Shown here: in pieces, positions 1 to 64,000 of the stretch
Layout of the letters: every line of letters starts with the position of its first letter
How positions within the stretch are numbered: position 1 is the first letter of the stretch
From: an uncultured Nocardioides sp.
GTDB lineage: Bacteria; Actinomycetota; Actinomycetes; Propionibacteriales; Nocardioidaceae
Length of the DNA: 64,000 bases
NCBI RefSeq assembly: GCF_947489365.1
Contig: NZ_CANLDB010000001.1
Coordinates: forward strand, 620,001 to 684,000
Direction of reading: 5' to 3'
Program-made: the position numbers and the translations under genes
The notes under the pieces: generated by a model
Databases searched by the model: none
The model's input: only the letters and a program-made list of their open reading frames with translations
What the model was told of the DNA's origin: nothing

Positions 1-565
1 CCGCGGCGATCCGCTCGGCGATCCCCGCGTCGGCGGGCGACACGATCTGGCTGCCGTCGCCGAGGTAGACCTTGTAGCCGTTGTCCGCGGGCGGGTTGTG
101 GCTCGCGGTGACCATGACACCGGCGACGGCGTCGAGCTCTCGGATCGCGTACGCCAGCACCGGGGTCGGCAGCGCGTGGGGGAGCGTGAGCGCGGTGAGG
201 CCGGCGCCGGTGACGACCTCGGCGGTGTCGCGGGCGTAGGTGTCGCTGTGGTGGCGGGCGTCGTACCCGATGACGACGGAGTCGCCGGGCCTCGCGCCCT
301 GGGCGAGCAGGTACGCCGCCAGGCCGGCCGCGGCGCGGGTGACGACGACGCGGTTCATGCGGTTCGGGCCAGGACCCTGGCGCCCGCGCAGGCCGGCCGT
401 GCCGAACTCGAGGGTGCCGTCGAAGGCGTCCGCGAGCTCCGCGCCGGCGGCCTCGTCGCCGTCCTCGGCCCGCGCGAGGAGCGTCTCCAGCTCGGCGCGG
501 GTCTGCTCGTCGGGGTCCTCGGCCACCCAGGCGCGGGCGCGGGCGCGGAGGTCGTCGGTGATCAC
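1..565 (-). CDS. pmmB: Phosphomannomutase/phosphoglucomutase, N-terminal part (cut by window edge)
   Basis: Alpha-D-phosphohexomutase that moves a phosphate between C1 and C6 of a hexose in the cytoplasm. Only the first 188 codons lie in the window. After an acidic helical start, residues 52-60 read LEFGTAGLR, the usual entry to domain 1. Residues 153-159 are TASHNPP, the catalytic phosphoserine loop with Ser155. The start is a GTG at 565; no ATG lies nearby and a divergent gene begins at 589. It is the first marker of a pmmB-punA pairing also found in mycobacteria. The exact sugar preference cannot be read from this part. Confidence 0.9.
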
Positions 566-588
566 CGTCGCACCGTAGCGTCGCCCTC

Positions 589-897
589 ATGGCCGCCCGC
601 GACGAGACGCCCCGCACCGACCTCCTGCGCGAGCACGTCGTCGAGTGGAACCGCTGGGAACCGGTCTCGGACACGCAGCTGCGGGTGTGGTGCTGGCAGG
701 GGAACCGGACGGCGTACGGCGTCCGCGCGGTCGTCGCCGAGGACGAGCAGGTGGTGCGCCTCGCGACCGTCACCGGCACCCGCCCCGACGCCCCGGGGAT
801 GACGACGATGGAGGCCCTCGAGGTGTCCCTGCTCGTCGACCTCGCCGCGCCGCTGGGAGACCGCGAGGTCCGCCAGCACCCGGACGCGCTGGGCTGA
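589..897 (+). CDS. Small conserved hypothetical protein, 102 aa
   Basis: A short soluble protein with no signal peptide or membrane segment. It begins MAARDETPRT, has a tryptophan-rich middle (VEWNRWEP, VWCWQGN), and looks like a compact alpha/beta fold. It is divergent from the phosphohexomutase, with 23 bases between start codons, and is followed after 14 bases by the methyltransferase-like gene, so those two may be cotranscribed. I do not recognise the family. The reading frame is supported by position and by the lack of a better frame; function is unknown. Confidence 0.6.
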   Translation: MAARDETPRTDLLREHVVEWNRWEPVSDTQLRVWCWQGNRTAYGVRAVVAEDEQVVRLATVTGTRPDAPGMTTMEALEVSLLVDLAAPLGDREVRQHPDALG

Positions 898-911
898 GCC
901 GCGGTCCCGCG

Positions 912-1697
912 ATGACGGACGACGGCCTGGTCGCGCGGCTACGCGCCGCCGGCTGCGTGTACGCCGAGGAGGAGGCCGCCCTGCTGCGGGAGGCCGCTCC
1001 CGACGGCACCGTGCTGGAGGCCCTCGTCGGACGGCGCTGCGCGGGCGAGCCGCTGGAGCAGGTCGTCGGGTGGGTCGACCTCGGCGGGCTGCGGCTGCGG
1101 GTGGCGCCCGGGTGCTTCGTGCCGCGGCAGCGGACGCTGCTGCTCGTCCGGCAGGCGGTCGTGGCGGCCCGCGCCGCCGGACCGGGTGCCGTCGTGGTCG
1201 AGGCGTACGCCGGCGTCGCTCCCGTCGCCGCCCACGTCGCGGGGGGAGTCCCCGGCGCGGTGGTGCACGCCGTCGAGCGCGACCGGCGGGCCCTGGAGGC
1301 GGCCCGGACGAACGGCGGTGGACGGGTGGCCGTGCACCCCGGCGACGTCCTCGACGGACTGCCGCCGTCGTTGGCCGGACGGGTCGACGTCGTGGCCGCG
1401 GTGCCTCCGTACGTGCCGGACGGCGAGCTGGACCTCATGCCCCGCGAGGCCCGTGACCACGAGGCACCCGAGGCGCTGCTGGGCGGTGCGGACGGGCTGG
1501 ACCCCTTCCGGTCCCTCGTCGCGGCGGCGGAGCGGTGGCTGGCGCCGGGCGGCGTCGTCCTCGCGGAGATGGCGTCGGGTCAGGTCGCCACAGCGCTCGC
1601 CGCCGTGGCGTCGGTCGGGGGCCCGGGACGTGCAGCGACGGCGGCCACCGAGGAGGGGACCGCCGTCGTGCGGGTCGTGCGTGCCGAGCTCGGGTGA
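912..1697 (+). CDS. HemK/PrmC-related methyltransferase homologue with degenerate motifs
   Basis: 261 residues, starting at the ATG 14 bases after the preceding stop. Residues 43-71 resemble the PrmC linker before the SAM domain (EPLEQVVGW, then CFVPR), and residues 175-195 (LMPREARDHE followed by LLGGADGLD) fit the PrmC-related family of unknown substrate. Two key motifs are altered. The SAM-binding loop, normally rich in G-S-G, is EAYAGVAPVA at 97-106. The substrate-amide motif NPPY is VPPY at 164-167, so the Asn that holds the glutamine is lost. It may be a methyltransferase with another substrate or a non-catalytic relative. It converges on the aldo/keto reductase gene with 3 bases between stops. 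Confidence 0.75.
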   Translation: MTDDGLVARLRAAGCVYAEEEAALLREAAPDGTVLEALVGRRCAGEPLEQVVGWVDLGGLRLRVAPGCFVPRQRTLLLVRQAVVAARAAGPGAVVVEAYAGVAPVAAHVAGGVPGAVVHAVERDRRALEAARTNGGGRVAVHPGDVLDGLPPSLAGRVDVVAAVPPYVPDGELDLMPREARDHEAPEALLGGADGLDPFRSLVAAAERWLAPGGVVLAEMASGQVATALAAVASVGGPGRAATAATEEGTAVVRVVRAELG

Positions 1698-1700
1698 GGC

Positions 1701-2708
1701 TCAGCGGTCGATGGTGCTCATGTCGCTGTAGCGCTCGCCCGCCACCGCGTCGCGCGGGACCGCGGACTCGAGGGCGGCGAGGTCGTCGGCGGTGAGGACG
1801 ACGTCGAGGGCGCCGGCGTTCTCCTCGAGGTAGCGGACCCGCTTGGTGCCGGGGATCGGCGCGACGCCGACGCCGTCGAGGGCGCCGTGCGACTGCTGGG
1901 CGAGCACCCAGGCGAGCGCGAGCTGGCCGGGGGTGGCGTCCTTGGCCTCGGCGAGCTCACGGATCTTCGCCACCAGCGCGAGGTTCGCGTCGAACGCCTC
2001 GCCCTGGAAGCGGGGGAATCGGGCGGTGCGGGCGTCGGAGTCGTCGAGGTCGGACGCCGAGCCGATGGCCCCGGTCAGCAGGCCGCGGCCGAGCGGGGAG
2101 TAGGGGACGAGACCGATCCCGAGCTCGCGGAGCACGGGGGCGATGTCGTCCTCGAGGTCGCGGGAGAACAGCGAGTACTCGGTCTGCAGCGCGGTGATCG
2201 CGTGGGTGGCGTGGGCGCGGCGGATGGTCTGCGGGCCGGCCTCGGAGAGACCGAGGAAGCGGACCTTGCCGGCCTCGACGAGCCCGGCCATGGCACCGAC
2301 CGTCTCCTCGATGGGGACGTCGGGATCGACGCGGTGCTGGTAGTAGAGGTCGATGACGTCGACCCCGAGGCGCTGCAGGGACGCGTCGGCGGCGGCGCGG
2401 ACGTAGTCGGGGCGGCCGTTGATGCCGACCCAGCTGCCGTCCTCGCGGCGCTCGTTGCCGAACTTGGTGGCGAGCTGGACCTCGTCCCGGCGTCCGGCGA
2501 TCGCGGCGCCGACGAGGCGCTCGTTGGTGAACGGGCCGTACATGTCGGCGGTGTCGAGGAAGGTGACGCCCAGGTCGAGGGCGCGGTGGATGGTGTCGGT
2601 CGCCTCCTGCTCGTCCGCGGTGCCGTAGAACTCCGACATCCCCATGCAGCCGAGGCCGAGGGCGGAGACGGTGAGCGGGGCGGTGGAGCCGAGGGTGCGT
2701 GTGTCCAT
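1701..2708 (-). CDS. Aldo/keto reductase
   Basis: A 335-residue NADPH-dependent oxidoreductase of the (beta/alpha)8 aldo/keto reductase superfamily, acting on carbonyl compounds in the cytoplasm. The catalytic tetrad is visible as Asp52, Tyr57, Lys82 and His125, in the contexts [13 protein letters not shown] and YYQH. The C-terminal part has the AKR signatures [10 protein letters not shown] and LALAWVL. An ATG at 2708 is preferred over upstream in-frame codons because the protein then begins MDTRTLGS, the usual AKR beginning. Substrate is not predictable. It lies 57 bases downstream of the epimerase gene on the same strand. Confidence 0.88.
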
Positions 2709-2765
2709 GCCTGTCCCAACCGGCGGCCGTCGCTGCGTGTTCCGCGCCACAGCCACTCACAGGCC

Positions 2766-3578
2766 TCAGGACGGGAGGCGGTCCAGGGCGGGGCGCTCGA
2801 GGTCACCGAACGTGGTGGGTCCGCCGACGACGGCGCCCTCGGCGTCGTCCGCCTCCCGCCGCTCGACGTCGGCCGCGTAGTCCTCGGCGTCGTCGGCGGG
2901 CTCGTAGCCGAGGCGGCGTCCGGGCTCGAGGTCCCACCACGCGCGGGTGTTCGCGGAGATGCCGTGGAGGACGGCGTACCCGGGCGCCGGGGCGACCAGG
3001 CAGGCGTGAACCATCCGGATGCAGTCGTCGGGCGACAGCCACGTGGAGAGGTGCCGGACGGTGGTGGGGTGCTCCTCGAACGAGCCGATCCGACAGGCGA
3101 GGACGTCGAGGCCGTACCGGTCGGCGTACAGGCTCAGGAGGCTCTCGGCGGCGACCTTGCCGACGCCGTAGAAGGTGTCGGGGCGCACCCGGACGTCGAC
3201 GGTCAGGACGCCGTCCGTCAGCTCGGCGCGGGGGTGGCGCCCGACGGCGTGGTTGGAGGAGGCGTAGACCATCCGGCCCACGCCGTGGGCCAGCATCGCG
3301 TCGAGCAGCGCGCCGGTCGAGACGACGTGGCCCGACAGGGCTTCCGGCAGCGACGTCTCGCCGGGGTCACCGGCGAGGTGGACGACGGCGTCGAGCGGCT
3401 GGGCGCCGACGGCCTCGTGGACGGCGTCCGCGTCGGTGCAGTCGGCGACGTGCCAGGTGGTCGCCCCGGCCGGGTCGGGGAGCAGGTCGAGCCCGACGAC
3501 CTCGTGCCCTGCGGCGGCGAGACCCGCGACCAGGGTGCGCCCGACGCTGCCCGCGGCACCGGTGACGAGGACCCGCAC
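2766..3578 (-). CDS. NAD-dependent epimerase/dehydratase (extended SDR, uronate dehydrogenase-like)
   Basis: A 270-residue short-chain dehydrogenase. The Rossmann motif is GAAGSVG at residues 7-13 and the active site is Tyr137-x3-Lys141 (YGVGK), with the preceding SSNHAVG loop. That combination and the length resemble uronate dehydrogenases, but substrate assignment is an inference. The GTG start at 3578 is separated from the punA stop by one base (TGA-G-GTG), so it is probably translated from the punA transcript by coupling. The aldo/keto reductase follows downstream, suggesting a small sugar-oxidation group. Confidence 0.82.
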   Translation of the reverse strand: MRVLVTGAAGSVGRTLVAGLAAAGHEVVGLDLLPDPAGATTWHVADCTDADAVHEAVGAQPLDAVVHLAGDPGETSLPEALSGHVVSTGALLDAMLAHGVGRMVYASSNHAVGRHPRAELTDGVLTVDVRVRPDTFYGVGKVAAESLLSLYADRYGLDVLACRIGSFEEHPTTVRHLSTWLSPDDCIRMVHACLVAPAPGYAVLHGISANTRAWWDLEPGRRLGYEPADDAEDYAADVERREADDAEGAVVGGPTTFGDLERPALDRLPS

Positions 3579-3579
3579 C

Positions 3580-4374
3580 TCAGATCCTGGGGACGATGCG
3601 GGCGAGCAGGTCGCCCATGCGGCCGGCGGCGGCGCGTCCGGCCTCGAGGACCTCGGCGTGGTCGAGCGGGGCCTCGGAGATGCCGGCGGCGAGGTTCGTG
3701 ACGAGGCTGATGCCGAGGATCTCCATGCCCGCCTCGCGGGCGGCGATGGCCTCCAGCGTGGTGCTCATGCCGACGAGGTCGCCGCCCATGGCCTTGACCA
3801 TGCGGACCTCGGCGGGGGTCTCGTAGTGGGGTCCGGGGAACTGGGCGTAGACGCCCTCCTCCAGCGACGGGTCGAGCTCCTGGCACAGCGCGCGCAGGCG
3901 GGCGGCGTACAGGTCGGTGAGGTCGATGAACGTCGCCCCCTCCAGGGGGCTCGTCGCGGTGAGGTTGAGGTGGTCGCTGATGAGCACGGGGGTGCCGGGC
4001 GCCCAGTGCTCCTTCAGCCCGCCGCAGCCGTTGGTGAGCACGATCGCGCGGCACCCGGCCGCGGCGGCGGTGCGGACGCCGTGGACGACGGGCTGGGTGC
4101 CGAGGCCCTCGTAGAGGTGGGTGCGCCCGGCGAAGACCAGCAGGCGGGTGTCGCCGGCCCTCACGGAGCGGACGGTGCCCGCGTGGCCCTCGACCGCCGG
4201 CGGCGCGAAGCCGGGCAGGTCGGTCGTCCTCAGCTCGGCCACGGTCTCGCCCAGCAGGTCGACCGCGGGGAGCCACCCGGACCCCAGCACGACGGCCACG
4301 TCGTGCCGCTCGACCCCCGTCGCCTCCGCCAGGGCCGTCGCCGCTGCCTGTGCCTGCTGCTTCGCGTCGCTCAC
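3580..4374 (-). CDS. punA: Purine nucleoside phosphorylase (trimeric class)
   Basis: Cleaves purine nucleosides with phosphate to base and ribose-1-phosphate in purine salvage. The 264-residue length is typical of the trimeric, low-molecular-mass PNP class. Visible active-site segments are the phosphate loop GSG at 31-33, GRTHLYEG at 83-90 with the phosphate-contacting His85, FPGPHYETPAE at 179-189, VGMST at 201-205, and Asn227 in TNLAAG, which recognises the purine ring. The ATG at 4374 gives a normal N-terminus. It stands near pmmB, as in mycobacteria where the two are adjacent. Confidence 0.95.
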   Translation of the reverse strand: MSDAKQQAQAAATALAEATGVERHDVAVVLGSGWLPAVDLLGETVAELRTTDLPGFAPPAVEGHAGTVRSVRAGDTRLLVFAGRTHLYEGLGTQPVVHGVRTAAAAGCRAIVLTNGCGGLKEHWAPGTPVLISDHLNLTATSPLEGATFIDLTDLYAARLRALCQELDPSLEEGVYAQFPGPHYETPAEVRMVKAMGGDLVGMSTTLEAIAAREAGMEILGISLVTNLAAGISEAPLDHAEVLEAGRAAAGRMGDLLARIVPRI

Positions 4375-4423
4375 GGGAGGTGACCCTACTGAGGCCGCAG
4401 GCGTGGTGCGGCGTCCGGGACGA

Positions 4424-4470
4424 CAGTGCCGCAGATCGCACGCACCGGGTGCGGGCGATCTGCGGCACTG
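4424..4470. terminator. Long perfect hairpin after the heme operon
   Basis: A 16-base perfect inverted repeat (left arm CAGTGCCGCAGATCGC) encloses a second perfect 6-base stem (CGCACC/GGTGCG). The whole folds almost without mismatch. It sits between the heme oxygenase stop and the punA start, both on the minus strand, so a transcription terminator for the heme operon is the simplest reading. There is no T tract, which is common in high-GC actinobacteria. The arms carry AGTG near the outside and GAT/ATC near the inside, like other hairpins at 16476, 18084 and 26171. Confidence 0.55.
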
Positions 4471-4495
4471 GTCCTCGACGGGGCGGTGAGGACCG

Positions 4496-5167
4496 TCAGA
4501 CCCGCCAGGCGGGCATGAGCTGGGCGAGCTCGGCGAAGACGGCCCGGTTGTGGCGGAACGCCGCGCGCACCTCCTCGACCACGGCCTCCTGGTCGACGGG
4601 ACCGAGGGGGAGGGCGTCGAGGCGGGCTCGGTAGGCGTCCTTGTAGGGCTTGGGCTTGCCGACCTCCGCGAAGGAGTAGAACGACAGGCCCTCCCCGCGC
4701 CGGGGCAGGTCGTAGACGCGGGCGAGCCCGTGACCCACGACCTGTCCGCCGGAGAGGTCCCCGAGGTAGCGCGTGTAGTGGTGCGCCACCAGCAGGGTCG
4801 GCTCGTCGCGGGCCGCGGCGATGCGGGCGGCGTACGCGCGGGCGGCCGGCCCGGCCTCCGGGAGGGAGGTGTCGGCCGTCCACCACGCCAGGTCGGCGTC
4901 GATCCGGGCGACCCGCGCCAGCGCGGGGTCGTGGACGGCGGCCACCGCCGGGTGGGCGGCGTGCTCGTCGAGCGACGCCTCGAGGGCGGCGTACACGACG
5001 CGGAGGTGCACCAGGTAGGCGACGTACGCCGGGCGGGTCAGCCGGCCGCCGAGCAGCTCGGTGAGGAAGGCGGAGCCCTCCGCGGCCTCGTGCTCGGCGG
5101 CCGAGCCCTCCCGCATCGCGCGCGAGAGGGGCATCTCGACCTCGGTCGTCGGCTCGGTGAGCGTCAT
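4496..5167 (-). CDS. hmuO: Heme oxygenase (biliverdin-producing)
   Basis: Opens the porphyrin ring of imported heme to release iron, CO and biliverdin in the cytoplasm. The 223-residue protein has the proximal heme ligand His26 in AAEHEAAE and the distal-helix glycine motif GDLSGGQ at 136-142. Basic residues near the C-terminus (KPKPYKD) fit the heme-propionate side. Its ATG overlaps the stop of the HtaA-domain gene by 4 bases, making it the last gene of the seven-gene heme operon. Iron-dependent repression through the boxes upstream of hmuT is expected. Confidence 0.95.
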   Translation of the reverse strand: MTLTEPTTEVEMPLSRAMREGSAAEHEAAEGSAFLTELLGGRLTRPAYVAYLVHLRVVYAALEASLDEHAAHPAVAAVHDPALARVARIDADLAWWTADTSLPEAGPAARAYAARIAAARDEPTLLVAHHYTRYLGDLSGGQVVGHGLARVYDLPRRGEGLSFYSFAEVGKPKPYKDAYRARLDALPLGPVDQEAVVEEVRAAFRHNRAVFAELAQLMPAWRV

Positions 5168-7101
5168 CGGACCGTGAACCTGACCGTGGTGTTCCTCGCG
5201 GCCGCGTGGTTCGCGTCCCCGGCGTACGACGTCACCAGGCGGTAGGTGCCGGCGGCGAGCTTCGGCAGCGCGATCGTCGACGGCTTCGCGACCCCCGGGG
5301 TCCAGGAGCGGACCGTCGAGCCGTTGGAACGGCGCAGCACGACCGAGGAGCGGCCGCCGAGCGCGCGGCCCGAGTCCGTGGCGACGACGACGCGGGCCGC
5401 GCCCGCCCTCGTCCGCGTGGGTGCCTTCGTGACCTTCGTGGTGGTCGACGTCGCGGCCTTCGCGACCCGCAGGGTGCCGCTCCGCTCGCCCGCCTCGGTG
5501 TTGGCGTCCCCGGCGTACGACGCGACGAGCGCGTAGGAGCCGGCGGTGAGGTCGCGGGGCAGGGTGAAGGTGGCGCTGCCGTCGGTCAGGGCGGCCGTCC
5601 CGACCGCGGTGCCGTCGCGGGTGAGCACGACGTCACCGGTGGGGGAGGACTCGCCCGTGACGGTCGCGGTGACGGTCGCCGCGCTGCCGTACGTCGTCCG
5701 CGGGGCCGCCAGCCGCACCGTCGGGGCGGCCTTCGCGAAGGTGAGCGGCGTCGCCTTCTCGTACGACGGGGCCGCGGCGCCACCGCCCGGGTAGGTGTAG
5801 ATCCCGACGGCGCCCGCGCCGAGGGCGTCGACGTCCGCCTTGTCGACGCGCAGCGTCGTGGAGAAGGTGCCCTCGGGGGTCAGCTCGATGGCGCCGCGCG
5901 CGTCGCCGCCGATGGTGGTCATGTCCTCGGCCAACACGGCCCACTTCGTGGCCGACTGCACGTTGCGTCGCGCGGTCGACGGGGCGCCGGCGGACGGGCG
6001 CCAGACCTCGTCGTACGAGCCCAGCGCGACGTAGACCCCGCCCGGCTTGCCGGCCAGCGGCGGCCGGGTGGCGGTCGCGGCGGCGGGGTCGAAGCCCTCG
6101 CCGGTGACGGTCACGTCCTGCGCGCCGCTGGGGAGCAGGGTGGTGTCGGAGACCTCGACGGTGGGCTCGGTGGCCGGGGCGGAGGCGTCGTACGCGACCG
6201 TCAGCGGCTCGGCCGGCTTGCGGGCGTCGGCGCTGCCACCGGTGGAGTACCAGTACGGCCCCGCGCCGGTGAGCTGGGCGAAGTCCACGAAGTCCTGCGG
6301 GAAGGCACCCCACGTCGCGGCGGTCCGGTTCTGGGCGGTGGCGCCGCTCGGGGCGTCGTAGACGACCTCGCGGTAGTCGGGGGTGACGGTGAACCCGTCG
6401 GAGTCGACCTGGACCCCGGTGAGGGTCGCGACGGTGACCCGCTCGGGGTCCAGGGCGTCCCAGCGGTCGGGGTCGTCCATCGAGGTGGCGTAGCCGTCGA
6501 CGGTCGCGGTGAGCTCGGCGGTGCCGTCCTCGGCGACCTCCAGCGCGGGGTCGGCGACGTGGAAGTACGTCATGCCGGAGTAGAAGAGGACGGTCGCGTC
6601 CCCGTCCCACGAGATCGAGGCGGTGCCCGCGTCGGGGTCGACGGTGCCGCTCCCGGCGCCGAAGACCAGCCGGTTCTCGCTGTTGCCGGAGACCGCGGTG
6701 ATCTGCCTGCCGGTCGAGTCGGTGCGGGTGCCCGCGAAGCTCGTCGGGGCGTAGCTGCCGTCGGCCGCCAGGTCCTCGACGACGACGTCGCCCGCGGTCG
6801 CCCTCCAGCCGGCCGCCTCGCCGTTGCCCCAGGTGGCGCCCTGGTCGGCGGTGCTCAGGGACTGCCCGCCCTCACCGGGGGTCCCGATGCGCCCGGCGGA
6901 GACCAGGTTCCAGGTGCCGGGGGCGAAGGCGCCGCTGCCGGCCTCCTTGTTGACGGCCCAGGTGAGGTCGACGTCGTCGACCGTGACGGGCGCCTGGGCT
7001 GCAACGTGTGGTGCGGCGGACGCGGTGGGTGCGCCGGCGAGCGTGCCGCCGACCAGGGCCGCGACGGTGAGTGCGCCGAGCGCACCTCGGGTGTTCCTCA
7101 T
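5164..7101 (-). CDS. Secreted HtaA-domain heme-binding protein with Ig-like repeats
   Basis: 645 residues. The ATG at 7101 is chosen because it follows a GAGAGG ribosome site and starts a good signal peptide (MRNTRGALG, hydrophobic core, cleavage near ASAA at 27-30). One HtaA domain spans about 43-305 and ends with YWYSTGG at 283-289. Residues 312-455 form an Ig-like domain resembling the one in the protein encoded at 8390. Two further Ig-like repeats follow, each with a TYRLVTSYAGDAN-like segment. HtaA domains bind heme at the cell surface in Corynebacterium. No C-terminal membrane helix or sorting signal is visible, so it may be released or held by its partners. The start overlaps the previous stop by 4 bases. 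Confidence 0.88.
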   Translation of the reverse strand: MRNTRGALGALTVAALVGGTLAGAPTASAAPHVAAQAPVTVDDVDLTWAVNKEAGSGAFAPGTWNLVSAGRIGTPGEGGQSLSTADQGATWGNGEAAGWRATAGDVVVEDLAADGSYAPTSFAGTRTDSTGRQITAVSGNSENRLVFGAGSGTVDPDAGTASISWDGDATVLFYSGMTYFHVADPALEVAEDGTAELTATVDGYATSMDDPDRWDALDPERVTVATLTGVQVDSDGFTVTPDYREVVYDAPSGATAQNRTAATWGAFPQDFVDFAQLTGAGPYWYSTGGSADARKPAEPLTVAYDASAPATEPTVEVSDTTLLPSGAQDVTVTGEGFDPAAATATRPPLAGKPGGVYVALGSYDEVWRPSAGAPSTARRNVQSATKWAVLAEDMTTIGGDARGAIELTPEGTFSTTLRVDKADVDALGAGAVGIYTYPGGGAAAPSYEKATPLTFAKAAPTVRLAAPRTTYGSAATVTATVTGESSPTGDVVLTRDGTAVGTAALTDGSATFTLPRDLTAGSYALVASYAGDANTEAGERSGTLRVAKAATSTTTKVTKAPTRTRAGAARVVVATDSGRALGGRSSVVLRRSNGSTVRSWTPGVAKPSTIALPKLAAGTYRLVTSYAGDANHAAARNTTVRFTVR

Positions 7102-8393
7102 GGGTTTCCTCTCGGGGTGGAGCGGTTGCGGGTCGTGGGGCGGACTCTCGGCACGAGGAGCGCTGCTGCTCCGAGCAGCAGCAGGGATCCGACCCACCAG
7201 TGCCAGCGGTGGTCCGGGGTCGTCACCGGGGAGGCGACGGGTTCGAGGGCGCGGCTCACCGGCGGCGGGGCCGCGACCGGGGCCGCGGGGGTGGCCGCGG
7301 AGCCGCCACGGGGCGTCCGGTCGGTGGCCCCGCCCGCCGACGTCGTCGGTGTCGAGGACGACGTCGGGCCCGGCGGGGTGACGCCGCCGGTGTCGGGCGG
7401 CGGGGACGGGGCGTCCGGGGCGTCGGGCTGGTCGGGGTCGTCACCGGCGTCGACGGGCGGCGGTGGCGTCGGCGGGTCCAGGGGGTCGCTCGCCTCCCAG
7501 CTGACGGTCAGGGGCGTGGCCACCTTCCAGGCGTCGGTCGCGCCGCCGGACGAGTACCAGTACGACGCCGACCCGGCGCGCTGCTGGAAGTCCACGAACG
7601 ACCGCGGCCAGGAGCCCCACGCCTCGCCGGTCCGCACCTGCGGGGCGGCGTCGGCGGGGGCGTCGTACCGGACGCCGGCGTAGGCCGGGGCGGCGGTGAG
7701 GCCACCGGTCGCGGGGAGGTCCAGGGCGGACCGGTCGAGGTCGGCGAGGACCACCTCGGCGGGCCGCATCGGCTCCCACTTCGACGCGTCGTCCATCGAG
7801 CTGGCCCAGCCGCCGAGCGTGCCGCGCAGGACGGCCCGCCGCGGGGTCACCTCGAGCACGGGGTCGGAGACGGTGAAGGTCGACATGCCGGAGTAGAAGA
7901 GGACGGTGAAGGTCCCGTCCCAGGCGATCTCGGCGGTGCCGGCTCCCGGGTCGACCTCGCCGCTCCCGCCGTCGAGGACGACGCGGTGGTTGCTGAAGGT
8001 GCCCGCCGACGGGCTCCCCAGGTCGGAGCCGTCGGACTGCGTGAACAGGCCGGCCCAGGTCGCGGGCCGGTAGACGTCGTCGGTGCCGGCCTTCTCGATC
8101 CGGACGTCGCCGTCCCGTGGGCGCCACAGGTCCGGGGTGACCTTCCGGCCCCCGCCACCCGGGTTGATCGTCCCGGCGCCCAGCATGTTGACGGTCCCGG
8201 GCGCGAACGCCCGGTTGGACGCCTCCAGGTTGAGCCCCCACGCCAGCTGGGCGTCGTCCAGGACGACGACGCTCGACTCCTCCTCGTCGGTCGGCGGGTC
8301 GCTCGGGCCCGGGGTCTCCTCGGTGGCGTACGCCGGCGGCGCGGCGACCAGCACGAGCGCCGCGAGCAGCACCCCCACCGCGAGGCGCCTCAC
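7098..8393 (-). CDS. Membrane-anchored HtaA-domain heme-binding surface protein
   Basis: 431 residues, with a signal peptide ending near AYA at about 21-23 and one HtaA domain at about 45-300. The domain parallels that of the neighbouring gene, including LFYSGM, a GWASSMDD segment and SYWYSSGG. A Pro/Thr/Ser-rich spacer, presumably crossing the cell wall, leads to a C-terminal membrane helix around 396-416 and a short basic tail. It probably takes heme at the surface and passes it to HmuT. Start and stop overlap the flanking genes by 4 bases each. Confidence 0.87.
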   Translation of the reverse strand: MRRLAVGVLLAALVLVAAPPAYATEETPGPSDPPTDEEESSVVVLDDAQLAWGLNLEASNRAFAPGTVNMLGAGTINPGGGGRKVTPDLWRPRDGDVRIEKAGTDDVYRPATWAGLFTQSDGSDLGSPSAGTFSNHRVVLDGGSGEVDPGAGTAEIAWDGTFTVLFYSGMSTFTVSDPVLEVTPRRAVLRGTLGGWASSMDDASKWEPMRPAEVVLADLDRSALDLPATGGLTAAPAYAGVRYDAPADAAPQVRTGEAWGSWPRSFVDFQQRAGSASYWYSSGGATDAWKVATPLTVSWEASDPLDPPTPPPPVDAGDDPDQPDAPDAPSPPPDTGGVTPPGPTSSSTPTTSAGGATDRTPRGGSAATPAAPVAAPPPVSRALEPVASPVTTPDHRWHWWVGSLLLLGAAALLVPRVRPTTRNRSTPRGNP

Positions 8394-9586
8394 GCGGTCA
8401 CCGCGGCGGGCTCGGTCGCGGCCTGCGCCCGGGCACGACGGGTACGACGGCCCCGCAGATGCCGTCGTACCCGCCAGCCCGTGACCGCCAGCAGGACGGC
8501 GGTGGCGAGGAGGACGAAGAGCAGGGACAGGGGCACGGGGCCCAGCGACCAGCCCGCCGCCTGCGGCTCGGGGGCCTCGGTGGTCGTCGGGGCCGCGGAG
8601 CCCGCGACGGGGAAACGCTCGCGGGCGGAGACCTCCGAGGCCGCCCCGCTGACCCGCAGCTCGTGGGTGCCGGCGCCGATGTCGTCCGGCAGGGGCAGGA
8701 CGCCGGCGACCTCGCCGCCGGTGCCGGCGGTCAGGGGGCCCAGGGAGACGACGCCGTCGTCGAGGACGGCGACGACCTGCTCGCCGGGGGTGAAGCCCCG
8801 GGCGGTGAACGCCATCGCGTGGCCGGCCTGCGCGGTGCGCTTGTCGACGGCCACGCGGACGGCGCCGCCCTTCTGCTTCCCGCCCTTCTCCTGGCCGCGA
8901 CCGTCGCCGCCGGCGGCGGCCTGCGGGTCGTCGGGGGTCCCGGCGCTGTCGGTGTCGCCGCCACCCGGGTCGTCGGCGGCCGCCTCGTCGCCCGGCGCGG
9001 CGTCGTACACGTCCTCGAAGGCGACCGGGGTGAAGGACTCGTTGCGGGCGTTGCGGACGCCGTGCGCGCCGAAGGTGATCACGCCGCAGGTGACCTCACG
9101 GCAGTCGACGGAGGTGGCGTTCCCGTCGCGGTCGAGGCTCTCGAAGACGGGGCCGGGCACGACCAGGTCGACCTCGAAGGAGCCCGAGGAGCCCATCACC
9201 GCATGGGCCTCGTTCGCCGTCGAGCTGCCGGGGAAGGCGACGAAGCGGAGGTAGCCCGCGTTGCTGCCGGTCTCGGAGTCGGGGACGTAGCGGTAGTCGT
9301 CGCCGCTGGTGCCGCCGCGCGACGGCTTCCAGGACCCGCCCCCGGGGTCGCTGACCCAGCCGAAGGCCAGGTAGACGCCGCCGAAGCCGCCCTGCACGGA
9401 CTGGAAGCCGCTGCCCCGGACGGTGAACGACGTCCGGTAGGTCAGGTCGGCCGCGGACCTGCCGCGGTCGTTGGTCACCGACACCGAGGGGTCGGCCGCG
9501 GCCGGGGCGGCGGCGGCGAGGACCCCGGTGGCGGCCAGGGCCAGCGCCAGGAGGGGTCGGGCGGTGGGTGCGAGCAGGTGGCTCAT
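8390..9586 (-). CDS. Secreted, membrane-anchored Ig-like surface protein of the heme operon
   Basis: 398 residues from an ATG at 9586, which has a GAGGAG site and begins a clear signal peptide ending near AAAD at about 27-30. An upstream in-frame extension is Arg/Pro-rich and is rejected. The first domain (about 32-190) carries VYLAFGWV and WKPSRGG, recalling VYVALGSYDEVWRPSAG in the larger HtaA protein. An acidic Gly/Asp spacer, a second beta domain, a membrane helix near 351-371 and an Arg-rich tail follow. No HtaA domain is seen. By position it is probably a heme relay or receptor component, an inference from context only. Confidence 0.8.
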   Translation of the reverse strand: MSHLLAPTARPLLALALAATGVLAAAAPAAADPSVSVTNDRGRSAADLTYRTSFTVRGSGFQSVQGGFGGVYLAFGWVSDPGGGSWKPSRGGTSGDDYRYVPDSETGSNAGYLRFVAFPGSSTANEAHAVMGSSGSFEVDLVVPGPVFESLDRDGNATSVDCREVTCGVITFGAHGVRNARNESFTPVAFEDVYDAAPGDEAAADDPGGGDTDSAGTPDDPQAAAGGDGRGQEKGGKQKGGAVRVAVDKRTAQAGHAMAFTARGFTPGEQVVAVLDDGVVSLGPLTAGTGGEVAGVLPLPDDIGAGTHELRVSGAASEVSARERFPVAGSAAPTTTEAPEPQAAGWSLGPVPLSLLFVLLATAVLLAVTGWRVRRHLRGRRTRRARAQAATEPAAVTA

Positions 9587-10446
9587 GGGGTGCTCTCCTC
9601 GAGCTGGTGTGCGGCGGGACGAGCGGCGCGCCGGGGCAGGACGAGCAGCGCGCCGGTGGCGGGGTGCCGCAGCACCTCGACCGGGTGGGCGTAGACCGAC
9701 GTGAGCCGCGGGGCGGTCAGGACGGCGTCGGGAGGGCCGTCCGCGACGACCTCGCCCGCCTCGAGGAGGACCACGCGGTCGGCCCACGCGGCGGCCAGCG
9801 ACAGGTCGTGCAGGACGACGACCGCGGCCACGCCCCCGACGGCGGCGCGACGGACGTCGGCCAGCAGGTCGTCGGCGTGCCCGAGGTCGAGCGCCGCCGT
9901 GGGCTCGTCGAGCAGCCAGATCCCGGCGCGCTGGGCGAGGGTGCGGGCGAAGGCGGTGCGGGCCTTCTCCCCGCCCGACAGGGTCGGGAACGTCTGGGCC
10001 GCGAGGGGCAGGGTCGAGGTCCGCGCCATGGCGTCGGCGATCGCGGTCTCGTCGTCGTCGGACTCGGGCCGGCCGTGCCAGGGGGCGCGCCCCATGGCGA
10101 CGACGTCGGCGACGGCGAACGGGAAGGCGAGGTGGTGCTCCTGGGTCGTCACGGACCGCTCCCGCGCGAGCTCGCGCAGGCGCCAGTCGGCGACGGGCCG
10201 CCCGTGCACGTGGACGGACCCCGCCGCGGCCGGCAGGTCGCCCACGAGCGCGGCCAGCAGCGTGGACTTGCCGGCGCCGTTGGGTCCGACGAGCGCGAGC
10301 ACCTCGCCGGCCTCGACCCGCAGGTCGACCCCGCGCAGCAAGGCGCGGCCACCGATCCGGACCTCCAGGCCCTCCGCCGTGAGCGCCGGGGCCGGCGTCG
10401 GGGCAGGTGTCGGGGCCGGTGTCGGGGCCGGCGTGCGGGCGCTCAC
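9583..10446 (-). CDS. hmuV: Heme ABC transporter ATP-binding protein
   Basis: 287 residues, the ATPase that powers heme import through HmuU. Walker A is GPNGAGKST at 54-62, the Q-loop lies near Gln102, the ABC signature LSGGE is at 156-160, and Walker B with catalytic Glu is WLLDEP at 177-182. Residues 6-20 are an Ala-Pro-Thr-Pro repeat encoded by a 12-bp tandem repeat. This is an unusual soluble N-terminal tail not needed for the fold. It overlaps hmuU by 4 bases upstream and the surface-protein gene by 4 bases downstream. Confidence 0.95.
   Translation of the reverse strand: MSARTPAPTPAPTPAPTPAPALTAEGLEVRIGGRALLRGVDLRVEAGEVLALVGPNGAGKSTLLAALVGDLPAAAGSVHVHGRPVADWRLRELARERSVTTQEHHLAFPFAVADVVAMGRAPWHGRPESDDDETAIADAMARTSTLPLAAQTFPTLSGGEKARTAFARTLAQRAGIWLLDEPTAALDLGHADDLLADVRRAAVGGVAAVVVLHDLSLAAAWADRVVLLEAGEVVADGPPDAVLTAPRLTSVYAHPVEVLRHPATGALLVLPRRAARPAAHQLEESTP
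10385..10432 (-). repeat. 12-bp tandem repeat, about four copies, inside hmuV
   Basis: Four nearly identical 12-base units (plus-strand unit GTCGGGGCCGGT, with single-base changes) encode the Ala-Pro-Thr-Pro stretch at the HmuV N-terminus. The units stay in frame, so copy-number changes would only alter tail length. Confidence 0.85.
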
Positions 10447-11564
10447 GCCCAGCCCCCCGCCGTACGACGGGTGCGGCGGAGCAGCCAGAAGAAGAAGGGG
10501 CCGCCGACCAGCGAGGTGAGCATCCCCAGCGGCAGCTCGGCGTACGCGACGAGGGTGCGGGCGGCGAGGTCGGCGACGACGAGCACGAGCGCGCCGGCGA
10601 CCAGTGAGGCCGGGAGCAGCACCCGGTGGGAGGGGCCGACGACCATGCGAACCAGGTGGGGAACCACGAGGCCGACGAAGGCGACGATCCCGCAGAAGCT
10701 GACGGCGGCCGCGGTCAGCAGCGCGACGACCACGACGAGGACGACGCGGAGTCGCTCGACGTCCACGCCGAGGTGGCGCGCGGGCCGCTCGCCGAGGGCC
10801 AGCAGGTCCAGGGGGCGGGCGTACCGCATCGCCAGCGCGGCGCCGAGGAGCGTGAGGGGGACGACGACGCCGACGTAGGTCCAGCGGCTGCCGTTGAGGC
10901 TGCCGAGCTGCCAGAACACGATCTGCTCCCGGGCCTGGGTGTCGGCGAGGAAGAGCAGGAGCGCGAGCAGGGCGCCGGCGACGGCGTTCACCGCGATGCC
11001 GGTGAGGACGAGGGTGACGACCTCAGTGCGACCGCCCGAGCGGGACAGGGCGTAGACCGCGAGGGTCGTCACCAGGCCGCCGAGGAAGGCGCAGGCGGCG
11101 ATCGTCCAGACGCCGGCGAAGTCGAGGCCGAGCACGATGGCCAGCGCTGCGGCCACGGCGGCTCCCGCCGAGACGCCGACGACGCTCGGCTCGGCCAGCG
11201 GGTTGCCGAAGACGCCCTGCATGAGGGCGCCGGCCACGGCCAGCGCCGCCCCGACGGTGGCGGCCATGACGATGCGCGGGAAGCGGATCTGCCACAGCGT
11301 CGCCTCGCCCTGCGGGTGGGCGGGCAGCGGCCCGAGGTCGAGACCGAGGCGGTGCAGCACCGACCCGGCGACCTCCGCCACCGGGATCGGGAGCTGGCCG
11401 GAGCCGGCGGCGACCAGGCACGCGAGGACCAGCGCGGGGACGAGCCCGAGCAGCAGCAGTCGACCGCGCGTACGACGGGGCGCCGGCGGCGCCTCGGGCG
11501 GCGGGGTCGTCGCGTCCGGGGCCGGCGGTGTCGCCGGGGACGGTGCCGGCAGGACGGCGGTCAC
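10443..11564 (-). CDS. hmuU: Heme ABC transporter permease (FecCD family)
   Basis: 373 residues. After a Pro/Ala-rich cytoplasmic N-terminus of about 35 residues, the protein is almost entirely hydrophobic, with roughly ten membrane helices, as in BtuC/FecCD permeases. Family signatures include GALMQGVFGNPLAEP in the coupling region, WQLGSLNG, and GIVAFVGLVVPHLVR near the end. It forms the heme channel with HmuV on the inside and receives heme from HmuT. Both ends overlap neighbouring genes by 4 bases. Confidence 0.94.
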   Translation of the reverse strand: MTAVLPAPSPATPPAPDATTPPPEAPPAPRRTRGRLLLLGLVPALVLACLVAAGSGQLPIPVAEVAGSVLHRLGLDLGPLPAHPQGEATLWQIRFPRIVMAATVGAALAVAGALMQGVFGNPLAEPSVVGVSAGAAVAAALAIVLGLDFAGVWTIAACAFLGGLVTTLAVYALSRSGGRTEVVTLVLTGIAVNAVAGALLALLLFLADTQAREQIVFWQLGSLNGSRWTYVGVVVPLTLLGAALAMRYARPLDLLALGERPARHLGVDVERLRVVLVVVVALLTAAAVSFCGIVAFVGLVVPHLVRMVVGPSHRVLLPASLVAGALVLVVADLAARTLVAYAELPLGMLTSLVGGPFFFWLLRRTRRTAGGWA

Positions 11565-12673
11565 AGCGCGTCGGGGGAGTAGAGGGCGACGCCGAGGGCG
11601 TTAACGACGTCCGCCGTCCGCGGCCCGAAGCCGAGCACCTGCGTGTCGGACATCGTGACGACGCGTCGCTGCTGGCCGGCCGGGGTGCGGGCCAGGGCGG
11701 GGAACTGCTCGAGCAGCCCCTCGACGCCGTCGACCGACTCGAGGCCCTTGGTCATCGTGATGACGACGTCCGGCTGGGCGGCGACCAGCCCCTCGTCGTT
11801 CAGGGGCTTCATCCCGGACCAGCCGATCTCGTCGGCGACGTCGTACCCGCCGGCGGCGCGGATCAGGGAGTCGGCGCCCGAGCCCTCGCCGAACATGTAG
11901 TAGACGCCGGAGCGGCCGCGCAGGTAGAGGAAGACGGTCCGCAGCCGGTCGGTCGCGGCCTCCGGGGCGGCGGCGTCGACGGCGTCGGCGGCCTCGGTGG
12001 CGTCGGCCTCGATCCGGCTGCCCAGCCGCTCGGCCGCCGGTCCCACGCCGAGGGCGTCGCCGACCTGCTGCGTGAGCGACGCCAGGTTGTCGAGGCTGCG
12101 CTCGTTGTCGACCACGACGACCGGGACGCCGGCGTCCCGGACCTGCAGGACGACGTCCCAGGGGCCCAGCGAGGTGTCCGTGATCAGCACGGTGGGGTCC
12201 AGGCCGAGGATCGCCTCGGCGTTGAGCTCGTGGCCGTCCTGGGTCATCAGCGGGCGGTCGGCGATCTCGGGGAAGCCCGAGGAGGTGTCGCGGCCCACCA
12301 CGGAGTCGCCGAGGCCGAGCTCGAAGACGGTGCGGGCCAGGGTGCCGCTGAGGTCGAGGGCGAGGATCCGGCTGGTGTCGGTGACCGTGACCTCGGTGCC
12401 CTGGACGTCGGTCACGGTCGCCGGGAGCTGCTGGCGCGGCGCCGTCGTCGTCCCCACGGACTCCTCGGGCAGCGTCACGTCGACCGGGCCCTCCCAGGAC
12501 CGCGGGTCGTCGAGGGGCGTGGTGTCGCCGATCGCCGGCACCGCGCTCGTCCGCTCGCCGCCGTCCTCGCTGCCGCTGGCCGGTCCGGACCCCAGCGGCG
12601 CGCACCCGGTGTGCAGGACGACGGCGGCGAGGACCACCGCGGCGACGCGGGCGGTGCGGCGGGTGCGGGTCAT
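11561..12673 (-). CDS. hmuT: Heme-binding lipoprotein of the ABC importer
   Basis: 370 residues, first gene of the heme operon. The N-terminus is a lipoprotein signal with lipobox LHTGC (Cys24), so the mature protein is tethered to the outer face of the membrane. The rest is a two-lobed type III binding protein, including RILALDLSGT and VLGFGPRTADVV. A His in the DGHELN segment and Tyr residues in GVYYMFG are candidate heme ligands, by analogy with the His/Tyr pair of corynebacterial HmuT. A GGAG site lies 7 bases before the ATG. Two iron boxes overlap its promoter region. Confidence 0.94.
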   Translation of the reverse strand: MTRTRRTARVAAVVLAAVVLHTGCAPLGSGPASGSEDGGERTSAVPAIGDTTPLDDPRSWEGPVDVTLPEESVGTTTAPRQQLPATVTDVQGTEVTVTDTSRILALDLSGTLARTVFELGLGDSVVGRDTSSGFPEIADRPLMTQDGHELNAEAILGLDPTVLITDTSLGPWDVVLQVRDAGVPVVVVDNERSLDNLASLTQQVGDALGVGPAAERLGSRIEADATEAADAVDAAAPEAATDRLRTVFLYLRGRSGVYYMFGEGSGADSLIRAAGGYDVADEIGWSGMKPLNDEGLVAAQPDVVITMTKGLESVDGVEGLLEQFPALARTPAGQQRRVVTMSDTQVLGFGPRTADVVNALGVALYSPDAL

Positions 12674-12687
12674 GACGCTCCAGGTGT

Positions 12688-12726
12688 TTAGGTAAGGCTG
12701 CCCTAAATCAGGTAAGCCTTACCTAA
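12688..12726. promoter_or_regulatory. Two tandem IdeR/DtxR iron boxes before hmuT
   Basis: Box 1 (12688-12706) reads TTAGGTAAGGCTGCCCTAA and box 2 (12708-12726) reads TCAGGTAAGCCTTACCTAA. Both match the 19-bp DtxR/IdeR consensus TTAGGTTAGGCTAACCTAA at most positions, and they are separated by one base. They lie 15 to 53 bases upstream of the hmuT start. Iron-loaded repressor bound here would block the whole heme operon. Box recognition is by eye, but two adjacent near-matches in front of a heme operon is strong evidence. Confidence 0.92.
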
Positions 12727-12853
12727 ACAGAGTCCGTGCGAGCGCGTCAGCCCCGTCTCGGTCACAGAACGGTCACAGGTGCCGGTCCACGTTGCCGTTC
12801 GCCTGTGGCTGACCGCTTGGGGAGGACGGCCCGGGACGCAATAGGCTGGAGGC

Positions 12854-14245
12854 GTGAGCCACTTCGACGTCCTCGTCCTCGGCGCTGGCCCCGGTGGCTA
12901 CGTCGCCGCCATCCGCGCCTCCCAGCTCGGCAAGAGCGTCGGCGTGATCGAGGAGAAGTACTGGGGCGGGGTCTGCCTCAACGTCGGCTGCATCCCGTCG
13001 AAGGCGCTGCTGCGCAATGCGGAGCTGTCGCACATCCTCACCCACGAGAAGGACAAGTTCGGGATCTCGGGTGACGTGACGATGGAGTTCGGCGCCACCC
13101 ACGCCCGCAGCCGCTCGGTGAGCGACGCCATCGTCAAGGGCGTCCACTACCTGATGAAGAAGAACAAGATCACCGAGGTGCACGGCTGGGGCACCATCAA
13201 GGACCCGAGGACGGTCGCGGTGAAGGGCTCGGACGGCGAGACGACCGAGCACACCTGCGACACCCTCATCATCGCCGCGGGCGCGGTCACCCGGCTGATC
13301 CCGGGCACCGAGCTGTCCGAGCGGGTCGTGACCTACGAGGAGCAGATCCTCACCGACGAGCTGCCGGGCTCCGTCGTGATCGCCGGCTCCGGCGCGATCG
13401 GCGTCGAGTTCGCCTACGTCATGAAGAACTTCGGCGTCGACGTCACCATCGTCGAGTTCCTCGACCGCATGGTGCCGACCGAGGACCCGGAGATCTCCAA
13501 GGAGCTCCTCAAGCAGTACAAGAAGCTGGGCGTGGACGTCCGCCTCTCCACGAAGGTCGAGTCGATCGACGACTCCGGCGACAAGGTGAAGGTCACCGTC
13601 TCGAAGAACGGCGAGTCCGAGACGATCGAGACCGACAAGGTGCTGCAGGCCATCGGCTTCGCGCCCCGCCTCGAGGGCTACGGCCTCGACAACCTCGGCC
13701 TCGAGATGACCGAGCGCGGCGCGATCGCCGTCGACGGCCGCGGTCGTACGTCGGTCGAGGGCGTCTACGCCATCGGCGACGTCACCGGCAAGCTGATGCT
13801 GGCCCACACGGCCGAGGCCATGGGCGTCGTCGCGGCCGAGACCATCGCGGATGCCGAGACCATGGAGATCGAGTTCGACATGATCCCGCGGGCGACGTAC
13901 TGCCAGCCGCAGATCGCCTCCTTCGGCTACTCCGAGGAGCAGGCGAAGGAGAAGGGGTACGACGTCAAGACGTCGAAGTTCCCGTTCTCGGCGAACGGCA
14001 AGGCGAAGGGTCTCGGCGACGAGGTCGGCTTCGTGAAGATCGTCGCCGACGCCGAGCACAACGAGATCATCGGCGCCCACATGATCGGGCCCGACGTGAC
14101 CGAGCTGCTGCCGGCGCTGACGCTCGCGCAGCGCTGGGACCTGACCGCCGACGAGGTGTCGCGCAACATCTTCGCGCACCCGACGCTCGGTGAGTCGGTC
14201 AAGGAAGCCGTCGAAGGCATCGCCGGCCACATGATCAACCTCTGA
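12854..14245 (+). CDS. lpdA: Dihydrolipoyl dehydrogenase
   Basis: 463-residue FAD enzyme that reoxidises lipoamide in pyruvate and 2-oxoacid dehydrogenase complexes. The N-terminal FAD motif GAGPGG is at 10-15, the redox disulfide is CLNVGC at 41-46, and the C-terminal HPTLGES carries the active-site His. The GTG start at 12854 has GGAGG just upstream. A TAGGCT hexamer ending 6 bases before the GTG could also make a leaderless transcript. GGTCACAG occurs twice, 11 bases apart, at 12760-12778 in the promoter region. Codon use here includes more AAG/GAG than its neighbours, as in a highly expressed gene. Confidence 0.97.
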
Positions 14246-14256
14246 GAAGGGACCGC

Positions 14257-15654
14257 ATGAGCCGCGTCGTCATCGTCGGGGGAGGCCCGGGCGGGTACGA
14301 GTCCGCGCTCGTCGCCGCCCAGCTGGGCGCGGAGGTCACCGTCGTCGACACCGACGGCCTCGGTGGGTCCGCCGTCCTCACCGACTGCGTCCCGTCCAAG
14401 ACGCTCATCGCCACCTCCGAGCTCATGACGGACCTCGGCAGCGCGGGCGAGCTCGGCCTGGTGTGGGAGGACTACGAGGGCGACACCGCGGAGAGCCTCC
14501 GCGTCGACCTCGCGAAGGTCAACCGGCGGGTCAAGAAGCTCGCCGCCGACCAGTCCGCCGACATCCTGCGCCGCGTCGAGCGCGAGGAGATCCGGATCGT
14601 CGTCGGCCGCGGTCGGCTCGACGGGCCCGAGACCGTCGTGGCGACGCTGGACGACGGCTCCGAGGAGCGCCTCGAGGCGGACGCTGTCCTGCTCGCCACC
14701 GGCGCCGCGCCCCGCACGCTCGACTCGGCGAAGCCGGACGGCGAACGGATCTTCACCTGGGAGCAGGTCTACGACCTCGACGAGATCCCCGAGAAGCTCG
14801 TCGTCGTCGGCTCCGGGGTCACCGGTGTCGAGTTCGCCGCGGCGTACCTCGCCCTCGGTGTCGACGTCACGCTCGTCTCCTCCCGCGACCGGGTGCTCCC
14901 CAGCGAGGACGCCGACGCCGCGGAGGTGCTCGAGGAGGTCCTCACCCGCCGCGGGATGACGGTGCTGTCGAAGTCCCGGATGGAGTCCGTCGTTCGCGAC
15001 GGCGACACCGTCACGGTGACGCTGACGGACGGCCGCTCCGTCGAGGCCTCCCACTGCATCCTCGCGCTCGGCTCGGTCCCGAACACCGCGGACATGGGTC
15101 TGCAGGAGTCCGGCGTCGAGCTGAACGACGGCGGTTTCGTGAAGGTCGACAAGGTCTCGCGGACCACCGCCCGGGGCGTGTACGCCGCCGGCGACTGCAC
15201 CGGCGTCCTCATGCTCGCGTCGGTGGCCGCCATGCAGGGCCGGACCGCGATGCGCCACGCCCTCGGCGACGCCGTGTCGCCGCTGGACCTGCTGAAGGTC
15301 TCCTCGAACGTCTTCACCTCCCCGGAGATCGCCACCGTCGGCATCACCCAGCGCGCCGTCGACGCGGGGGAGACCCCGGCCGAGGCCGTGATGCTGCCGC
15401 TGGCCGGCAACCCGCGCGCGAAGATGCTCGGCATCCGCGACGGCTTCGTGAAGCTCTTCTGCCGTCCCGGCTCGGGGACCGTCGCCGGCGGCGTCGTCGT
15501 CGCCCCGCGGGCCTCCGAGCTGATCCACGCGATCTCGGTCGCGGTCTCCGAGCGGCTGACCGCCGACCAGCTCGCCGCGGACTTCACGGTGTACCCGTCG
15601 CTGTCCGGCTCGGTGGCCGAGGCCGCCCGCCGCGCCCACCAGGTCCAGGACTGA
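14257..15654 (+). CDS. NAD(P)H-quinone dehydrogenase, LpdA (Rv3303c)-type flavoprotein
   Basis: 465 residues, built like a lipoamide dehydrogenase with GGGPGG at 8-13 and GSGVTG in the NAD domain. The redox motif has lost its first cysteine: GGSAVLTDC puts Ala at 39 and leaves only Cys44. The C-terminal HP pair of true lipoamide dehydrogenases is also absent (VYPSLSGS instead). This matches the mycobacterial Rv3303c type, which reduces quinones rather than lipoamide. It starts 11 bases after lpdA and is followed after 6 bases by the siderophore-interacting flavoprotein, so the three are likely cotranscribed. Confidence 0.88.
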   Translation: MSRVVIVGGGPGGYESALVAAQLGAEVTVVDTDGLGGSAVLTDCVPSKTLIATSELMTDLGSAGELGLVWEDYEGDTAESLRVDLAKVNRRVKKLAADQSADILRRVEREEIRIVVGRGRLDGPETVVATLDDGSEERLEADAVLLATGAAPRTLDSAKPDGERIFTWEQVYDLDEIPEKLVVVGSGVTGVEFAAAYLALGVDVTLVSSRDRVLPSEDADAAEVLEEVLTRRGMTVLSKSRMESVVRDGDTVTVTLTDGRSVEASHCILALGSVPNTADMGLQESGVELNDGGFVKVDKVSRTTARGVYAAGDCTGVLMLASVAAMQGRTAMRHALGDAVSPLDLLKVSSNVFTSPEIATVGITQRAVDAGETPAEAVMLPLAGNPRAKMLGIRDGFVKLFCRPGSGTVAGGVVVAPRASELIHAISVAVSERLTADQLAADFTVYPSLSGSVAEAARRAHQVQD

Positions 15655-15660
15655 TCGCCC

Positions 15661-16461
15661 GTGCACGGTGAGGTCGTCTCCGCGACGCGTCTGACGCCGT
15701 CCATGGTCCGCGTCGTCCTCGGCGGGGAGGGCCTGACCGGCTTCGCCATGCCTGAGGGCGACCCCACCGACACCTACGTCAACCTGGCCTTCCCGCCAGC
15801 CGGGGCGTCGTACGGGCCGGTCTTCGACCCGAAGGCGCTGCGCGACCTGCCCCGCGAGGATCAGCCCCTGCGGCGGCGCTACACGGTGCGCTCCTGGGAC
15901 GCCGCCTCCGGCGAGCTGACGATCGACTTCGTCGTCCACGGGGACGCCGGTGTCGCGGGGCCGTGGGCGGCTGCGGCGTCACCCGGTGACGTGCTGGTCT
16001 TCCAGGGCCCCAGCGGCGGCTACCGCCCGCGCCCGGACGCCGAGCGCTACCTGATGGTCGGCGACGAGTCCGCCCTGCCCGCGATCGCCGCCTCGGTCGA
16101 GGTCGTCCCCGCCGGCCGCCCGCTGACGGTGCTGCTCGTCTGCGACGGCCCCGAGCACGAGCTGGCGCTGACGACGGACGCCGACCTCGACGTCCGCTGG
16201 CTGCACCGCTCCGCCGACGGCGCGGGCACCGAGCTCGTCGACGCCCTGCGCGAGGTCGACCTCCCCGCCGGCGCCGACGTCTGCACCTTCGTGCACGGCG
16301 AGGCGGAGGAGATCCGCGCGATCCGCAAGCACCTGCTCACCGAGGTCGGCATGGGCCGCGCCGACATGTCGTGCTCGCCGTACTGGCGGCGGACCATGGA
16401 CGACGAGGCCTGGCGCGCGGTGAAGAAGGACTTCGTGGCGGCGATGGAGCAGGACGCGTAG
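15661..16461 (+). CDS. Siderophore-interacting protein (ferric-siderophore reductase family)
   Basis: 266 residues with a GTG start 6 bases after the quinone reductase stop. SIP-family marks are LTPSMVRVVLGG near the start, RRYTVR for FAD binding, GDESALPAI for the NAD(P)H side, and the C-terminal SCSPYWRRTMDDEAWR. The family uses flavin to reduce ferric siderophore complexes in the cytoplasm and free iron. It is the second iron-related function close to the heme operon, but I see no iron box directly before it. It could equally reduce another ferric chelate. Confidence 0.92.
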   Translation: MHGEVVSATRLTPSMVRVVLGGEGLTGFAMPEGDPTDTYVNLAFPPAGASYGPVFDPKALRDLPREDQPLRRRYTVRSWDAASGELTIDFVVHGDAGVAGPWAAAASPGDVLVFQGPSGGYRPRPDAERYLMVGDESALPAIAASVEVVPAGRPLTVLLVCDGPEHELALTTDADLDVRWLHRSADGAGTELVDALREVDLPAGADVCTFVHGEAEEIRAIRKHLLTEVGMGRADMSCSPYWRRTMDDEAWRAVKKDFVAAMEQDA

Positions 16462-16475
16462 AGCCCGGCTGGTTC

Positions 16476-16518
16476 TGCACCGGATCTGATCCACCAGGTG
16501 AGTCAGATCCGGCGTGCA
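16476..16518. terminator. Bidirectional hairpin between the SIP and reverse transcriptase genes
   Basis: Arms TGCACCGGATCTGA and TCAGATCCGGCGTGCA pair over 14 bases with a 2-base bulge, around a 13-base loop. It lies between two converging stop codons, so it can end transcripts from both sides. It shares the GAT/ATC inner arm with hairpins at 4424, 18084 and 26171. Confidence 0.6.
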
Positions 16519-16523
16519 ACGGT

Positions 16524-17855
16524 TCACCGCGACCAGTCCACCGCCTCCCACGCCGCGATGAGACGCGCCCCGCGCGTGCGGTCGTGCTGCGCGACCCAGG
16601 CGATGCGGCCCCGCAGGTGCTCGGCGTACGACGGGTGGTCGTCGCGGTTCTGGCTGGCGGGGCCGTGGCGGGCGCAGTTGTGGAGGATCGCGCGGAGGCG
16701 GTCGACCTCGGCGCGGCTGACGCGCGGGCGGTCGTTGACGACCAGGCCGGTCAGCTGCTGGCGTCCGGCCCGCGGCATGACGCCGGTCTTGCGCGGGTTC
16801 AGGCGGAAGCCCTCGTCGACCACGACCTCCTCGATCGCGTCGAGCAGGCGCGAGGTGCCGCGCCCCCAGCCGCGGTCGCCGGAGAGGGCGAGGTCGTCGG
16901 CGTACCGGGTGTAGCGCCCGCCCCACGACGCGGCGAGCGCGGTGAGGCGGACGTCGAGACGGTACGCCGCGAGGTTCGCCAGCGCTGGGGAGGTGGGCGC
17001 GCCCTGCGGCAGGTGGGGTGCGGCGAGGCGGCGCCCGAGCCGCCAGTGGGCGTCGACCAGGCCGGGGTCGCGCGGCTTCGGGACGGCTCGCCACGCCGAC
17101 AGCGGCAGGACGCTCGTCGTGAGTCCGGCCAGCGCGTGGGCGACGGACTCGGGGTAGCCGGCGGTGCGGAACAGCCCGTACACCCGGCCGACCGTGACGC
17201 TCGCGAAGAACGCCTCGAGGTCGAGGTGCAGGACGACGGCCTGCCCGGCGTGCGGGGCGGCGTACGAGCGCGCCGACCCGCCGGGGCGGAACCCGCGGGC
17301 GGCGTCGTGGGGCGGGATGCCGCCGAGGACCTCGTCCAGCAACCGTCGCTGCATCTCCTTCAGCGTGGCCTTCGGTGCCTCCAGGACGCGGATCGCGCCG
17401 CTCGGGGCGGTGACGTGGCTGACCCGGTAGTGCTGGAGCGCGGGGGTGCTCGTCCGGCGGGCGAGGCGCTTGGGGTCGGCGTACCAGTCGAGCTCGCCGG
17501 CGTTCAGGTCGAGGAAGCGGGCGAGGGCGCCGAGGTCGTCGAGCACCGGGAGGCGCCAGCGGTTGGTGAGCATCCGGGTCGGGCTCACCGGCTGCGTCAC
17601 CGGCGCAGCAGCCGGACGTCGGGCGCGGGCGCGGCCGGCCTTCTGCGCGGCGGGGCAGGTCGTGATGACCGCGGCCAGCTCGCGGGGGCGGTCGTGCGGC
17701 GGGCGCGGGTAGAGCGCGTGCACCTGGGTGGCGAGGGCGGTCAGCCACTGCGGGCGTCGTCCCAGCACCTCACGGCCGCTGGCGGTCAGGCCCTCCGGGG
17801 TCCAGTCGCCGGCGAGGTAGCCCGCGGCGAGCGCCCGCGCGAGGTCGGCCCTCAC
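16524..17855 (-). CDS. Retron-type reverse transcriptase
   Basis: 443 residues from the GTG at 17855 (VRADLARALA); the open frame continues upstream to 18020, but that part is low-complexity and overlaps the predicted ncRNA. Residues 1-90 form an N-terminal extension. The polymerase motifs are LDLEAFFASV at 211-220, HLPQGAPTSPALANL at 281-295 and RYADDLALSG at 317-326 with the catalytic Asp320-Asp321 pair. Retron-specific marks are AAPH at 199-202 (compare NAxxH) and LTGLVVND at 368-375 (compare VTG). No maturase, endonuclease or variable-repeat partner is present, which argues against group II introns and diversity-generating elements. No effector gene is adjacent. It should copy part of the RNA encoded at 17882-18052 into multicopy single-stranded DNA. 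Confidence 0.85.
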   Translation of the reverse strand: MRADLARALAAGYLAGDWTPEGLTASGREVLGRRPQWLTALATQVHALYPRPPHDRPRELAAVITTCPAAQKAGRARARRPAAAPVTQPVSPTRMLTNRWRLPVLDDLGALARFLDLNAGELDWYADPKRLARRTSTPALQHYRVSHVTAPSGAIRVLEAPKATLKEMQRRLLDEVLGGIPPHDAARGFRPGGSARSYAAPHAGQAVVLHLDLEAFFASVTVGRVYGLFRTAGYPESVAHALAGLTTSVLPLSAWRAVPKPRDPGLVDAHWRLGRRLAAPHLPQGAPTSPALANLAAYRLDVRLTALAASWGGRYTRYADDLALSGDRGWGRGTSRLLDAIEEVVVDEGFRLNPRKTGVMPRAGRQQLTGLVVNDRPRVSRAEVDRLRAILHNCARHGPASQNRDDHPSYAEHLRGRIAWVAQHDRTRGARLIAAWEAVDWSR

Positions 17856-17881
17856 GGGGCCGACAGGCGGGGGAGGGCGGG

Positions 17882-18052
17882 GTGCGGCAGCGCTGCTCGA
17901 CCTGTCCCGTCGTGCGCGCGCGGACCTGCAGCGGAGCGCAGCGTCGTGCGCGCGGTGTGGTGCCCGGACGTACCGGTGGACCCCGGGGTAGCCCCGGGGT
18001 AGCTCCCTGATGACGCGCACCAGGGTGCCGTCTCGACCAGACGCTGCCGCAC
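17882..18052 (-). ncRNA. Candidate retron msr-msd RNA
   Basis: On the minus strand GTGCGGCAGCG (18052-18042) and CGCTGCCGCAC (17892-17882) are perfect 11-base inverted repeats, extendable by one G-U pair. They enclose about 149 bases and end 27 bases before the reverse transcriptase start, exactly where retron a1/a2 repeats lie. Inside are a short stem directly after a1, a perfect 9-base hairpin ACCCCGGGG/CCCCGGGGT at 17980-18000, and two 13-base direct repeats of CGTCGTGCGCGCG (17908-17920, 17942-17954) whose GCGCGC cores can pair. The 5' half is probably msr and the 3' half msd. The fold, priming guanosine and DNA product are not established. Confidence 0.65.
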
Positions 18053-18083
18053 GGGGCGCACCCTACGGCCCGGGGGTGAGACG

Positions 18084-18114
18084 GGAGTGTGGTGGATTTG
18101 ATCCACCACACTCC
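18084..18114. repeat. Perfect 14-bp hairpin upstream of the retron RNA
   Basis: Arms GGAGTGTGGTGGAT and ATCCACCACACTCC pair without mismatch around a 3-base loop. It lies in the 543-base gene-free interval between the reverse transcriptase and ABC-F starts, 32 bases outside the a1 repeat. It may insulate the divergent transcripts or act as a protein site. Outer AGTG and inner GAT are shared with the hairpins at 4424 and 26171. Confidence 0.55.
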
Positions 18115-18236
18115 GGCGAGAACGCACGCCGGACGGGCTCGGCGGGTCTCGTGGCCCCTGCGCTCGTGCCTCGCTCCGGGGCACCTCGACCTCCGGTGGC
18201 GGCGAAAAGCGGGTGCGTCGACGGCCGGCGCCTCCC

Positions 18237-18398
18237 TACCCTGGAGCCATGTCCGTCGCATCCATGAGGCTCCGCACCCGCGCCTGACGGCGCGGCCCGA
18301 ACCCCTCTCGCTGCCCGCCGTCCCGGTGTCCCCGCCGGGCGGTGCTCCTGCGTGCGCGCACACCTGCCCGGCTCCACCCACACGATGTGGAGCAGCAG
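18237..18398 (+). promoter_or_regulatory. Attenuator leader of the ABC-F gene
   Basis: A TACCCT hexamer (18237-18242) ends 6 bases before the leader-peptide ATG, so the RNA may start at that ATG; an AAAA tract sits further upstream at 18205-18208. After the leader peptide a 6-bp stem (18279-18284 with 18289-18294) spans its stop codon. Just before the ABC-F start, CTCCAC (18372-18377) pairs with GTGGAG (18387-18392), burying the GGAG ribosome site at 18389-18392. This is the layout of antibiotic-induced attenuation: a ribosome stalled on the leader would free the downstream site. The remaining 18115-18236 holds no gene that I can see. Confidence 0.6.
18249..18287 (+). CDS. Leader peptide MSVASMRLRTRA
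   Basis: A 12-codon open frame (ATG 18249, TGA 18285-18287) with CTGGAG close upstream. It contains SMRLR, the same five residues as in the ErmD leader peptide (MTHSMRLR), where the Arg-x-Arg arrangement makes macrolide-bound ribosomes stall. It lies 111 bases upstream of an ABC-F gene whose ribosome site is in a hairpin. A chance occurrence is possible, since short Arg-rich frames are easy to find in GC-rich DNA. Position, motif and hairpin together make a regulatory peptide the best reading. Confidence 0.6.
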   Translation: MSVASMRLRTRA

Positions 18399-19898
<1,500 letters not shown>

Positions 19899-19925
19899 GC
19901 CCCGAGCCGTGGGTACCGTCCGGAC

Positions 19926-21365
19926 GTGACCACTGCAGTCGTCGTCGGCTCCGGCCCCAACGGCATGGCCGCCGCCCTCCGTCTCGCGGGGGCGGGGGTG
20001 AGCGTGACCGTCGTCGAGGCGTACGACGAGCTCGGTGGCGGGCTGCGCTCGGACGACGGCGCCACCGTGCCCGGGCTCGTCCACGACCTCGGCGCGGGCT
20101 TCCACCCGCTGCTGATCGACAACCCGTTCACCGCCGAGGTCGACCTCGAGGCCGCCGGGGTGGAGTGGGCGTGGCCCGAGATCCAGTTCGCGCACCCGCT
20201 CGACACCTCGGTCGACCCGCAGGGTGGCGCGGCGGCGTACCTCTCGGTCGACGAGACCGCCGACGGCCTCGGTCGGGACGGCGCCACGTGGCGGCGGATC
20301 TTCGCCCCGCTCGTCGACGGCTGGGACGACCTCGCGGTCGACGTCCTCAAGCCGCCGCTGCACGTGCCCCGGCACCCGATCGGGCTGGTGCGCTTCGGCC
20401 TCCAGGCGGTCATGCCGGCGGCGCTGATGGCCAGGCAGTTCCGCACCGAGCGCGCCCGTGCCCTGTGGACCGGCATCGCCACCCACGGCTTCCGCCCGCC
20501 CACCGTGCCGATGTCGTCGGCGATCGCGCTCATGCTCGGGACGGCGGCCCACAAGTACGGCTGGCCCGTCGCCGTCGGCGGCTCCGCCCGCATCGTCGAC
20601 GCCACGACCTCCTTGCTGATGAAGGCCGGCGGCAGCGTCGAGACCGGCCGCCGCGTCACCTCGCTCGACGAGCTCGGCTCGCCCGACCTCGTCCTGCTCG
20701 ACACCGGCCCCGCCGACGCGCTGCGGATCCTCGGCGACCGCGCGCCCGCCCTGACCCGGCGCGCCTACTCGCGCTGGCCCACCGGGTCCGGGACGTTCCA
20801 GGTCTCCTTCGCCGTCGACGGCGGCATCCCGTGGTCCTACGAGCCCGCCCGCCGCGCCGGGACGCTCCACCTCGGCGGCACCGTCGCCGACACCACCCGC
20901 GCGGAGAAGGACGCCGAGAAGGGCCGCCTGCCGGACCTGCCGTACGTCCTGCTCGGCCAGCAGTACCTCGCGGATCCCTCCCGCTGCGTCGGCTCGACCG
21001 TGCCGATCGACTGCTACGCCCACGTCCCGACCGGCTGGGCCGACGGCGACGCCGCCCTCGCGGCGCTCACCGCGCGCATCGAGGGCTACGCGCCCGGGTT
21101 CTCCGACCGTGTCGTCGCCACCTCGGTCCGTGGACCGGCGGAGCTGTTCGCCGAGAACCCCAACTGGGTCGGCGGCGACATCGCCGCCGGGCTCGTCACC
21201 CCCCTGCGCCTCGCGTACGGCGCCCGCCCCACCCTCTCGCCGTACGACACCGGCGTGCCGGGGGTCCACCTCTGCTCCGCCGTCACCCCGCCCGGCCCCG
21301 GCGCCCACGGCCTCTGCGGCTGGAACGCCGCCGGCGCGGCGCTCGACGGGCTCGCCCGACGCTGA
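19926..21365 (+). CDS. Phytoene dehydrogenase-like FAD oxidoreductase (PYROXD2-like)
   Basis: 479 residues, GTG start 28 bases after the ABC-F stop. The N-terminal dinucleotide motif is VVGSGPNGMAAA at 6-17, followed by the ELGGG segment near 35-39. The C-terminus has the second flavin motif (GVHLCSAVTPPGPGAHGLCG region) typical of phytoene desaturase/PYROXD2 relatives. No carotenoid gene is nearby, so the substrate is unknown. It may share a transcript with the ABC-F gene. A dispersed palindromic repeat lies just after its stop. Confidence 0.82.
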   Translation: MTTAVVVGSGPNGMAAALRLAGAGVSVTVVEAYDELGGGLRSDDGATVPGLVHDLGAGFHPLLIDNPFTAEVDLEAAGVEWAWPEIQFAHPLDTSVDPQGGAAAYLSVDETADGLGRDGATWRRIFAPLVDGWDDLAVDVLKPPLHVPRHPIGLVRFGLQAVMPAALMARQFRTERARALWTGIATHGFRPPTVPMSSAIALMLGTAAHKYGWPVAVGGSARIVDATTSLLMKAGGSVETGRRVTSLDELGSPDLVLLDTGPADALRILGDRAPALTRRAYSRWPTGSGTFQVSFAVDGGIPWSYEPARRAGTLHLGGTVADTTRAEKDAEKGRLPDLPYVLLGQQYLADPSRCVGSTVPIDCYAHVPTGWADGDAALAALTARIEGYAPGFSDRVVATSVRGPAELFAENPNWVGGDIAAGLVTPLRLAYGARPTLSPYDTGVPGVHLCSAVTPPGPGAHGLCGWNAAGAALDGLARR

Positions 21366-21379
21366 CGTAGAACCACGCC

Positions 21380-21477
21380 CACCGGGTCTCGACGACGCGC
21401 GCTCGCCAGGGCTCGCGTGCTGCTCGACCACCGGGAGGTGCGAGGCCGGCCACGGCCGAGCCACGAGATCGGGTGAG
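21380..21477. repeat. REP-like palindromic repeat (copy A)
   Basis: Two imperfect palindromes in tandem between converging genes. The first (21380-21435) starts CCACCGGGTCTCGACGA and ends CTGCTCGACCACCGGG. The second (21433-21477) runs from GGAGGTGCGAG to CGAGATCGGGTGAGCG. The second half aligns with the copy at 37815-37894 except in the loop, where changes on both sides keep the stem, as in REP elements. Confidence 0.6.
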
Positions 21478-21479
21478 CG

Positions 21480-22115
21480 TCAGGCCGGGTGGTCGCGGGC
21501 CCAGAGGGCGGCGGAGGTCCGGTCGGCGACGCCGATGCGGCGGAAGATGCTGCCGACGTGGGCCTTGACGGTGCGCTCGGTGATGCCCAGGCGGCGGGCG
21601 ATCTGCTTGTTGGCCAGCCCCTCGCCGACGAGGTCGAGGACCTCGCGCTCGCGGCGGCTGAGGTCGACGGCGGACCCCGATGGCGACGGCGTGGCGCCGG
21701 GCAGGAGCGCCCCGGCGACGCGGGGGTCGAGGGGGACCTGGCCGTCGGCTGCGGCGCGGACGGCGGCGAGCAGCGCGCCGGGCTCGGAGTCCTTCAGCAG
21801 GTAGCCGACCGCCCCCGCCGCCAGGGCCTCCCGGACCCGGTCGTGGTCGGCGAAGCTGGTGAGCACGAGGATCCGGGTGTCCGGGGCGTCGGTGAGGATC
21901 GCCCGGGTCGCGGCGACGCCGTCCATCACCGGCATGGACAGGTCCATCAGGATCACGTCCGGGTCGCTGGAGGCGGCCAGGGCGATGGCCTGGACGCCGT
22001 CCGCGGCCTCGCCGCACACCTCGAGGCCGTCGTCGCCGGCGACCAGCCCGGCGAGGCCCGCGCGGACCAGGCGGTGGTCGTCCACCAGCAGCACGCGCCG
22101 CACGTCTGCCGTCAC
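21480..22115 (-). CDS. Two-component response regulator, NarL/LuxR family
   Basis: 211 residues. The receiver domain has VLLVDDH near the start and the phospho-acceptor Asp58 in VILMDLSMP, with LVLTSF and the GYLLKD Lys later. A LuxR-type helix-turn-helix occupies the last 65 residues (LSRREREVLDLV, then ITERTVKAHV). The GTG at 22115 is chosen over one at 22133 because it has a GGAGGTGG site and forms a GTGA overlap with the kinase stop. It should be phosphorylated by the adjacent kinase and bind DNA as a dimer; targets are unknown. Confidence 0.93.
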   Translation of the reverse strand: MTADVRRVLLVDDHRLVRAGLAGLVAGDDGLEVCGEAADGVQAIALAASSDPDVILMDLSMPVMDGVAATRAILTDAPDTRILVLTSFADHDRVREALAAGAVGYLLKDSEPGALLAAVRAAADGQVPLDPRVAGALLPGATPSPSGSAVDLSRREREVLDLVGEGLANKQIARRLGITERTVKAHVGSIFRRIGVADRTSAALWARDHPA

Positions 22116-23494
22116 GGGGCCACCTCCAGGCACCAGGTCGTCCCGGTGGGCCCGGTGGCGACGTCGAGGGTCGCGTCCTGCGCTGACGCGGCGTCCATGA
22201 GGAGCCTCAGGCCGAAGTGGCCGGGCTCCGGGTGGTCGAGCGCGGCGTCGAGGTCGAAGCCGCGTCCGTCGTCGGCGACCCTCAGCACGACGTGGCCGGT
22301 CGCCGGGTCCTGCGTGAGGCTCACCTCGACGAGGCTGCAGCAGGCGTGGGTCGCGGCGTTGCGCAGGGTCTCGCGGGCGACGCCGAAGATCAGCTGCGCC
22401 CGCTCGCCGTCGAGGGCCTCGGCGGCGGAGGTGTCGACGTCGAGACGGACGGCGACGTCGCGGCCCCTCAGTCCCGCACCCAGGTCGGTCAGAGCCTGCT
22501 CGAGGGCCGCGCCGTCGAGGCTGGCGGGGTAGATGTCGACCAGCAGCGAGCGCAGGCCGCCGATGCCGGCGCGGACGGCGTCCGCCGCCCCGTCCAGCGA
22601 TGTCGCCAGCTCGCGGTCGCCCGACGCAGCAGCCCGCGAGGCGGCACCGGAGACGACGTACGACGTCGCGGCCAGCTCCTGGACCGGCCCGTCGTGCAGT
22701 GTGGCGGCGATGCGGCGGCGCTCCGCGTCGGAGGCGTCGAGGGCGGCCTGCAGGAGCAGCTCGCGCTCGTCACGGCCGCGGCGCAGGTGGCCCAGCAGCC
22801 GCCAGAAGATCGGCAGCAGCAGGAGCACGAGGCCGACGAGGCTGACGACGACGATCGCCGCGAAGCCCCGCCAGATCTCCGCGCCACGGTCGGTGACCAG
22901 CGAGTACGGCGCGTAGGTCTCGAACAGGAGCACCTCGCCGTCCGGCGTGCGGACCGGGTGGTAGACCTCGAGCAGGCGGCCCTGCCCGCGCTCGTAGACG
23001 TTCTCCGGCTCCTCGAGGTCGCTGATCTCGGCCCCGGTCCCGACGCCGTCCGCGCCCTCGGCGATCGCCTCGCGCTCCTCGGTGTCGAGGTCGTACTGCT
23101 CGCCGACCAGGCGCTCCTCGTCGGAGTAGACGATCGTGCCGTCGGCGGCCCACAGCTTGGTCCGGACGATGTCGTGGCCCAGGACCTGCGAGCGGACCGC
23201 CTCGTCGAGGCGGGTCAGGGCGGCGGGGTCCCCGTCGAGGACCCCGTCGGTCAGGGCGGGCTCGACGACGGCGTCCGCCAGGATCTCGGTACGACGGGCG
23301 GTCCCGGCCACGCCCTCGGCCTCGCCCTCGCGGCGGGCCGCCCAGGCGCCGAGCACCGACACCGCGACCAGCACCGCCAGCGTGGCGGCGACGACGCCGG
23401 CGTACACCCGGCCCGGGCGGACGCCCGCGTCCGCCCGCCGCGGCGCGCGCCCCTCGGAGAGGCGCCGCCACGGCGGGGGGACGGGTGTCTGCAC
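22112..23494 (-). CDS. Sensor histidine kinase (HisKA_3 type)
   Basis: 460 residues from the GTG at 23494. Membrane helices lie near 30-52 and 211-233, with an extracytoplasmic sensor domain of about 155 residues between. The phospho-acceptor is His267 in ERRRIAATLHDGPVQE, and a HATPase domain follows with LRNAATHA and VADDGRGFDL. In place of an obvious ribosome site there is GATACT ending 6 bases upstream, which fits a leaderless message. A longer start at 23605 adds a Pro/Arg-rich stretch and is less likely. It forms a two-gene system with the overlapping regulator. The signal is unknown. Confidence 0.88.
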   Translation of the reverse strand: MQTPVPPPWRRLSEGRAPRRADAGVRPGRVYAGVVAATLAVLVAVSVLGAWAARREGEAEGVAGTARRTEILADAVVEPALTDGVLDGDPAALTRLDEAVRSQVLGHDIVRTKLWAADGTIVYSDEERLVGEQYDLDTEEREAIAEGADGVGTGAEISDLEEPENVYERGQGRLLEVYHPVRTPDGEVLLFETYAPYSLVTDRGAEIWRGFAAIVVVSLVGLVLLLLPIFWRLLGHLRRGRDERELLLQAALDASDAERRRIAATLHDGPVQELAATSYVVSGAASRAAASGDRELATSLDGAADAVRAGIGGLRSLLVDIYPASLDGAALEQALTDLGAGLRGRDVAVRLDVDTSAAEALDGERAQLIFGVARETLRNAATHACCSLVEVSLTQDPATGHVVLRVADDGRGFDLDAALDHPEPGHFGLRLLMDAASAQDATLDVATGPTGTTWCLEVAP

Positions 23495-23529
23495 GAGGTC
23501 AGTATCGGCCCCGGCAGCCTGCTCGACGC

Positions 23530-24429
23530 TCAGGGGAGCGGGGTGGGGTCGGTCGGGTCGGGCGGGACGGGCACGGAGCCGCGGATGCGGTTCTGGGCCT
23601 GGCACTGGCTGGTGCAGCTCGTCGCGCCCTGGGACAGCTCGACGGCGTCCTCGCCGAGCACGCCGCCCATGCGGCCGCCGGACGCGACGGACCAGCGGGT
23701 CGTCGTCGCGGTTTGCTCGAGCTTGGTCGCGACCTGCGGGCTGTCCTTGCCGAGCAGCATCTGGTGCGCCCCGGCGCCGGAGGGGACCGCCGCGACGCCG
23801 TCCCCGAAGTTGATCTTCTGCGTGTACGGGTTGGTGAAGTAGAACAGCCCGGCCCCGAGGGTGTGGGTGATCTCGACCGGGCTGCCGAACTCGGGCTCCA
23901 TCTGGAAGATGCCGCCCTGGGGGGCGTCCTTCGCCTGGACCTTCAGCTTGCCGGCTGCGGTGCCGAGGATCGCGACGAGCGAGCCGTCACGGATCTCGAG
24001 CTTCGTGAGCGAGGGGCTGCGGCGCTGCGCGGCGGTGAGGCTCGGGACCTTCGAGGCGAAGACGACGGTGGGCTTCGTGACCATCCGGTCGGGGGCTGCG
24101 GCACCGGTGAGGGTGTAGTCGTACACACCCAGCGTCGAGGGGTCGATGGTGAAGCGGGTGTTGAGGCCGCTCACCGTGATCGGACCGCCGACGGCGACCT
24201 TCGCGAGCTTCAGGTCCTTCCCCCGGGCCGGGTCGTACGTCGTCCCGTTGACGGTGACCGCGTAGTCGCCCGCGGCGGCCTTCGACCCACCGCCCTCGCC
24301 CTCGTCCTCCCCGCCGCCCTTGCGGGAGGCGGAGGCGGGGGACGCCGTGGCGAGCACGGCCAGGGTGGTCACCAGGGCGCCGACGCCCAGGGTCACGAGG
24401 CGGGAGCGGCGGGTGGTGCTGCGGGTCAT
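23530..24429 (-). CDS. Secreted protein of unknown function
   Basis: 299 residues with an N-terminal signal peptide (MTRSTTRRSR, hydrophobic core, cleavage near ASAS about 32-35). A Gly/Glu spacer follows and then about 230 residues of beta-rich sequence, including YAVTVNGTTYDP and LFYFTNPYTQKINFG. There are three Cys near the C-terminus and a Pro-rich end. No membrane anchor or wall-sorting signal is visible. I do not recognise the family. Its leader has a hairpin overlapping the ribosome site. It lies upstream of the histidine kinase on the same strand and may be functionally linked, but that is only a positional guess. Confidence 0.75.
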   Translation of the reverse strand: MTRSTTRRSRLVTLGVGALVTTLAVLATASPASASRKGGGEDEGEGGGSKAAAGDYAVTVNGTTYDPARGKDLKLAKVAVGGPITVSGLNTRFTIDPSTLGVYDYTLTGAAAPDRMVTKPTVVFASKVPSLTAAQRRSPSLTKLEIRDGSLVAILGTAAGKLKVQAKDAPQGGIFQMEPEFGSPVEITHTLGAGLFYFTNPYTQKINFGDGVAAVPSGAGAHQMLLGKDSPQVATKLEQTATTTRWSVASGGRMGGVLGEDAVELSQGATSCTSQCQAQNRIRGSVPVPPDPTDPTPLP

Positions 24430-24435
24430 GGTGTC

Positions 24436-24477
24436 TCCGATGGGAGGAACGGTCTGTGTCCTGCACAGCCCATCGGA
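24436..24477 (-). promoter_or_regulatory. Leader hairpin overlapping the ribosome site of the 23530-24429 gene
   Basis: TCCGATGGG and CCCATCGGA pair over 9 bases. An inner 5-bp stem (CTGTG/CACAG) sits in the loop. On the minus strand the downstream arm contains GGA of the GGAG ribosome site (24438-24435), 5 bases before the ATG, so folding would hide the site. Either a translational switch or chance; no riboswitch class is recognised. Confidence 0.45.
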
Positions 24478-24521
24478 GTCGCGGTCGGAGTCGCCAGGTG
24501 ATCGATGGTCCTAGTACCTCC

Positions 24522-25220
24522 TCAGGCCCGTCCGGCCCGGCCGAAGTCGGAGCGCAGCCACTCCGCGAGGTCCTCCGCGGGCGGCTCGCGCCGCGGTGCG
24601 TGCCCGCCCACGTCGAGGTCGGCCACCCGGTCGAGCAGGAAGAACCGCCAGTCCTCACGGTCGTGGTCCCACGCCAGGACGCTCCAGCGACCCTCGACCA
24701 GGACGCAGCGCAGCGAGTCGACGTGGCGCCGCGTGCCGCGACCGTGCCGGTCGGTGTAGGCGAACCGGATCTCCCGATTCGCGGCGGCTGCGGCCGTGAC
24801 CGGGCCGAGGAGGAAGCCGGCGTCGCGGTCGAGCGTGACCGCCTCGCTGGCGGCGGCTGCGTCGTCCGCGAGTGTCGCCAGCCGGCGGGGGAGGACCTGC
24901 CGCAGCTTCGTCATCGCGCGGGCGGCGGGCTCGGCGGTGGGTCCACGCTCGACGGACCGCAGCCCGGCCACGAGGGCCACGACCTCGTCGTCGGTGAACA
25001 GCAACGGGGGCAGCCGGGCCCCGGGCTCCAGCCGATAGTGCCCGCCCGGCCCCGGCACGCCCCGCACCTCGTAGCCGAGCGCGCTCAGTCGTCGTACGTC
25101 GCGGCGCAGCGTGCGCGGGCTCGTGCCGAGGCGCTCCGCCAGCTCGGCTGCGCCCCAGGTGGGGCGGGACGAGAGCAGCGTCAGCAGCTCCAGGGTCCTC
25201 GCGGCGACGTCGGTCTCCAC
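24522..25220 (-). CDS. WYL-domain transcriptional regulator (DeoR-like HTH)
   Basis: 232 residues, GTG start. The N-terminal winged helix (WGAAELAERLGTSPRTLRRDVRRL, about 22-45) recognises DNA. A central part and a C-terminal WYL domain follow, with IRFAYTDRHG and WSVLAWDHDREDWRFFLLDR. WYL proteins sense small ligands or nucleic-acid intermediates. It is divergent from the NmrA-like gene with 62 bases between starts, and such pairs are usually regulator and target. Confidence 0.9.
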   Translation of the reverse strand: METDVAARTLELLTLLSSRPTWGAAELAERLGTSPRTLRRDVRRLSALGYEVRGVPGPGGHYRLEPGARLPPLLFTDDEVVALVAGLRSVERGPTAEPAARAMTKLRQVLPRRLATLADDAAAASEAVTLDRDAGFLLGPVTAAAAANREIRFAYTDRHGRGTRRHVDSLRCVLVEGRWSVLAWDHDREDWRFFLLDRVADLDVGGHAPRREPPAEDLAEWLRSDFGRAGRA

Positions 25221-25282
25221 CGACTCAGGATGCCACCGGATGTGGTCAGGATCCGGCCACGTCTAGCGTTACCGTCGATGCG

Positions 25283-26164
25283 ATGAGTGCTTCGACCCTC
25301 GCCCTCACCGCGCCCTCCGGCCACGTCGGACGACATCTGCTGGCCGACCTGGTGCGCGCCGGCGTACGCCCCCGGGCGCTGACGCACCGCGCCGGGAGCG
25401 TGGAGGACGCGCTGGCCGACCACGTCGACACCCGCGTCGTCGACCTCACCGACGAGGCCGCCACCGGGGCGGTCCTGGACGGCGTCGACGCGCTGCACCT
25501 CACGGTCCCGTCGGTGCCCGCCGAGGACCCGGTCGCGGCGTACGAGCGGATCGGCGCCGGGGTCGCCGCGGCCGTCGAGCAGCACGGCGTGGCCCGGGTC
25601 GTGCTGCAGAGCAGCGTCGGCGCCGAGCTCCGACACGGCGCCGGGGAGATCGACGGGCTGGCGCGGGTCGAGGAGCGACTCGACGCCACCGGCGCCGCAG
25701 TCATGCACCTGCGCTGCGGTTTCTTCTTCTCCAACTTGCTGCTGCAGCTCGACGACCTGCGCTCCGGAGAGGTCGCCGTCCTGCTCCCGATCGACCGGCC
25801 GATGCCCTGGGTCGCGCCCACCGACATCGCCCGGGTGGCGGCCGGGTGGCTGCTGCGCGACGACTGGTCGGGGCGTCACGTGCGGGCGGTGCACGGACCC
25901 GAGGACCTCTCCTGGGACGACGCGCTCGCGCGGGTGTCCGCCGCGACCGGTCATCGTGTGGTCGCCCGCCGGGTCGCGGACGACGACCTGCGCGCGACCC
26001 TGCTCGGCGTGGGGCTGGCGCCGGGGCACGTCGAGGCCGTCCTGGGGATGTCGACGGGGCTGCGTGACGGCTTCGTCCCCGAGCAGGTCCGCGACGCCAC
26101 CACGACCACGCCGACCACGCTCGACGCCTGGGCGTACGACGTGCTGCGCCCGCTCCTGCGCTGA
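25283..26164 (+). CDS. NmrA-like NAD(P)-binding protein (atypical SDR)
   Basis: 293 residues beginning MSASTLALTAPSGHVGRHL. The Rossmann loop APSGHVG (10-16) replaces the usual GATGxxG, common in NmrA/quinone-reductase-2 relatives that bind NADP. The active-site Tyr/Lys pair of classical SDRs is missing, so it may be a redox sensor or a quinone reductase. HLRCGFFFSNLL and PWVAPTDIARVA are family-typical. Divergent from the WYL regulator, which probably controls it. Confidence 0.85.
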   Translation: MSASTLALTAPSGHVGRHLLADLVRAGVRPRALTHRAGSVEDALADHVDTRVVDLTDEAATGAVLDGVDALHLTVPSVPAEDPVAAYERIGAGVAAAVEQHGVARVVLQSSVGAELRHGAGEIDGLARVEERLDATGAAVMHLRCGFFFSNLLLQLDDLRSGEVAVLLPIDRPMPWVAPTDIARVAAGWLLRDDWSGRHVRAVHGPEDLSWDDALARVSAATGHRVVARRVADDDLRATLLGVGLAPGHVEAVLGMSTGLRDGFVPEQVRDATTTTPTTLDAWAYDVLRPLLR

Positions 26165-26170
26165 GCCCGC

Positions 26171-26220
26171 GAAGTGTGTCGATTCACTGTCGCCAGGACG
26201 ACAGCGGATCGACACACTTC
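26171..26220. terminator. Two-part hairpin after the NmrA-like gene
   Basis: Outer arms GAAGTGTGTCGAT and ATCGACACACTTC are perfect over 13 bases. An inner CTGTCG/CGACAG stem closes a 6-base loop. It starts 6 bases after the stop and lies between two genes on the plus strand, so it probably ends the first transcript. It has the same AGTG...GAT arm layout as the hairpins at 4424 and 18084. Confidence 0.6.
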
Positions 26221-26249
26221 ACGCGGGGTGGCCGGGGTACCCCCTCCCC

Positions 26250-26741
26250 GTGACCGATCCCCGCCCCGACCTCGTCCGCCGCTCGCTCGACCTCGCCCTG
26301 GAGAACGTCGAGGCCGGCGGCAAGCCGTTCGCCTGCCTCGTCGTGGACGCCACCTCCGGCGAGGTCCTCCACGAGGCGACGAACCAGGTCAGCCAGTCCG
26401 GTGACATGTCCGCCCACGCCGAGATCACCGCGATCCGCGAGCTCGCCGCCGCGGGGCGCACCGACCTGACCGGCTGCGACGTCTACGTCACCGCCTACCC
26501 CTGCCCGATGTGCCTCGGCGCGCTCTACTACGCCGCACCCGAGCGGGTCGTGTACGCCGCGTCGCGCGAGGAGGAGGACCAGCACTACGAGGACGGCGGC
26601 CGCTACATGACCCTGGCGACGTTCTACGACGAGTACGCCAAGGCGCCCGCCGACCGGAACCTCCCCGCCGTCCGCGGCGAGGCCGACGGCGGCCCGGAGC
26701 CCGTCGAGCCGTTCCGGCGGTGGACGACCAGGAACGGCTGA
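26250..26741 (+). CDS. Nucleoside/nucleobase deaminase (CMP/dCMP deaminase fold)
   Basis: 163 residues from a GTG start. The zinc site is complete: HAE at 56-58 (zinc His and proton-shuttle Glu) and PCPMC at 84-88 (two zinc Cys). The arrangement and the C-terminal YMTLATFYDEYAK region are like guanine deaminases and related nucleoside deaminases; the exact base cannot be read. It is a stand-alone gene between a terminator hairpin and a convergent flavoprotein gene. Confidence 0.9.
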   Translation: MTDPRPDLVRRSLDLALENVEAGGKPFACLVVDATSGEVLHEATNQVSQSGDMSAHAEITAIRELAAAGRTDLTGCDVYVTAYPCPMCLGALYYAAPERVVYAASREEEDQHYEDGGRYMTLATFYDEYAKAPADRNLPAVRGEADGGPEPVEPFRRWTTRNG

Positions 26742-26757
26742 GCCGGGGTCGGACGGG

Positions 26758-27966
26758 CTAGGCCTCCACGAGGTCCGGCAGCTGCCTCGTCGACTGCGGG
26801 CCGCCGGTGACCTTCTGCGCCACGGTCTTGACCGGCTTGGAGGCGGCGACCTTGGTCGCGAGGCGCAGCGCACCCACGCCGAGGGCGGTCTTCGGGGCCG
26901 CGAGACGGGGGACGCCGCGGGGCAGGTCCTGCGCGTCCTCCACGAGCGGGCGCATCCAGGCGTCGTACGCCGTGAACGCGGCCTCGTCGCCGGCGGGGGT
27001 GCCGTCGGCGGCGGAGAGGTACGCCGCGAGGACGTAGGCGCCCGCGATCGCCAGCGAGGCGCCGCCCCCGCCGATCGGGGTGACGCACCAGGCGGCGTCG
27101 CCGGTGAGCACGACCGACCCGCGGTGCCAGGTCGGCACGCGGACCTGGCGCAGCCAGTCGACGTACAGGTCGTCGGCGGCGTCGAAGCCGTCGAGGATGC
27201 GGGGGACCTGCCAGCCCGCGTCGGCGAACCGCTCCCGCAGCGCCGCGCGCGTCTGCTCGTCGTCGAGGCCGTCGAGGACGGGGGAGTCGGCGAGGAAGTT
27301 GAGGTTGGCCCGGATCGTGCCCTCGTCGTCGGGCCGCAGCGCCGCCTGGCGGGACCCGGGGGCGTGGAAGACGTTCCAGAAGTCGTCGTCGCCGGGGGTG
27401 CGGGGGATGGTCCCGTACGCCGAGTACATGCCGAGCGTCCGCTCCTGGGCCTCCCCGCCGAAGACGAGCTCGCGGGTGCGGGAGCCGACGCCCTCGGCGA
27501 CGACGAGGAGGTCGTACGTCTCGTCGTCGCCGGTCTCGTAGGACACCTCGACGCCGCCGCCGTCGCGCTGGGTGACGGCGGTGACGCGGTCGCCGTACCG
27601 CCACGCGACGGAGTCCTCGCAGGCGTCCATGACGACCTGGGCCAGCGCGCCGCGGAGGATCTCGAGCTCGGCCGTGGGCCCCTCGGAGCCCTCCGCGGTG
27701 TCGACGCCGAACTCGGAGACCACCGTGCCGTCGCCGTCCACGAAGCGGGTGCCGACCTCGCCGGTGTTGCGAGCGCGGACGGCGCCCTCGAGGCCCATCC
27801 GGCGCAGCGCCTCGCGGCCGGTGGCGCGGACGTCGATGTTCTGTCCGCCCGGCCGGAACGCGGGTGCGCTCTCCAGCACGGTCACGGCGAAGCCGACCCT
27901 CGCCAGCCAGAACGCGGAGGCTGCGCCCGCGATGCTGCCGCCGGTGACCAGGACTCGTCGGCTCAT
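26758..27966 (-). CDS. FAD-dependent monooxygenase (PHBH fold)
   Basis: 402 residues from the ATG at 27966, which has GGGAGG upstream and gives the dinucleotide motif VTGGSIAGAASAFWLA near the N-terminus. A longer frame adds an Arg-rich stretch and is rejected. The second FAD motif LTGDAAWCVTPIGGGGASLAI lies in the C-terminal half, as in p-hydroxybenzoate-hydroxylase-like enzymes and tetracycline-modifying relatives. It overlaps the LysR gene by 4 bases, so regulator and enzyme share a transcript. Substrate is unknown. Confidence 0.87.
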   Translation of the reverse strand: MSRRVLVTGGSIAGAASAFWLARVGFAVTVLESAPAFRPGGQNIDVRATGREALRRMGLEGAVRARNTGEVGTRFVDGDGTVVSEFGVDTAEGSEGPTAELEILRGALAQVVMDACEDSVAWRYGDRVTAVTQRDGGGVEVSYETGDDETYDLLVVAEGVGSRTRELVFGGEAQERTLGMYSAYGTIPRTPGDDDFWNVFHAPGSRQAALRPDDEGTIRANLNFLADSPVLDGLDDEQTRAALRERFADAGWQVPRILDGFDAADDLYVDWLRQVRVPTWHRGSVVLTGDAAWCVTPIGGGGASLAIAGAYVLAAYLSAADGTPAGDEAAFTAYDAWMRPLVEDAQDLPRGVPRLAAPKTALGVGALRLATKVAASKPVKTVAQKVTGGPQSTRQLPDLVEA

Positions 27967-28901
27967 GCCTGCGATCCTCCCCGGGGCGCCAAGCCCGCCT
28001 CGTCGTCCCTCCACCGTCGGGCCGTCTCGACGAACTGCGCGACGACCGCGGGCGCGCCGTCGCGGCGCCAGGCGACCTGCAGCGCCACCTGCGGGGGTGA
28101 GCCCTGCAGCGGCCGGAAGACCACCCCGGCCGGGCTGGCGCGGGCGTAGAACGCGGGCTGGAGGGACACCCCGAACCCCGCCGCGACCAGCGCCAGCTGG
28201 GTGTCGATGTCACCTCCCTCGCTGACCACCCGCGGGCTGAACCCGTGCTCGCGGCAGTAGGCCACGACGATGTCGGAGAACTCCACGCCGAGGTGGCGCG
28301 GCCAGCTGACGAAGAGCTCGTCGGCCAGCTCGCGCGGGTCGATCGCCCCGTCCGGGGAGGCGGACGAGGACAACCGGTGGTCGGCCGGCAGGGCGAGCAC
28401 GAGGGGCTCGGCGACCAGCGGCTCCACGACCAGGCCCGGGGTCGGGGCCGCGGCGCGGACGATGCCGACGTCGATGCTGCGGTCGGCCAGGGCGCGCAGC
28501 TGCAGCGCGGTGTCCATGTGCACGAGGTCGAACCGCACGTGCGGGTGGTCGACGGTGAACGCCCGCATCACCTCGGGCAGCACGCTCGCCAGCCCCGTCC
28601 GCACCGAGCCGATCGTGAGCCGGCCCGTGATCCCGTGCGCGGCCTGCCGGGCCGCCTCCACCGCGCGGTCCAGCTCGTGCAGCACCCGCGGCGCCGCCTG
28701 CTGCAGGGCCTCGCCGGCGAGCGTGAGCCCGACCTGCCGGCTCGTCCGGGTGAAGAGCGCGACGCCCAGGTCGCGCTCGAGCAGGCGCACCTGCTGGCTG
28801 AGGGCGGGCTGGCTCAGGTGCAGCCGCTCGGCGGCGCGGCTGAAGTGCAGCTCCTCGGCGACGGCCAGGAAGACCCGCAACCGCCGGGTGTCGACATCCA
28901 T
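27963..28901 (-). CDS. LysR-family transcriptional regulator
   Basis: 312 residues. The N-terminal winged helix (MDVDTRRLRVFLAVAEELHF, SRAAERLHLSQPALSQQ) is a classical LysR DNA-binding domain, followed by a periplasmic-binding-like effector domain. It is divergent from the amine oxidase/Rieske pair with 80 bases between, and cotranscribed with the flavin monooxygenase by a 4-base overlap. It is likely to control both directions. The effector may be the amine substrate, an inference from neighbours only. Confidence 0.92.
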   Translation of the reverse strand: MDVDTRRLRVFLAVAEELHFSRAAERLHLSQPALSQQVRLLERDLGVALFTRTSRQVGLTLAGEALQQAAPRVLHELDRAVEAARQAAHGITGRLTIGSVRTGLASVLPEVMRAFTVDHPHVRFDLVHMDTALQLRALADRSIDVGIVRAAAPTPGLVVEPLVAEPLVLALPADHRLSSSASPDGAIDPRELADELFVSWPRHLGVEFSDIVVAYCREHGFSPRVVSEGGDIDTQLALVAAGFGVSLQPAFYARASPAGVVFRPLQGSPPQVALQVAWRRDGAPAVVAQFVETARRWRDDEAGLAPRGGSQA

Positions 28902-28926
28902 CAGTCGAAACCTATGGAAGGAGTCA

Positions 28927-28936
28927 AGACGCGTCT
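28927..28936. promoter_or_regulatory. Palindrome AGACGCGTCT, candidate LysR operator
   Basis: A perfect 10-bp palindrome centred in the 80-base interval between the divergent LysR and amine oxidase genes, within a longer near-palindrome TCAAGACGCGTCTGA. This is the usual place for a LysR recognition site. Not otherwise supported. Confidence 0.4.
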
Positions 28937-28981
28937 GACGATCTGCTGTCGTGATCGACCGGCACCGGTGAGGGTGGACGC

Positions 28982-30169
28982 ATGAACCGCGACTTCCCGA
29001 TCGTCGTCATCGGCTGCGGCGGCCTCGGCTCGGCGGCGCTCCACTGGCTCGCGCAGGAGGCCGGCGGCGCCGTCCTCGGCCTCGAGCAGTTCGCGCTCGG
29101 CCACGACCGGGGCGCCTCCCAGGACCACTCCCGCATCATCCGGCACGCCCAGCACCAGGACGCGTACGCCGACCTCGCCCCCGCGGCGTACGACGCCTGG
29201 CACGCGGTCGAGGAGGCCTCCGGCGTGCAGCTCCTCACCCGCACCGGCGGGCTGGTGATCGAGGACGTCGCCGCCCGCGAGGGCGTGGCCACCGGCACCC
29301 GCAACATCGCCGGGTACGTCGACGTCATGCGCCGCCACGGCGTCGAGCACGAGCTGCTCGACGCCGACGAGATCACGCGCCGGTGGCCGCAGTTCCGGCT
29401 GAGCGGCTCCGAGCGGGGGATCCACCAGGCCGAGTCCGGCATCGTCGACGCCGCCAAGGCGAACGCCGTCCACGTCGCTCTCGCCCGCGCCGCCGGCGCC
29501 ACCGTCCTGGACGGGACGCCCGTGCTCGCCGTACGACCCAGCGGGCCGCACGTCGAGGTCGTGGCCGCCGAGGAGACGTACGTCGCCGAGCGGGTCGTGA
29601 TCACCGCCGACGCGTGGACCAACCGGCTCCTCGCCGGTCTCGGCCGACAGCTGCCGCTCACGGTCACCCAGGAGCAGGTCACCTACTACGCCACCCCGCA
29701 CCTGCGGCAGTTCGCACCGGACCGGTTCCCGGTCTTCATGTGGCACGGGGCGGACAACTTCTACGGCTTCCCCGTCCACGGCGAGGTCGCGACCAAGCTC
29801 GGGCAGCACAACGGTGGCCACCCGGTCACGGCCGAGACCCGCACCTTCACCCCCGACCCGGTGCGCGAGGAGCGTCAGCTGGCGTTCCTCGCCGAGCACC
29901 TCCCGGACTTCGCGGGCCCACGGCTCTACACGAAGACCTGCCTCTACACCGTGCCGCCCGACCAGCACTTCGTCCTCGACACGCTGCCCGAGCACCGCGG
30001 CGTCACCGTCGCCGTCGGGGCCGGGCACGCCTACAAGTTCGCGAGCCTGATCGGGCAGGTCCTCACCGACCTCGCCCTGCGCGGCAAGAGCGAGCACCCG
30101 CTCGACGACTTCCGTCTCGACCGCCCCGCCCTCACCGACCCGGAGTACACGGCGACCTTCCATGTCTGA
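28982..30169 (+). CDS. FAD amine oxidase, sarcosine oxidase/N-methyltryptophan oxidase (MSOX) family
   Basis: 395 residues. The FAD motif GCGGLGSAAL is at 11-20 and a DRGASQDHSR segment follows, as in monomeric sarcosine oxidase. Cys320 in TKTCLYT fits the cysteine that holds FAD covalently in this family, followed by the conserved PPDQHFVLD. These enzymes oxidise secondary N-methyl amines and release formaldehyde and peroxide. The gene overlaps the Rieske oxygenase gene by 8 bases, so the two probably act in one pathway, perhaps successive N-demethylations of a betaine. Confidence 0.9.
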   Translation: MNRDFPIVVIGCGGLGSAALHWLAQEAGGAVLGLEQFALGHDRGASQDHSRIIRHAQHQDAYADLAPAAYDAWHAVEEASGVQLLTRTGGLVIEDVAAREGVATGTRNIAGYVDVMRRHGVEHELLDADEITRRWPQFRLSGSERGIHQAESGIVDAAKANAVHVALARAAGATVLDGTPVLAVRPSGPHVEVVAAEETYVAERVVITADAWTNRLLAGLGRQLPLTVTQEQVTYYATPHLRQFAPDRFPVFMWHGADNFYGFPVHGEVATKLGQHNGGHPVTAETRTFTPDPVREERQLAFLAEHLPDFAGPRLYTKTCLYTVPPDQHFVLDTLPEHRGVTVAVGAGHAYKFASLIGQVLTDLALRGKSEHPLDDFRLDRPALTDPEYTATFHV

Positions 30170-31412
30170 GCTCTCGATCGCACCCCCGTCCGCACAGCTG
30201 ACCCTGGCCCCCACCACCCCCGGGTGGAGCCTGCCCGCGTCGTACTACGTCGACGAGCGGGTCCTCGCCCTCGAGCTCGAGACCGTCTTCCTCGAGGGCT
30301 GGCTCTTCGCCGGCCACACCTGCGAGGTCACCGAGCCCGGTCAGTACCTGCTCTTCGAGATCGGCGACGACTCCGTCATCGTGGTCCGCGATACCGAGGG
30401 CGTCCTGCACGCCCACCACAACGTCTGCCGCCACCGCGGCTCCCGGATCCGCGACGAGCCGCGGGGACAGGTCCGGGCGCTGATGTGCCCGTACCACCAG
30501 TGGACCTACGGTCTCGACGGGCAGCTGCGGGCGGCCCGGCTCATGGGCGACGGGTTCGCCAAGGGCGGCGTCCGGCTCGGGGCGGTCGCCGTCCGGGAGC
30601 TCGCCGGGCTCGTGTTCGTGTCGCTCGCCGAGGAGCCGCCGTCCTTCGCGCCGATGGCTACGGCCGTCGCCGCGCAGCTCGGGCCCCACCGCCTGGAGTC
30701 GGCACGGGTCGTGCACCGGGCGTCGTACTCGGTGCGGGCGAACTGGAAGACGCTCGTCGAGAACAACCGCGAGTGCTACCACTGCCGCAGCAACCACCCG
30801 GAGTTCCTCGAGTCGAACTTCGAGTTCGGCAGCCACGGCGACCCGCGGCGCAACGACTCCTACGACGACGCGCTGGCGACGGCGTACGACCGGTGGCGGT
30901 CCGACGGCCTCCAGCCCGCGGACGTCAGCTTCCCCGACGGCGAGAGCTTCCGGGTGAGCCGGCTGCCGCTGCGCGACGGGTTCGTCACCGAGTCGATGGA
31001 CGGCGCGCCCGTCGCGCCACCGATGGGGGAGGTGGGTCCCTCGCCGGGAAGCCTGCGGCTCATCACGCTGCCGACGATGTGGGCGCACGCGAACCTCGAC
31101 TACGCGATGACCACCCGCCTGACCCCGGTCGGGGTCGACCGCACGGACGTCGAGGTGTGCTTCCTGGTCGACGCCGACGCGGAGGACTCCGACGTCGACC
31201 TCGAGCGGCTGACGACGGTGTGGACGGCGACCAGCGAGCAGGACTGGGAGCTGTGCGAGGCCAACGCGGCCGGCATCCGGTCCCGCGGCTACCTCCCGGG
31301 CCCGCTGTCGCCGGTGGTGGAGGCGTCGGTCCAGCACTTCCTCGACTGGTACCTGCGGCGGCTCACCGGCTCCGGGCCACGCACCCCACGCACGAGCGCG
31401 CCGTCGGCCTGA
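30162..31412 (+). CDS. Rieske non-heme iron oxygenase, alpha subunit (betaine/stachydrine demethylase-like)
   Basis: 416 residues. The Rieske [2Fe-2S] site is Cys89-x-His91 and Cys109-x2-His112 (CRH, CPYH). The mononuclear iron site includes His207 and His212 within [16 protein letters not shown]. Overall it resembles glycine-betaine and stachydrine demethylases more than aromatic dioxygenases. No reductase partner is in the window. It overlaps the amine oxidase gene by 8 bases. At its 3' end it overlaps the converging DksA-like gene by 50 bases. Confidence 0.9.
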
Positions 31413-31716
31413 CCTCGAGCCGCGCCCCGGCGATCGGGCCGCCGCACGTCTCGCAGGTGCCGTACGTCCCCGCGTCGAGGCGAGCCAGCGCGGCGTCGAC
31501 CTCCTCGAGGTGCCGTCGCGCACGAGTGGCGAGCGAGCCGACCTGGGAGCGCTCGAACGCGATCGTCGCGCCCTCCGGGTCGTGCTCGTCGTCGGCGTTG
31601 GTGTCGCGGGAGGCGGCGACGACGGCGTCGTACTCCTCGGTCAGCGTGCGCAGGCGGGCGAGCGTCTGCTCGCGCTCGGCCCCCAGCCGGGCGCGCGCCC
31701 CGTCGTCCGCCGCCAC
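31363..31716 (-). CDS. TraR/DksA-type C4 zinc-finger protein
   Basis: 117 residues, GTG start 11 bases after the epimerase stop. A helical coiled-coil-like N-terminal part ([17 protein letters not shown]) is followed by the C4 zinc finger CETCGG...CVGC near the end. DksA/TraR proteins reach into the RNA polymerase secondary channel; short actinobacterial forms are little studied. The last 50 bases overlap the Rieske gene tail to tail. The conserved finger lies inside this overlap region, so the frame is real. Confidence 0.82.
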
Positions 31717-31727
31717 GGAGCCCCGGC

Positions 31728-32624
31728 TCAGCGCGGGTCGGCGAGCACGTCGCGCCACGAGTGCTCGGGGGAGTAACCGAGCACCCGGCGCGCCTTCTCG
31801 ATCGAGTAGAAGGTCTCGTCCGGACCGAGCTCGCGGCGGACCTCGACGCCCTCGTAGAAGTCGCGGAGGATCTCGTCGGTCTTCGCGGCCACCGACATGT
31901 CGGCGTTCGCGACGTTGAACACCTCGTAGCCGAGGCCGTCGGTCTCGAGGGCCCGGCGCACCAGCTGCGCGAGGTCGCGGGTGTCGATGTAGGCGAACAC
32001 GTTGCGGCGGCGCAGCGAGGGGTCCTTCAGGTAGTCGCCGAAGTACTCCTCGTACTCGTGCGGCTCGATCACGTTGTTGATCCGCAGGCCGTAGATGTCG
32101 GCGCCGGTGCGCTGCTGGAAGGACTGCGCCACGGCCTCGCCGGCGACCTTCGACATCGCGTAGGAGTCCTCGGGGACCGTGGGGTGCTCCTCGTCGACCG
32201 GCACGTAGAGCGGCTTGCGGTCGCCCTGGGCGAAGCAGATCCCGTACGTCGTCTCCGACGAGGCGAACAGGACCTTGCGGATCCCGAGCCGCGTGGCCGC
32301 CTCGAGCACGTTGTAGTGGGCGAGGATGTTGGTCCGGAAGGTCTCGGAGTCGCTCTCGAGCATCGGCCGCGGGATCGCGGCGAAGTGCACGACCGCGTCG
32401 TACGGCGGGTTGTACGGCTCGGCGTCGAGCTGTCCCTGGTTGGAGGGCGCGGTCAGCGCCGAGTACACCTGGCCCACGTCCGTCAGGTCGACCCGCAGGT
32501 CGTCGACGCCGTCGAGGCCGAGGGGCTCGAGGTCGGCGTTCGTGACCTGGTGCCCCTGCTCGAGGAGGTGCTCGACGACGTACTTGCCGGCCTTGCCGGT
32601 CCCACCGGTGAAGAAGATGCGCAT
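31728..32624 (-). CDS. NAD-dependent epimerase/dehydratase (extended SDR)
   Basis: 298 residues. The cofactor loop is GGTGKAG at 7-13 and the active-site pair is YAMSK, with the SSE loop before it ([10 protein letters not shown]). The sequence resembles sugar-nucleotide or uronate-type epimerases; the substrate is not clear. It is followed by the DksA-like gene and is divergent from the sigma factor gene, with 83 bases between starts. Confidence 0.87.
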
Positions 32625-32707
32625 GGTGGTCCCAACGGCGCCGCGCGCCCACCGTGTTCCCGACCGGGAGCCGCTGACGAGACTCCTCGCAACAGATCGG
32701 GGGTCCC

Positions 32708-33208
32708 GTGCGTCGTAGGGGTGTGAGCGGTCCGGACTTCGACGCGTGGGTCGAGCGGCGCGGCGACGCCCTGCTGCGGCTGGCCTACCTGCTCACCGGC
32801 AGCAGGACGGACGCGGAGGACGTCGTCCAGGACGTCCTGGTCCGCGCCCTGCCGCGCTGGGACCGCATCGCCGCCGCGGACGACGTCGACGCCTACGTGC
32901 GCCGGATGGTCGTCAACGCCCACACCTCGTGGTGGCGGCGCTGGCGCAAGCGGGAGACGCCCGTCGAGCAGGTCCACCGGACCGGCCACCTCGAGCCGGT
33001 CGAGCCCCGCGACGACGCGCTGTGGCGCGCCTGCCTCGCCCTGCCCGCCGACCAGCGCGCGGCGGTGGTGCTGCGCTTCTACGAGGACCTGACGTACGCC
33101 GAGATCGCGGCCCTGGCCGGCGTCCGTGAGGGGACCGTGCGCTCGCGGGTCTCCCGCGGGATCGCCGCACTGCGCATGCAGGTCGCCACCCTGGAGGACG
33201 TCCGATGA
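32708..33208 (+). CDS. ECF sigma factor, SigE family (cassette 1)
   Basis: 166 residues. Region 2 is seen in [20 protein letters not shown] with the [14 protein letters not shown] segment. Region 4 is [24 protein letters not shown]. The GTG at 32708 is used; another GTG at 32723 is possible. The next gene overlaps by 4 bases and encodes a single-pass membrane protein likely to hold the sigma factor, so this is a sigma/anti-sigma-like cassette. A second one lies at 36228-37741. Confidence 0.9.
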
Positions 33209-33972
33209 CCGACCTCGAGACCCGCCTGCGCGACGGCCTCACCCGGGCGGCGTACGACGCCCCCACCGCCGCCGGGCTGGCGGCGCGGGTGCGGGCGCGA
33301 CGTCGTACGCGCCGGACGACGACGACCGCCTGGAGCGCCGGCGTCCTCGTCGCGGCGGTCGTGGCCCTGATCGCGGTCGTGCCCGGGCTCCTCGGGAGCA
33401 CCGGAGGCGAGGTCGGGGTGTCCGACTCCCCGTCGGGCGAGCGGACCCTCGAGGGCGGCTGGCGCACGGTGACCCTCTCGGAGGGCGGGAGGAACAGGCT
33501 CGAGATCGACCTCCCCGAGGACTGGCCGGAGAACGGCCTGTTCACCTACCCCGCCGACCGCCGTGATCGTGAGCGGGCGCAGGGCCGGGTCAGGGCCGGC
33601 ATCGACAGCGTCGTCGGCCAGGTGCTCGTGGGGGACACGATGATCTCCGTGGACGTGCGGTCCGCTGCCACGGTCCGCCGGGTCCTGGCCTCCGCGCGCC
33701 CCGGCGGCACCCCTGCCGCCGAGGTGACCGGCTGGGAGACCGAGACCGTCTCCGACGAGTACGGCGAGGTCACCGCGCAGGTGCCGGACGACCCCCGGGT
33801 CGAGGTCCGCCTGCTCGACGGCTTCCCCGACTGCGAGCCGGGTCGGTCGCCCGCCGAGCCCGACGGGGAGGGCGGGTGGTCGGCGACCCTGTGCCGTGAC
33901 CGTGTCGTCGTGGTCGACGCCCCCACCCAGGCGCTCGCCGACGTGGTCGCCGCCACCGTGCGGGGCTACTGA
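33205..33972 (+). CDS. Membrane protein paired with SigE-type sigma factor (putative anti-sigma)
   Basis: 255 residues. A cytoplasmic N-terminus of about 40 residues, ending in Arg-rich RARRRTRRTT, precedes one membrane helix at about 43-63 and a 190-residue extracytoplasmic domain with two Cys. The 4-base overlap with the sigma gene and the topology fit a negative regulator. There is no zinc-binding anti-sigma motif, so the assignment rests on context. It resembles the product of 36228-37193 in layout. Confidence 0.7.
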   Translation: MTDLETRLRDGLTRAAYDAPTAAGLAARVRARRRTRRTTTTAWSAGVLVAAVVALIAVVPGLLGSTGGEVGVSDSPSGERTLEGGWRTVTLSEGGRNRLEIDLPEDWPENGLFTYPADRRDRERAQGRVRAGIDSVVGQVLVGDTMISVDVRSAATVRRVLASARPGGTPAAEVTGWETETVSDEYGEVTAQVPDDPRVEVRLLDGFPDCEPGRSPAEPDGEGGWSATLCRDRVVVVDAPTQALADVVAATVRGY

Positions 33973-34004
33973 CGACCGTCGGTGCCAGGGGCCAGGATGG
34001 AGCC

Positions 34005-34487
34005 ATGGAGCGCGCCTGGACCTTCACCGACACCGCCGTCACCGTCACCCTCGTCGACTTCGCCGACCCGGCCCTGGCGGGGGAGCCTGACGTCCGGGAG
34101 CGCGGCGTACGCCTCGAGGTGCGGCCGCTGTCCTGGTCGACGACGGGCTCGATCTACTCCTCCCCGGCGATGACGCTGGGGTCGGCCGTGCTGCGGGTCG
34201 ACCTGCTGGAGTCCGCCCCGGGCAAGGCCGACCGCATGCACTGGCACCCGACGATGTCCGACGGGGAGCCCGGCGACCGCAGCTTCGAGGTGACCATGGT
34301 CGACGACCCGGTCGGGTGGACCCGCGACCTGCTGACGACGCTGGACGACCGCATCGGCGCCGACGCCGCGGCCGAGGTCCGTGACGCGACCGAGGACGTC
34401 CTGGCGGAGGTCGAGCGGACGCTCGCGCAGGCGCGCCGGCCGTGGCCGGACGTCGTCCACGACGAGCGGGGCCTCGCCGTCGGATGA
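34005..34487 (+). CDS. Hypothetical protein, 160 aa
   Basis: A soluble protein beginning MERAWTFTDTAVTVTLVDF. The middle contains RMHWHPTMSDGEPGDR, a His-containing loop that may bind metal, and the C-terminal third is helical and acidic. I do not recognise the family. It starts 32 bases after the putative anti-sigma gene and ends 10 bases before the antiporter gene, so it may be cotranscribed with the antiporter. Confidence 0.65.
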   Translation: MERAWTFTDTAVTVTLVDFADPALAGEPDVRERGVRLEVRPLSWSTTGSIYSSPAMTLGSAVLRVDLLESAPGKADRMHWHPTMSDGEPGDRSFEVTMVDDPVGWTRDLLTTLDDRIGADAAAEVRDATEDVLAEVERTLAQARRPWPDVVHDERGLAVG

Positions 34488-34497
34488 GGGCGGCCCG

Positions 34498-36216
34498 ATG
34501 AGCCACGAGGTGCTGCTCGTGGCCGGGGCGGCGCTGGCGATCATGATCGCGGCGTCGGTGTTCTCGCGGCGCACGGGCGTCGCGGCGCCCCTGCTGCTCG
34601 TCGGGCTGGGCATCGCGGTCAGCTACGTGCCGGGGGCGCCCGTCGTCCGGCCCGACCCCGACCTGGTGCTCGCCGGCGTGCTCCCGCTGCTGCTGTACTC
34701 GTCCGCGGTCAACCTCCCGGTCACCGACGTACGTCGCAACCTCGGGCTGATCTCCTGGCTCGCGGTGGTCATGGTCGTCGTCCAGGCCGTGGCCATCGGC
34801 GTCGTCGTCCACCTCGTCTTCCCCGACGTCTCCCTGCCGCTGGCCGTCGCGCTCGGCGCGGTCGTCAGCCCCACGGACGCGGTCGCGGCGACCGCGGTGG
34901 GACGGCGGCTCGGGCTGCCGCCGCGGGTGATGACCGTGCTCGAGGGCGAGAGCCTCGTCAACGACGCCTCGGCGCTCGTCGTCCTGCGGACCGCCGTGGC
35001 CGCGCTGGCCGTCGCCGGCGGGTTCTCGCTCGGCGGGACCGCGCTCGAGTTCGTGTGGGCGGTCATCGGGGCCGGGCTGGTCGGTGGCGTCGTCGGCGTC
35101 CTCACGGTGCGGCTGCGCCAGCGCCTCGACGACCCGGTGCTGAACACGGCGATCTCGTTCGCCGTCCCGTTCCTCGCCTACGTGCCGGCGGAGTCGGTGG
35201 AGGCGTCCGGCGTCCTGGCGGTGGTGGTCGCCGGGTTGGTCACGGGATCGCAGGGCAGCCACCGGTTCAGCGCCGAGGACCGGCAGACGCAGGGGACGAC
35301 GTGGACCACCGTCAGCTTCGTGCTCGAGTCCGCGGTGTTCCTGGCGATGGGCTACCAGCTGCCGGAGCTCGTCGCGGACGTGCAGGGCGAGACCACGGCG
35401 GCCCAGATGACCGGGCTGGTGGCGCTGGTCCTCGCGCTGCTGGTGGTGCTGCGGTTCCTGGGGCTGGCCTGGCCGGCGCTCCTCGTCCGGGGTGGCCGCG
35501 GGGAGGCGCACCAGCAGCTGCGGGACCGGTTCGACGCCTTCGAGGAGCGCCTCGACGCTCTCGCGACCGACGGTGGCCGGCAGGAGAAGCGGGTCCGCTG
35601 GGCGCGGACCCGGCTCGCGCGGAGCCGGGCCGACGTGGACTTCGAGGAGCGGGAGCCCCTCACCGGACGGGGGATGCTCGTCATCGCGTGGGCCGGGATG
35701 CGGGGCGTCGTCACGGTGGCGGCGGTCCAGACCATCCCGGAGGACGTCCCGCAGCGGGGGACCGTCGTCCTGGCCGCGTTCCTGGTCGCGCTGGTCACCC
35801 TGGTGGCGTTCGGGCTCACGCTCCCGGCGGTCATCCGTCGTACCGGCATCGAGGCCGCCAGCGCCGAGGACCAGCGGGACGCCGTCCACGCGCTGCTGCG
35901 TCAGGTCGGGTCCTCGGCGCTGGAGACCGTGGGTCCGCCGGAGGACCTCGAGGTCGACGGGAGTCCCGTCGACCCCGAGGTGGCCGCGACGATCAAGGAC
36001 CGGGTGCTGCCCCGGCTCGTCGCCGGCGTGAACGAGCGTCGTACGGCGCCCGCCGGGGCGATCGAGCAGAGCCTCGGCATCCAGCGGGTGTACCTCGACG
36101 CGATGCGGGACGCGCTGGCGTCCGAGCGTCGGGTCGGTGCCTACCCGACCGCGACGTACCGCCGGGTGGAGTCGCTCCTCGACGCGATGGAGCAGCGGCT
36201 GCAGCCGGGCCTGTGA
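34498..36216 (+). CDS. Na+/H+ antiporter (CPA1 family)
   Basis: 572 residues from the ATG at 34498; earlier in-frame codons give an Arg-rich non-membrane stretch. About 12 membrane helices fill residues 1-430. Family marks are VVSPTDAVAATAVGRRLG and LEGESLVNDASALV, which hold the transport aspartates, and a late GMRGVVTVAA. A charged loop of about 60 residues interrupts the membrane part, and a cytoplasmic helical tail of about 120 residues follows. It expels Na+ or K+ in exchange for protons. It stands between two convergent sigma cassettes. Confidence 0.92.
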   Translation: MSHEVLLVAGAALAIMIAASVFSRRTGVAAPLLLVGLGIAVSYVPGAPVVRPDPDLVLAGVLPLLLYSSAVNLPVTDVRRNLGLISWLAVVMVVVQAVAIGVVVHLVFPDVSLPLAVALGAVVSPTDAVAATAVGRRLGLPPRVMTVLEGESLVNDASALVVLRTAVAALAVAGGFSLGGTALEFVWAVIGAGLVGGVVGVLTVRLRQRLDDPVLNTAISFAVPFLAYVPAESVEASGVLAVVVAGLVTGSQGSHRFSAEDRQTQGTTWTTVSFVLESAVFLAMGYQLPELVADVQGETTAAQMTGLVALVLALLVVLRFLGLAWPALLVRGGRGEAHQQLRDRFDAFEERLDALATDGGRQEKRVRWARTRLARSRADVDFEEREPLTGRGMLVIAWAGMRGVVTVAAVQTIPEDVPQRGTVVLAAFLVALVTLVAFGLTLPAVIRRTGIEAASAEDQRDAVHALLRQVGSSALETVGPPEDLEVDGSPVDPEVAATIKDRVLPRLVAGVNERRTAPAGAIEQSLGIQRVYLDAMRDALASERRVGAYPTATYRRVESLLDAMEQRLQPGL

Positions 36217-36227
36217 CCAGCTGACCC

Positions 36228-37193
36228 CTAGAGCATCTCGCCGTCCACGACGACCGACTCCACGTCACCGGGCACGGCGGCCCACAGGATCGACGTCCCC
36301 GGGGCGAGCTCGGTGTCGACGCGTCCCTCGACCGTCTCGCCGGTGGTGCTGACGAACTCGACGCTGGTGACGTCGTCACGGGCCACGCCGGCGACGACGA
36401 GGCTCGGGGCGTCGCCGGCGAGCGTGAGGTCGGGCTCGACGACCCGCACCTCGTCGGGGCCGAGGTCGCCGAGCCAGGTCTGGTCGGGGCCCGCGCGGCC
36501 CGTCAGGGTGGTGGTGAGTCCGGACCGTGTCAGGAGCACGGGACGACAACCCTCCGCTGCGGTGCCCGACTCGCAGCCGAGTCGCCACTCGCCGGCGTCG
36601 ACCCGCAGGGCGCCGTCCGCGAGCTCCGTCAGGCGGGGGTCGTCCTCCGCCCGGGCGCGGTCCGCGAACTCCAGCCAGTCCGTGGCGAGCCAGTCCGGGA
36701 AGGCGCCGGGCACGAAGCCGTCGGGTGTCGCATAGAAGGGGACCCCGAGCCCGACCACCGGACCGGCGAGGTCGCGGTAGCCGTTGGTCGGGGGCAGGTC
36801 GGTGTCGCCCGCCCGCGGGTCGGGCAGGTCGACCTGCGTCGGGGAGGACCGGACGGCGCCGGGCACCTCGTCGAGGATCCGCTCCTGCAGGGCGGCGAGC
36901 TCGGGCGGGAGGTCGGGGGAGGCCTGGATCTCGGGGTCCTGCTGGTCGCCCTGGGACGCGACCTGCGGCGTTGGCCCGGCGGGGACCGGTCCCTCGCTGC
37001 TCCCGCTGCCGACGAGGAACGGGGTGCCGACGGCGAGCGCCACGGCCAGGCCGGCGCCGCCGGTGACCAGCGCGCGACGGCGGGTACGGCGTCGGCGCCC
37101 GTCCCGGCGGATGTCGGCGAGACGCGCGGGGTGCAGGGGGGCGGGGGTGTCGGCGTGCAGCTCGCGCTCGAGCCGGGTGGTGATGTCGCTCAT
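36228..37193 (-). CDS. Membrane protein paired with second SigE-type sigma factor (putative anti-sigma)
   Basis: 321 residues. Basic cytoplasmic N-terminus (RRDGRRRRTRRRA), one membrane helix at about 42-62, then a long extracytoplasmic domain rich in Pro, Asp and Gly with two Cys. It overlaps the sigma gene by 4 bases. The layout repeats that of the product of 33205-33972 although sequences differ. It probably restrains its sigma factor until a signal from outside arrives. No known anti-sigma motif is visible. Confidence 0.7.
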   Translation of the reverse strand: MSDITTRLERELHADTPAPLHPARLADIRRDGRRRRTRRRALVTGGAGLAVALAVGTPFLVGSGSSEGPVPAGPTPQVASQGDQQDPEIQASPDLPPELAALQERILDEVPGAVRSSPTQVDLPDPRAGDTDLPPTNGYRDLAGPVVGLGVPFYATPDGFVPGAFPDWLATDWLEFADRARAEDDPRLTELADGALRVDAGEWRLGCESGTAAEGCRPVLLTRSGLTTTLTGRAGPDQTWLGDLGPDEVRVVEPDLTLAGDAPSLVVAGVARDDVTSVEFVSTTGETVEGRVDTELAPGTSILWAAVPGDVESVVVDGEML

Positions 37194-37741
37194 CGCTGGA
37201 TCCCTTCGGTCGTGCCCTGGGTGTGGTGCCGGGTCTGGTCCTGCTCGGCGTGGCCGAGGCCGAGCCGGAGCTTGGCGAGCGCGCGGGACAGCGTGCTCTT
37301 CACGGTGCCGCGGGAGACGCCGAGCTCGTCCGCGACGTCGGCCTCGGAGAGGTCGAAGTAGTGCCGCATCACGACGACCCGGCGCTCCTTCAGGCTCAGG
37401 TCGGCGAGGAGCCGGACGACGTGGTCGCGGTCGGCGACCGTCTCGGTGTCGGCCCGCCTCGTCGCCCCGTCCGCGGCGAGCAGGGCGTCGCCGCCCACCT
37501 CGGTGACGCCGTGACGGCGCCGGTGACGGTCGATGTTGAGGTTGACGAGCGTCCGTCGGGCGTAGGCGAGCGCCTCGGTCCGTCGTACGCGACCCCAGCG
37601 GTCGTAGGTCCGCACCAGCGCGGTCTGCGCCAGGTCCTCGGCCAGGTGCACGTCACCGCACAACAGGTACGCCGACCTCCGCAACCGCGGCCACGCCGCG
37701 GCGGCGAACTCGTCGAACTCCTTCTCGGCGTCCCCGCCCAT
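37190..37741 (-). CDS. ECF sigma factor, SigE family (cassette 2)
   Basis: 183 residues from the ATG at 37741, which follows AGGAGGGG. Region 2 (SAYLLCGDVHLAEDLAQTAL) and region 4 (LSEADVADELGVSRGTVKST) are clear. A His/Gln-rich tail ends the protein. Overlapped by its membrane partner by 4 bases. Together with cassette 1 this gives two similar sigma systems within 5 kb in convergent orientation, perhaps from an old duplication. Confidence 0.9.
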   Translation of the reverse strand: MGGDAEKEFDEFAAAAWPRLRRSAYLLCGDVHLAEDLAQTALVRTYDRWGRVRRTEALAYARRTLVNLNIDRHRRRHGVTEVGGDALLAADGATRRADTETVADRDHVVRLLADLSLKERRVVVMRHYFDLSEADVADELGVSRGTVKSTLSRALAKLRLGLGHAEQDQTRHHTQGTTEGIQR

Positions 37742-37814
37742 CACCCCTCCTGCCGTCGTCCTCACCCTGACCCACACGCAGCCGACCGTCGGGAGGTTGA
37801 GTGAACCCGGTCAG

Positions 37815-37894
37815 ACCGGTGGTCGAGGTCGACAGCACCGGTGGTCGAGGTGCGAGCGTCGCGCAGCGACCGAGCCTCGAGACCCGGTGAGCGG
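37815..37894. repeat. REP-like palindromic repeat (copy B)
   Basis: Contains ACCGGTGGTCGAGGT twice (near 37815 and 37838) followed by a palindrome running from GGTGCGAGCG to CGAGCCTCGAGACCCGGTGAGCG. It matches copy A at 21433-21477 in both arms. A third partial GGTGGTCGAG at 37925-37934 runs directly into the SOS box before the HNH gene. The interval 37742-37947 otherwise holds no gene. Confidence 0.6.
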
Positions 37895-37928
37895 GAGGTT
37901 GTGGAGAGCGGATCGCCATTGTCGGTGG

Positions 37929-37944
37929 TCGAGCGTATGTTCGA
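37929..37944. promoter_or_regulatory. SOS (LexA) box before the HNH gene
   Basis: TCGAGCGTATGTTCGA differs from the actinobacterial LexA consensus TCGAAC-N4-GTTCGA at one position. It ends 3 bases before the ATG at 37948, so LexA would sit over the start site. Several 13E12-family genes of M. tuberculosis are reported to be in the LexA regulon, which supports the assignment. Confidence 0.8.
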
Positions 37945-37947
37945 ACC

Positions 37948-39315
37948 ATGGTCAGGGACGACGGCGCGGGCGGCGCAGGCGGGACGGAGTGGGGGCTCGG
38001 CTCCCACCCCCTGCTGACCGCGTCCACCTCGCTGACGACGGCCCTCGCTGCGGCGCACGGGGCGATCGACTCGGGCTCCGACCCGTCGTGGCTGGCCCCG
38101 GCCGAGCAGGGTGCGTTGCTGGAGTCGCTGGGGCGGGCGCAGGCCAGCCTGGACGCGCTGCTGATGCGGGTGCTGCCCGCGTGCTCCGGACCGGACTCCA
38201 TCGCCGACGACACCGCCTGCCGCACCGCCGCGGACTGGCTGGCCCACCGCCAGCACACCCGCGCGAACCGGCTGCACGCTGCGTCGAAGCTCGGGCAGTC
38301 CCTGGCCCGGTGGCCGCGACTGGCAGCCGCGTTGGCGTCTGGAGAGATCACCACCGACCACGCCCGCGCCGCCGTCGAGGCCCTCGACCGGCTCCCCCGC
38401 AGCGGGCCCGACGCCCTCGACCCCGAGACCCTGGACAAGGCCGAGACCGTGATGCTCGGCCACTGCCGTGAGTTCACCCCGATCCAGATCCGCACCCTCG
38501 GCGCCCGCCTGCTGGAGGCCGTCGCCCCCGACGTCGCCGAACGCCTCGAGGGCGAACGCCTCGCCGACGAGGAGCGCCAGGCCCGCCGCGAGACCACCTT
38601 CTCCATGTCCCGCACCGGACGCGGCACCCGCCGGTTCCGCGGCGAGATCCCCGAGCTCCACGCCTCCATCCTGGAAGCCGCCCTACGTGCCGTCACCAAC
38701 CCACGACGCACCCACCTCGACGGCGGCATCCCCTACGACGACAGCAGATCCTGCGACGACGCGACGGTCCAGGACGGCCAGCGCCTGACCGACTCCCAGC
38801 GCCTCGGCCAGGCGTTCTGCACCCTCGTCGAGAACCTGCGCACCGACCGCCTTCCCGTCCACGGTGGGTCCCCGGTCACCGTGGTCGTCACCATCACCGA
38901 GGAGACCCTGCGCCGAGAGGCGACCGAGCACGGCTACTCCGGCTACGGCACCACCACCGGCGGGGCGCCGGTCTCGGTCGGGGAGGCCCGGCGCCTCGGC
39001 TGCGTCCACGGCGTCCGCGGGGCCGTGCTCGGCGGTGCCTCCGAGGTCCTCGACCTGGGCCGCAAGGTCCGCCTGCACCAGGGTCCTCAACGCCTCGCCC
39101 TCGAGCTGGAGCACCCCACCTGCCAGGCCCGCGGTTGCGACGTCCCCGCCCCGTGGTGCGAGACCCACCACGTCACTGAGTGGGCCGAAGGAGGCGACAC
39201 CAGCGTCGAGGACGGCGCCCTGTTCTGCCCCCATCACCACCATCGCGTCCACGACCCGACGTACGAGACCCGCTGGCACGACGACGACACCGTCACCTTC
39301 CACCGACGATGCTGA
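37948..39315 (+). CDS. DUF222 / 13E12-repeat family protein with HNH endonuclease domain
   Basis: 455 residues. The N-terminal DUF222 domain is helical (LHAASKLGQSLARWPRLAAALASGEITTDHA region at about 110-140). The C-terminus has the HNH module: CQARGCDVPAPWCETHHV, then DGALFCPHHHHRVHD, with zinc Cys pairs and catalytic His. These multicopy actinobacterial genes are thought to be selfish or nuclease elements; function is unproven. No ribosome site precedes the ATG; the SOS box ends 3 bases away, so the message may be leaderless and damage-induced. Confidence 0.93.
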   Translation: MVRDDGAGGAGGTEWGLGSHPLLTASTSLTTALAAAHGAIDSGSDPSWLAPAEQGALLESLGRAQASLDALLMRVLPACSGPDSIADDTACRTAADWLAHRQHTRANRLHAASKLGQSLARWPRLAAALASGEITTDHARAAVEALDRLPRSGPDALDPETLDKAETVMLGHCREFTPIQIRTLGARLLEAVAPDVAERLEGERLADEERQARRETTFSMSRTGRGTRRFRGEIPELHASILEAALRAVTNPRRTHLDGGIPYDDSRSCDDATVQDGQRLTDSQRLGQAFCTLVENLRTDRLPVHGGSPVTVVVTITEETLRREATEHGYSGYGTTTGGAPVSVGEARRLGCVHGVRGAVLGGASEVLDLGRKVRLHQGPQRLALELEHPTCQARGCDVPAPWCETHHVTEWAEGGDTSVEDGALFCPHHHHRVHDPTYETRWHDDDTVTFHRRC

Positions 39316-39343
39316 GCCGAGGGGTCAGCGGTTGACTGGCGCC

Positions 39344-39856
39344 GTGGCGACGCATCTCCTGCTCATGGCCGACACGCACCTCCCCAAGCGCGCCCGCGAC
39401 CTGCCGGCGCAGCTGTGGGAGGAGGTCGAGCGCGCCGACGTGGTCGTCCACGCCGGCGACTGGGTCGACGTCGCCCTCCTCGACGACCTCGAGGCGCGGT
39501 CTCGTCGACTGGTCGGGGTCCACGGCAACAACGACCACGGCGTCCTCCGCGAGCGGCTGCCCGAGGTGGCCCGGGTCGAGATCGAGGGCGTCCGGTTCGG
39601 CGTCGTGCACGAGACCGGCGACAGGACCGGGAGGGAGAGGCGCTGCGCCGCGGCGTACCCCGACCTCGACGTCCTCGTCTTCGGCCACAGCCACATCCCG
39701 TGGGACACCACCACGGACACCGGGCTCCGCCTGCTCAACCCGGGGTCGCCCACGGACCGTCGCCGCCAGCCCCACTGCACCTACATGACCGTCACCGCGG
39801 ACGGCGGCGCGCTCGGCGAGGTCGCCCTCCACCGGCTGCCGCCGCGCGCCGGGTGA
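39344..39856 (+). CDS. Metallophosphoesterase, YfcE/MJ0936 family
   Basis: 170 residues, GTG start. Metal ligands are seen in MADTH (Asp10, His12), VVHAGDWVD, GVHGNNDH and GHSHIP, the full calcineurin-like set. Proteins of this type are small dimanganese phosphodiesterases acting on artificial phosphodiesters; the natural substrate is usually unknown. The stop lies 2 bases from the converging hypothetical gene's stop. Confidence 0.92.
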   Translation: MATHLLLMADTHLPKRARDLPAQLWEEVERADVVVHAGDWVDVALLDDLEARSRRLVGVHGNNDHGVLRERLPEVARVEIEGVRFGVVHETGDRTGRERRCAAAYPDLDVLVFGHSHIPWDTTTDTGLRLLNPGSPTDRRRQPHCTYMTVTADGGALGEVALHRLPPRAG

Positions 39857-39858
39857 GG

Positions 39859-40554
39859 TCAGACCGGGGGCAGCTCGGCGCGGTGGGAGGCGTGCGGCTC
39901 GCCACGCCACCAGACGATGAAGGACGCCCCGGTCGAGGCAACGGTCCCCTCGAGGTCGGCGGCCGCGTACGCGTGGCCCTGGCCCGGTCGCATGGCATCA
40001 ACACCCCGGTCGCGCCGTGCTGCGACCTCCCAGTCAACGACGTGCTCCCGCCACTGCTCCGGGGTGACGAGGACGGTCGTGCGGTTCACGACGAGCCGGT
40101 CGCCCTCCCACCTCCCGCCCGCTAGCCGCGGCAGGTCCGCCCACAGCGTCACCGCGTCCGGCAGCGAGGCGTCGACGGCGGCCCTCTCCGCCGTGGTCGG
40201 GTCCTGCTCCGGCGTCTCGTACGTGCCTCCCACGACAAGACCGAAGGCGATGGCGTCGACGTACCCACCGGGCTGCTTCGCGTCCTGCGATCGACGCCAC
40301 TCCGCGTCGAGACCGAAACGGGCCCGGGCTGTGGGAGGTTGGTCGCCGTCGTGGATCGTGCAGTCGATCACGAGCTCCGGGAGACCGTCGTCACGAACGT
40401 CGACTCGCAGGACCAGGTCCCGGACGTCGGGAACCTCGTCCTCGGAGCCGAAGTAGGCGACCTCCTTCGCCCGGTGCGCAGCGACGGCCGCGGGCAGGTC
40501 CCGACGCAGCCCCTCGACGTACGCCGCTGTCTCGACGTCGACCTCCCCGCTCAT
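39859..40554 (-). CDS. Hypothetical protein, 231 aa
   Basis: A soluble, acidic protein without signal peptide. It starts MSGEVDVETAAYVEGLRRDL. A central WRRSQDAKQPGGYVDAIAF and a C-terminal FIVWWRGEPHASHRA are distinctive. It looks like an alpha/beta protein, but I do not recognise the family. It lies downstream of helR on the same strand, with 9 bases between stop and start, so it may share the rifamycin-linked transcript. Confidence 0.65.
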   Translation of the reverse strand: MSGEVDVETAAYVEGLRRDLPAAVAAHRAKEVAYFGSEDEVPDVRDLVLRVDVRDDGLPELVIDCTIHDGDQPPTARARFGLDAEWRRSQDAKQPGGYVDAIAFGLVVGGTYETPEQDPTTAERAAVDASLPDAVTLWADLPRLAGGRWEGDRLVVNRTTVLVTPEQWREHVVDWEVAARRDRGVDAMRPGQGHAYAAADLEGTVASTGASFIVWWRGEPHASHRAELPPV

Positions 40555-40563
40555 GCGCCGAAC

Positions 40564-42753
40564 CTAGGTCACGGCTGTGCCCGCGAGCACCAGGGTCTGC
40601 GTCGCGCGGGTCATCGCCACGTACCGGTCCACCGCGCCGCCGGCGCCGTCCCAGCCCGGGCCCTCGACGAGCACCACGAGGTCGAACTCGAGGCCCTTCG
40701 CGAGGGTGGGCGTCAGGGTCCGCAGGCGCGGCGAGTCCGGGAGGTCGAACGGTGACGACAGGGGCGACACCACGCACGCGGTCCCCTCGGCGTGCGTCGC
40801 GAGCCAGTCCTCGAGCCAGGCCCGGAGGTCGTTCAGCGGGACGTCGAGGACCGGGGTCCCGGTCGAGCGGACCGAGGTCGGCACCGAGGCGTCGGGGACG
40901 ACGGCCCGGATCACCGGTGCCGCGGCCTCCATGATCTCGGCGGGGGTGCGGTAGTTGACGGTGAGCGTCCGGACGTCGGCCCCGGGCAGGCCGACCCGGG
41001 CGAGACGCTCGGCCCACGAGCCCACGAACGGCTCCCGCGCCTGGGCCCGGTCACCGACGACGGTCAGCCGCCGCGACGGGCACCGGCGCAGCACCATCGC
41101 CCACTGGGCGTCGGTGAGCTCCTGGGCCTCGTCGACGACCACGTGCCCGAAGGGCCCGGCGAGCCGGTCGCCGCCGGCCGGGTCGAGGGCGTCGGTGTCG
41201 ACGAGCAGCGACTGGCCGTCCTCGGCACGGAGCATGCTGACCAGCCCCACGCCGTACTCCTCGCCGGAGTCGCCGCGCGACGCCGACACGAGGTCGTCGA
41301 CCGCCTCGTTGACCCGTGCCCGTTCCCGGGCCGCCGTCGCGGCGGCCCGGCGCCGGCGGCGGGCCGCGTCGGGGTCGCCCAACCGGTGGCGGGCGGCGTC
41401 GAGCAGCGGCAGGTCCGCGGTCGTCCAGGTCTGGGGGCCGGGTCGTCGCAGCGCGCGTCGCTCCTCCTCGGTGAGCGACGGCGCGCAGTGCCGGAGGTAC
41501 GCCGGCACCTCCCAGAGGTCGCCCACGAGGTCGGTCGCCTCGAGCAGGGGCCAGGCGCGTCCGAGCACCTCCCGCAGCCCGGGGTCGGCGCGGACGACGG
41601 CTCCCACCGCCGACGCGTCCGGCCCGTCGAGGTCACCGACCCCGATCTCCTCGCCGACGATCGTGGCCACCTCGTCCAGAACCTGCTCGCGGCCCTCGGC
41701 GTGGGAGGTGCCGGGGTCCGGGGCGGCGAACGCCCGGGCCCACCGCGCCCGCCCGAGGGTGACCTCCCCCCACGGGGTGGCGACGTCGAGGCGCTCCGTC
41801 GGCGGCTCCTCGTACAGCCGCACCGCCGGCTCGATCGCCTCGACCAGCGCGGACGACCCCTTGAAGCCGGCGGCCACGGGGTCGGTCTCGGGACCGGCGG
41901 TGGCGCCCTCGGCCACCAGGGCGTCGAGGGTGCAGGTCGCCACCGACTCCTCGCCCAGCCCGGGCAGCACGTCCTCCACGTAGGCGAGGTACGGCGCGTG
42001 CGGGCCGACGACCAGCACCCCGCCACCGCCGCCGACCAGCCGCGGGTCCGCGTGCAGCAGGTACGCCGCCCGGTGCAGCGCCACCACCGTCTTGCCGGTC
42101 CCGGGCCCGCCGTCCACCACCAGCGGTCCCCGCGCCTGTGCGCGGACGATCGCGTCCTGGTCGGCGGCGATGGTGGTCAGCACGTCCCGCATCCGCCCGG
42201 TCCGGCTCTCGCCGAGGCCGGCGAGGAGCGCCGAGTCGTCGTCCAGCGTCGCCGCGGACACGTCCGGGAGGTCGGCCGGGTCGCCGTGGAGGACCTCGTC
42301 CGAGTAGTCCACGACCCGGCCCCGCACCCACCGGTAGCGCCGCCGCGCGACCAGGCCCCGCGGCTCCGCGCGCGTCGCGGCGAAGAACCCCTCGGCGGCC
42401 GGGGTGCGCCAGTCGACGAGCAGACGTGTCCCGTCCGCGCCGAGGAGCCCGGTCCTCCCGACGTACGTCGCGCTGCCGTCCGCGGCGGTCATCCGTCCGA
42501 GGCAGGCCTCGACCCCGAAGCGGCGCAGGAGCCGCAGCCGCGCGGTGAGGCGGTGCACCTCCTGGTCGCGGTCCATCGCCGACTGCCCCGTCCCGCCGGG
42601 ACCGCGACGGGCCTCGGCCAGTCCGTGCGTGAGCTCGTCGTCGAGCCGCTCGAGACATGCTGCGATCGCCGCCAGGTGGGCCTCGTCGGCGCGGGTCAAC
42701 CGGGGATCGGACTTGGCGGAACGAGGGGCGGGGAGGGCGAAGAAGGAGTTCAC
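40564..42753 (-). CDS. helR: HelR-type RNA-polymerase-associated helicase-like protein
   Basis: 729 residues from the GTG at 42753. Superfamily 1 helicase motifs are present: DQDAIVRAQARGPLVVDGGPGTGKTVVAL is summarised as a Q-motif followed by Walker A near residue 215. VVVDEAQELTD is Walker B, VGDRAQA is motif III, and VAMTRATQTLVLAG is motif VI. The N-terminal coiled coil (EAHLAAIAACLERLDDEL) is the arm that enters the RNA polymerase secondary channel in HelD-like proteins. HelR displaces rifamycins from RNA polymerase in Streptomyces and mycobacteria. The upstream RAE-like site supports HelR over general HelD. A much longer upstream frame lacks homology and crosses the promoter. Confidence 0.88.
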   Translation of the reverse strand: MNSFFALPAPRSAKSDPRLTRADEAHLAAIAACLERLDDELTHGLAEARRGPGGTGQSAMDRDQEVHRLTARLRLLRRFGVEACLGRMTAADGSATYVGRTGLLGADGTRLLVDWRTPAAEGFFAATRAEPRGLVARRRYRWVRGRVVDYSDEVLHGDPADLPDVSAATLDDDSALLAGLGESRTGRMRDVLTTIAADQDAIVRAQARGPLVVDGGPGTGKTVVALHRAAYLLHADPRLVGGGGGVLVVGPHAPYLAYVEDVLPGLGEESVATCTLDALVAEGATAGPETDPVAAGFKGSSALVEAIEPAVRLYEEPPTERLDVATPWGEVTLGRARWARAFAAPDPGTSHAEGREQVLDEVATIVGEEIGVGDLDGPDASAVGAVVRADPGLREVLGRAWPLLEATDLVGDLWEVPAYLRHCAPSLTEEERRALRRPGPQTWTTADLPLLDAARHRLGDPDAARRRRRAAATAARERARVNEAVDDLVSASRGDSGEEYGVGLVSMLRAEDGQSLLVDTDALDPAGGDRLAGPFGHVVVDEAQELTDAQWAMVLRRCPSRRLTVVGDRAQAREPFVGSWAERLARVGLPGADVRTLTVNYRTPAEIMEAAAPVIRAVVPDASVPTSVRSTGTPVLDVPLNDLRAWLEDWLATHAEGTACVVSPLSSPFDLPDSPRLRTLTPTLAKGLEFDLVVLVEGPGWDGAGGAVDRYVAMTRATQTLVLAGTAVT

Positions 42754-42778
42754 GACCCGTGATGGTGGACCCCTCCAC

Positions 42779-42797
42779 GGGTCTTGCCGCAAGCCCC
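42779..42797 (-). promoter_or_regulatory. Rifamycin-associated element (RAE)-like palindrome
   Basis: On the minus strand GGGGCTTGCGGCAAGACCC, a 19-base near-palindrome, begins 44 bases upstream of the helR GTG and ends 25 bases before it. It matches the form of the RAE found before rifamycin-resistance genes in actinomycetes (GGGGCTTGC...CAAG..CCC). A TATAGC hexamer lies just upstream at 42806-42811. Rifamycin-responsive control of helR is expected. Confidence 0.85.
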
Positions 42798-42821
42798 CGC
42801 GACCGCTATACCTTGGGAGTG

Positions 42822-42883
42822 GAGGGACGCCGAGGCGTCCCTCGTACCATGTCCGGACGCGTGCGATTTTGCTGGTACAGCAA
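42822..42883. promoter_or_regulatory. Divergent region between helR and the methyltransferase: hairpin plus palindrome
   Basis: A perfect 10-bp hairpin with a 2-base loop (GAGGGACGCC/GGCGTCCCTC, 42822-42843) is followed by a palindrome TTGCTGGTACAGCAA (42869-42883) inside a locally AT-richer stretch. The first may separate the two transcripts. The second looks like an operator for the methyltransferase gene. Both are read by eye only. Confidence 0.45.
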
Positions 42884-42924
42884 CGAAGTTTGCGGTTACC
42901 TCCGGATGGTCGCACAGTGGTGCC

Positions 42925-43608
42925 ATGAGCCACCAGCACGGCGCCCAGGGCGCCTCCACGGGCGACGCGGACGCCGCCGCGAACCACGCCGACACCGACT
43001 TCTTCGAGCCCGCGGGGTGGGAGGACCGGTACGCCGGCGACGCCACGATGTGGAGCGGTCACGCCAACCCGCAGCTCGTCGCCGAGGCGTCACGCCTGGC
43101 CGCGGGGACCGCCCTCGACGTCGGGTGCGGGGAGGGTGGTGACGTCGTCTGGCTCGCCCGCCAGGGCTGGCGCGTGACCGGGGCCGACTTCGCCGCGAAC
43201 GGCCTGGCCCGCGCGGCCTCCCACGCCGAGCGCGCCGGGGTCGCCGACGCCTGCGACTGGTGGCAGGTCGACGCCCGGTCCTTCGACGCCGAGGGCCGGA
43301 CCTGGGACCTCGTGACCACCCACTTCCTGCACCCGCCGGAGGCCGGCATGGTGGCGGTGACGGCCCGCCTCGCGGCCGCGGTCGCGCCAGGTGGTCACCT
43401 CCTGGTCGTCGGCCACGCGCCGTCCCCGCTGTTCACCCAGCTCGACGAGCGCCGCGCGAACGCGATGTGGCACGCCGCGGACCTCGTCCCGGCCCTGCCC
43501 GACGACTTCGAGGTGCTCGTGGTCGAGGAGCGCGCCCGCACCGCCGAGCGCGACGGCGTCACGCACGAGATCGAGGACGCGACCCTGCTGGCTCGGCGGC
43601 GGGGCTGA
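42925..43608 (+). CDS. Class I SAM-dependent methyltransferase
   Basis: 227 residues from the ATG at 42925. SAM motif I is LDVGCGEGGD at about 69-78 and motif II is VTGADFA, followed by AxxH-type helices. The sequence resembles small-molecule or thiopurine-like methyltransferases (DTDFFEPAGWEDRYAGD at the N-terminus). Substrate is unknown. It is divergent from helR, and its 3' end overlaps the EamA transporter gene by 50 bases tail to tail. Confidence 0.87.
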   Translation: MSHQHGAQGASTGDADAAANHADTDFFEPAGWEDRYAGDATMWSGHANPQLVAEASRLAAGTALDVGCGEGGDVVWLARQGWRVTGADFAANGLARAASHAERAGVADACDWWQVDARSFDAEGRTWDLVTTHFLHPPEAGMVAVTARLAAAVAPGGHLLVVGHAPSPLFTQLDERRANAMWHAADLVPALPDDFEVLVVEERARTAERDGVTHEIEDATLLARRRG

Positions 43609-44512
43609 GGGGCTCCGCGCTGTCGCGGGCGACCACCCAGGTCGCCCCGAGGGCCAGGACCAGACCCACCGCGGTCAGGACGGTCAGGGGTTCGTCGAGG
43701 GCGACGGCGGCCCACAGGGTCGTGACGGGCGGGACCAGGAACAGCAGGGCGTTGACCGTCGTCACCCCCGACCGCTCAAGCAGCAGCCAGTAGAGGCCGT
43801 ACGCCGCCAGCGTCGGGACCGCCGCCAGCCAGGCCACGGTGACCCAGAAGACCGGCGACGCCGGCGGGACGACGGCCCCGGCGGCGACCGCGACCACGGC
43901 GAGCACGGCGGCCGAGGCGGCCGTGTGGACGGCGAGCCGCTCCACGGGTCGGATCGCCGCCGGCGTGCGCTGCTCCACGAAGGTGGCCGCGACGAGGCTG
44001 GCCATGCCCAGCAGCGGGACGGCGTACGCCGCGGCCGGCACGTCACCGCCCTGTGCGGCGTCCGCGGCGACGACGAGGCCGACGCCGAGCGCGCCGACCG
44101 CCAGTGCGGCCCACTGGCGGGCGCCGACGGTGACGCCCAGCAGGGGGCCGGCGAGCGCGGCGACGACGAGCGGCTGGACGCCGTCCATCAGCGACGTGGT
44201 CCCGCTCGCGACGCCGAGGGAGAGCGCGGCGTACACCGACCCGACGTACCCCGCCTGCGAGAGCACGCCGATGACGGCGTGGCGCCCGCTCGACGCGAGC
44301 CGGCCCTCCCGGCGGGCGCGGGCCAGGTGGCGTACCAGGAACGGCGCGAGGACCGCCGCGGCCGGCAGCGAGCGCCACAGCAGCAGCGTCATCGCGTCGG
44401 CCTGCTCCAGCGCCCAGGCCGGGCCCACGAAGCCCGAAGACCACGAGAGGACGAAGGCGGCGCCGAGCGCCGTGGTCACGAGGGCCGGAGGTATACCGAT
44501 CGGTGTACTCAT
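43559..44512 (-). CDS. EamA/DMT-family transporter
   Basis: 317 residues, about ten membrane helices in two EamA repeats. SSGFVGPAWALEQADAMTLLLWR opens repeat 1, and a second half starts near 155. The family exports amino acids, purines or drugs. Transcribed divergently from a TetR regulator, with two mirror-image operators between, so it is almost surely the regulator's target. The last 50 bases overlap the methyltransferase gene. Confidence 0.9.
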   Translation of the reverse strand: MSTPIGIPPALVTTALGAAFVLSWSSGFVGPAWALEQADAMTLLLWRSLPAAAVLAPFLVRHLARARREGRLASSGRHAVIGVLSQAGYVGSVYAALSLGVASGTTSLMDGVQPLVVAALAGPLLGVTVGARQWAALAVGALGVGLVVAADAAQGGDVPAAAYAVPLLGMASLVAATFVEQRTPAAIRPVERLAVHTAASAAVLAVVAVAAGAVVPPASPVFWVTVAWLAAVPTLAAYGLYWLLLERSGVTTVNALLFLVPPVTTLWAAVALDEPLTVLTAVGLVLALGATWVVARDSAEPLSPAAEPAGSRPRSRA

Positions 44513-44539
44513 GGGCCTGACGGTACACCGATCGGTATA
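44492..44539. promoter_or_regulatory. Twin TetR operators
   Basis: TATACCGATCGGTGTA (44492-44507) and its exact reverse complement TACACCGATCGGTATA (44524-44539), centred 32 bases apart, about three helix turns, cover the starts of both divergent genes. They are palindromic around CCGATCGG. One regulator dimer could bind each site and repress both genes. Confidence 0.88.
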
Positions 44540-44547
44540 GTGGCGCC

Positions 44548-45102
44548 ATGACCCCGGTCGTGACAGACATCGAGTGGACCCCGAAGGCGCGTGCCGTGCT
44601 CGCGGCTGCGGACGAGCTGTTCTACGACCGCGGCATCCACGCGGTCGGCGTCGACCTCGTCGCGGAGCGGGCGGGGGTCACGAAGAAGACCCTGTACGAC
44701 CGGTTCGGGTCCAAGGACCGCCTCGTGGTGGCCTACCTCGAGGACCGCGACGCCCGGTGGCGCGTGCTGCTGGCGGAGCACCTCGACGCCGCCGGGCCGG
44801 AACCGGCGGCCCGGGTCGCGGCGGTCTTCGACGCCTCGGCGGCCTGGACGTCGTCCCACGCCCCGCGCGGCTGCGGGATGATCAACGCCCACGCCGAGAT
44901 CAGCGACCCGGACCACCCGGCGTACGCCGTGATCACCGGGCAGAAGGCATGGATGCTGGCGCTCTTCGCGGATCTCGTCGGCGACGCCGCACCCGCGGTG
45001 ATGCTGCTCCACGAGGGTGCGCTCGCGGCGAGCGGGATGGGCGCGGTCGACGACGCCTTCGCCGTGGCGCGGGACGCGGCGCTGCGGCTGCTGCAGGTGT
45101 AG
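44548..45102 (+). CDS. TetR-family transcriptional regulator
   Basis: 184 residues. The DNA-binding helix-turn-helix is in the first 60 (ARAVLAAADELFYDRGIHAV and VTKKTLYDRFGSKDRLV). The ligand domain contains GCGMINAHAEISDPDHPA, seen in regulators of transporter genes. It sits 35 bases from the divergent EamA gene with two operators between and probably represses itself and the transporter. Confidence 0.93.
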   Translation: MTPVVTDIEWTPKARAVLAAADELFYDRGIHAVGVDLVAERAGVTKKTLYDRFGSKDRLVVAYLEDRDARWRVLLAEHLDAAGPEPAARVAAVFDASAAWTSSHAPRGCGMINAHAEISDPDHPAYAVITGQKAWMLALFADLVGDAAPAVMLLHEGALAASGMGAVDDAFAVARDAALRLLQV

Positions 45103-45131
45103 GACGCCGACGTCCGTGGAAGGGTCGGTCC

Positions 45132-45455
45132 ATGAAGGCCGTCCTCGCCCTGCTGAGCGTGCTCTGCTTCCTCGTCGCGCCGGTGCTGCTCGTGCTGAGC
45201 CTGGCGCAGCTCAACCCCGACTACGACACGGAGAGCACCAGCGACTGCACCACCGTGCCGCCGGCCAGCGAGGGTCTGGGCGCCACCGAGCAGTGCACCG
45301 GCGCCGACGCCGCCGGAGGACAGCAGGCCTTCACGGTGTGGGGCGCGGCGTTCCTCGTCTCGGGCGCCGTGCTGGCCGCGGCGTCGGTGGCGGTCCGGCA
45401 CCCCGACGAGCGCCGGGCCCCCGCGCCGTGGCAGGGGGGCCCGCCGCGCCGCTGA
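45132..45455 (+). CDS. Small two-helix membrane protein
   Basis: 107 residues. The first 27 are hydrophobic (VLALLSVLCFLVAPVLLVLS), followed by a 40-residue outside loop with two Cys (SDCTTVP, EQCTGAD). A second helix lies near 69-89, followed by a Pro/Arg-rich tail. GGAAGGG precedes the ATG. I do not recognise a family. It starts 29 bases after the TetR stop. Confidence 0.7.
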   Translation: MKAVLALLSVLCFLVAPVLLVLSLAQLNPDYDTESTSDCTTVPPASEGLGATEQCTGADAAGGQQAFTVWGAAFLVSGAVLAAASVAVRHPDERRAPAPWQGGPPRR

Positions 45456-45473
45456 GCGGGAGGAGCCGCTCAG
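45452..45473. terminator. Hairpin shared by two converging stop codons
   Basis: CTGAGCGG and CCGCTCAG pair perfectly around a 6-base loop. TGA of the plus-strand gene (45453-45455) lies in the left arm, and the stop of the minus-strand gene (45470-45472) lies in the right arm. The same CTGAGCG/CGCTCAG design recurs at 54610. Confidence 0.6.
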
Positions 45474-46498
45474 ACGTCGGCGACGAGCGGGGCGACCTCG
45501 GTGCCGAGCAGCTCGATGCCGCGCAGCAGGTCCTCGTGCGCCAGGCGCGGGTTGGTCATCTGGATCGACAGCCGGTCGACGCCGCCGAGCTGGTCGGAGA
45601 CGCGCCGGATCTTGTCGGCGACCTCGGTCGGGTCGCCGAGGAAGAAGGCGCCGTCCGGGCCGGCGGTGGCGTCGAACTGCAGCCGGCTGGGCTGACGGAA
45701 GCCGCGCTCGCGGGAGATCTTCGTGAACATCTCGTGCCAGCCCGGGTAGATCGTGTCCGCGGCCTGCTGGTGCGACTCCCCGACGAACCCGAAGACGTGC
45801 AGGCCCACCTTCAGGCTGGCCGGGTCGTGCCCGGCCTGGGCGCCGGCGCGGCGGTACAGGTCGACGAGCGGCGCGAACTGGCGCGGCTCCCCGCCGATGA
45901 TGGCGATCATCAGGGGCAGACCGAGCAGGCCCGCGCGGGCGAACGACTCGGGGGTGCCGCCGACGCCGACCCAGATCGGCAGGGGGTCCTGCACCGGGCG
46001 CGGGTAGACGGCCTGGCGGTTCATCGGGGGCCGGTGCTTGCCCGACCAGGTGACCTCCGTGGAGTCCCGGATCTTCAGCAGCAGGTCGAGCTTCTCGGAG
46101 AACAGCGAGTCGTAGTCGGCGAGGTCGAGGCCGAACAGCGGGAACGCCTCGGTGAACGACCCGCGCCCGACGACGAGGTCCATCCGGCCCTTCGAGATCA
46201 GGTCGAGGGTGGCGAACTGCTGGAACAGCCGCACCGGGTCCGTCGCGCTGAGGACGGCGACGGCGCTGCCGAGGCGGATCCGTTCGGTCCGCGCGGCGGC
46301 GGCGGCCAGGATCACCGGGGGAGCGGAGTCGTAGTACTCGCTGCGGTGGTGCTCACCGATGCCGAACGAGTAGACCCCCGAGCGGTCGGCGAGCTCGATC
46401 TCCTCCAGCAGGTGCGCCATGCGCTCCTGCGGCCCGATCAGGCGCTCGGTGGCGGGGTCGGTGACGGCGGCGACGAAGCTGTCGATTCCCAGGTGCAT
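45470..46498 (-). CDS. LLM-class flavin-dependent oxidoreductase (luciferase-like)
   Basis: 342 residues of TIM-barrel luciferase-like type. Typical segments are FGIGEHHRSEYYDSAPPVILAA, LGSAVAVLS, FATLDLISKGRMDLVVGRGSF and IWVGVGGTPES. It probably uses FMN and reduces or oxygenates a small substrate. The group resembles YhbW-like enzymes. TGACATGTCA, a perfect palindrome, overlaps the start at 46498-46507 and may be a repressor site. Confidence 0.88.
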   Translation of the reverse strand: MHLGIDSFVAAVTDPATERLIGPQERMAHLLEEIELADRSGVYSFGIGEHHRSEYYDSAPPVILAAAAARTERIRLGSAVAVLSATDPVRLFQQFATLDLISKGRMDLVVGRGSFTEAFPLFGLDLADYDSLFSEKLDLLLKIRDSTEVTWSGKHRPPMNRQAVYPRPVQDPLPIWVGVGGTPESFARAGLLGLPLMIAIIGGEPRQFAPLVDLYRRAGAQAGHDPASLKVGLHVFGFVGESHQQAADTIYPGWHEMFTKISRERGFRQPSRLQFDATAGPDGAFFLGDPTEVADKIRRVSDQLGGVDRLSIQMTNPRLAHEDLLRGIELLGTEVAPLVADV

Positions 46499-46573
46499 GA
46501 CATGTCAACCAAGGCGGCGGCGAACTATTCCGAGCCGCCCTGACCGAGGCGTCCGGGGCCGGCCCGCGTCGCG

Positions 46574-47389
46574 CTAGAAGTCGAAGCCGCCGAAGTCGAA
46601 CCCGCCGCCGGCGTCGGCGCTGCCCGAGGCGTCCATGCCGCCCCAGTCGCCGCCGCCGTCACCGCCGCCGCCGTCGAAGTCACCGCCGCCCATGTCGCCG
46701 CCGTACCCGGCGTCGAAGCCGCCGTACGGCATCATCATCGACGTCAGGAACATCGCGGGCAGGATGCCGCTCATCACGAAGCCGCCGAAGTAGCCCTGCG
46801 CGTAGGGCCCGTACGCCGGGCCCGCCTCGTAGTAGGGCACCATCCGGTTGCCGTCGCGGACCTTGCGGACGTCCGGCTCCGCGCCGGCCTTCACGCGGTC
46901 GGCGTCGGCGGCGCAGACGGGGACCTCGCGCTCGACGCCCCCGGGCGGGGCCCAGTTGATGTCGCGGTCGGCCGGGCCGTGGTTGGGGTTGAAGAAGCAC
47001 GGCGGGCGCCGCGTCGGGAGGTCGCGCCCGTCGCGACGGGCCAGCACGCAGGCCATGGCGTAGCGGCCGTCCTCGAGCGCGGTCGTGACCTCCTTGAGGT
47101 CGTCCGACGCCTGCGCGTCCTTGAGCAGCTGCTTCGCCTGCTCGTAGGAGTCCAGCGCGCGCTGGTAGTCCTGGCGCATCGCGGTGTCGAGCTCGTCGGT
47201 GAGCGTCTCGATGTGGAGGTCGGACAGCTCCTCGCCGAAGCGGGTGACGTCCTCGTCGATCGGCACCCGGACCTTGCGGAACGCGTCCGCGGCCTCCAGC
47301 TCGCGCTTCTGCGTGGCGCGTCGGCCCGCCACGAGGGCCACGCCGCCGAGCACGGCGACGATCAGCAGGACGACCACCAGCTCCGTCAT
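46574..47389 (-). CDS. Membrane-anchored protein with Gly-rich tail, unknown function
   Basis: 271 residues. A membrane helix at 4-22 is followed by a helical region (about 30-115), then a domain with PCFFNPNHGPADRDINW and VPVCAADADRV holding two Cys and a His. A short hydrophobic stretch near 200-222 and a C-terminal tail of Gly, Asp and Phe (about 230-271) end it. The layout is seen in conserved actinobacterial hypothetical proteins. The low-complexity tail may form a surface patch. Function is unknown. Confidence 0.75.
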   Translation of the reverse strand: MTELVVVLLIVAVLGGVALVAGRRATQKRELEAADAFRKVRVPIDEDVTRFGEELSDLHIETLTDELDTAMRQDYQRALDSYEQAKQLLKDAQASDDLKEVTTALEDGRYAMACVLARRDGRDLPTRRPPCFFNPNHGPADRDINWAPPGGVEREVPVCAADADRVKAGAEPDVRKVRDGNRMVPYYEAGPAYGPYAQGYFGGFVMSGILPAMFLTSMMMPYGGFDAGYGGDMGGGDFDGGGGDGGGDWGGMDASGSADAGGGFDFGGFDF

Positions 47390-47481
47390 GGACCGAGTCT
47401 ACGGACCGTCTGTGAAGTACAGCGGTGTAGTTATGTCAGAACTCTGGTGTGACTGATGTGACGCATGGTGCCCTTGTGGCC

Positions 47482-48636
47482 ATGCGCCTCACCCCCCGCC
47501 TGCTCGGCCCTGTCCTGCTCGCCGCCCTCGTGCTCCCGGTCGGTCCGGCCGCGCCGACGGCGAGCGCGGCGTCCGTCGACGGCGTGACGCTGACCGGCCA
47601 CGGCTACGGGCACGGCATCGGGATGTCGCAGTACGGCGCGTACGGCGCCGCGCGGGAGGGGCTGTCGTACGGCCGGATCGTCTCGTTCTACTACCCGGGC
47701 ACGAAGCCCGGACGGACCGACGGGCGGATCAGGGTCCAGGTCTCGGCCGACTCGGGCGGCGACGTCGTCGTCGAGCCGCGCCAGGGCCTGCGCGTGCGCG
47801 ACCTGGCCACCGGACGCACCCGCGAGCTGCCGTCCGGCAACGGTGCCCGGCTGTGGCGGCTGAAGCGGAACGCCGACGGCGACACGCTCGTGGGCTTCCG
47901 CGACGCCCGGCAGTGGCGGTTCCTCACGCGCCTGAAGGGCCTCGGCGAGCTCGACGCGAAGGGCGCCGTCCTAGCGCTGCACACGCCGTCGGGCGTGCGT
48001 CGCTACCGCGGGTCGCTCCGGCTCGCGGCCGGCGACACGGTCAACGTGCTCGGGATCGACAACTACCTCAAGGGCGTCGTCCCCGGCGAGATGCCGTCGT
48101 CGTGGCACCCGCAGGCGCTGCGTGCGCAGGCGGTGGCCGCGCGGAGCTACGCCGCCTGGGAGCGGAGGAACCCGCGCGCGGGTCACTTCGACGTCTTCGA
48201 CACCGTCGCCAGCCAGGTCTACGGCGGGTACGGCGCGGAGGCGGCCTCGACGAACGCGGCCGTCGACGACACGGCCGGCGAGATCCGCACGTCCGGCGGC
48301 GGGCCCGCGTTCACGCAGTTCTCCTCGTCCAACGGCGGCTTCGCGGCGCCCGGCTCGCAGCCGTACCTGAAGGCCCACCGCGACCCGTACGACGGGTGGT
48401 CGGGCAACCCGAACCACGACTGGTCAGTCCGGGTCCCCGCCTCCACCATCGAGGCCCGCTGGCCGGGGGTCGGCGACCTCCGCGGCGTCCGCGTGACCAA
48501 GCGCGACGGCCACGGCGAGTGGGGCGGCCGCGCGGTCACGGTGGCGATCACCGGGTCGGGCGGCACGACCACCGTGAGCGGCCCCGACTTCCGCTTCGCC
48601 CTCGGCCTGAGGTCGCACTGGTTCCGGGTCGGCTGA
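47482..48636 (+). CDS. SpoIID/LytB-domain secreted protein
   Basis: 384 residues from the ATG at 47482, which begins a signal peptide (MRLTPRLLGPVLLAALVLP, cleavage near ASA about 26-29). A GTG at 47449 in frame is possible. GHGYGHGIGMSQYGAYGAA opens the SpoIID region. NYLKGVVPGEMPSSWHPQALRAQAVAARSYA holds the catalytic Glu of this lytic transglycosylase-like family. It may act on peptidoglycan. The organism need not sporulate; such proteins occur widely in non-sporulating actinobacteria. Confidence 0.9.
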   Translation: MRLTPRLLGPVLLAALVLPVGPAAPTASAASVDGVTLTGHGYGHGIGMSQYGAYGAAREGLSYGRIVSFYYPGTKPGRTDGRIRVQVSADSGGDVVVEPRQGLRVRDLATGRTRELPSGNGARLWRLKRNADGDTLVGFRDARQWRFLTRLKGLGELDAKGAVLALHTPSGVRRYRGSLRLAAGDTVNVLGIDNYLKGVVPGEMPSSWHPQALRAQAVAARSYAAWERRNPRAGHFDVFDTVASQVYGGYGAEAASTNAAVDDTAGEIRTSGGGPAFTQFSSSNGGFAAPGSQPYLKAHRDPYDGWSGNPNHDWSVRVPASTIEARWPGVGDLRGVRVTKRDGHGEWGGRAVTVAITGSGGTTTVSGPDFRFALGLRSHWFRVG

Positions 48637-48663
48637 GGTCGGCTGAGGTCGGTTGAGGTCGGC
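48631..48663. repeat. 10-bp tandem repeat
   Basis: GGCTGAGGTC, GGCTGAGGTC and GGTTGAGGTC follow directly, then GGCC. The first unit includes the stop codon of the SpoIID-like gene, and further units carry extra in-register TGA triplets. It fills the space before the mftD stop. Confidence 0.85.
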
Positions 48664-48668
48664 CGGGC

Positions 48669-49907
48669 TCAGCCCCGCGCCGGCACCCCCAGCGGCCGCA
48701 TGAAGCCCTCGGGCACCTCGACGACGTCCGGGGTGAGCTGGTCGATCGACGACAGGCCGAGCCCGAGCAGGGCGGAGTCGACGCCGGAGCGGAGCACGTC
48801 CAGCACGTTGCCGACGCCCTCCTCGCCGTTGGCCGCGAGGCCCCAGAGGTAGGCGCGGCCGATCATCACGGCGCGGGCGCCCAGCGCGAGGGCCTTGACC
48901 ACGTCGGAGCCGCGGCGGATGCCACCGTCCATGAGCACCTCGACCTGGTCGCCGACGGCCTGGGCGATCGGGTTCAGCACCCGGATGGTCGCCGGGGTGC
49001 CGTCCAGGTTGTTGCCGCCGTGGTTCGAGACCGAGATGGCCGCGACGCCGGCGTCGACGGCGCGCTTGGCGTCGTCCACGCGGCAGACCCCCTTGAGCAT
49101 GAACGGGCGACCGCCGCTGATCTGGCTCCAGGTCTCCCGCATCCACTCGACGTCGTCCCAGGTGGGCGGGGTGGTGGTCATCCACTCGTAGTAGGCGCCG
49201 AAGAAGGTCGGCGCCTCGCCGCCGTCCGGGGGAGCGAGGTTGGGGGCGCGCAGGTCGGGGATGGTGCCGGTCTTCCCGAACTCCCAGAGCCACCGCGGCT
49301 TCGTCGCCACCTTGGGCGCCATCCGCACCATCGTCTTGAGGTCGACCTTCTCGGGGATCTCCGGGCTGCCCCAGTCGCGGCCCATCGAGAACGACCAGTC
49401 GAGGGTCGCGATGAGGCCCTTGGCGCCGGCGGCGTGGGCGCGCTCCATGCGTTGCACCATCACGTCGCGCTGGCCGGTCCAGTACATCTGGAAGAAGGTC
49501 CGGTCGTTGACCGCGCAGACCTCCTCGACGGACTTGGAGGCGAAGTTCGACAGGCCCATCACCGTGCCGCGGGCGGCGGCGGCGCGGGCGACGGCGACCT
49601 CCCCGTCGGGGTGGACGGCCTGGACGCCGGTCGGGCTGATGATGACCGGGAGCGACACGTCCTGGCCCATCACCGTCGTGGCCATCGAGCGCTCGGGCTG
49701 GTGACCCGCCACGTGCGGCGCGAAGCCGATCTCGGTGAAGGCCCGCTGGTTGTCGTCGATGGTCTGGCCGCGCTCCGACCCGGCCACCAGTGCGCCGTAC
49801 ACCGGGGCGGGGAGGCGCTTGCGGGCCCGCTGCTGCGCGACCGCGACGGACTCGAACCAGGGGTTCTGCTTCCAGGGGTTCTGCAACCAGTCGGGCTTGC
49901 TGCTCAT
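48669..49907 (-). CDS. mftD: MftD-like FMN-dependent alpha-hydroxy-acid dehydrogenase (pre-mycofactocin synthase type)
   Basis: 412 residues from the ATG at 49907 with a GCGAGG site. FMN alpha-hydroxy-acid dehydrogenase fold, including LPVIISPTGVQAVHPDGE, LIATLDWSF, SVSNHGGNNLDG (catalytic His), and VLMDGGIRRGSDVVKAL. The segments FASKSVEEV, WGSPEIPEK and FGAYYEWM are what I recall of mycofactocin MftD rather than lactate monooxygenases. MftD turns the peptide-derived Val-Tyr lactam into the redox-active form. MftA, MftB, MftC, MftE and MftF genes are not seen in the window. The start carries a 15-bp duplication giving QNPWKQNPW. It is divergent from mftR. Confidence 0.82.
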   Translation of the reverse strand: MSSKPDWLQNPWKQNPWFESVAVAQQRARKRLPAPVYGALVAGSERGQTIDDNQRAFTEIGFAPHVAGHQPERSMATTVMGQDVSLPVIISPTGVQAVHPDGEVAVARAAAARGTVMGLSNFASKSVEEVCAVNDRTFFQMYWTGQRDVMVQRMERAHAAGAKGLIATLDWSFSMGRDWGSPEIPEKVDLKTMVRMAPKVATKPRWLWEFGKTGTIPDLRAPNLAPPDGGEAPTFFGAYYEWMTTTPPTWDDVEWMRETWSQISGGRPFMLKGVCRVDDAKRAVDAGVAAISVSNHGGNNLDGTPATIRVLNPIAQAVGDQVEVLMDGGIRRGSDVVKALALGARAVMIGRAYLWGLAANGEEGVGNVLDVLRSGVDSALLGLGLSSIDQLTPDVVEVPEGFMRPLGVPARG

Positions 49908-50023
49908 GGGGGCCTCGCCGGGGTCGGTGTCGTGGTGTGTCACGGAGTCGGGTGTGACCTGGACCACCGAGGTTATGGCACTCTGGGCCACAACGGAACC
50001 GTCCGACCGGGTAGGAGGTGGTC

Positions 50024-50599
50024 ATGGCCGGAGGCGGACGACCCAGCGCCACCACCCACCACACGATCGAGCGGGTGGCCTTCCGGCTCTTCGCCGAGCG
50101 TGGCTTCGACGCCACCCCGCTGGAGCTGATCGCCGCCGAGGTCGGTGTCGGCCGGCGCACGCTGTTCCGCTACTTCCCGTCGAAGAACGACATCTGCTGG
50201 GGCGCCTTCGACGACACCCTCGGCGGCTTCGCCGCGAGCCTCGAGGCCGCCCCCGCCGAGCGGCCGCTGTGGGAGGCCGTCCACCGTGCGGTCGTCGACT
50301 TCAACGACTTCCCCCTCGACGCCGACCCGCCCCACGAGCAGCGGATGCGGCTCATCCTCGGCACGCCCGCGCTCCAGGCCCACTCGGTGCTGCGCTACGC
50401 CCAGTGGCGTGCGGTGATCGCGGCGTACGTCGCCCGCCGCACCGACGCCTCGCCCGACGACCTCCTGCCCCGCACCGTCGGCCACGTCAGCCTGGCGCTC
50501 AGCCTCGCGGCGTACGACCGGTGGCTCGACGACACCTCCGTGTCCCTGCCGGGCCTCGTCGACGACGCCATGACGGGCCTGCGCGACCACCTGGCGTGA
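50024..50599 (+). CDS. mftR: TetR-family regulator, MftR-like
   Basis: 191 residues, ATG preceded by AGGAGGTGG. The helix-turn-helix (RVAFRLFAERGFDATPLELI and VGRRTLFRYFPSKNDICWG) is like that of the mycofactocin regulator MftR, which is released from DNA by acyl-CoAs. Divergent from mftD with 116 bases between, which would hold the operator. That layout supports the pairing, but the rest of the mycofactocin cluster is absent here. Confidence 0.8.
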   Translation: MAGGGRPSATTHHTIERVAFRLFAERGFDATPLELIAAEVGVGRRTLFRYFPSKNDICWGAFDDTLGGFAASLEAAPAERPLWEAVHRAVVDFNDFPLDADPPHEQRMRLILGTPALQAHSVLRYAQWRAVIAAYVARRTDASPDDLLPRTVGHVSLALSLAAYDRWLDDTSVSLPGLVDDAMTGLRDHLA

Positions 50600-50609
50600 C
50601 GGACCGGAC

Positions 50610-53600
50610 TCAGCCGAGCACGACCACCAGATCGCCGCCGTCGACGCTGGCGGTGCCGGACAGGGCGACGCGCTCGACAGTGCCGGCGCGGGGGGCGGTG
50701 ATGGAGGCCTCCATCTTCATGGCCTCGATCGTCGCGACGGTCTGGCCGTCGCTGACCTCGTCGCCCTCCTCGACGACCACGGTGACGACCCCCTGGAAGG
50801 GGGCGGCGACGTGGCCAGGGTTCCCGGCGTCCGCCTTCTCGGCGGCGGCCGAGTCGGCCTGGACGTTGCGGTCCCGGATGCCGACGGGGCGCAGCTGGCC
50901 GTTCAGGGTGCACATGACGGTGCGGACCCCACGCTCGTCGGGCTCCGAGACGGCCTGCAGGCCCATCAGCAGCGTGACGCCCTCCTCGAGCTCGACCTCG
51001 TGCTCCTCGCCCTGCCGCAGGCCGTAGAGGTAGTCGCGGGTGTCGATCACCGAGGTGTCGCCGTACGTCGACCGCGCGTTGCGGAACTCGGTCGTCGGGC
51101 CGGGGAAGAGCAGCTCGTTGAGCACCTCGCGGCGACGGGTGGAGTCCAGCGCCTCGGCCTGCTCGGCGCTGAGCTCCTCCTCCTTCGGCTCCCAGGTGCG
51201 GCCCTCGAGCGCGCGGCTGCGGAAGGGCTCCGGCCAGCCGCCGGGCGGGTCGCCCAGCTCGCCGTGGAGGAAGCCGATGACGGAGTCGGGGATGTCGAAC
51301 TCCGCCGGGTCGGCCGCGAACGCCTCCGGGTCGGCGCCGACCGCGACCAGGTGCAGCGCGAGGTCGCCCACCACCTTCGACGACGGGGTCACCTTGACCA
51401 CGTTGCCGAGGATGTCGTTCGCGGCGGCGTACATGTCCTCGATCTGCTCGAACTTCTCGCCGAGGCCCAGCGCGACGGCCTGCTGGCGCAGGTTCGAGAG
51501 CTGACCGCCGGGGATCTCGTGCCGGTAGACGCGGCCGGTGGGGGAGGCGAGCCCCGACTCGAACGGGGCGTAGACCCGGCGAACCGCCTCCCAGTACGGC
51601 TCCAGCGCGTTGACCGCGGCGAGGTCGAGGCCGGTCTCCCGCGGGCTGTGGTCGGTGGCCGAGATCAGCGCCGACATGGCGGGCTGCGAGGTCGTGCCGG
51701 CCATCGCCGCGCAGGCAGCGTCCACGGCGTCGACGCCCGCGTCGATCGCCGCGGTCAACGTCGCCAGCTGGCCGCCGGCGGTGTCGTGGGTGTGCAGGTG
51801 CACCGGCAGGTCGAAGCGCTCCCGCAGCGCCGTCACCAGCGTCCGCGCCGCGGGGGCCCGCAGCAGCCCGGCCATGTCCTTGATCGCCAGCACGTGGGCG
51901 CCGGCGTCGACGATCTGCTCGGCGAGGCGCAGGTAGTAGTCGAGCGTGTAGAGCCGCTCGGACGGGTCGGAGAGGTCGCCGGTGTAGCAGAGGGCCACCT
52001 CCGCGACGGTCGTGCCGGTCGCGCGGACGGCGTCGATCGCGGGCCGCATCTGGGTGACGTCGTTCAGGGCGTCGAAGATGCGGAAGACGTCGATGCCGGT
52101 GGCTGCGGCCTCCTCCACGAAGGCGTCGGTGACCCGCCGCGGGTACGGCGTGTAGCCGACCGTGTTGCGTCCCCGCAGGAGCATCTGCAGGCACAGGTTC
52201 GGCATGGCCTGCCGCAACGAGGCCAGCCGCTCCCACGGGTCCTCGGCGAGGAAGCGCAGCGCCACGTCGTACGTCGCCCCGCCCCACGCCTCGACGCTCC
52301 ACAGCTGGGGCGTCGACCGCGCGACGTGGCCGGCGACGCCGAGCAGGTCCCGGGTCCGGACCCGCGTCGCGAGCAGGCTCTGGTGGGCGTCGCGGAACGT
52401 CGTGTCGGTGACGGCGACCCGCTCCTGCGCCCGCAGCGCGGCGGCGAACCCCTCGGGCCCCAGCGCCAGGAGCTGCTGGCGGCTGCCGTCGGGGGCCGGG
52501 ACGGCCAGGTCGACGTCCGGCAGCTTGGTGGCCGGGTCGACGCTGACCGGCGCCGGCCCGTGCGGCTGGTTCACCGTGACGTCGGCGAGGTAGGTCAGCA
52601 GCTTCGTGCCACGGTCGCCCGACGAGCGCGCCGTCAGCAGCTGCGGGTGGGTCTCGATGAACGACGTCGTCACCCGCCCGGCGGCGAAGTCCGGGTCCTC
52701 GAGCAGCGCCTGGAGGAAGGCGATGTTCGTGGCGACGCCGCGGATCCGGAACTCCGCGACCGCCCGCCGCGCCTTCGCCACCGCGGTCTCGAAGGTCCGC
52801 CCGCGGCACGTCAGCTTGGTGAGCATCGAGTCGAAGTGGGCCGACACCTCCGCGCCCGTGTACGTCGTCCCGCCGTCGAGGCGCACCCCGCCGCCGCCGG
52901 GGGAGCGGTAGGTGGTGATCCGGCCGGTGTCGGGCCGGAAGCTGTTGGCCGGGTCCTCGGTCGTGATGCGGCACTGGAGCGCGGCGCCGCGCAGGGAGAC
53001 GGTGTCCTGCGACAGGCCGAGGTCGGCCAGGGTCTCGCCGGCGGCGATCCGCAGCTGCGACTGCACGAGGTCGACGTCGGTGACCTCCTCGGTCACCGTG
53101 TGCTCGACCTGGATGCGGGGGTTCATCTCGATAAAGACGTACTCGCCCTCGGGGTTCAGCAGGAACTCGACGGTGCCGGCGTTGCGGTAGCCGATCTCGC
53201 GGGCGAACCGGACGGCGTCGGCGCACATCCGCTCCCGCAGCGCCGGGTCCAGGTGCGGAGCAGGGGCGATCTCGACGACCTTCTGGTGGCGCCGCTGCAC
53301 CGAGCAGTCGCGCTCGAAGAGGTGCATCACGCCCTCGTCGGTGCCGGTGCCGTCGGCCAGGATCTGCACCTCGATGTGCCGCGGCTCGGTGACGGCCTGC
53401 TCGATGAAGACGGTGGGGTCGCCGAACGCGCCGTCGGCCTCACGCATGCACGCCTCGACCGCCTCGCGCAGGTCCGCCTCGGCCTCGACGCGCCGCATCC
53501 CGCGGCCGCCGCCGCCGGCGACGGCCTTGACGAACAGCGGGTAGGGCAGCTCGCGGGCGGCCTCGATCAGCGCGTCGGCGTCGTCGGTGGGCTCCACGCT

Positions 53601-53999
53601 GGACAGCACGGGGACCCCGGCCGCCTTCGCCGCGGCGATGGCGCGGGCCTTGTTGCCGGTGAGGGTGAGGACGTCGGAGGTCGGGCCGACGAACGTGATC
53701 CCGGCGTTGGCGCAGGCCTCGGCGAGGCGGGGGTTCTCCGACAGGAAGCCGTAGCCGGGGTACACCGCGTCGGCGCCGGAGCGGACCGCCACCTCGACGA
53801 TCGCCTCGGGGTCGAGGTAGGCCCGGACCGGGTGCCCGCGCTCGCCGATCTCGTACGCCTCGTCGGCCTTCAGGCGGTGCTCGGACCAGCGGTCCTCGTG
53901 GGGGAAGACCGCGACCGTGCGCGCCCCGAGCTCGTACGCCGCCCGGAAGGCACGGATCGCGATCTCGCCGCGGTTGGCGACGAGGACCTTGGAGAACAT
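50610..53999 (-). CDS. pyc: Pyruvate carboxylase
   Basis: 1129 residues. Makes oxaloacetate from pyruvate to feed the TCA cycle. Domains in order: biotin carboxylase (1-450, with KVLVANRGEIAIRAFRA, GGGGRGMRRV and EMNPRIQVEHTVTEE), carboxyltransferase (about 530-810, FRDAHQSLLATR and DTAGGQLAT), a PYC linker domain, and biotinyl domain with EAMKMEAS (biotin Lys1095). The ATG at 53999 follows TAGCCT by 7 bases and no ribosome site, so the mRNA is likely leaderless. No large antisense frame over it is credible. Confidence 0.97.
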   Translation of the reverse strand: MFSKVLVANRGEIAIRAFRAAYELGARTVAVFPHEDRWSEHRLKADEAYEIGERGHPVRAYLDPEAIVEVAVRSGADAVYPGYGFLSENPRLAEACANAGITFVGPTSDVLTLTGNKARAIAAAKAAGVPVLSSVEPTDDADALIEAARELPYPLFVKAVAGGGGRGMRRVEAEADLREAVEACMREADGAFGDPTVFIEQAVTEPRHIEVQILADGTGTDEGVMHLFERDCSVQRRHQKVVEIAPAPHLDPALRERMCADAVRFAREIGYRNAGTVEFLLNPEGEYVFIEMNPRIQVEHTVTEEVTDVDLVQSQLRIAAGETLADLGLSQDTVSLRGAALQCRITTEDPANSFRPDTGRITTYRSPGGGGVRLDGGTTYTGAEVSAHFDSMLTKLTCRGRTFETAVAKARRAVAEFRIRGVATNIAFLQALLEDPDFAAGRVTTSFIETHPQLLTARSSGDRGTKLLTYLADVTVNQPHGPAPVSVDPATKLPDVDLAVPAPDGSRQQLLALGPEGFAAALRAQERVAVTDTTFRDAHQSLLATRVRTRDLLGVAGHVARSTPQLWSVEAWGGATYDVALRFLAEDPWERLASLRQAMPNLCLQMLLRGRNTVGYTPYPRRVTDAFVEEAAATGIDVFRIFDALNDVTQMRPAIDAVRATGTTVAEVALCYTGDLSDPSERLYTLDYYLRLAEQIVDAGAHVLAIKDMAGLLRAPAARTLVTALRERFDLPVHLHTHDTAGGQLATLTAAIDAGVDAVDAACAAMAGTTSQPAMSALISATDHSPRETGLDLAAVNALEPYWEAVRRVYAPFESGLASPTGRVYRHEIPGGQLSNLRQQAVALGLGEKFEQIEDMYAAANDILGNVVKVTPSSKVVGDLALHLVAVGADPEAFAADPAEFDIPDSVIGFLHGELGDPPGGWPEPFRSRALEGRTWEPKEEELSAEQAEALDSTRRREVLNELLFPGPTTEFRNARSTYGDTSVIDTRDYLYGLRQGEEHEVELEEGVTLLMGLQAVSEPDERGVRTVMCTLNGQLRPVGIRDRNVQADSAAAEKADAGNPGHVAAPFQGVVTVVVEEGDEVSDGQTVATIEAMKMEASITAPRAGTVERVALSGTASVDGGDLVVVLG

Positions 54000-54006
54000 G
54001 GGCCGC

Positions 54007-54012
54007 AGGCTA
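54007..54012 (-). promoter_or_regulatory. Leaderless -10 hexamer TAGCCT before pyc
   Basis: TAGCCT ends 7 bases before the ATG, with no Shine-Dalgarno sequence in between. The same hexamer at the same spacing precedes the acyl-CoA dehydrogenase gene at 61875. It fits a -10 element driving a leaderless message. Confidence 0.5.
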
Positions 54013-54070
54013 GCGGCGCCCGCCGCCGGGCCGGTCCGACGTCCGCGGGCGGGCACGTACGCTCCCCGCC

Positions 54071-54613
54071 GTGAGCTTCCTGCGACGCGCCGCCAGCCTG
54101 GCCATGCGCCACGGTCCGACCGTGGTCCGTCAGGTCCGGGCCGCCCAGGCCCGCCGGACGGCGGCGCCCCCGGCCCCTTCGGCCCCACCGACCCGGAAGG
54201 CGGCCCCGGCCCCCGGCCCGGCTCCGACGGGGGACGGCGTGTCGTACGCGCCTCGGGCGGACGGGCAGCCCGACCCAGGCGAGGTCGTGTGGGGCCACGT
54301 GCCCTACGAGGACGACCCGTCGCAGGGCAAGGACCGCCCCGTGCTGCTCGTCGGCGAGCGCGACGGCCGCTGGCTCGGGCTCTACCTCACCTCGAAGGAC
54401 CACGACCGCGACGCCGCCGACGAGGCCCGCTGGGGCCGGCAGTGGATGGACGTGGGCACCGGCGGCTGGGACGCCCAGCGCCGGCCCAGCGAGGTGCGGC
54501 TGGACCGGCTGGTGGTGCTGGACCGCGACGCCATCCGCCGCGAGGGCGCGGCGCTCCCGCGCCCGGTGTACGACGAGGTCGTCGCGCGGGCGCGGGAGCT
54601 CGGCACGCTCTGA
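54071..54613 (+). CDS. PemK/MazF-family toxin-like protein with N-terminal extension
   Basis: 180 residues, GTG start. Residues 1-65 are basic and Pro/Ala-rich. The MazF-like SH3-barrel occupies about 68-180: PGEVVWGHVPYEDDPSQGKDRP followed by LLVGERDG, then LYLTSKDHDRD and VRLDRLVVLDRDAIRRE. These are typical of ribosome-independent mRNA interferases. No antitoxin gene lies next to it, so it may be an orphan or a housekeeping relative. It is divergent from pyc with 71 bases between starts. Confidence 0.85.
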   Translation: MSFLRRAASLAMRHGPTVVRQVRAAQARRTAAPPAPSAPPTRKAAPAPGPAPTGDGVSYAPRADGQPDPGEVVWGHVPYEDDPSQGKDRPVLLVGERDGRWLGLYLTSKDHDRDAADEARWGRQWMDVGTGGWDAQRRPSEVRLDRLVVLDRDAIRREGAALPRPVYDEVVARARELGTL

Positions 54614-54629
54614 GCGCGTCCCCGCTCAG
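54610..54629. terminator. Hairpin shared by two converging stops
   Basis: CTGAGCG and CGCTCAG pair around a 6-base loop. Both stop codons (54611-54613 plus, 54626-54628 minus) lie within the arms, the same design as at 45452-45473. Confidence 0.6.
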
Positions 54630-56056
54630 TCCCGTCGGCGGGCGTTCCACCGCCAGTCGTCGAACACACCGGGGTAGCCGTCGAACTCGTAGCTCTCGCT
54701 CCCGACCAGCACGGTCGGGTCGGCAGGGAGCTCCTGCAGGTCCTGGCCGACACCGCCGTTGAGGGCCCACCACGACTCGGTCTCGGGCGGGGTCAGCGGA
54801 CAGTCGACCTCGACGTCGGCGGAGTGGGCGCCCGGCCGGATCTCGACGCCGTACTGGTTCAGCGGCTCGCCGTAGACGACGATCGAGGCGAGGCCCTCGA
54901 ACGAGTCGCTGCCCTCGTAGGTGCATCCGCTCCCGGTGTCGGTGCCGGAGATGCGCCAGGTGATGGTCGCGGGGCCCTGCGAGAGCGGGCTGTCGTCGCC
55001 CCCGAAGGGACTGGTCAGGAAGGTCGCCGTCCATGTCTCGACGACCCCGTCGGCGGTCCGCGTCCCCGAGGCGGTCCCGGTGAAGTGGAGCGGCTCGGCG
55101 CCTCGGCACGAGATCAGCTCCTCGGCGGTGCAGCGGTCCGGGTCCGTCGGGCTGTTGCCCCGGGTGCCGGGCGAGCCGCCGTCACAGGTGTCGTCGTCGG
55201 CGCCGCCGTCGCAGACGTCGGTGCCGGGTCCGCCCTGGAGGCGGTCGTCGCCGGCACCTCCGACGACCCGGTCGCGGCCGGGACCGCCGGTGACGGCGAC
55301 GTCGTCCCCGCCGCGGGCGTCGATGGTGTCGGTGTCCTCGCCGCCGTCGATGAGGTCGGCGTGGTCGCTCCCGGTGATGGTGTCGTCGCCGTCCTCGCCC
55401 CTCGCGGAGCCGTCGGGTCCGCCACCGAGCCGGATCTCGTCGTCGTCGGGTCCGCCGAGGAGCGTGATGCCGCCGGCCTGGGCGACGAGGAGGTCCTCGC
55501 CCTCCTGACCGTCGAGCAGGCCGTTGCCGCCGGCACCGGCGCCGCTGTAGAGGTCGTCGTCGTCGGGCCCGCCGTCGAGCCGGTCGATCCCGGCGCCGCC
55601 GTCGATCAGGTCGTCACCGGGCCCGCCGTCCACCTGCACGTCGTCGCCGCCGTCGGCGCTGATGTGGTCGTCGTCGCGGCCGCCAGCGAGCCGGTCGGCC
55701 CCGTCGCTGCCGAGGATCCGGTCGTCGCCGGGGCCGCCGTCGACCATCCCGGGCTCGGTCAGGGTGAGCCGGTCCTTGCCGCCGCCGCCGCAGATCCGGT
55801 CGGTGCCGCCGAGCCCGTCGATGCGGTCCTTGCCGCCGCGGCCGACGATGACGTCGTCCCCAGGGGTGCCGCGCAGGGCGCCGCCCCTCGCCGTCGCGAC
55901 GATCGTGGCGCGCTGGCCGAAGCAGGTCGGGACGCCGCGCGCCGAGGCGCTGCCGTCGGTTGCCGCCGCGGAACCCACGCCGGCGAGGAGCGCGGCGGGG
56001 GCGAGGGCGACCGCGCCCACGGCCAGGAGGCGGCGGAGCCGTCGTACGGCGCTCAC
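54626..56056 (-). CDS. Secreted RTX (hemolysin-type calcium-binding) repeat protein
   Basis: 476 residues from the GTG at 56056. A signal peptide ends near AAAT about 32. Residues 60-310 are nonapeptide repeats of GGxGxDxLx type, with many GGPGDD and GGADDD units, each pair of which binds calcium as a beta-roll. The last 160 residues form a domain with four or more Cys (CTYEGSDSF, DCPLTPPE). The product is exported and folds in calcium outside the cell; its role is unknown. The start overlaps the stop of a 49-residue gene by 4 bases, supporting the GTG choice. Confidence 0.87.
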   Translation of the reverse strand: MSAVRRLRRLLAVGAVALAPAALLAGVGSAAATDGSASARGVPTCFGQRATIVATARGGALRGTPGDDVIVGRGGKDRIDGLGGTDRICGGGGKDRLTLTEPGMVDGGPGDDRILGSDGADRLAGGRDDDHISADGGDDVQVDGGPGDDLIDGGAGIDRLDGGPDDDDLYSGAGAGGNGLLDGQEGEDLLVAQAGGITLLGGPDDDEIRLGGGPDGSARGEDGDDTITGSDHADLIDGGEDTDTIDARGGDDVAVTGGPGRDRVVGGAGDDRLQGGPGTDVCDGGADDDTCDGGSPGTRGNSPTDPDRCTAEELISCRGAEPLHFTGTASGTRTADGVVETWTATFLTSPFGGDDSPLSQGPATITWRISGTDTGSGCTYEGSDSFEGLASIVVYGEPLNQYGVEIRPGAHSADVEVDCPLTPPETESWWALNGGVGQDLQELPADPTVLVGSESYEFDGYPGVFDDWRWNARRRD

Positions 56057-56202
56057 GGCCGGGCCCACCGTCCGCGACGGCGGGTCCGGCGGGCCCGGTG
56101 CTCGGCGGCGTGGACCGCCTGGTGGCGCGCCTCGGTGCGCAGCGCGTGCTCGTGCTCGGCGAGGCGGAGTGCCACGTGGGTGGGGAGGGTCGAGAAGGTC
56201 AT
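56053..56202 (-). CDS. Small basic protein, 49 aa, coupled to the RTX gene
   Basis: Begins MTFSTLPTHVALRLAEHEHAL and ends in an Arg-rich tail (RARRTRRRGRWARP). A helix and a charged tail are predicted. It is too short for a firm call, but the 4-base overlap with the RTX gene start and its own plausible frame support it. It could bind nucleic acid or be a short helper. No known family. Confidence 0.5.
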   Translation of the reverse strand: MTFSTLPTHVALRLAEHEHALRTEARHQAVHAAEHRARRTRRRGRWARP

Positions 56203-56240
56203 GGCGTGGGCCCGTCCTGTGACTGCGTCGGCCGGTCCGA

Positions 56241-56273
56241 GTCCCGGGAGGCCGCCCGTCGCGGCCTCGGGAC
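56241..56273. terminator. Hairpin downstream of the F420-type oxidoreductase gene
   Basis: GTCCCGGGAGGCCGC and GCGGCCTCGGGAC form a stem with a 2-base bulge and a 5-base loop. It lies between the oxidoreductase stop (56360) and the 49-residue gene start (56202) on the same strand. A good site to end the upstream transcript. Confidence 0.55.
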
Positions 56274-56301
56274 CGACCCTGGGCCCCGTGCCTTGCACTC
56301 C

Positions 56302-56355
56302 GGTTGCAGTCGGCTCGCCGTCCCTTGCAGACGGTGCAGTCGGTGCAGTCGGTGC
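56302..56355. repeat. 9-bp tandem repeat GGTGCAGTC
   Basis: GGTGCAGTC occurs twice in tandem at 56333-56350 (plus a truncated third), with a diverged GGTTGCAGTC at 56302. It lies just downstream of the oxidoreductase stop and has no other apparent content. Confidence 0.7.
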
Positions 56356-56359
56356 GGGC

Positions 56360-57346
56360 TCAGCCCGCGGCGGCGCGCAGCTTCTCGAGGAGCGGCTCGG
56401 CGGCGTGGGTGAAGAAGGGATCGACGCCCTCGTCGCCGACCTGCACCAGCGCGACGTCGGTGAACCCGTTCTCCCAGAACGGCCTCACCGCCTCGACGAT
56501 CGCGTCGAGGTCGGGGCCGCAGGGGATGTTCTCGGCGACGTCCTCGGGCCGCACGAACTGGGTCGCGCCGGCGAAGCCCGCCGTCGTCGGCAGGTCGGCG
56601 TTGACCGACCAGCCGCCGGCGAACCAGCGGAACTGCTCGTGGGCGCGCTCGACCGCGCGCTCGCGGTCCGGGTCCCAGCAGATCGGGATCTGGCCGATCG
56701 CCCGGGCGCCGGCGCCGATGGTCTCGGTGCCCTCGGTCGCGTTCCAGGTGCTCACCAGGTCGGCGGAGGGCTCGGTCGCGATGAGGTGGTCGGCCAGTGG
56801 CCCGAACCGGGCGATCGCCTTCTCCCCGCCCATCGCCACGCCGATCGGGACGCCGTCGTCCGGGAGGTCCCAGATGCGGGCGGAGTCGACCCGGAAGTGC
56901 TCCCCGGCCCACGTCGTCAGCTCGCCGGTGTGCAGCGCCCGGATGATCTCGATGGCCTCGACGAGCATGTCCTGCCGCTCGTCCAGCGCCGGCCAGCCCT
57001 CACCGATCACGTGCTCGTTGAGGTTCTCGCCCGAGCCCAGGCCCAGCGTGAAGCGGCCGTCGGCCAGCAGCTGCAGGGTCGCGGCCTTCTGGGCCACGAC
57101 GGCGGGGTGGTAGCGCATCGTCGGGCAGGTCACGTACGTCATCAGCTCGACCCGCTCGGTGGCGTGGGCGACCGCGCCCAGCACCGTCCAGGCGTGCGGC
57201 GCGTGGCCCTGCGCGGACAGCCAGGGGAAGTAGTGGTCGGAGGAGACCTCGAAGTCGAAGCCGGCCCGCTCGGCGGCCACCGCGTGGCGCACGAGGTCCT
57301 TCGGGCCGCTCTGCTCGGTCATGAGGGTGTAGCCGAAACGCGTCAT
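56360..57346 (-). CDS. F420-dependent LLM-class oxidoreductase (G6PDH-like)
   Basis: 328 residues, luciferase-like barrel. The sequence MTRFGYTLMTEQSGPKDLVRHA and SSDHYFPW near residue 40, TYVTCPTMRYHPAVVAQKAAT, and LGLGSGENLNEHV match F420-dependent glucose-6-phosphate dehydrogenase relatives. Substrate is uncertain. F420 use is inferred from the family. Followed by a hairpin terminator. Confidence 0.88.
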   Translation of the reverse strand: MTRFGYTLMTEQSGPKDLVRHAVAAERAGFDFEVSSDHYFPWLSAQGHAPHAWTVLGAVAHATERVELMTYVTCPTMRYHPAVVAQKAATLQLLADGRFTLGLGSGENLNEHVIGEGWPALDERQDMLVEAIEIIRALHTGELTTWAGEHFRVDSARIWDLPDDGVPIGVAMGGEKAIARFGPLADHLIATEPSADLVSTWNATEGTETIGAGARAIGQIPICWDPDRERAVERAHEQFRWFAGGWSVNADLPTTAGFAGATQFVRPEDVAENIPCGPDLDAIVEAVRPFWENGFTDVALVQVGDEGVDPFFTHAAEPLLEKLRAAAG

Positions 57347-57397
57347 GATCCCGCCGTACCCGGTGCGGCGAGGGGTCAGCCGGGGGCGGCCGTGACG

Positions 57398-58375
57398 TCA
57401 GCGGGCGCTGATGCGCAACCAGAACACCCCTTGGCTCCCACCGCTCGTGTTGCCGGTGATGGCGATCCGACCGCCGCGGCCGGCGTCGATGTCCCTCGTG
57501 TTGTACGGGCCCCGCACGGCGCCGACGAAGTCGCCCGTCGGCGTGAACGCCTGGATGCGACGCGAGGCGTCGACGACGAGGAGCCAACGACCAGTCCAGG
57601 CCACGGAGTACGGGCCGTCCTGGAACTTCCCGTCGCCGGTGCCGAGGCCGCCGAAGGACGACAGGTAGCGGCCCTGTCGGTCGAACAGGTGGACCTTGTG
57701 CTTGCCGTAGTCGGCGACGGCCACCCCCTTCGACGTCGTCGTGATCGAGTCGGTCTGCCGCATCCGCACCCCGGTGTGGGCGACCGGCTCGTCCTCGGAG
57801 TCGGGATCGAAGCGCCACAGGGTGTCGCTCAGGTCCTCGAGGACCCACTGCGTCCCGTCCTTCGCGACGGCGACGTCGTCGGGGGAGAAGGGCCGGCCGG
57901 ACGTGGTCCCGGCGCTGTAGGTCCGTACCAGCTCGCCGCCCCGCTTCACGACCCAGACCGACCCGTCCCTGTCGCGCGACCGGCCCTCGGGCACGTGGAC
58001 GAGACCGTCGGGTGCCACCTCGACGCCGAACCCGGCGCCGGCGTACGGCGGCCCGAGGGTGACCCGGGAGACCAGGCGACCTCGGTCGTCGAACCGCAGG
58101 AGACGGTTGCCTCGTCTCTGGACGACGACGTCGCCGTTCGGGGCCAGGGCCACGCCGCCGGGCGGCGACTCCTCTGTGGGAGTCGTGAGGGGTCGGAAAC
58201 GCTCCCAGGTCAGCCTGAGTGAGCCGGCCCTCCCGGCGTCGGAGGACGCCGGGGAGGGCGACGACGCGGACGCCGCGCCCCGAGGAGCGCCCTGCTCCGC
58301 GGCCACGGCCGCGGCCGGGGAGAGCAGGGCGGACAGGACGGACGCGACACCGACGAGGCGGACGGGGAGTCTCAT
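57398..58375 (-). CDS. Secreted NHL-repeat (six-bladed beta-propeller) protein
   Basis: 325 residues. A signal peptide starts MRLPVRLVGVASVLSAL and ends near AAA about 24-26. The rest is blade-like repeats with NGDVVVQRRGNRLLRFDDRGRLV, VHLFDRQGRYLSSFG and IQAFTPTGDFVGAVRG, as in NHL propellers. It is probably extracellular and may bind ligands or act as a lyase-like scaffold. Function unknown. Confidence 0.82.
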   Translation of the reverse strand: MRLPVRLVGVASVLSALLSPAAAVAAEQGAPRGAASASSPSPASSDAGRAGSLRLTWERFRPLTTPTEESPPGGVALAPNGDVVVQRRGNRLLRFDDRGRLVSRVTLGPPYAGAGFGVEVAPDGLVHVPEGRSRDRDGSVWVVKRGGELVRTYSAGTTSGRPFSPDDVAVAKDGTQWVLEDLSDTLWRFDPDSEDEPVAHTGVRMRQTDSITTTSKGVAVADYGKHKVHLFDRQGRYLSSFGGLGTGDGKFQDGPYSVAWTGRWLLVVDASRRIQAFTPTGDFVGAVRGPYNTRDIDAGRGGRIAITGNTSGGSQGVFWLRISAR

Positions 58376-58430
58376 GGCGCGGGACCCTAGACGACGGTGG
58401 CCGCGGCATCCAGCGCGTGCGACGGGTCCC

Positions 58431-60227
58431 TCAGGCGTCCTTGATCTCGCAGACGACGGCGCCGTTGGTGAGGGTGTCGCCGACGGAGGCCGTGAGGCCG
58501 GTGACGGTGCCGGCCTTGTGGGCGGTCAGGGACTGCTCCATCTTCATGGCCTCGATGACCACGACGGTGTCGCCCTCGGCGACCTCGTCGCCCTCGGAGA
58601 CCACGACCTTGACCACGGTGCCCTGCATCGGCGAGGTGACGGCGTCGCCGGAGGCGGCCGCACCGCCGCCGGACTTCTTGCGCTTCCGCTTGGCGGGCGC
58701 GGCGCCGGCGGCTGCTCCGCCGCCACCGAGGGCGAGGCCCGCGGGGAGGCTGACCTCGAGGCGGCGACCGCCGACCTCGACGGTGACCGTCTGACGCTCT
58801 CCGGCGCCCTCGTCGTCGTCTCCCGCGCCTCCGGCGTACGGGGTGATCTGGTTGTCGAAGTCGGTCTCGATCCAGGTCGTGTAGACGTCGAAGGAGCCCT
58901 CGCCGGAGGGGTTCGAGGCGCCGACGTACGCCGGGTCCTCCACCACCGCGCGGTGGAACGGGATGACGGTGGGCATGCCGTCGACGTCGAACTCCGCGAG
59001 GGCACGGCGGGAGCGCTCCAGCGCCTGCTGGCGGTCGCGGCCGGTGACGACCAGCTTGGCGATCAGGGAGTCGAAGCTGCCCGGGATCGTCTCGCCGTTC
59101 TCGTAGCCGCCGTCGATGCGGACGCCGGGGCCCTGCGGCGGGCTCCAGCGGGTCAGGGTGCCGGGGGCGGGCATGAAGTTGCGGCCGCCGTCCTCGGCGT
59201 TGATCCGGTACTCGATGGAGTGGCCGCGGATCTCGGGGTCGTCGTACCCGAGCTCCTCGCCCGCGGCGATGCGGAACATCTCGCGGACCAGGTCGATGCC
59301 GGTGACCTCCTCGGAGACGCAGTGCTCGACCTGGAGGCGGGTGTTGACCTCGAGGAACGAGATGGTGCCGTCCTGGCCGACGAGGAACTCGCAGGTGCCG
59401 GCGCCGACGTACCCGGCCTCCTTCAGGATCGCCTTCGACGCCTCGTAGAGGCGCGACATCTGGTCGTCGGAGAGGAACGGTGCGGGGGCCTCCTCGACGA
59501 GCTTCTGGTGGCGGCGCTGCAGCGAGCAGTCGCGGGTCGAGACGACCACCACGTTGCCGTGGGAGTCGGCGAGGCACTGGGTCTCGACGTGGCGGGGACG
59601 GTCGAGGAACTTCTCGACGAAGCACTCCCCGCGACCGAACGCGGAGACCGCCTCGCGGACCGCCGACTCGTAGGCGTCGGCGACCTCCTTCATCTCCCGG
59701 GCGACCTTGAGGCCGCGACCGCCGCCGCCGAAGGCGGCCTTGATCGCGATCGGGAGCCCGTGCTCCTCGGCGAAGTCGACGGCCTGCTGGGCGTCGTCCA
59801 GCGGGTCCTTGGTGCCGGGGGCCAGCGGGGCGCCGACCTTCTCGGCGATGTGGCGGGCCTTGACCTTGTCGCCGAGGTTCTCGATCGCGGACGGCGGCGG
59901 GCCGATCCAGACCAGTCCGGCGTCGATGACCGCGGTGGCGAAGTCGGCGTTCTCGGCGAGGAAGCCGTACCCGGGGTGCACCGAGTCGGCGCCGGAGGAC
60001 TTCGCGACGGCGATGATCTTCTCGATGTCGAGGTAGGACTCGGCGGGGGTGGAGCCGCCCAGGGAGTGCGCCTCGTCGGCGACCCGCACGTGGACGGCGT
60101 CGCGGTCGGGGTCGGCGTACACCGCCACGGAGCCGATCCCGGCGTCGCGGCAGGCACGGATGACGCGGACGGCGATCTCGCCACGGTTGGCGATCAGGAC
60201 CTTCTGCAGGGGGACGACCTCGGGCAC
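58431..60227 (-). CDS. accA3: Acetyl/propionyl-CoA carboxylase alpha subunit (biotin carboxylase and carrier)
   Basis: 598 residues from the GTG at 60227 with AAGGAG 8 bases before it. Residues 1-450 are biotin carboxylase ([45 protein letters not shown]). A Gly/Ala and Lys-rich linker ([10 protein letters not shown]) leads to the biotinyl domain with EAMKMEQS (biotin Lys562). It serves acyl-CoA carboxylases that feed lipid synthesis. The beta subunits are not in the window. It stands near maf, as in mycobacteria. Confidence 0.96.
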
Positions 60228-60348
60228 GGAACGGCTCCTTCGACGACTGCGCGGCAGCGTAGCGCCCCGGGGTGTGGGCGCCGGCGGCCGCTCACGGAGG
60301 CTTAGTGTGTGCGCGGCGTCACCTCGGGCGCCCTGGAAGGAGAGCCTC

Positions 60349-61704
60349 GTGCTTCCTGGTTTCCTGCGCCGCGAGCGGATCATCGCCCGTCCCGGCTTCA
60401 ACCGCTGGCTCATCCCGCCCGCGGCGCTCGCCGTCCACCTCAGCATCGGGCAGGTGTACGCCACGAGCGTGTACCGCTCGACGCTCAAGGAGGAGTTCGC
60501 CGCCTCCGAGACGGCGATCGGCTTCATCTTCTCGATCGCCATCGTGATGCTCGGTCTCTCGTCCTTCGCCATGGGCACCTGGGTCGACCGGAACGGCCCC
60601 CGCGCCGCGATGGCGCTGTCGATGGTGTTCTGGGTCTCGGGCTTCCTGGTGGGCGCGCTCGGCATCGCCACCGCCCAGCTCTGGCTCGTCTACCTCGGGT
60701 ACGGCGTCCTGGGCGGCATCGGCCTGGGCATCGGCTACATCTCGCCGGTCTCCACGCTGATCAAGTGGTTCCCCGACCGCCCGGGCCTCGCGACCGGCAT
60801 GGCGATCATGGGCTTCGGCGGCGGCGCACTGGTCGCGAGCCCGCTGTCCGGCCGCCTCCTCGCGCTGTACGACGGCGACTTCGACCCGTCGTCCGCCGAC
60901 TCGGTGGCGTCCAGCGGCGCCCTCGTCGGGCTGTTCCTGACGCTGGCCGCGATCTACGCCGTCTTCATGTCCTTCGGCGCGCTCATCGTCCGGGTGCCCG
61001 CCGACGACTGGCAGCCGGAGGGCTTCGACCCGTCGCAGGCCAAGAAGAGCGACATGATCGCCACCGCGAGCGTCACCGCCCGCAACGCGCTGCGCACGCC
61101 GCAGTTCTGGCTGCTGTGGATCGTCCTGTTCTGCAACGTCACCGCCGGTATCGGCATCCTCGAGCAGGCCTCCGGCCTGATCCAGGACTCCTTCTCGTCG
61201 GTCAGCCCCGCCGGGGCCGCCGGGTTCGTCGGCCTGCTCTCGATCGCCAACATGGCCGGCCGGTTCATCTGGTCCACGACCTCCGACAAGGTCGGCCGCA
61301 AGCAGATCTACATGCTGTACCTCGGCGGCGGGGCGGTCCTGTACGCGCTGTTCGCCACCGTCGGCTCCAGCTCGATCGTCGTCTTCCTGGTCCTCGCGGT
61401 CTTCATGCTGTCGTTCTACGGCGGCGGGTTCGCCACCATCCCGGCCTACCTGCGTGACCTCTTCGGCACCCTGCAGGTCGGCGCCATCCACGGCCGGCTG
61501 CTGACCGCCTGGTCGGCCGCCGGGGTCGCGGGGCCCCTCATCCTGAACGGCATCCTCGACCTCACCGGCGCCGTGACCATCGCGCTGTTTGTCATGGTCG
61601 GCCTGCTCGCCGTCGGTTTCCTCGCGAACCTGATGGTCAAGCCGGTGGACTCCAAGTGGCACGAATCCGAGACCGACCCGGCCCTGAAGGGGAGCAACGC
61701 ATGA
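60349..61704 (+). CDS. OFA-type MFS transporter (oxalate/formate antiporter-like)
   Basis: 451 residues from the GTG at 60349, preceded by GGAAGGAGA. Twelve membrane helices. Typical OFA parts are [13 protein letters not shown] in helix 1, [20 protein letters not shown], and [14 protein letters not shown] at the second half's start. The family exchanges organic acids. It ends with a 4-base overlap with a 39-residue membrane protein gene. Confidence 0.92.
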
Positions 61705-61820
61705 GCTCGATCACCGACAACAAGGGCTTCATCGGCATCGCGTGGGCGCTCGTGGCCGTCCCGCTGGCGTACGGGCTGGTCGAGACGCTGATCCGGGTCT
61801 CGGCGCTGTTCGCGGGGTAG
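61701..61820 (+). CDS. Small companion subunit of the MFS transporter, 39 aa
   Basis: Begins [20 protein letters not shown] and has one membrane helix of about 22 residues (IAWALVAVPLAYGLVETLI). It overlaps the transporter stop by 4 bases (ATGA). Similar small proteins follow OFA transporters in other actinobacteria. It may stabilise or tune the transporter. Confidence 0.85.
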   Translation: MSSITDNKGFIGIAWALVAVPLAYGLVETLIRVSALFAG

Positions 61821-61848
61821 CCCGTGGACCGGCGGCGACCTCCTCGGT

Positions 61849-61880
61849 GGTTAACAACCGCTAACCGCCTCGGGTAGCCT
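61849..61880 (+). promoter_or_regulatory. Promoter and palindrome before the acyl-CoA dehydrogenase
   Basis: TAGCCT (61875-61880) ends 7 bases before the ATG, like the hexamer before pyc. GGTTAACAACCGCTAACC (61849-61866), with outer GGTTA/TAACC arms, lies just upstream and may be a repressor site for a FadR/TetR-type regulator. Not confirmed. Confidence 0.5.
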
Positions 61881-61887
61881 GGGTCAC

Positions 61888-63087
61888 ATGACCCACGGTT
61901 TCGAGCTGTCCCGCGAGCACGAGGAGTTCCGCCGGAGCGTCCGCGACTTCGCCGAGTCCCAGATCGCGCCCCACGCGGCGCAGTGGGACCGCGAGCACCA
62001 CTTCCCGGTCGACGTGGTGCAGCAGATGGGCAAGATGGGGCTGTTCGGCCTCACCGCCCCTGAGGAGTACGGCGGCGCCGGCCTCTCCGGGGAGGACGGC
62101 GGGTTCACGTCGCTCTGCCTCGCGATCGAGGAGATCGGCCGCGTCGACCAGTCGATGGGCATCACCCTCGAGGCCGCCGTGGGCCTCGGGATCAATCCGA
62201 TCCTCACCTTCGGCACGGCCGAGCAGAAGAAGCGCTGGCTCCCGGCGCTCGTGGCCGGCGAGGCCGTCGCGGGCTTCGGGCTGACCGAGCCCGGCGCGGG
62301 CTCCGACGCCGGTGCCACCCAGACCAAGGCCGTCCTCGACGGCGGCGAGTGGGTCGTCGACGGCGCGAAGCAGTTCATCACCAACTCCGGCTCCGACATC
62401 ACCTCGCTGGTGACCGTCACGGCCCGCACCGGCACCCGGGAGGGCGCCGACGGCGCCACCAAGCCGGAGATCTCGACGATCGTCGTCCCGTCGGGCACGC
62501 CCGGCTTCACCGCCGAGAAGGCGTACGACAAGCTCGGCTGGCACGCCTCCGACACCCACCCGCTGACCTTCACCGGCGCCCGGGTGCCCGAGGACCACCT
62601 CCTCGGCGAGCGGGGCCGCGGCTACGCGCAGTTCCTCGCCACCCTGGACGACGGCCGCGTCGCGATCGCGGCCCTGGCAGTCGGCTGCATCCAGGCCTGC
62701 CTCGACATGAGCCTCGAGTACGCCGGACAGCGCCAGACCTTCGGCGGCCCGATCGGGCGCAAGCAGGGCGTCGCGTTCCAGATCGCCGACCTCGAGGTGC
62801 TGCTCCGCACCGCCCGCCTGCTGACCTACTCGGCGGCCGCCATGAAGGACGCCGGCGCCCCGCTGAAGGAGTTCAAGCAGGCCGCCGCGGTGGCCAAGCT
62901 CCAGACCACCGAGGCCGCCGTCACCGCCACCCGGATCGCCACCCAGGTCTTCGGGGGCTACGGGTTCATGGAGGAGTACCCGGTGGCCCGGTTCTACCGG
63001 GACGCGAAGGTGCTGGAGATCGGCGAGGGCACCTCGGAGATCCAGCGGATGCTCATCGCGCGGGGGCTCGGCCTGCCGGTCGAGTAG
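61888..63087 (+). CDS. Acyl-CoA dehydrogenase
   Basis: 399 residues. N-terminal helical domain, FAD-binding segments with LTEPGAGSDAGATQT and KQFITNSGSDITS, and the C-terminal VFGGYGFMEEYPVARFYRD with Glu-containing LEIGEGTSEIQRM, the catalytic base region. It catalyses the first step of beta-oxidation of an acyl-CoA of unknown chain. It has a leaderless-type start. Confidence 0.95.
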   Translation: MTHGFELSREHEEFRRSVRDFAESQIAPHAAQWDREHHFPVDVVQQMGKMGLFGLTAPEEYGGAGLSGEDGGFTSLCLAIEEIGRVDQSMGITLEAAVGLGINPILTFGTAEQKKRWLPALVAGEAVAGFGLTEPGAGSDAGATQTKAVLDGGEWVVDGAKQFITNSGSDITSLVTVTARTGTREGADGATKPEISTIVVPSGTPGFTAEKAYDKLGWHASDTHPLTFTGARVPEDHLLGERGRGYAQFLATLDDGRVAIAALAVGCIQACLDMSLEYAGQRQTFGGPIGRKQGVAFQIADLEVLLRTARLLTYSAAAMKDAGAPLKEFKQAAAVAKLQTTEAAVTATRIATQVFGGYGFMEEYPVARFYRDAKVLEIGEGTSEIQRMLIARGLGLPVE

Positions 63088-63117
63088 GTCCGCCCCGTCA
63101 CGGGTAGGTTTCACCGT

Positions 63118-63633
63118 GTGGGCAGATGGCGCAGACGCGGGACCGAGGGCGCCAAGTTCGCCGGCGTCGGCACCGTCTCGACGATCGTCTCGTTCGTCCT
63201 GTTCAACGTGCTGCTGCACGGGGTCTGGATCTTCGACGACCCCTGGCTGAGCGGCTACCCGATCACGGCGTACGTCGTCGCGAACACCGTCGGCATGGTC
63301 GTGACGTACGTCGGCAGCCGGACGTGGGCGTTCAAGAACCGCGAGACGCACGGCAAGGACGGCGGCGTCCTGTCGTTCGTCGTCATCAACGTGACGACGA
63401 TGGCGATCCCCGTCGCGCTGCTGTGGGTCAGCCGCAACCTGCTGGGGCTCACCGACCCGATCTCGGACAACATCGCCGCGAACGTCGTCGGCCTCGCGCT
63501 GGGCTTCGTCGCCCGGTTCTACCTGTTCCGGAAGTTCGTCTTCACGAAGCCGGAGCAGACGGGGGAGCAGACCAGAGGTCCGGCCACCGCAGGCCGACCT
63601 CCCGCAGCAGCTCCCGCAGCAGGGGAAGGCTGA
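63118..63633 (+). CDS. GtrA-family membrane protein
   Basis: 171 residues, GTG start. Four membrane helices and the short loop VVTYVGSRTWAFKNRE and RFYLFRKFVF are typical. GtrA proteins help move lipid-linked sugars across the membrane in wall or O-antigen synthesis. The C-terminal Pro/Ala tail overlaps the converging maf gene by 92 bases; the overlap is unusual but both frames carry sensible proteins. Confidence 0.88.
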   Translation: MGRWRRRGTEGAKFAGVGTVSTIVSFVLFNVLLHGVWIFDDPWLSGYPITAYVVANTVGMVVTYVGSRTWAFKNRETHGKDGGVLSFVVINVTTMAIPVALLWVSRNLLGLTDPISDNIAANVVGLALGFVARFYLFRKFVFTKPEQTGEQTRGPATAGRPPAAAPAAGEG

Positions 63634-64000
63634 GCCCGACCACCGCGTGGTGGTCGCCCTCGATGCCGCGCACGAACGCCCCGCCGTACCCGTCGACCGT
63701 GAACGCCCCGGCCACCACGAGCGGCTCGCCGGTCGCGACGTAGGCCTCGATCTCGTCGTCGTCGACCTCGGCGAAGTGGACGACGGTCGAGGCCGTCCGC
63801 GACACCACCCGGCCGTCGGGCGCGCGCAGGCTGTGCCCGGAGTGCAGGACGCCGGAGCGGCCGCGCATCACCCTCCAGCGCGCGGTCGCCTCGGCGGCGT
63901 CGGCGGGCTTGCCGTACGCCTCGCCGTCCAGCTCCAGCACCGAGTCGCAGCCGAGCACGAGCGCGTCGTCGGCGACGTCCTCGCGGGCGACGACCGCGGC
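63542..64000 (-). CDS. maf: Maf-like nucleotide pyrophosphatase, C-terminal part (cut by window edge)
   Basis: About 152 codons in the window; the start lies beyond 64000. LVLGCDSVLELDGEAYGKP carries the catalytic Asp-containing motif, and residues further on show RWRVMRGRSGVLHSGHSL and AFTVDGYGGAFVRGIEGDHHAVVGLSLP, the Maf signature region. Maf enzymes cleave non-canonical nucleoside triphosphates. Convergent with gtrA-like gene, with a 92-base overlap. Confidence 0.9.
   Translation of the reverse strand, partial: AAVVAREDVADDALVLGCDSVLELDGEAYGKPADAAEATARWRVMRGRSGVLHSGHSLRAPDGRVVSRTASTVVHFAEVDDDEIEAYVATGEPLVVAGAFTVDGYGGAFVRGIEGDHHAVVGLSLPLLRELLREVGLRWPDLWSAPPSAPAS

What the first reader, a model, noticed from the sequence alone, without database searches (positions are those of the whole stretch)
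16524..18052. Candidate retron: reverse transcriptase plus upstream msr-msd RNA
The RT has YADD, an NAxxH-like AAPH and a VTG-like LTG motif. The 171 bases before it are bounded by perfect 11-nt inverted repeats (GTGCGGCAGCG and its complement) ending 27 bases upstream of the start. Inside lie a 9-bp hairpin and two 13-bp direct repeats. This is the a1/a2 geometry of retrons. The RT has a 90-residue N-terminal extension and no neighbouring effector, so this would be a solo actinobacterial retron. What it senses or does is unknown.
Basis: partly seen in the sequence, partly recalled or inferred. Interest (0 to 1): 0.82.

Follow-up and report, generated by a model that had tools for sequence, protein, structure and literature searches.

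The report
Solo retron with translated template RNA
In a Nocardioides bacterium, a reverse transcriptase gene sits directly behind a 171-base conserved RNA with the layout of a retron template, without a conserved partner gene, and that RNA carries a reading frame that runs from its first base to the enzyme's start codon, so the cell would likely have to translate the template RNA in order to make the enzyme.

Summary
The 171-nt element (17882-18052, minus) lies next to the same reverse transcriptase (RT) in 40 of 42 RT-bearing genomes among 215 of the genus (both misses are truncated), in 29 of 30 loci examined of another actinobacterial family, and before RTs on three Burkholderia replicons. 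Pairs covary strongly. It has the retron parts: a1/a2 stem, conserved G just inside it, 9-bp/3-nt msr hairpin, msd hairpin. No partner gene recurs among 42 loci; an empty site lacks just RNA plus RT. New here: the RNA is also an open reading frame. A GTG or ATG, as a rule at its first base, opens a frame that crosses the element and stops on or near the RT start; RNA and RT stay in register in 39 of 40 genomes, yet the peptide shows no coding-type conservation. I infer a retron whose RT synthesis is coupled to translation of its own template. Neither a DNA product nor translation has been shown.

The parts
18060..18065 (-). -10-like hexamer TAGGGT, 7 nt before the first base of the RNA
   Evidence: TAnnnT ends 6-7 nt upstream of the element in 17 of 17 loci; it occurs in 0.2% of comparable places
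17882..18052 (-). 171-nt msr-msd-like RNA element (columns 1-171 of alignment A1)
18042..18052 (-). a1 arm, begins with GTG
   Evidence: pairs with 17882-17892; 12 of 12 pairs with double changes and 97.2% of cells paired in A2 (alignment fitted to the model)
17882..17892 (-). a2 arm
18032..18032 (-). predicted priming guanosine (column 21, CGA-G-ACGG)
   Evidence: invariant in 17 of 17; lies just inside the a1/a2 stem as in known retrons; that it primes is inferred
17980..18000 (-). msr hairpin, 9 bp with a 3-nt loop (CTA)
   Evidence: 7 of 9 pairs invariant in 17 loci, 100% of cells paired; same stem and loop size as the RT-binding hairpins of Eco1 and Eco3
17914..17953 (-). msd hairpin
   Evidence: columns 100-139
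17902..17960 (+). predicted single-stranded DNA product, about 50-60 nt; ends uncertain
   Evidence: inferred from Eco1 geometry; folds as a hairpin, though no better than shuffles
17852..18052 (-). uORF of 66 codons: GTG at the first RNA base, through the whole RNA, stop TGA overlapping the RT start (GTGA)
16524..17855 (-). retron-type reverse transcriptase, 443 aa (P0001)
17571..17855 (-). N-terminal helical domain of the RT (about residues 1-95, five helices)
   Evidence: W18, P53, D55, R58, L60 invariant in 90 of 90 aligned proteins

Best explanation
This is most likely a stand-alone retron, a reverse transcriptase preceded by a conserved RNA with the retron msr-msd layout, and the same RNA carries an open reading frame that ends on the RT start codon, so making the enzyme is predicted to be coupled to translating the template. 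Shown by sequence: a -10-like box 6-7 nt before the RNA (17 of 17 loci of the window's kind); a GTG or ATG as the first codon of the a1 arm; an unbroken frame across the element that stops on the RT start; an RT mostly without a Shine-Dalgarno site; paired structure with compensating changes. Inferred: transcription starts at the first base of a1, so the GTG is leaderless; ribosomes read through msr-msd, stop at NUGA and restart on the RT. When the transcript is not being read, a1 and a2 close (which hides the start codon), the RT binds the 9-bp msr hairpin, primes from the 2'-OH of the conserved G and copies the msd hairpin into a branched DNA of about 50-60 nt, with host RNase H removing template. 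Folding or RT binding would shut off further RT synthesis, a feedback that sets enzyme against template. No effector gene travels with the cassette; I take the helical N-terminal domain, or a protein encoded elsewhere, as the effector (not resolved).
For: Retron part: RNA beside RT in 40 of 42 RT-bearing genomes of the genus and no RNA without RT among 215 (the model's own training loci are partly among them); 14 of 14 family RTs in a class sample, 0 of 9 genomes with other RTs; 29 of 30 loci of another family, none of them in the model. Covariation: 11 of 52, 46 of 54 and 41 of 54 pairs with double changes, 0 of 500 shuffles reach these. [GA]AG[ACG] at the priming site in 16 of 18 elements. 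RT fold nearest retron RTs. Coupling part: spacer length is 2 mod 3 in 39 of 40 genomes, with 11 different in-register lengths; 0 of 33 elements have a stop in the uORF frame, against 10 and 6 in the other frames; codon 2 of the RT is AGG or AGA in 14 of 16 although AGG is 4.3% of later Arg codons; in the other family a uORF ends between 3 nt before and 8 nt into the RT start in 25 of 29 loci, 16 of them exact 4-nt NUGA overlaps, against 11.6% and 7.8% when the upstream bases are shuffled; the first a1/a2 pair is A-U in 13 and G-C in 12 of 30 rows, which keeps ATG or GTG. Precedent in an actinobacterium: expression of PPE2 depends on a uORF with an AUGA overlap (PMC11260477, passages).
Against: No DNA product, transcript or peptide is shown. 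Two Nocardioides copies, both from metagenome assemblies, keep RNA and RT but break the uORF frame (L003 10-nt and L007 1-nt deletion), and G586 is out of register with a damaged RT. Of 15 distant elements only 8 show the overlap on a plausible RT start; the three Burkholderia copies do not. In the other family 4 of 29 were negative by script; one of them, L163, is the same genome as L057, which one search scored positive, so start-codon choice matters. Lack of a Shine-Dalgarno site is weak evidence: 4 of 8 nearby window genes (starts guessed) lack a 4-nt match too. The predicted DNA hairpin is no more stable than shuffles. Sequences are related, and A2 and A6 are fitted to the model, so the shuffle controls flatter the structure.
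Confidence: 0.78

Rival explanations
1. An ordinary solo retron in which the open frame over the RNA is a by-product of GC-rich sequence and has no role; the RT is translated on its own.
For: GC-rich DNA has few stops; two copies break the frame and keep RNA and RT; Burkholderia copies lack a coupled uORF; half of the nearby genes lack a Shine-Dalgarno match as well; retron Eco1 of BL21 also has a 51-codon frame from the first ATG of its msr, which is broken in a 65% identical relative.
Against: Register kept in 39 of 40 genomes with 11 spacer lengths; the other two frames do carry stops; stop-start overlap in two families with different element lengths, well above the shuffled rate.
Confidence: 0.18
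2. The uORF encodes a real small protein (a partner or antitoxin) and the RNA structure is secondary.
For: A 56-76 codon frame is present in two families, with a recurring G-A/V-T-P-G stretch.
Against: No excess of third-position change: mean entropy 0.347, 0.291, 0.292 for codon positions 1-3, permutation p 0.63; synonymous fraction 0.30, lower than in the other frames (0.38, 0.33). The C-terminal tail varies freely in length and sequence. The GATPG stretch is the msr hairpin itself.
Confidence: 0.05
3. The RNA is only a cis-acting leader that controls the RT gene and is not copied.
For: Structured leaders with uORFs that control the next gene are known in actinobacteria.
Against: The element has the full retron order (a1, G, msr hairpins, msd hairpin, a2) and the RT is of retron type by profile and fold.
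Confidence: 0.06
4. A DRT-type system in which direct repeats in the RNA template a repetitive DNA.
For: Two 13-nt direct repeats in the window.
Against: The repeat is not exact in relatives; the Drt2 model scores 31 bits against a cut-off of 390; the fold list ranks retron RTs above DRT2 and DRT9.
Confidence: 0.02

Closest known systems
Retron-Eco1 (Ec86) and Retron-Eco3 (Ec73)
   Same: msr-msd order, a1/a2 stem, priming G at its inner end, 8-9 bp/3-nt msr hairpin (PMC6868368, section 6 read); RT fold for Ec86
   Different: Eco1 has an effector gene next to it. A frame over its msr-msd ends 20 nt before the first in-frame ATG of the RT (RefSeq annotates a later start) and is broken in a 65% identical relative. 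The RT here has a 95-residue N-terminal domain.
Myxobacterial retrons Mxa2 (Mx65) and Mxa1 (Mx162)
   Same: GAGC and CAGC priming contexts are near GAGA, GAGC and AAGC here; one source names a close relative of this RT 'from retron Mx65' (P0056); no effector gene is known for them (recalled)
   Different: Here presence is patchy, 42 of 215 genomes of the genus.
PADLOC RT_other / RT_outgroup ('retron')
   Same: By far the best profiles for this RT and for the distant relatives L018, L019, L021
   Different: These are protein models. PADLOC also holds msr-msd covariance models (PMC9252829, passages) that I could not search, so a model of this RNA there is not excluded. Rfam 15 has no match.
uPPE2-PPE2 leader of Mycobacterium tuberculosis
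   Same: Structured RNA leader, uORF with NUGA stop-start overlap, downstream gene without Shine-Dalgarno motif (PMC11260477, passages)
   Different: There a B12 riboswitch, here a template for reverse transcription; here the uORF appears leaderless.

Membership tests
Retron (RT plus msr-msd) | Retron-type RT with region X (NAxxH) and region Y (VTG-like) motifs | tested here: met
   AAPH, LTG, YADD in the window; H202 invariant, A199 and G370 at 90% or more in 90 proteins, that is, variants of both motifs, as PMC4244168 section 13 allows. Retron profiles best; retron RTs top the fold list
Retron (RT plus msr-msd) | Structured RNA directly upstream with complementary a1/a2 ends | tested here: met
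Retron (RT plus msr-msd) | Conserved guanosine at the inner end of the a1/a2 stem | tested here: met
   G21 invariant in 17 of 17; [GA]AG[ACG] in 16 of 18 (L052 and L057 do not fit). That it primes is inferred
Retron (RT plus msr-msd) | Multicopy single-stranded DNA joined to RNA by a 2'-5' bond | not testable with these tools
   needs nucleic acid from cells
Tripartite retron types I-XIII | Associated or fused effector of the type | tested here: not met
   No recurring neighbour within about 6 kb in 42 loci (one genome counted twice) apart from a syntenic block and scattered clusters of 3-8 loci. In the window, 8 neighbours gave PADLOC matches only for an ABC-F-like protein (best mad3, 126 bits, by its ATPase parts), an oxidoreductase and a response regulator. 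An effector role of the N-terminal domain is not excluded
DRT systems | Membership in a DRT RT family (Drt2, Drt3a models) | tested here: not met
   Drt2 31 bits (cut-off 390), Drt3a 13 bits (cut-off 200)
Group II intron RT | Maturase RT profile | tested here: not met
   TIGR04416 34 bits, cut-off 300
NUGA-coupled uORF pair | uORF stop overlapping the next start | tested here: met
   NUGA in the window and 26 others of 32 loci; 16 of 29 exact in another family
NUGA-coupled uORF pair | Synthesis of the second protein depends on translation of the uORF | not testable with these tools
   needs reporters

The most novel reading that the evidence does not exclude
The template RNA of this retron family is a ribosome-occupied message as long as the cell translates, and turns into a folded template when translation stalls; the retron thus reads translation itself, so that a phage or stress that stops ribosomes releases the RNA to fold, the RT makes a burst of DNA, and the RT's own N-terminal domain carries out or relays the response without a separate effector gene.
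Probability: 0.2. Interest if true: 0.92.

Novelty: new variant of a known kind. Interest (0 to 1): 0.77.

Why it matters
Retron RNAs are treated as non-coding. Here one and the same RNA appears to be template and message, with the start codon built into the a1 stem and swapping A-U for G-C so that pairing and start codon are both kept. That gives a simple, testable way in which a retron could set its enzyme level or sense translation. It also defines a widespread actinobacterial retron RNA family without an Rfam match, and effector-free retrons pose an open question: what does a retron do alone?

Full report
WHAT IS THERE. On the minus strand, a 443-aa RT gene (16524-17855, GTG start) follows a 171-nt element (17882-18052) bounded by a perfect 11-nt inverted pair. 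The window lies in Nocardioides by inference: same-genus genomes of the genome search include contigs whose lengths equal those of named Nocardioides records (L025 and L010).

THE RNA IS REAL AND TIED TO THE RT. A scan of one genome per species returned 17 loci, best segments 66-78% identical (16 Nocardioides, 1 Leekyejoonella); the 16 with DNA upstream of the RT all carry the element, 17-44 nt before the RT (the 17th, L016, begins inside the RT). Alignment A1 of 17 elements (window included) gives a 12-bp a1/a2 stem, a 5-bp inner stem, three msr hairpins and an msd hairpin; 98.5% of cells pair, 11 of 52 pairs have double changes, 0 of 500 shuffles match. A covariance model from A1 found the element before RTs of only 42-52% identity. 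In the genus, 49 of 215 genomes have any RT match: 42 of this family (62% identity or more) and 7 with weaker matches to other RTs. The RNA is in 40, each time beside a family RT; the two family RTs without it are G599 (contig ends inside the RT) and G623 (fragments). Several of these 40 are the model's own training loci. In the class sample 23 of 394 genomes had an RT match; the 14 of this family all have the RNA, the 9 others do not. An RNA-only search of 388 class genomes with stricter filters found 7, all with the RT. In family f7 66 of 201 genomes match the RT alignment (the lowest are fragments or other RTs); of the 30 best loci, 29 have the RNA (L171, whose RT has an internal stop, does not), with 41 of 54 pairs doubly changed. 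A2 (18 rows, 15 distant, two of the other three being training loci) and A6 are fitted to the model, which favours it.

SOLO. Over 42 loci (L010 and L111 are one genome) ORFs within about 6 kb were clustered. Beyond ORFs lying over the RT, the main shared neighbours are those of one chromosomal site in 11 Nocardioides loci, behind a dnaK-grpE-dnaJ-hspR-like block (Hsp70 and MerR by Pfam; the other names follow from order); the window is elsewhere. Five more clusters reach 3-8 loci at scattered distances; the largest looks like an ABC transporter ATPase, the others are unidentified. In G017, which has no RT, the two flanks of that site lie together; what L008 has in addition is about 1.58 kb, that is RNA plus RT. 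Beside the window's copy are a siderophore-interacting protein, an ABC-F-like protein and redox genes.

THE READING FRAME. The spacer between RNA and RT varies from 17 to 74 nt but is 2 mod 3 in 39 of 40 genus genomes; the exception, G586, has a damaged RT whose match starts at residue 13. The reason is a frame that starts with the GTG at the first base of a1, covers the 57 codons of the element and a variable tail, and ends with TGA on the RT start (GTGA/ATGA). Of 32 loci parsed (two repeat others: L069 as L004, L083 as L006), 26 end exactly so, and L073, misparsed there, does so on recheck; L001 and L029 end in TGATG, L013 stops 5 nt before the start; L003 and L007 (metagenome assemblies) have deletions that break the frame. 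Codon 2 of the RT is AGG/AGA in 14 of 16 although AGG is 4.3% of later Arg codons. In 33 distinct elements the uORF frame has no stop, the other frames have stops in 10 and 6; that set was limited to elements of exactly 171 nt, those also to a GTG or ATG start, so L003 and L007 are not in it. The RT has a Shine-Dalgarno match of 4 nt or more in 1 of 17 (L013); but 4 of 8 nearby window genes lack one too, so this weighs little. A TAnnnT box ends 6-7 nt before the GTG in 17 of 17 against 0.2% background, so the message is probably leaderless; in the 15 distant loci the box is found in some and not in others.

OUTSIDE THE GENUS. Of 15 distant elements a frame from near the RNA's 5' end stops with a 4-nt overlap on a plausible RT start in 8: L053, L051, L055, L037 (from column 6), L021, L057 (from column -7), L018, L056. 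L054, L036, L052, L058 and L019 do not show it, and in L020 and L023 it meets an internal ATG. In f7, 25 of 29 by script: 16 exact 4-nt overlaps, 5 of 8 nt (one genus), 4 within 2 nt; 22 of the 25 start at column 1; negatives L159, L154, L163, L158. With the upstream bases shuffled, 11.6% pass the same test and 7.8% give an exact 4-nt overlap (25 loci x 400, real RT start kept). Genomes G356 and G210 stand in both sets; G210 scored positive (L057) and negative (L163). The first a1/a2 pair is A-U in 13 and G-C in 12 of 30 rows: pairing and start codon are kept together, though related species share the state.

PEPTIDE OR PASSAGE? Third codon positions are not more variable (0.347, 0.291, 0.292; permutation p 0.63) and synonymous change is not enriched (0.30 against 0.38 and 0.33). 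So selection appears to act on RNA structure and on keeping the frame open, not on the peptide.

CONTROL. Retron Eco1 in BL21(DE3) also begins its msr with ATG and has a 51-codon frame, ending 20 nt before the first in-frame ATG of the RT; in a 65% identical relative it is broken after 23 codons. So this is not a general rule, on n = 2.

MECHANISM. See Best explanation. Shown: structure, conservation, register, overlap, lack of a recurring partner. Inferred: leaderless start, stop-restart on the RT (precedent PMC11260477, passages), closing of a1/a2 as the off state, priming at G21, product of about 50-60 nt, function.

DISTRIBUTION. Patchy (42 of 215 in the genus), at more than one site, with a copy in Leekyejoonella at 66% and copies on Burkholderia and Tsukamurella replicons at about 49%: consistent with an accessory element that moves, as defence genes do, but defence is not tested.

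Noticed in passing
window 18084-18114: A perfect 14-bp inverted repeat with a 3-nt loop lies where the -35 region and beyond would be, between the retron promoter and the divergent ABC-F-like gene; it could be an operator.
   Followed up: no
window 16476-16517: Inverted repeat just after the RT stop, between convergent genes; looks like a two-way terminator without a T run (read by eye).
   Followed up: no
L008, L001, L011 and other loci, about -5000 to -200 before the RT: In 11 Nocardioides loci the cassette sits behind a dnaK/hspR-like heat-shock block.
   Followed up: partly
L008:9358-9624: Small protein of 89 aa ending in CGHRNMSGRTCTRERGHAAKSHRYS, with relatives in 26 of 58 genomes; function unknown, independent of the RT.
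   Followed up: partly
L178:1501-1656: Retron Eco1 of E. coli BL21 has a 51-codon frame from the first ATG of its msr, and its annotated effector gene stops inside the msr.
   Followed up: partly
L150, L152: RNA elements of 195 nt, 33 nt longer than L149 (162 nt); the extra length is a multiple of three and the frame stays open.
   Followed up: no
P0020: A source names this protein from Alloalcanivorax gelatiniphagus, yet it is 75% identical to the window's RT; the label or the assembly may be wrong.
   Followed up: no
RT residues 49-60: A stretch of the N-terminal domain (Y49, P53, D55, R56, R58, E59, L60) is invariant or nearly so in 90 proteins; a good target for mutation.
   Followed up: partly
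alignment A2, msd hairpin tip: The tip GCUCCGC recurs in most actinobacterial elements (GCGUUGC in Burkholderia), so the DNA product would carry a conserved loop.
   Followed up: no
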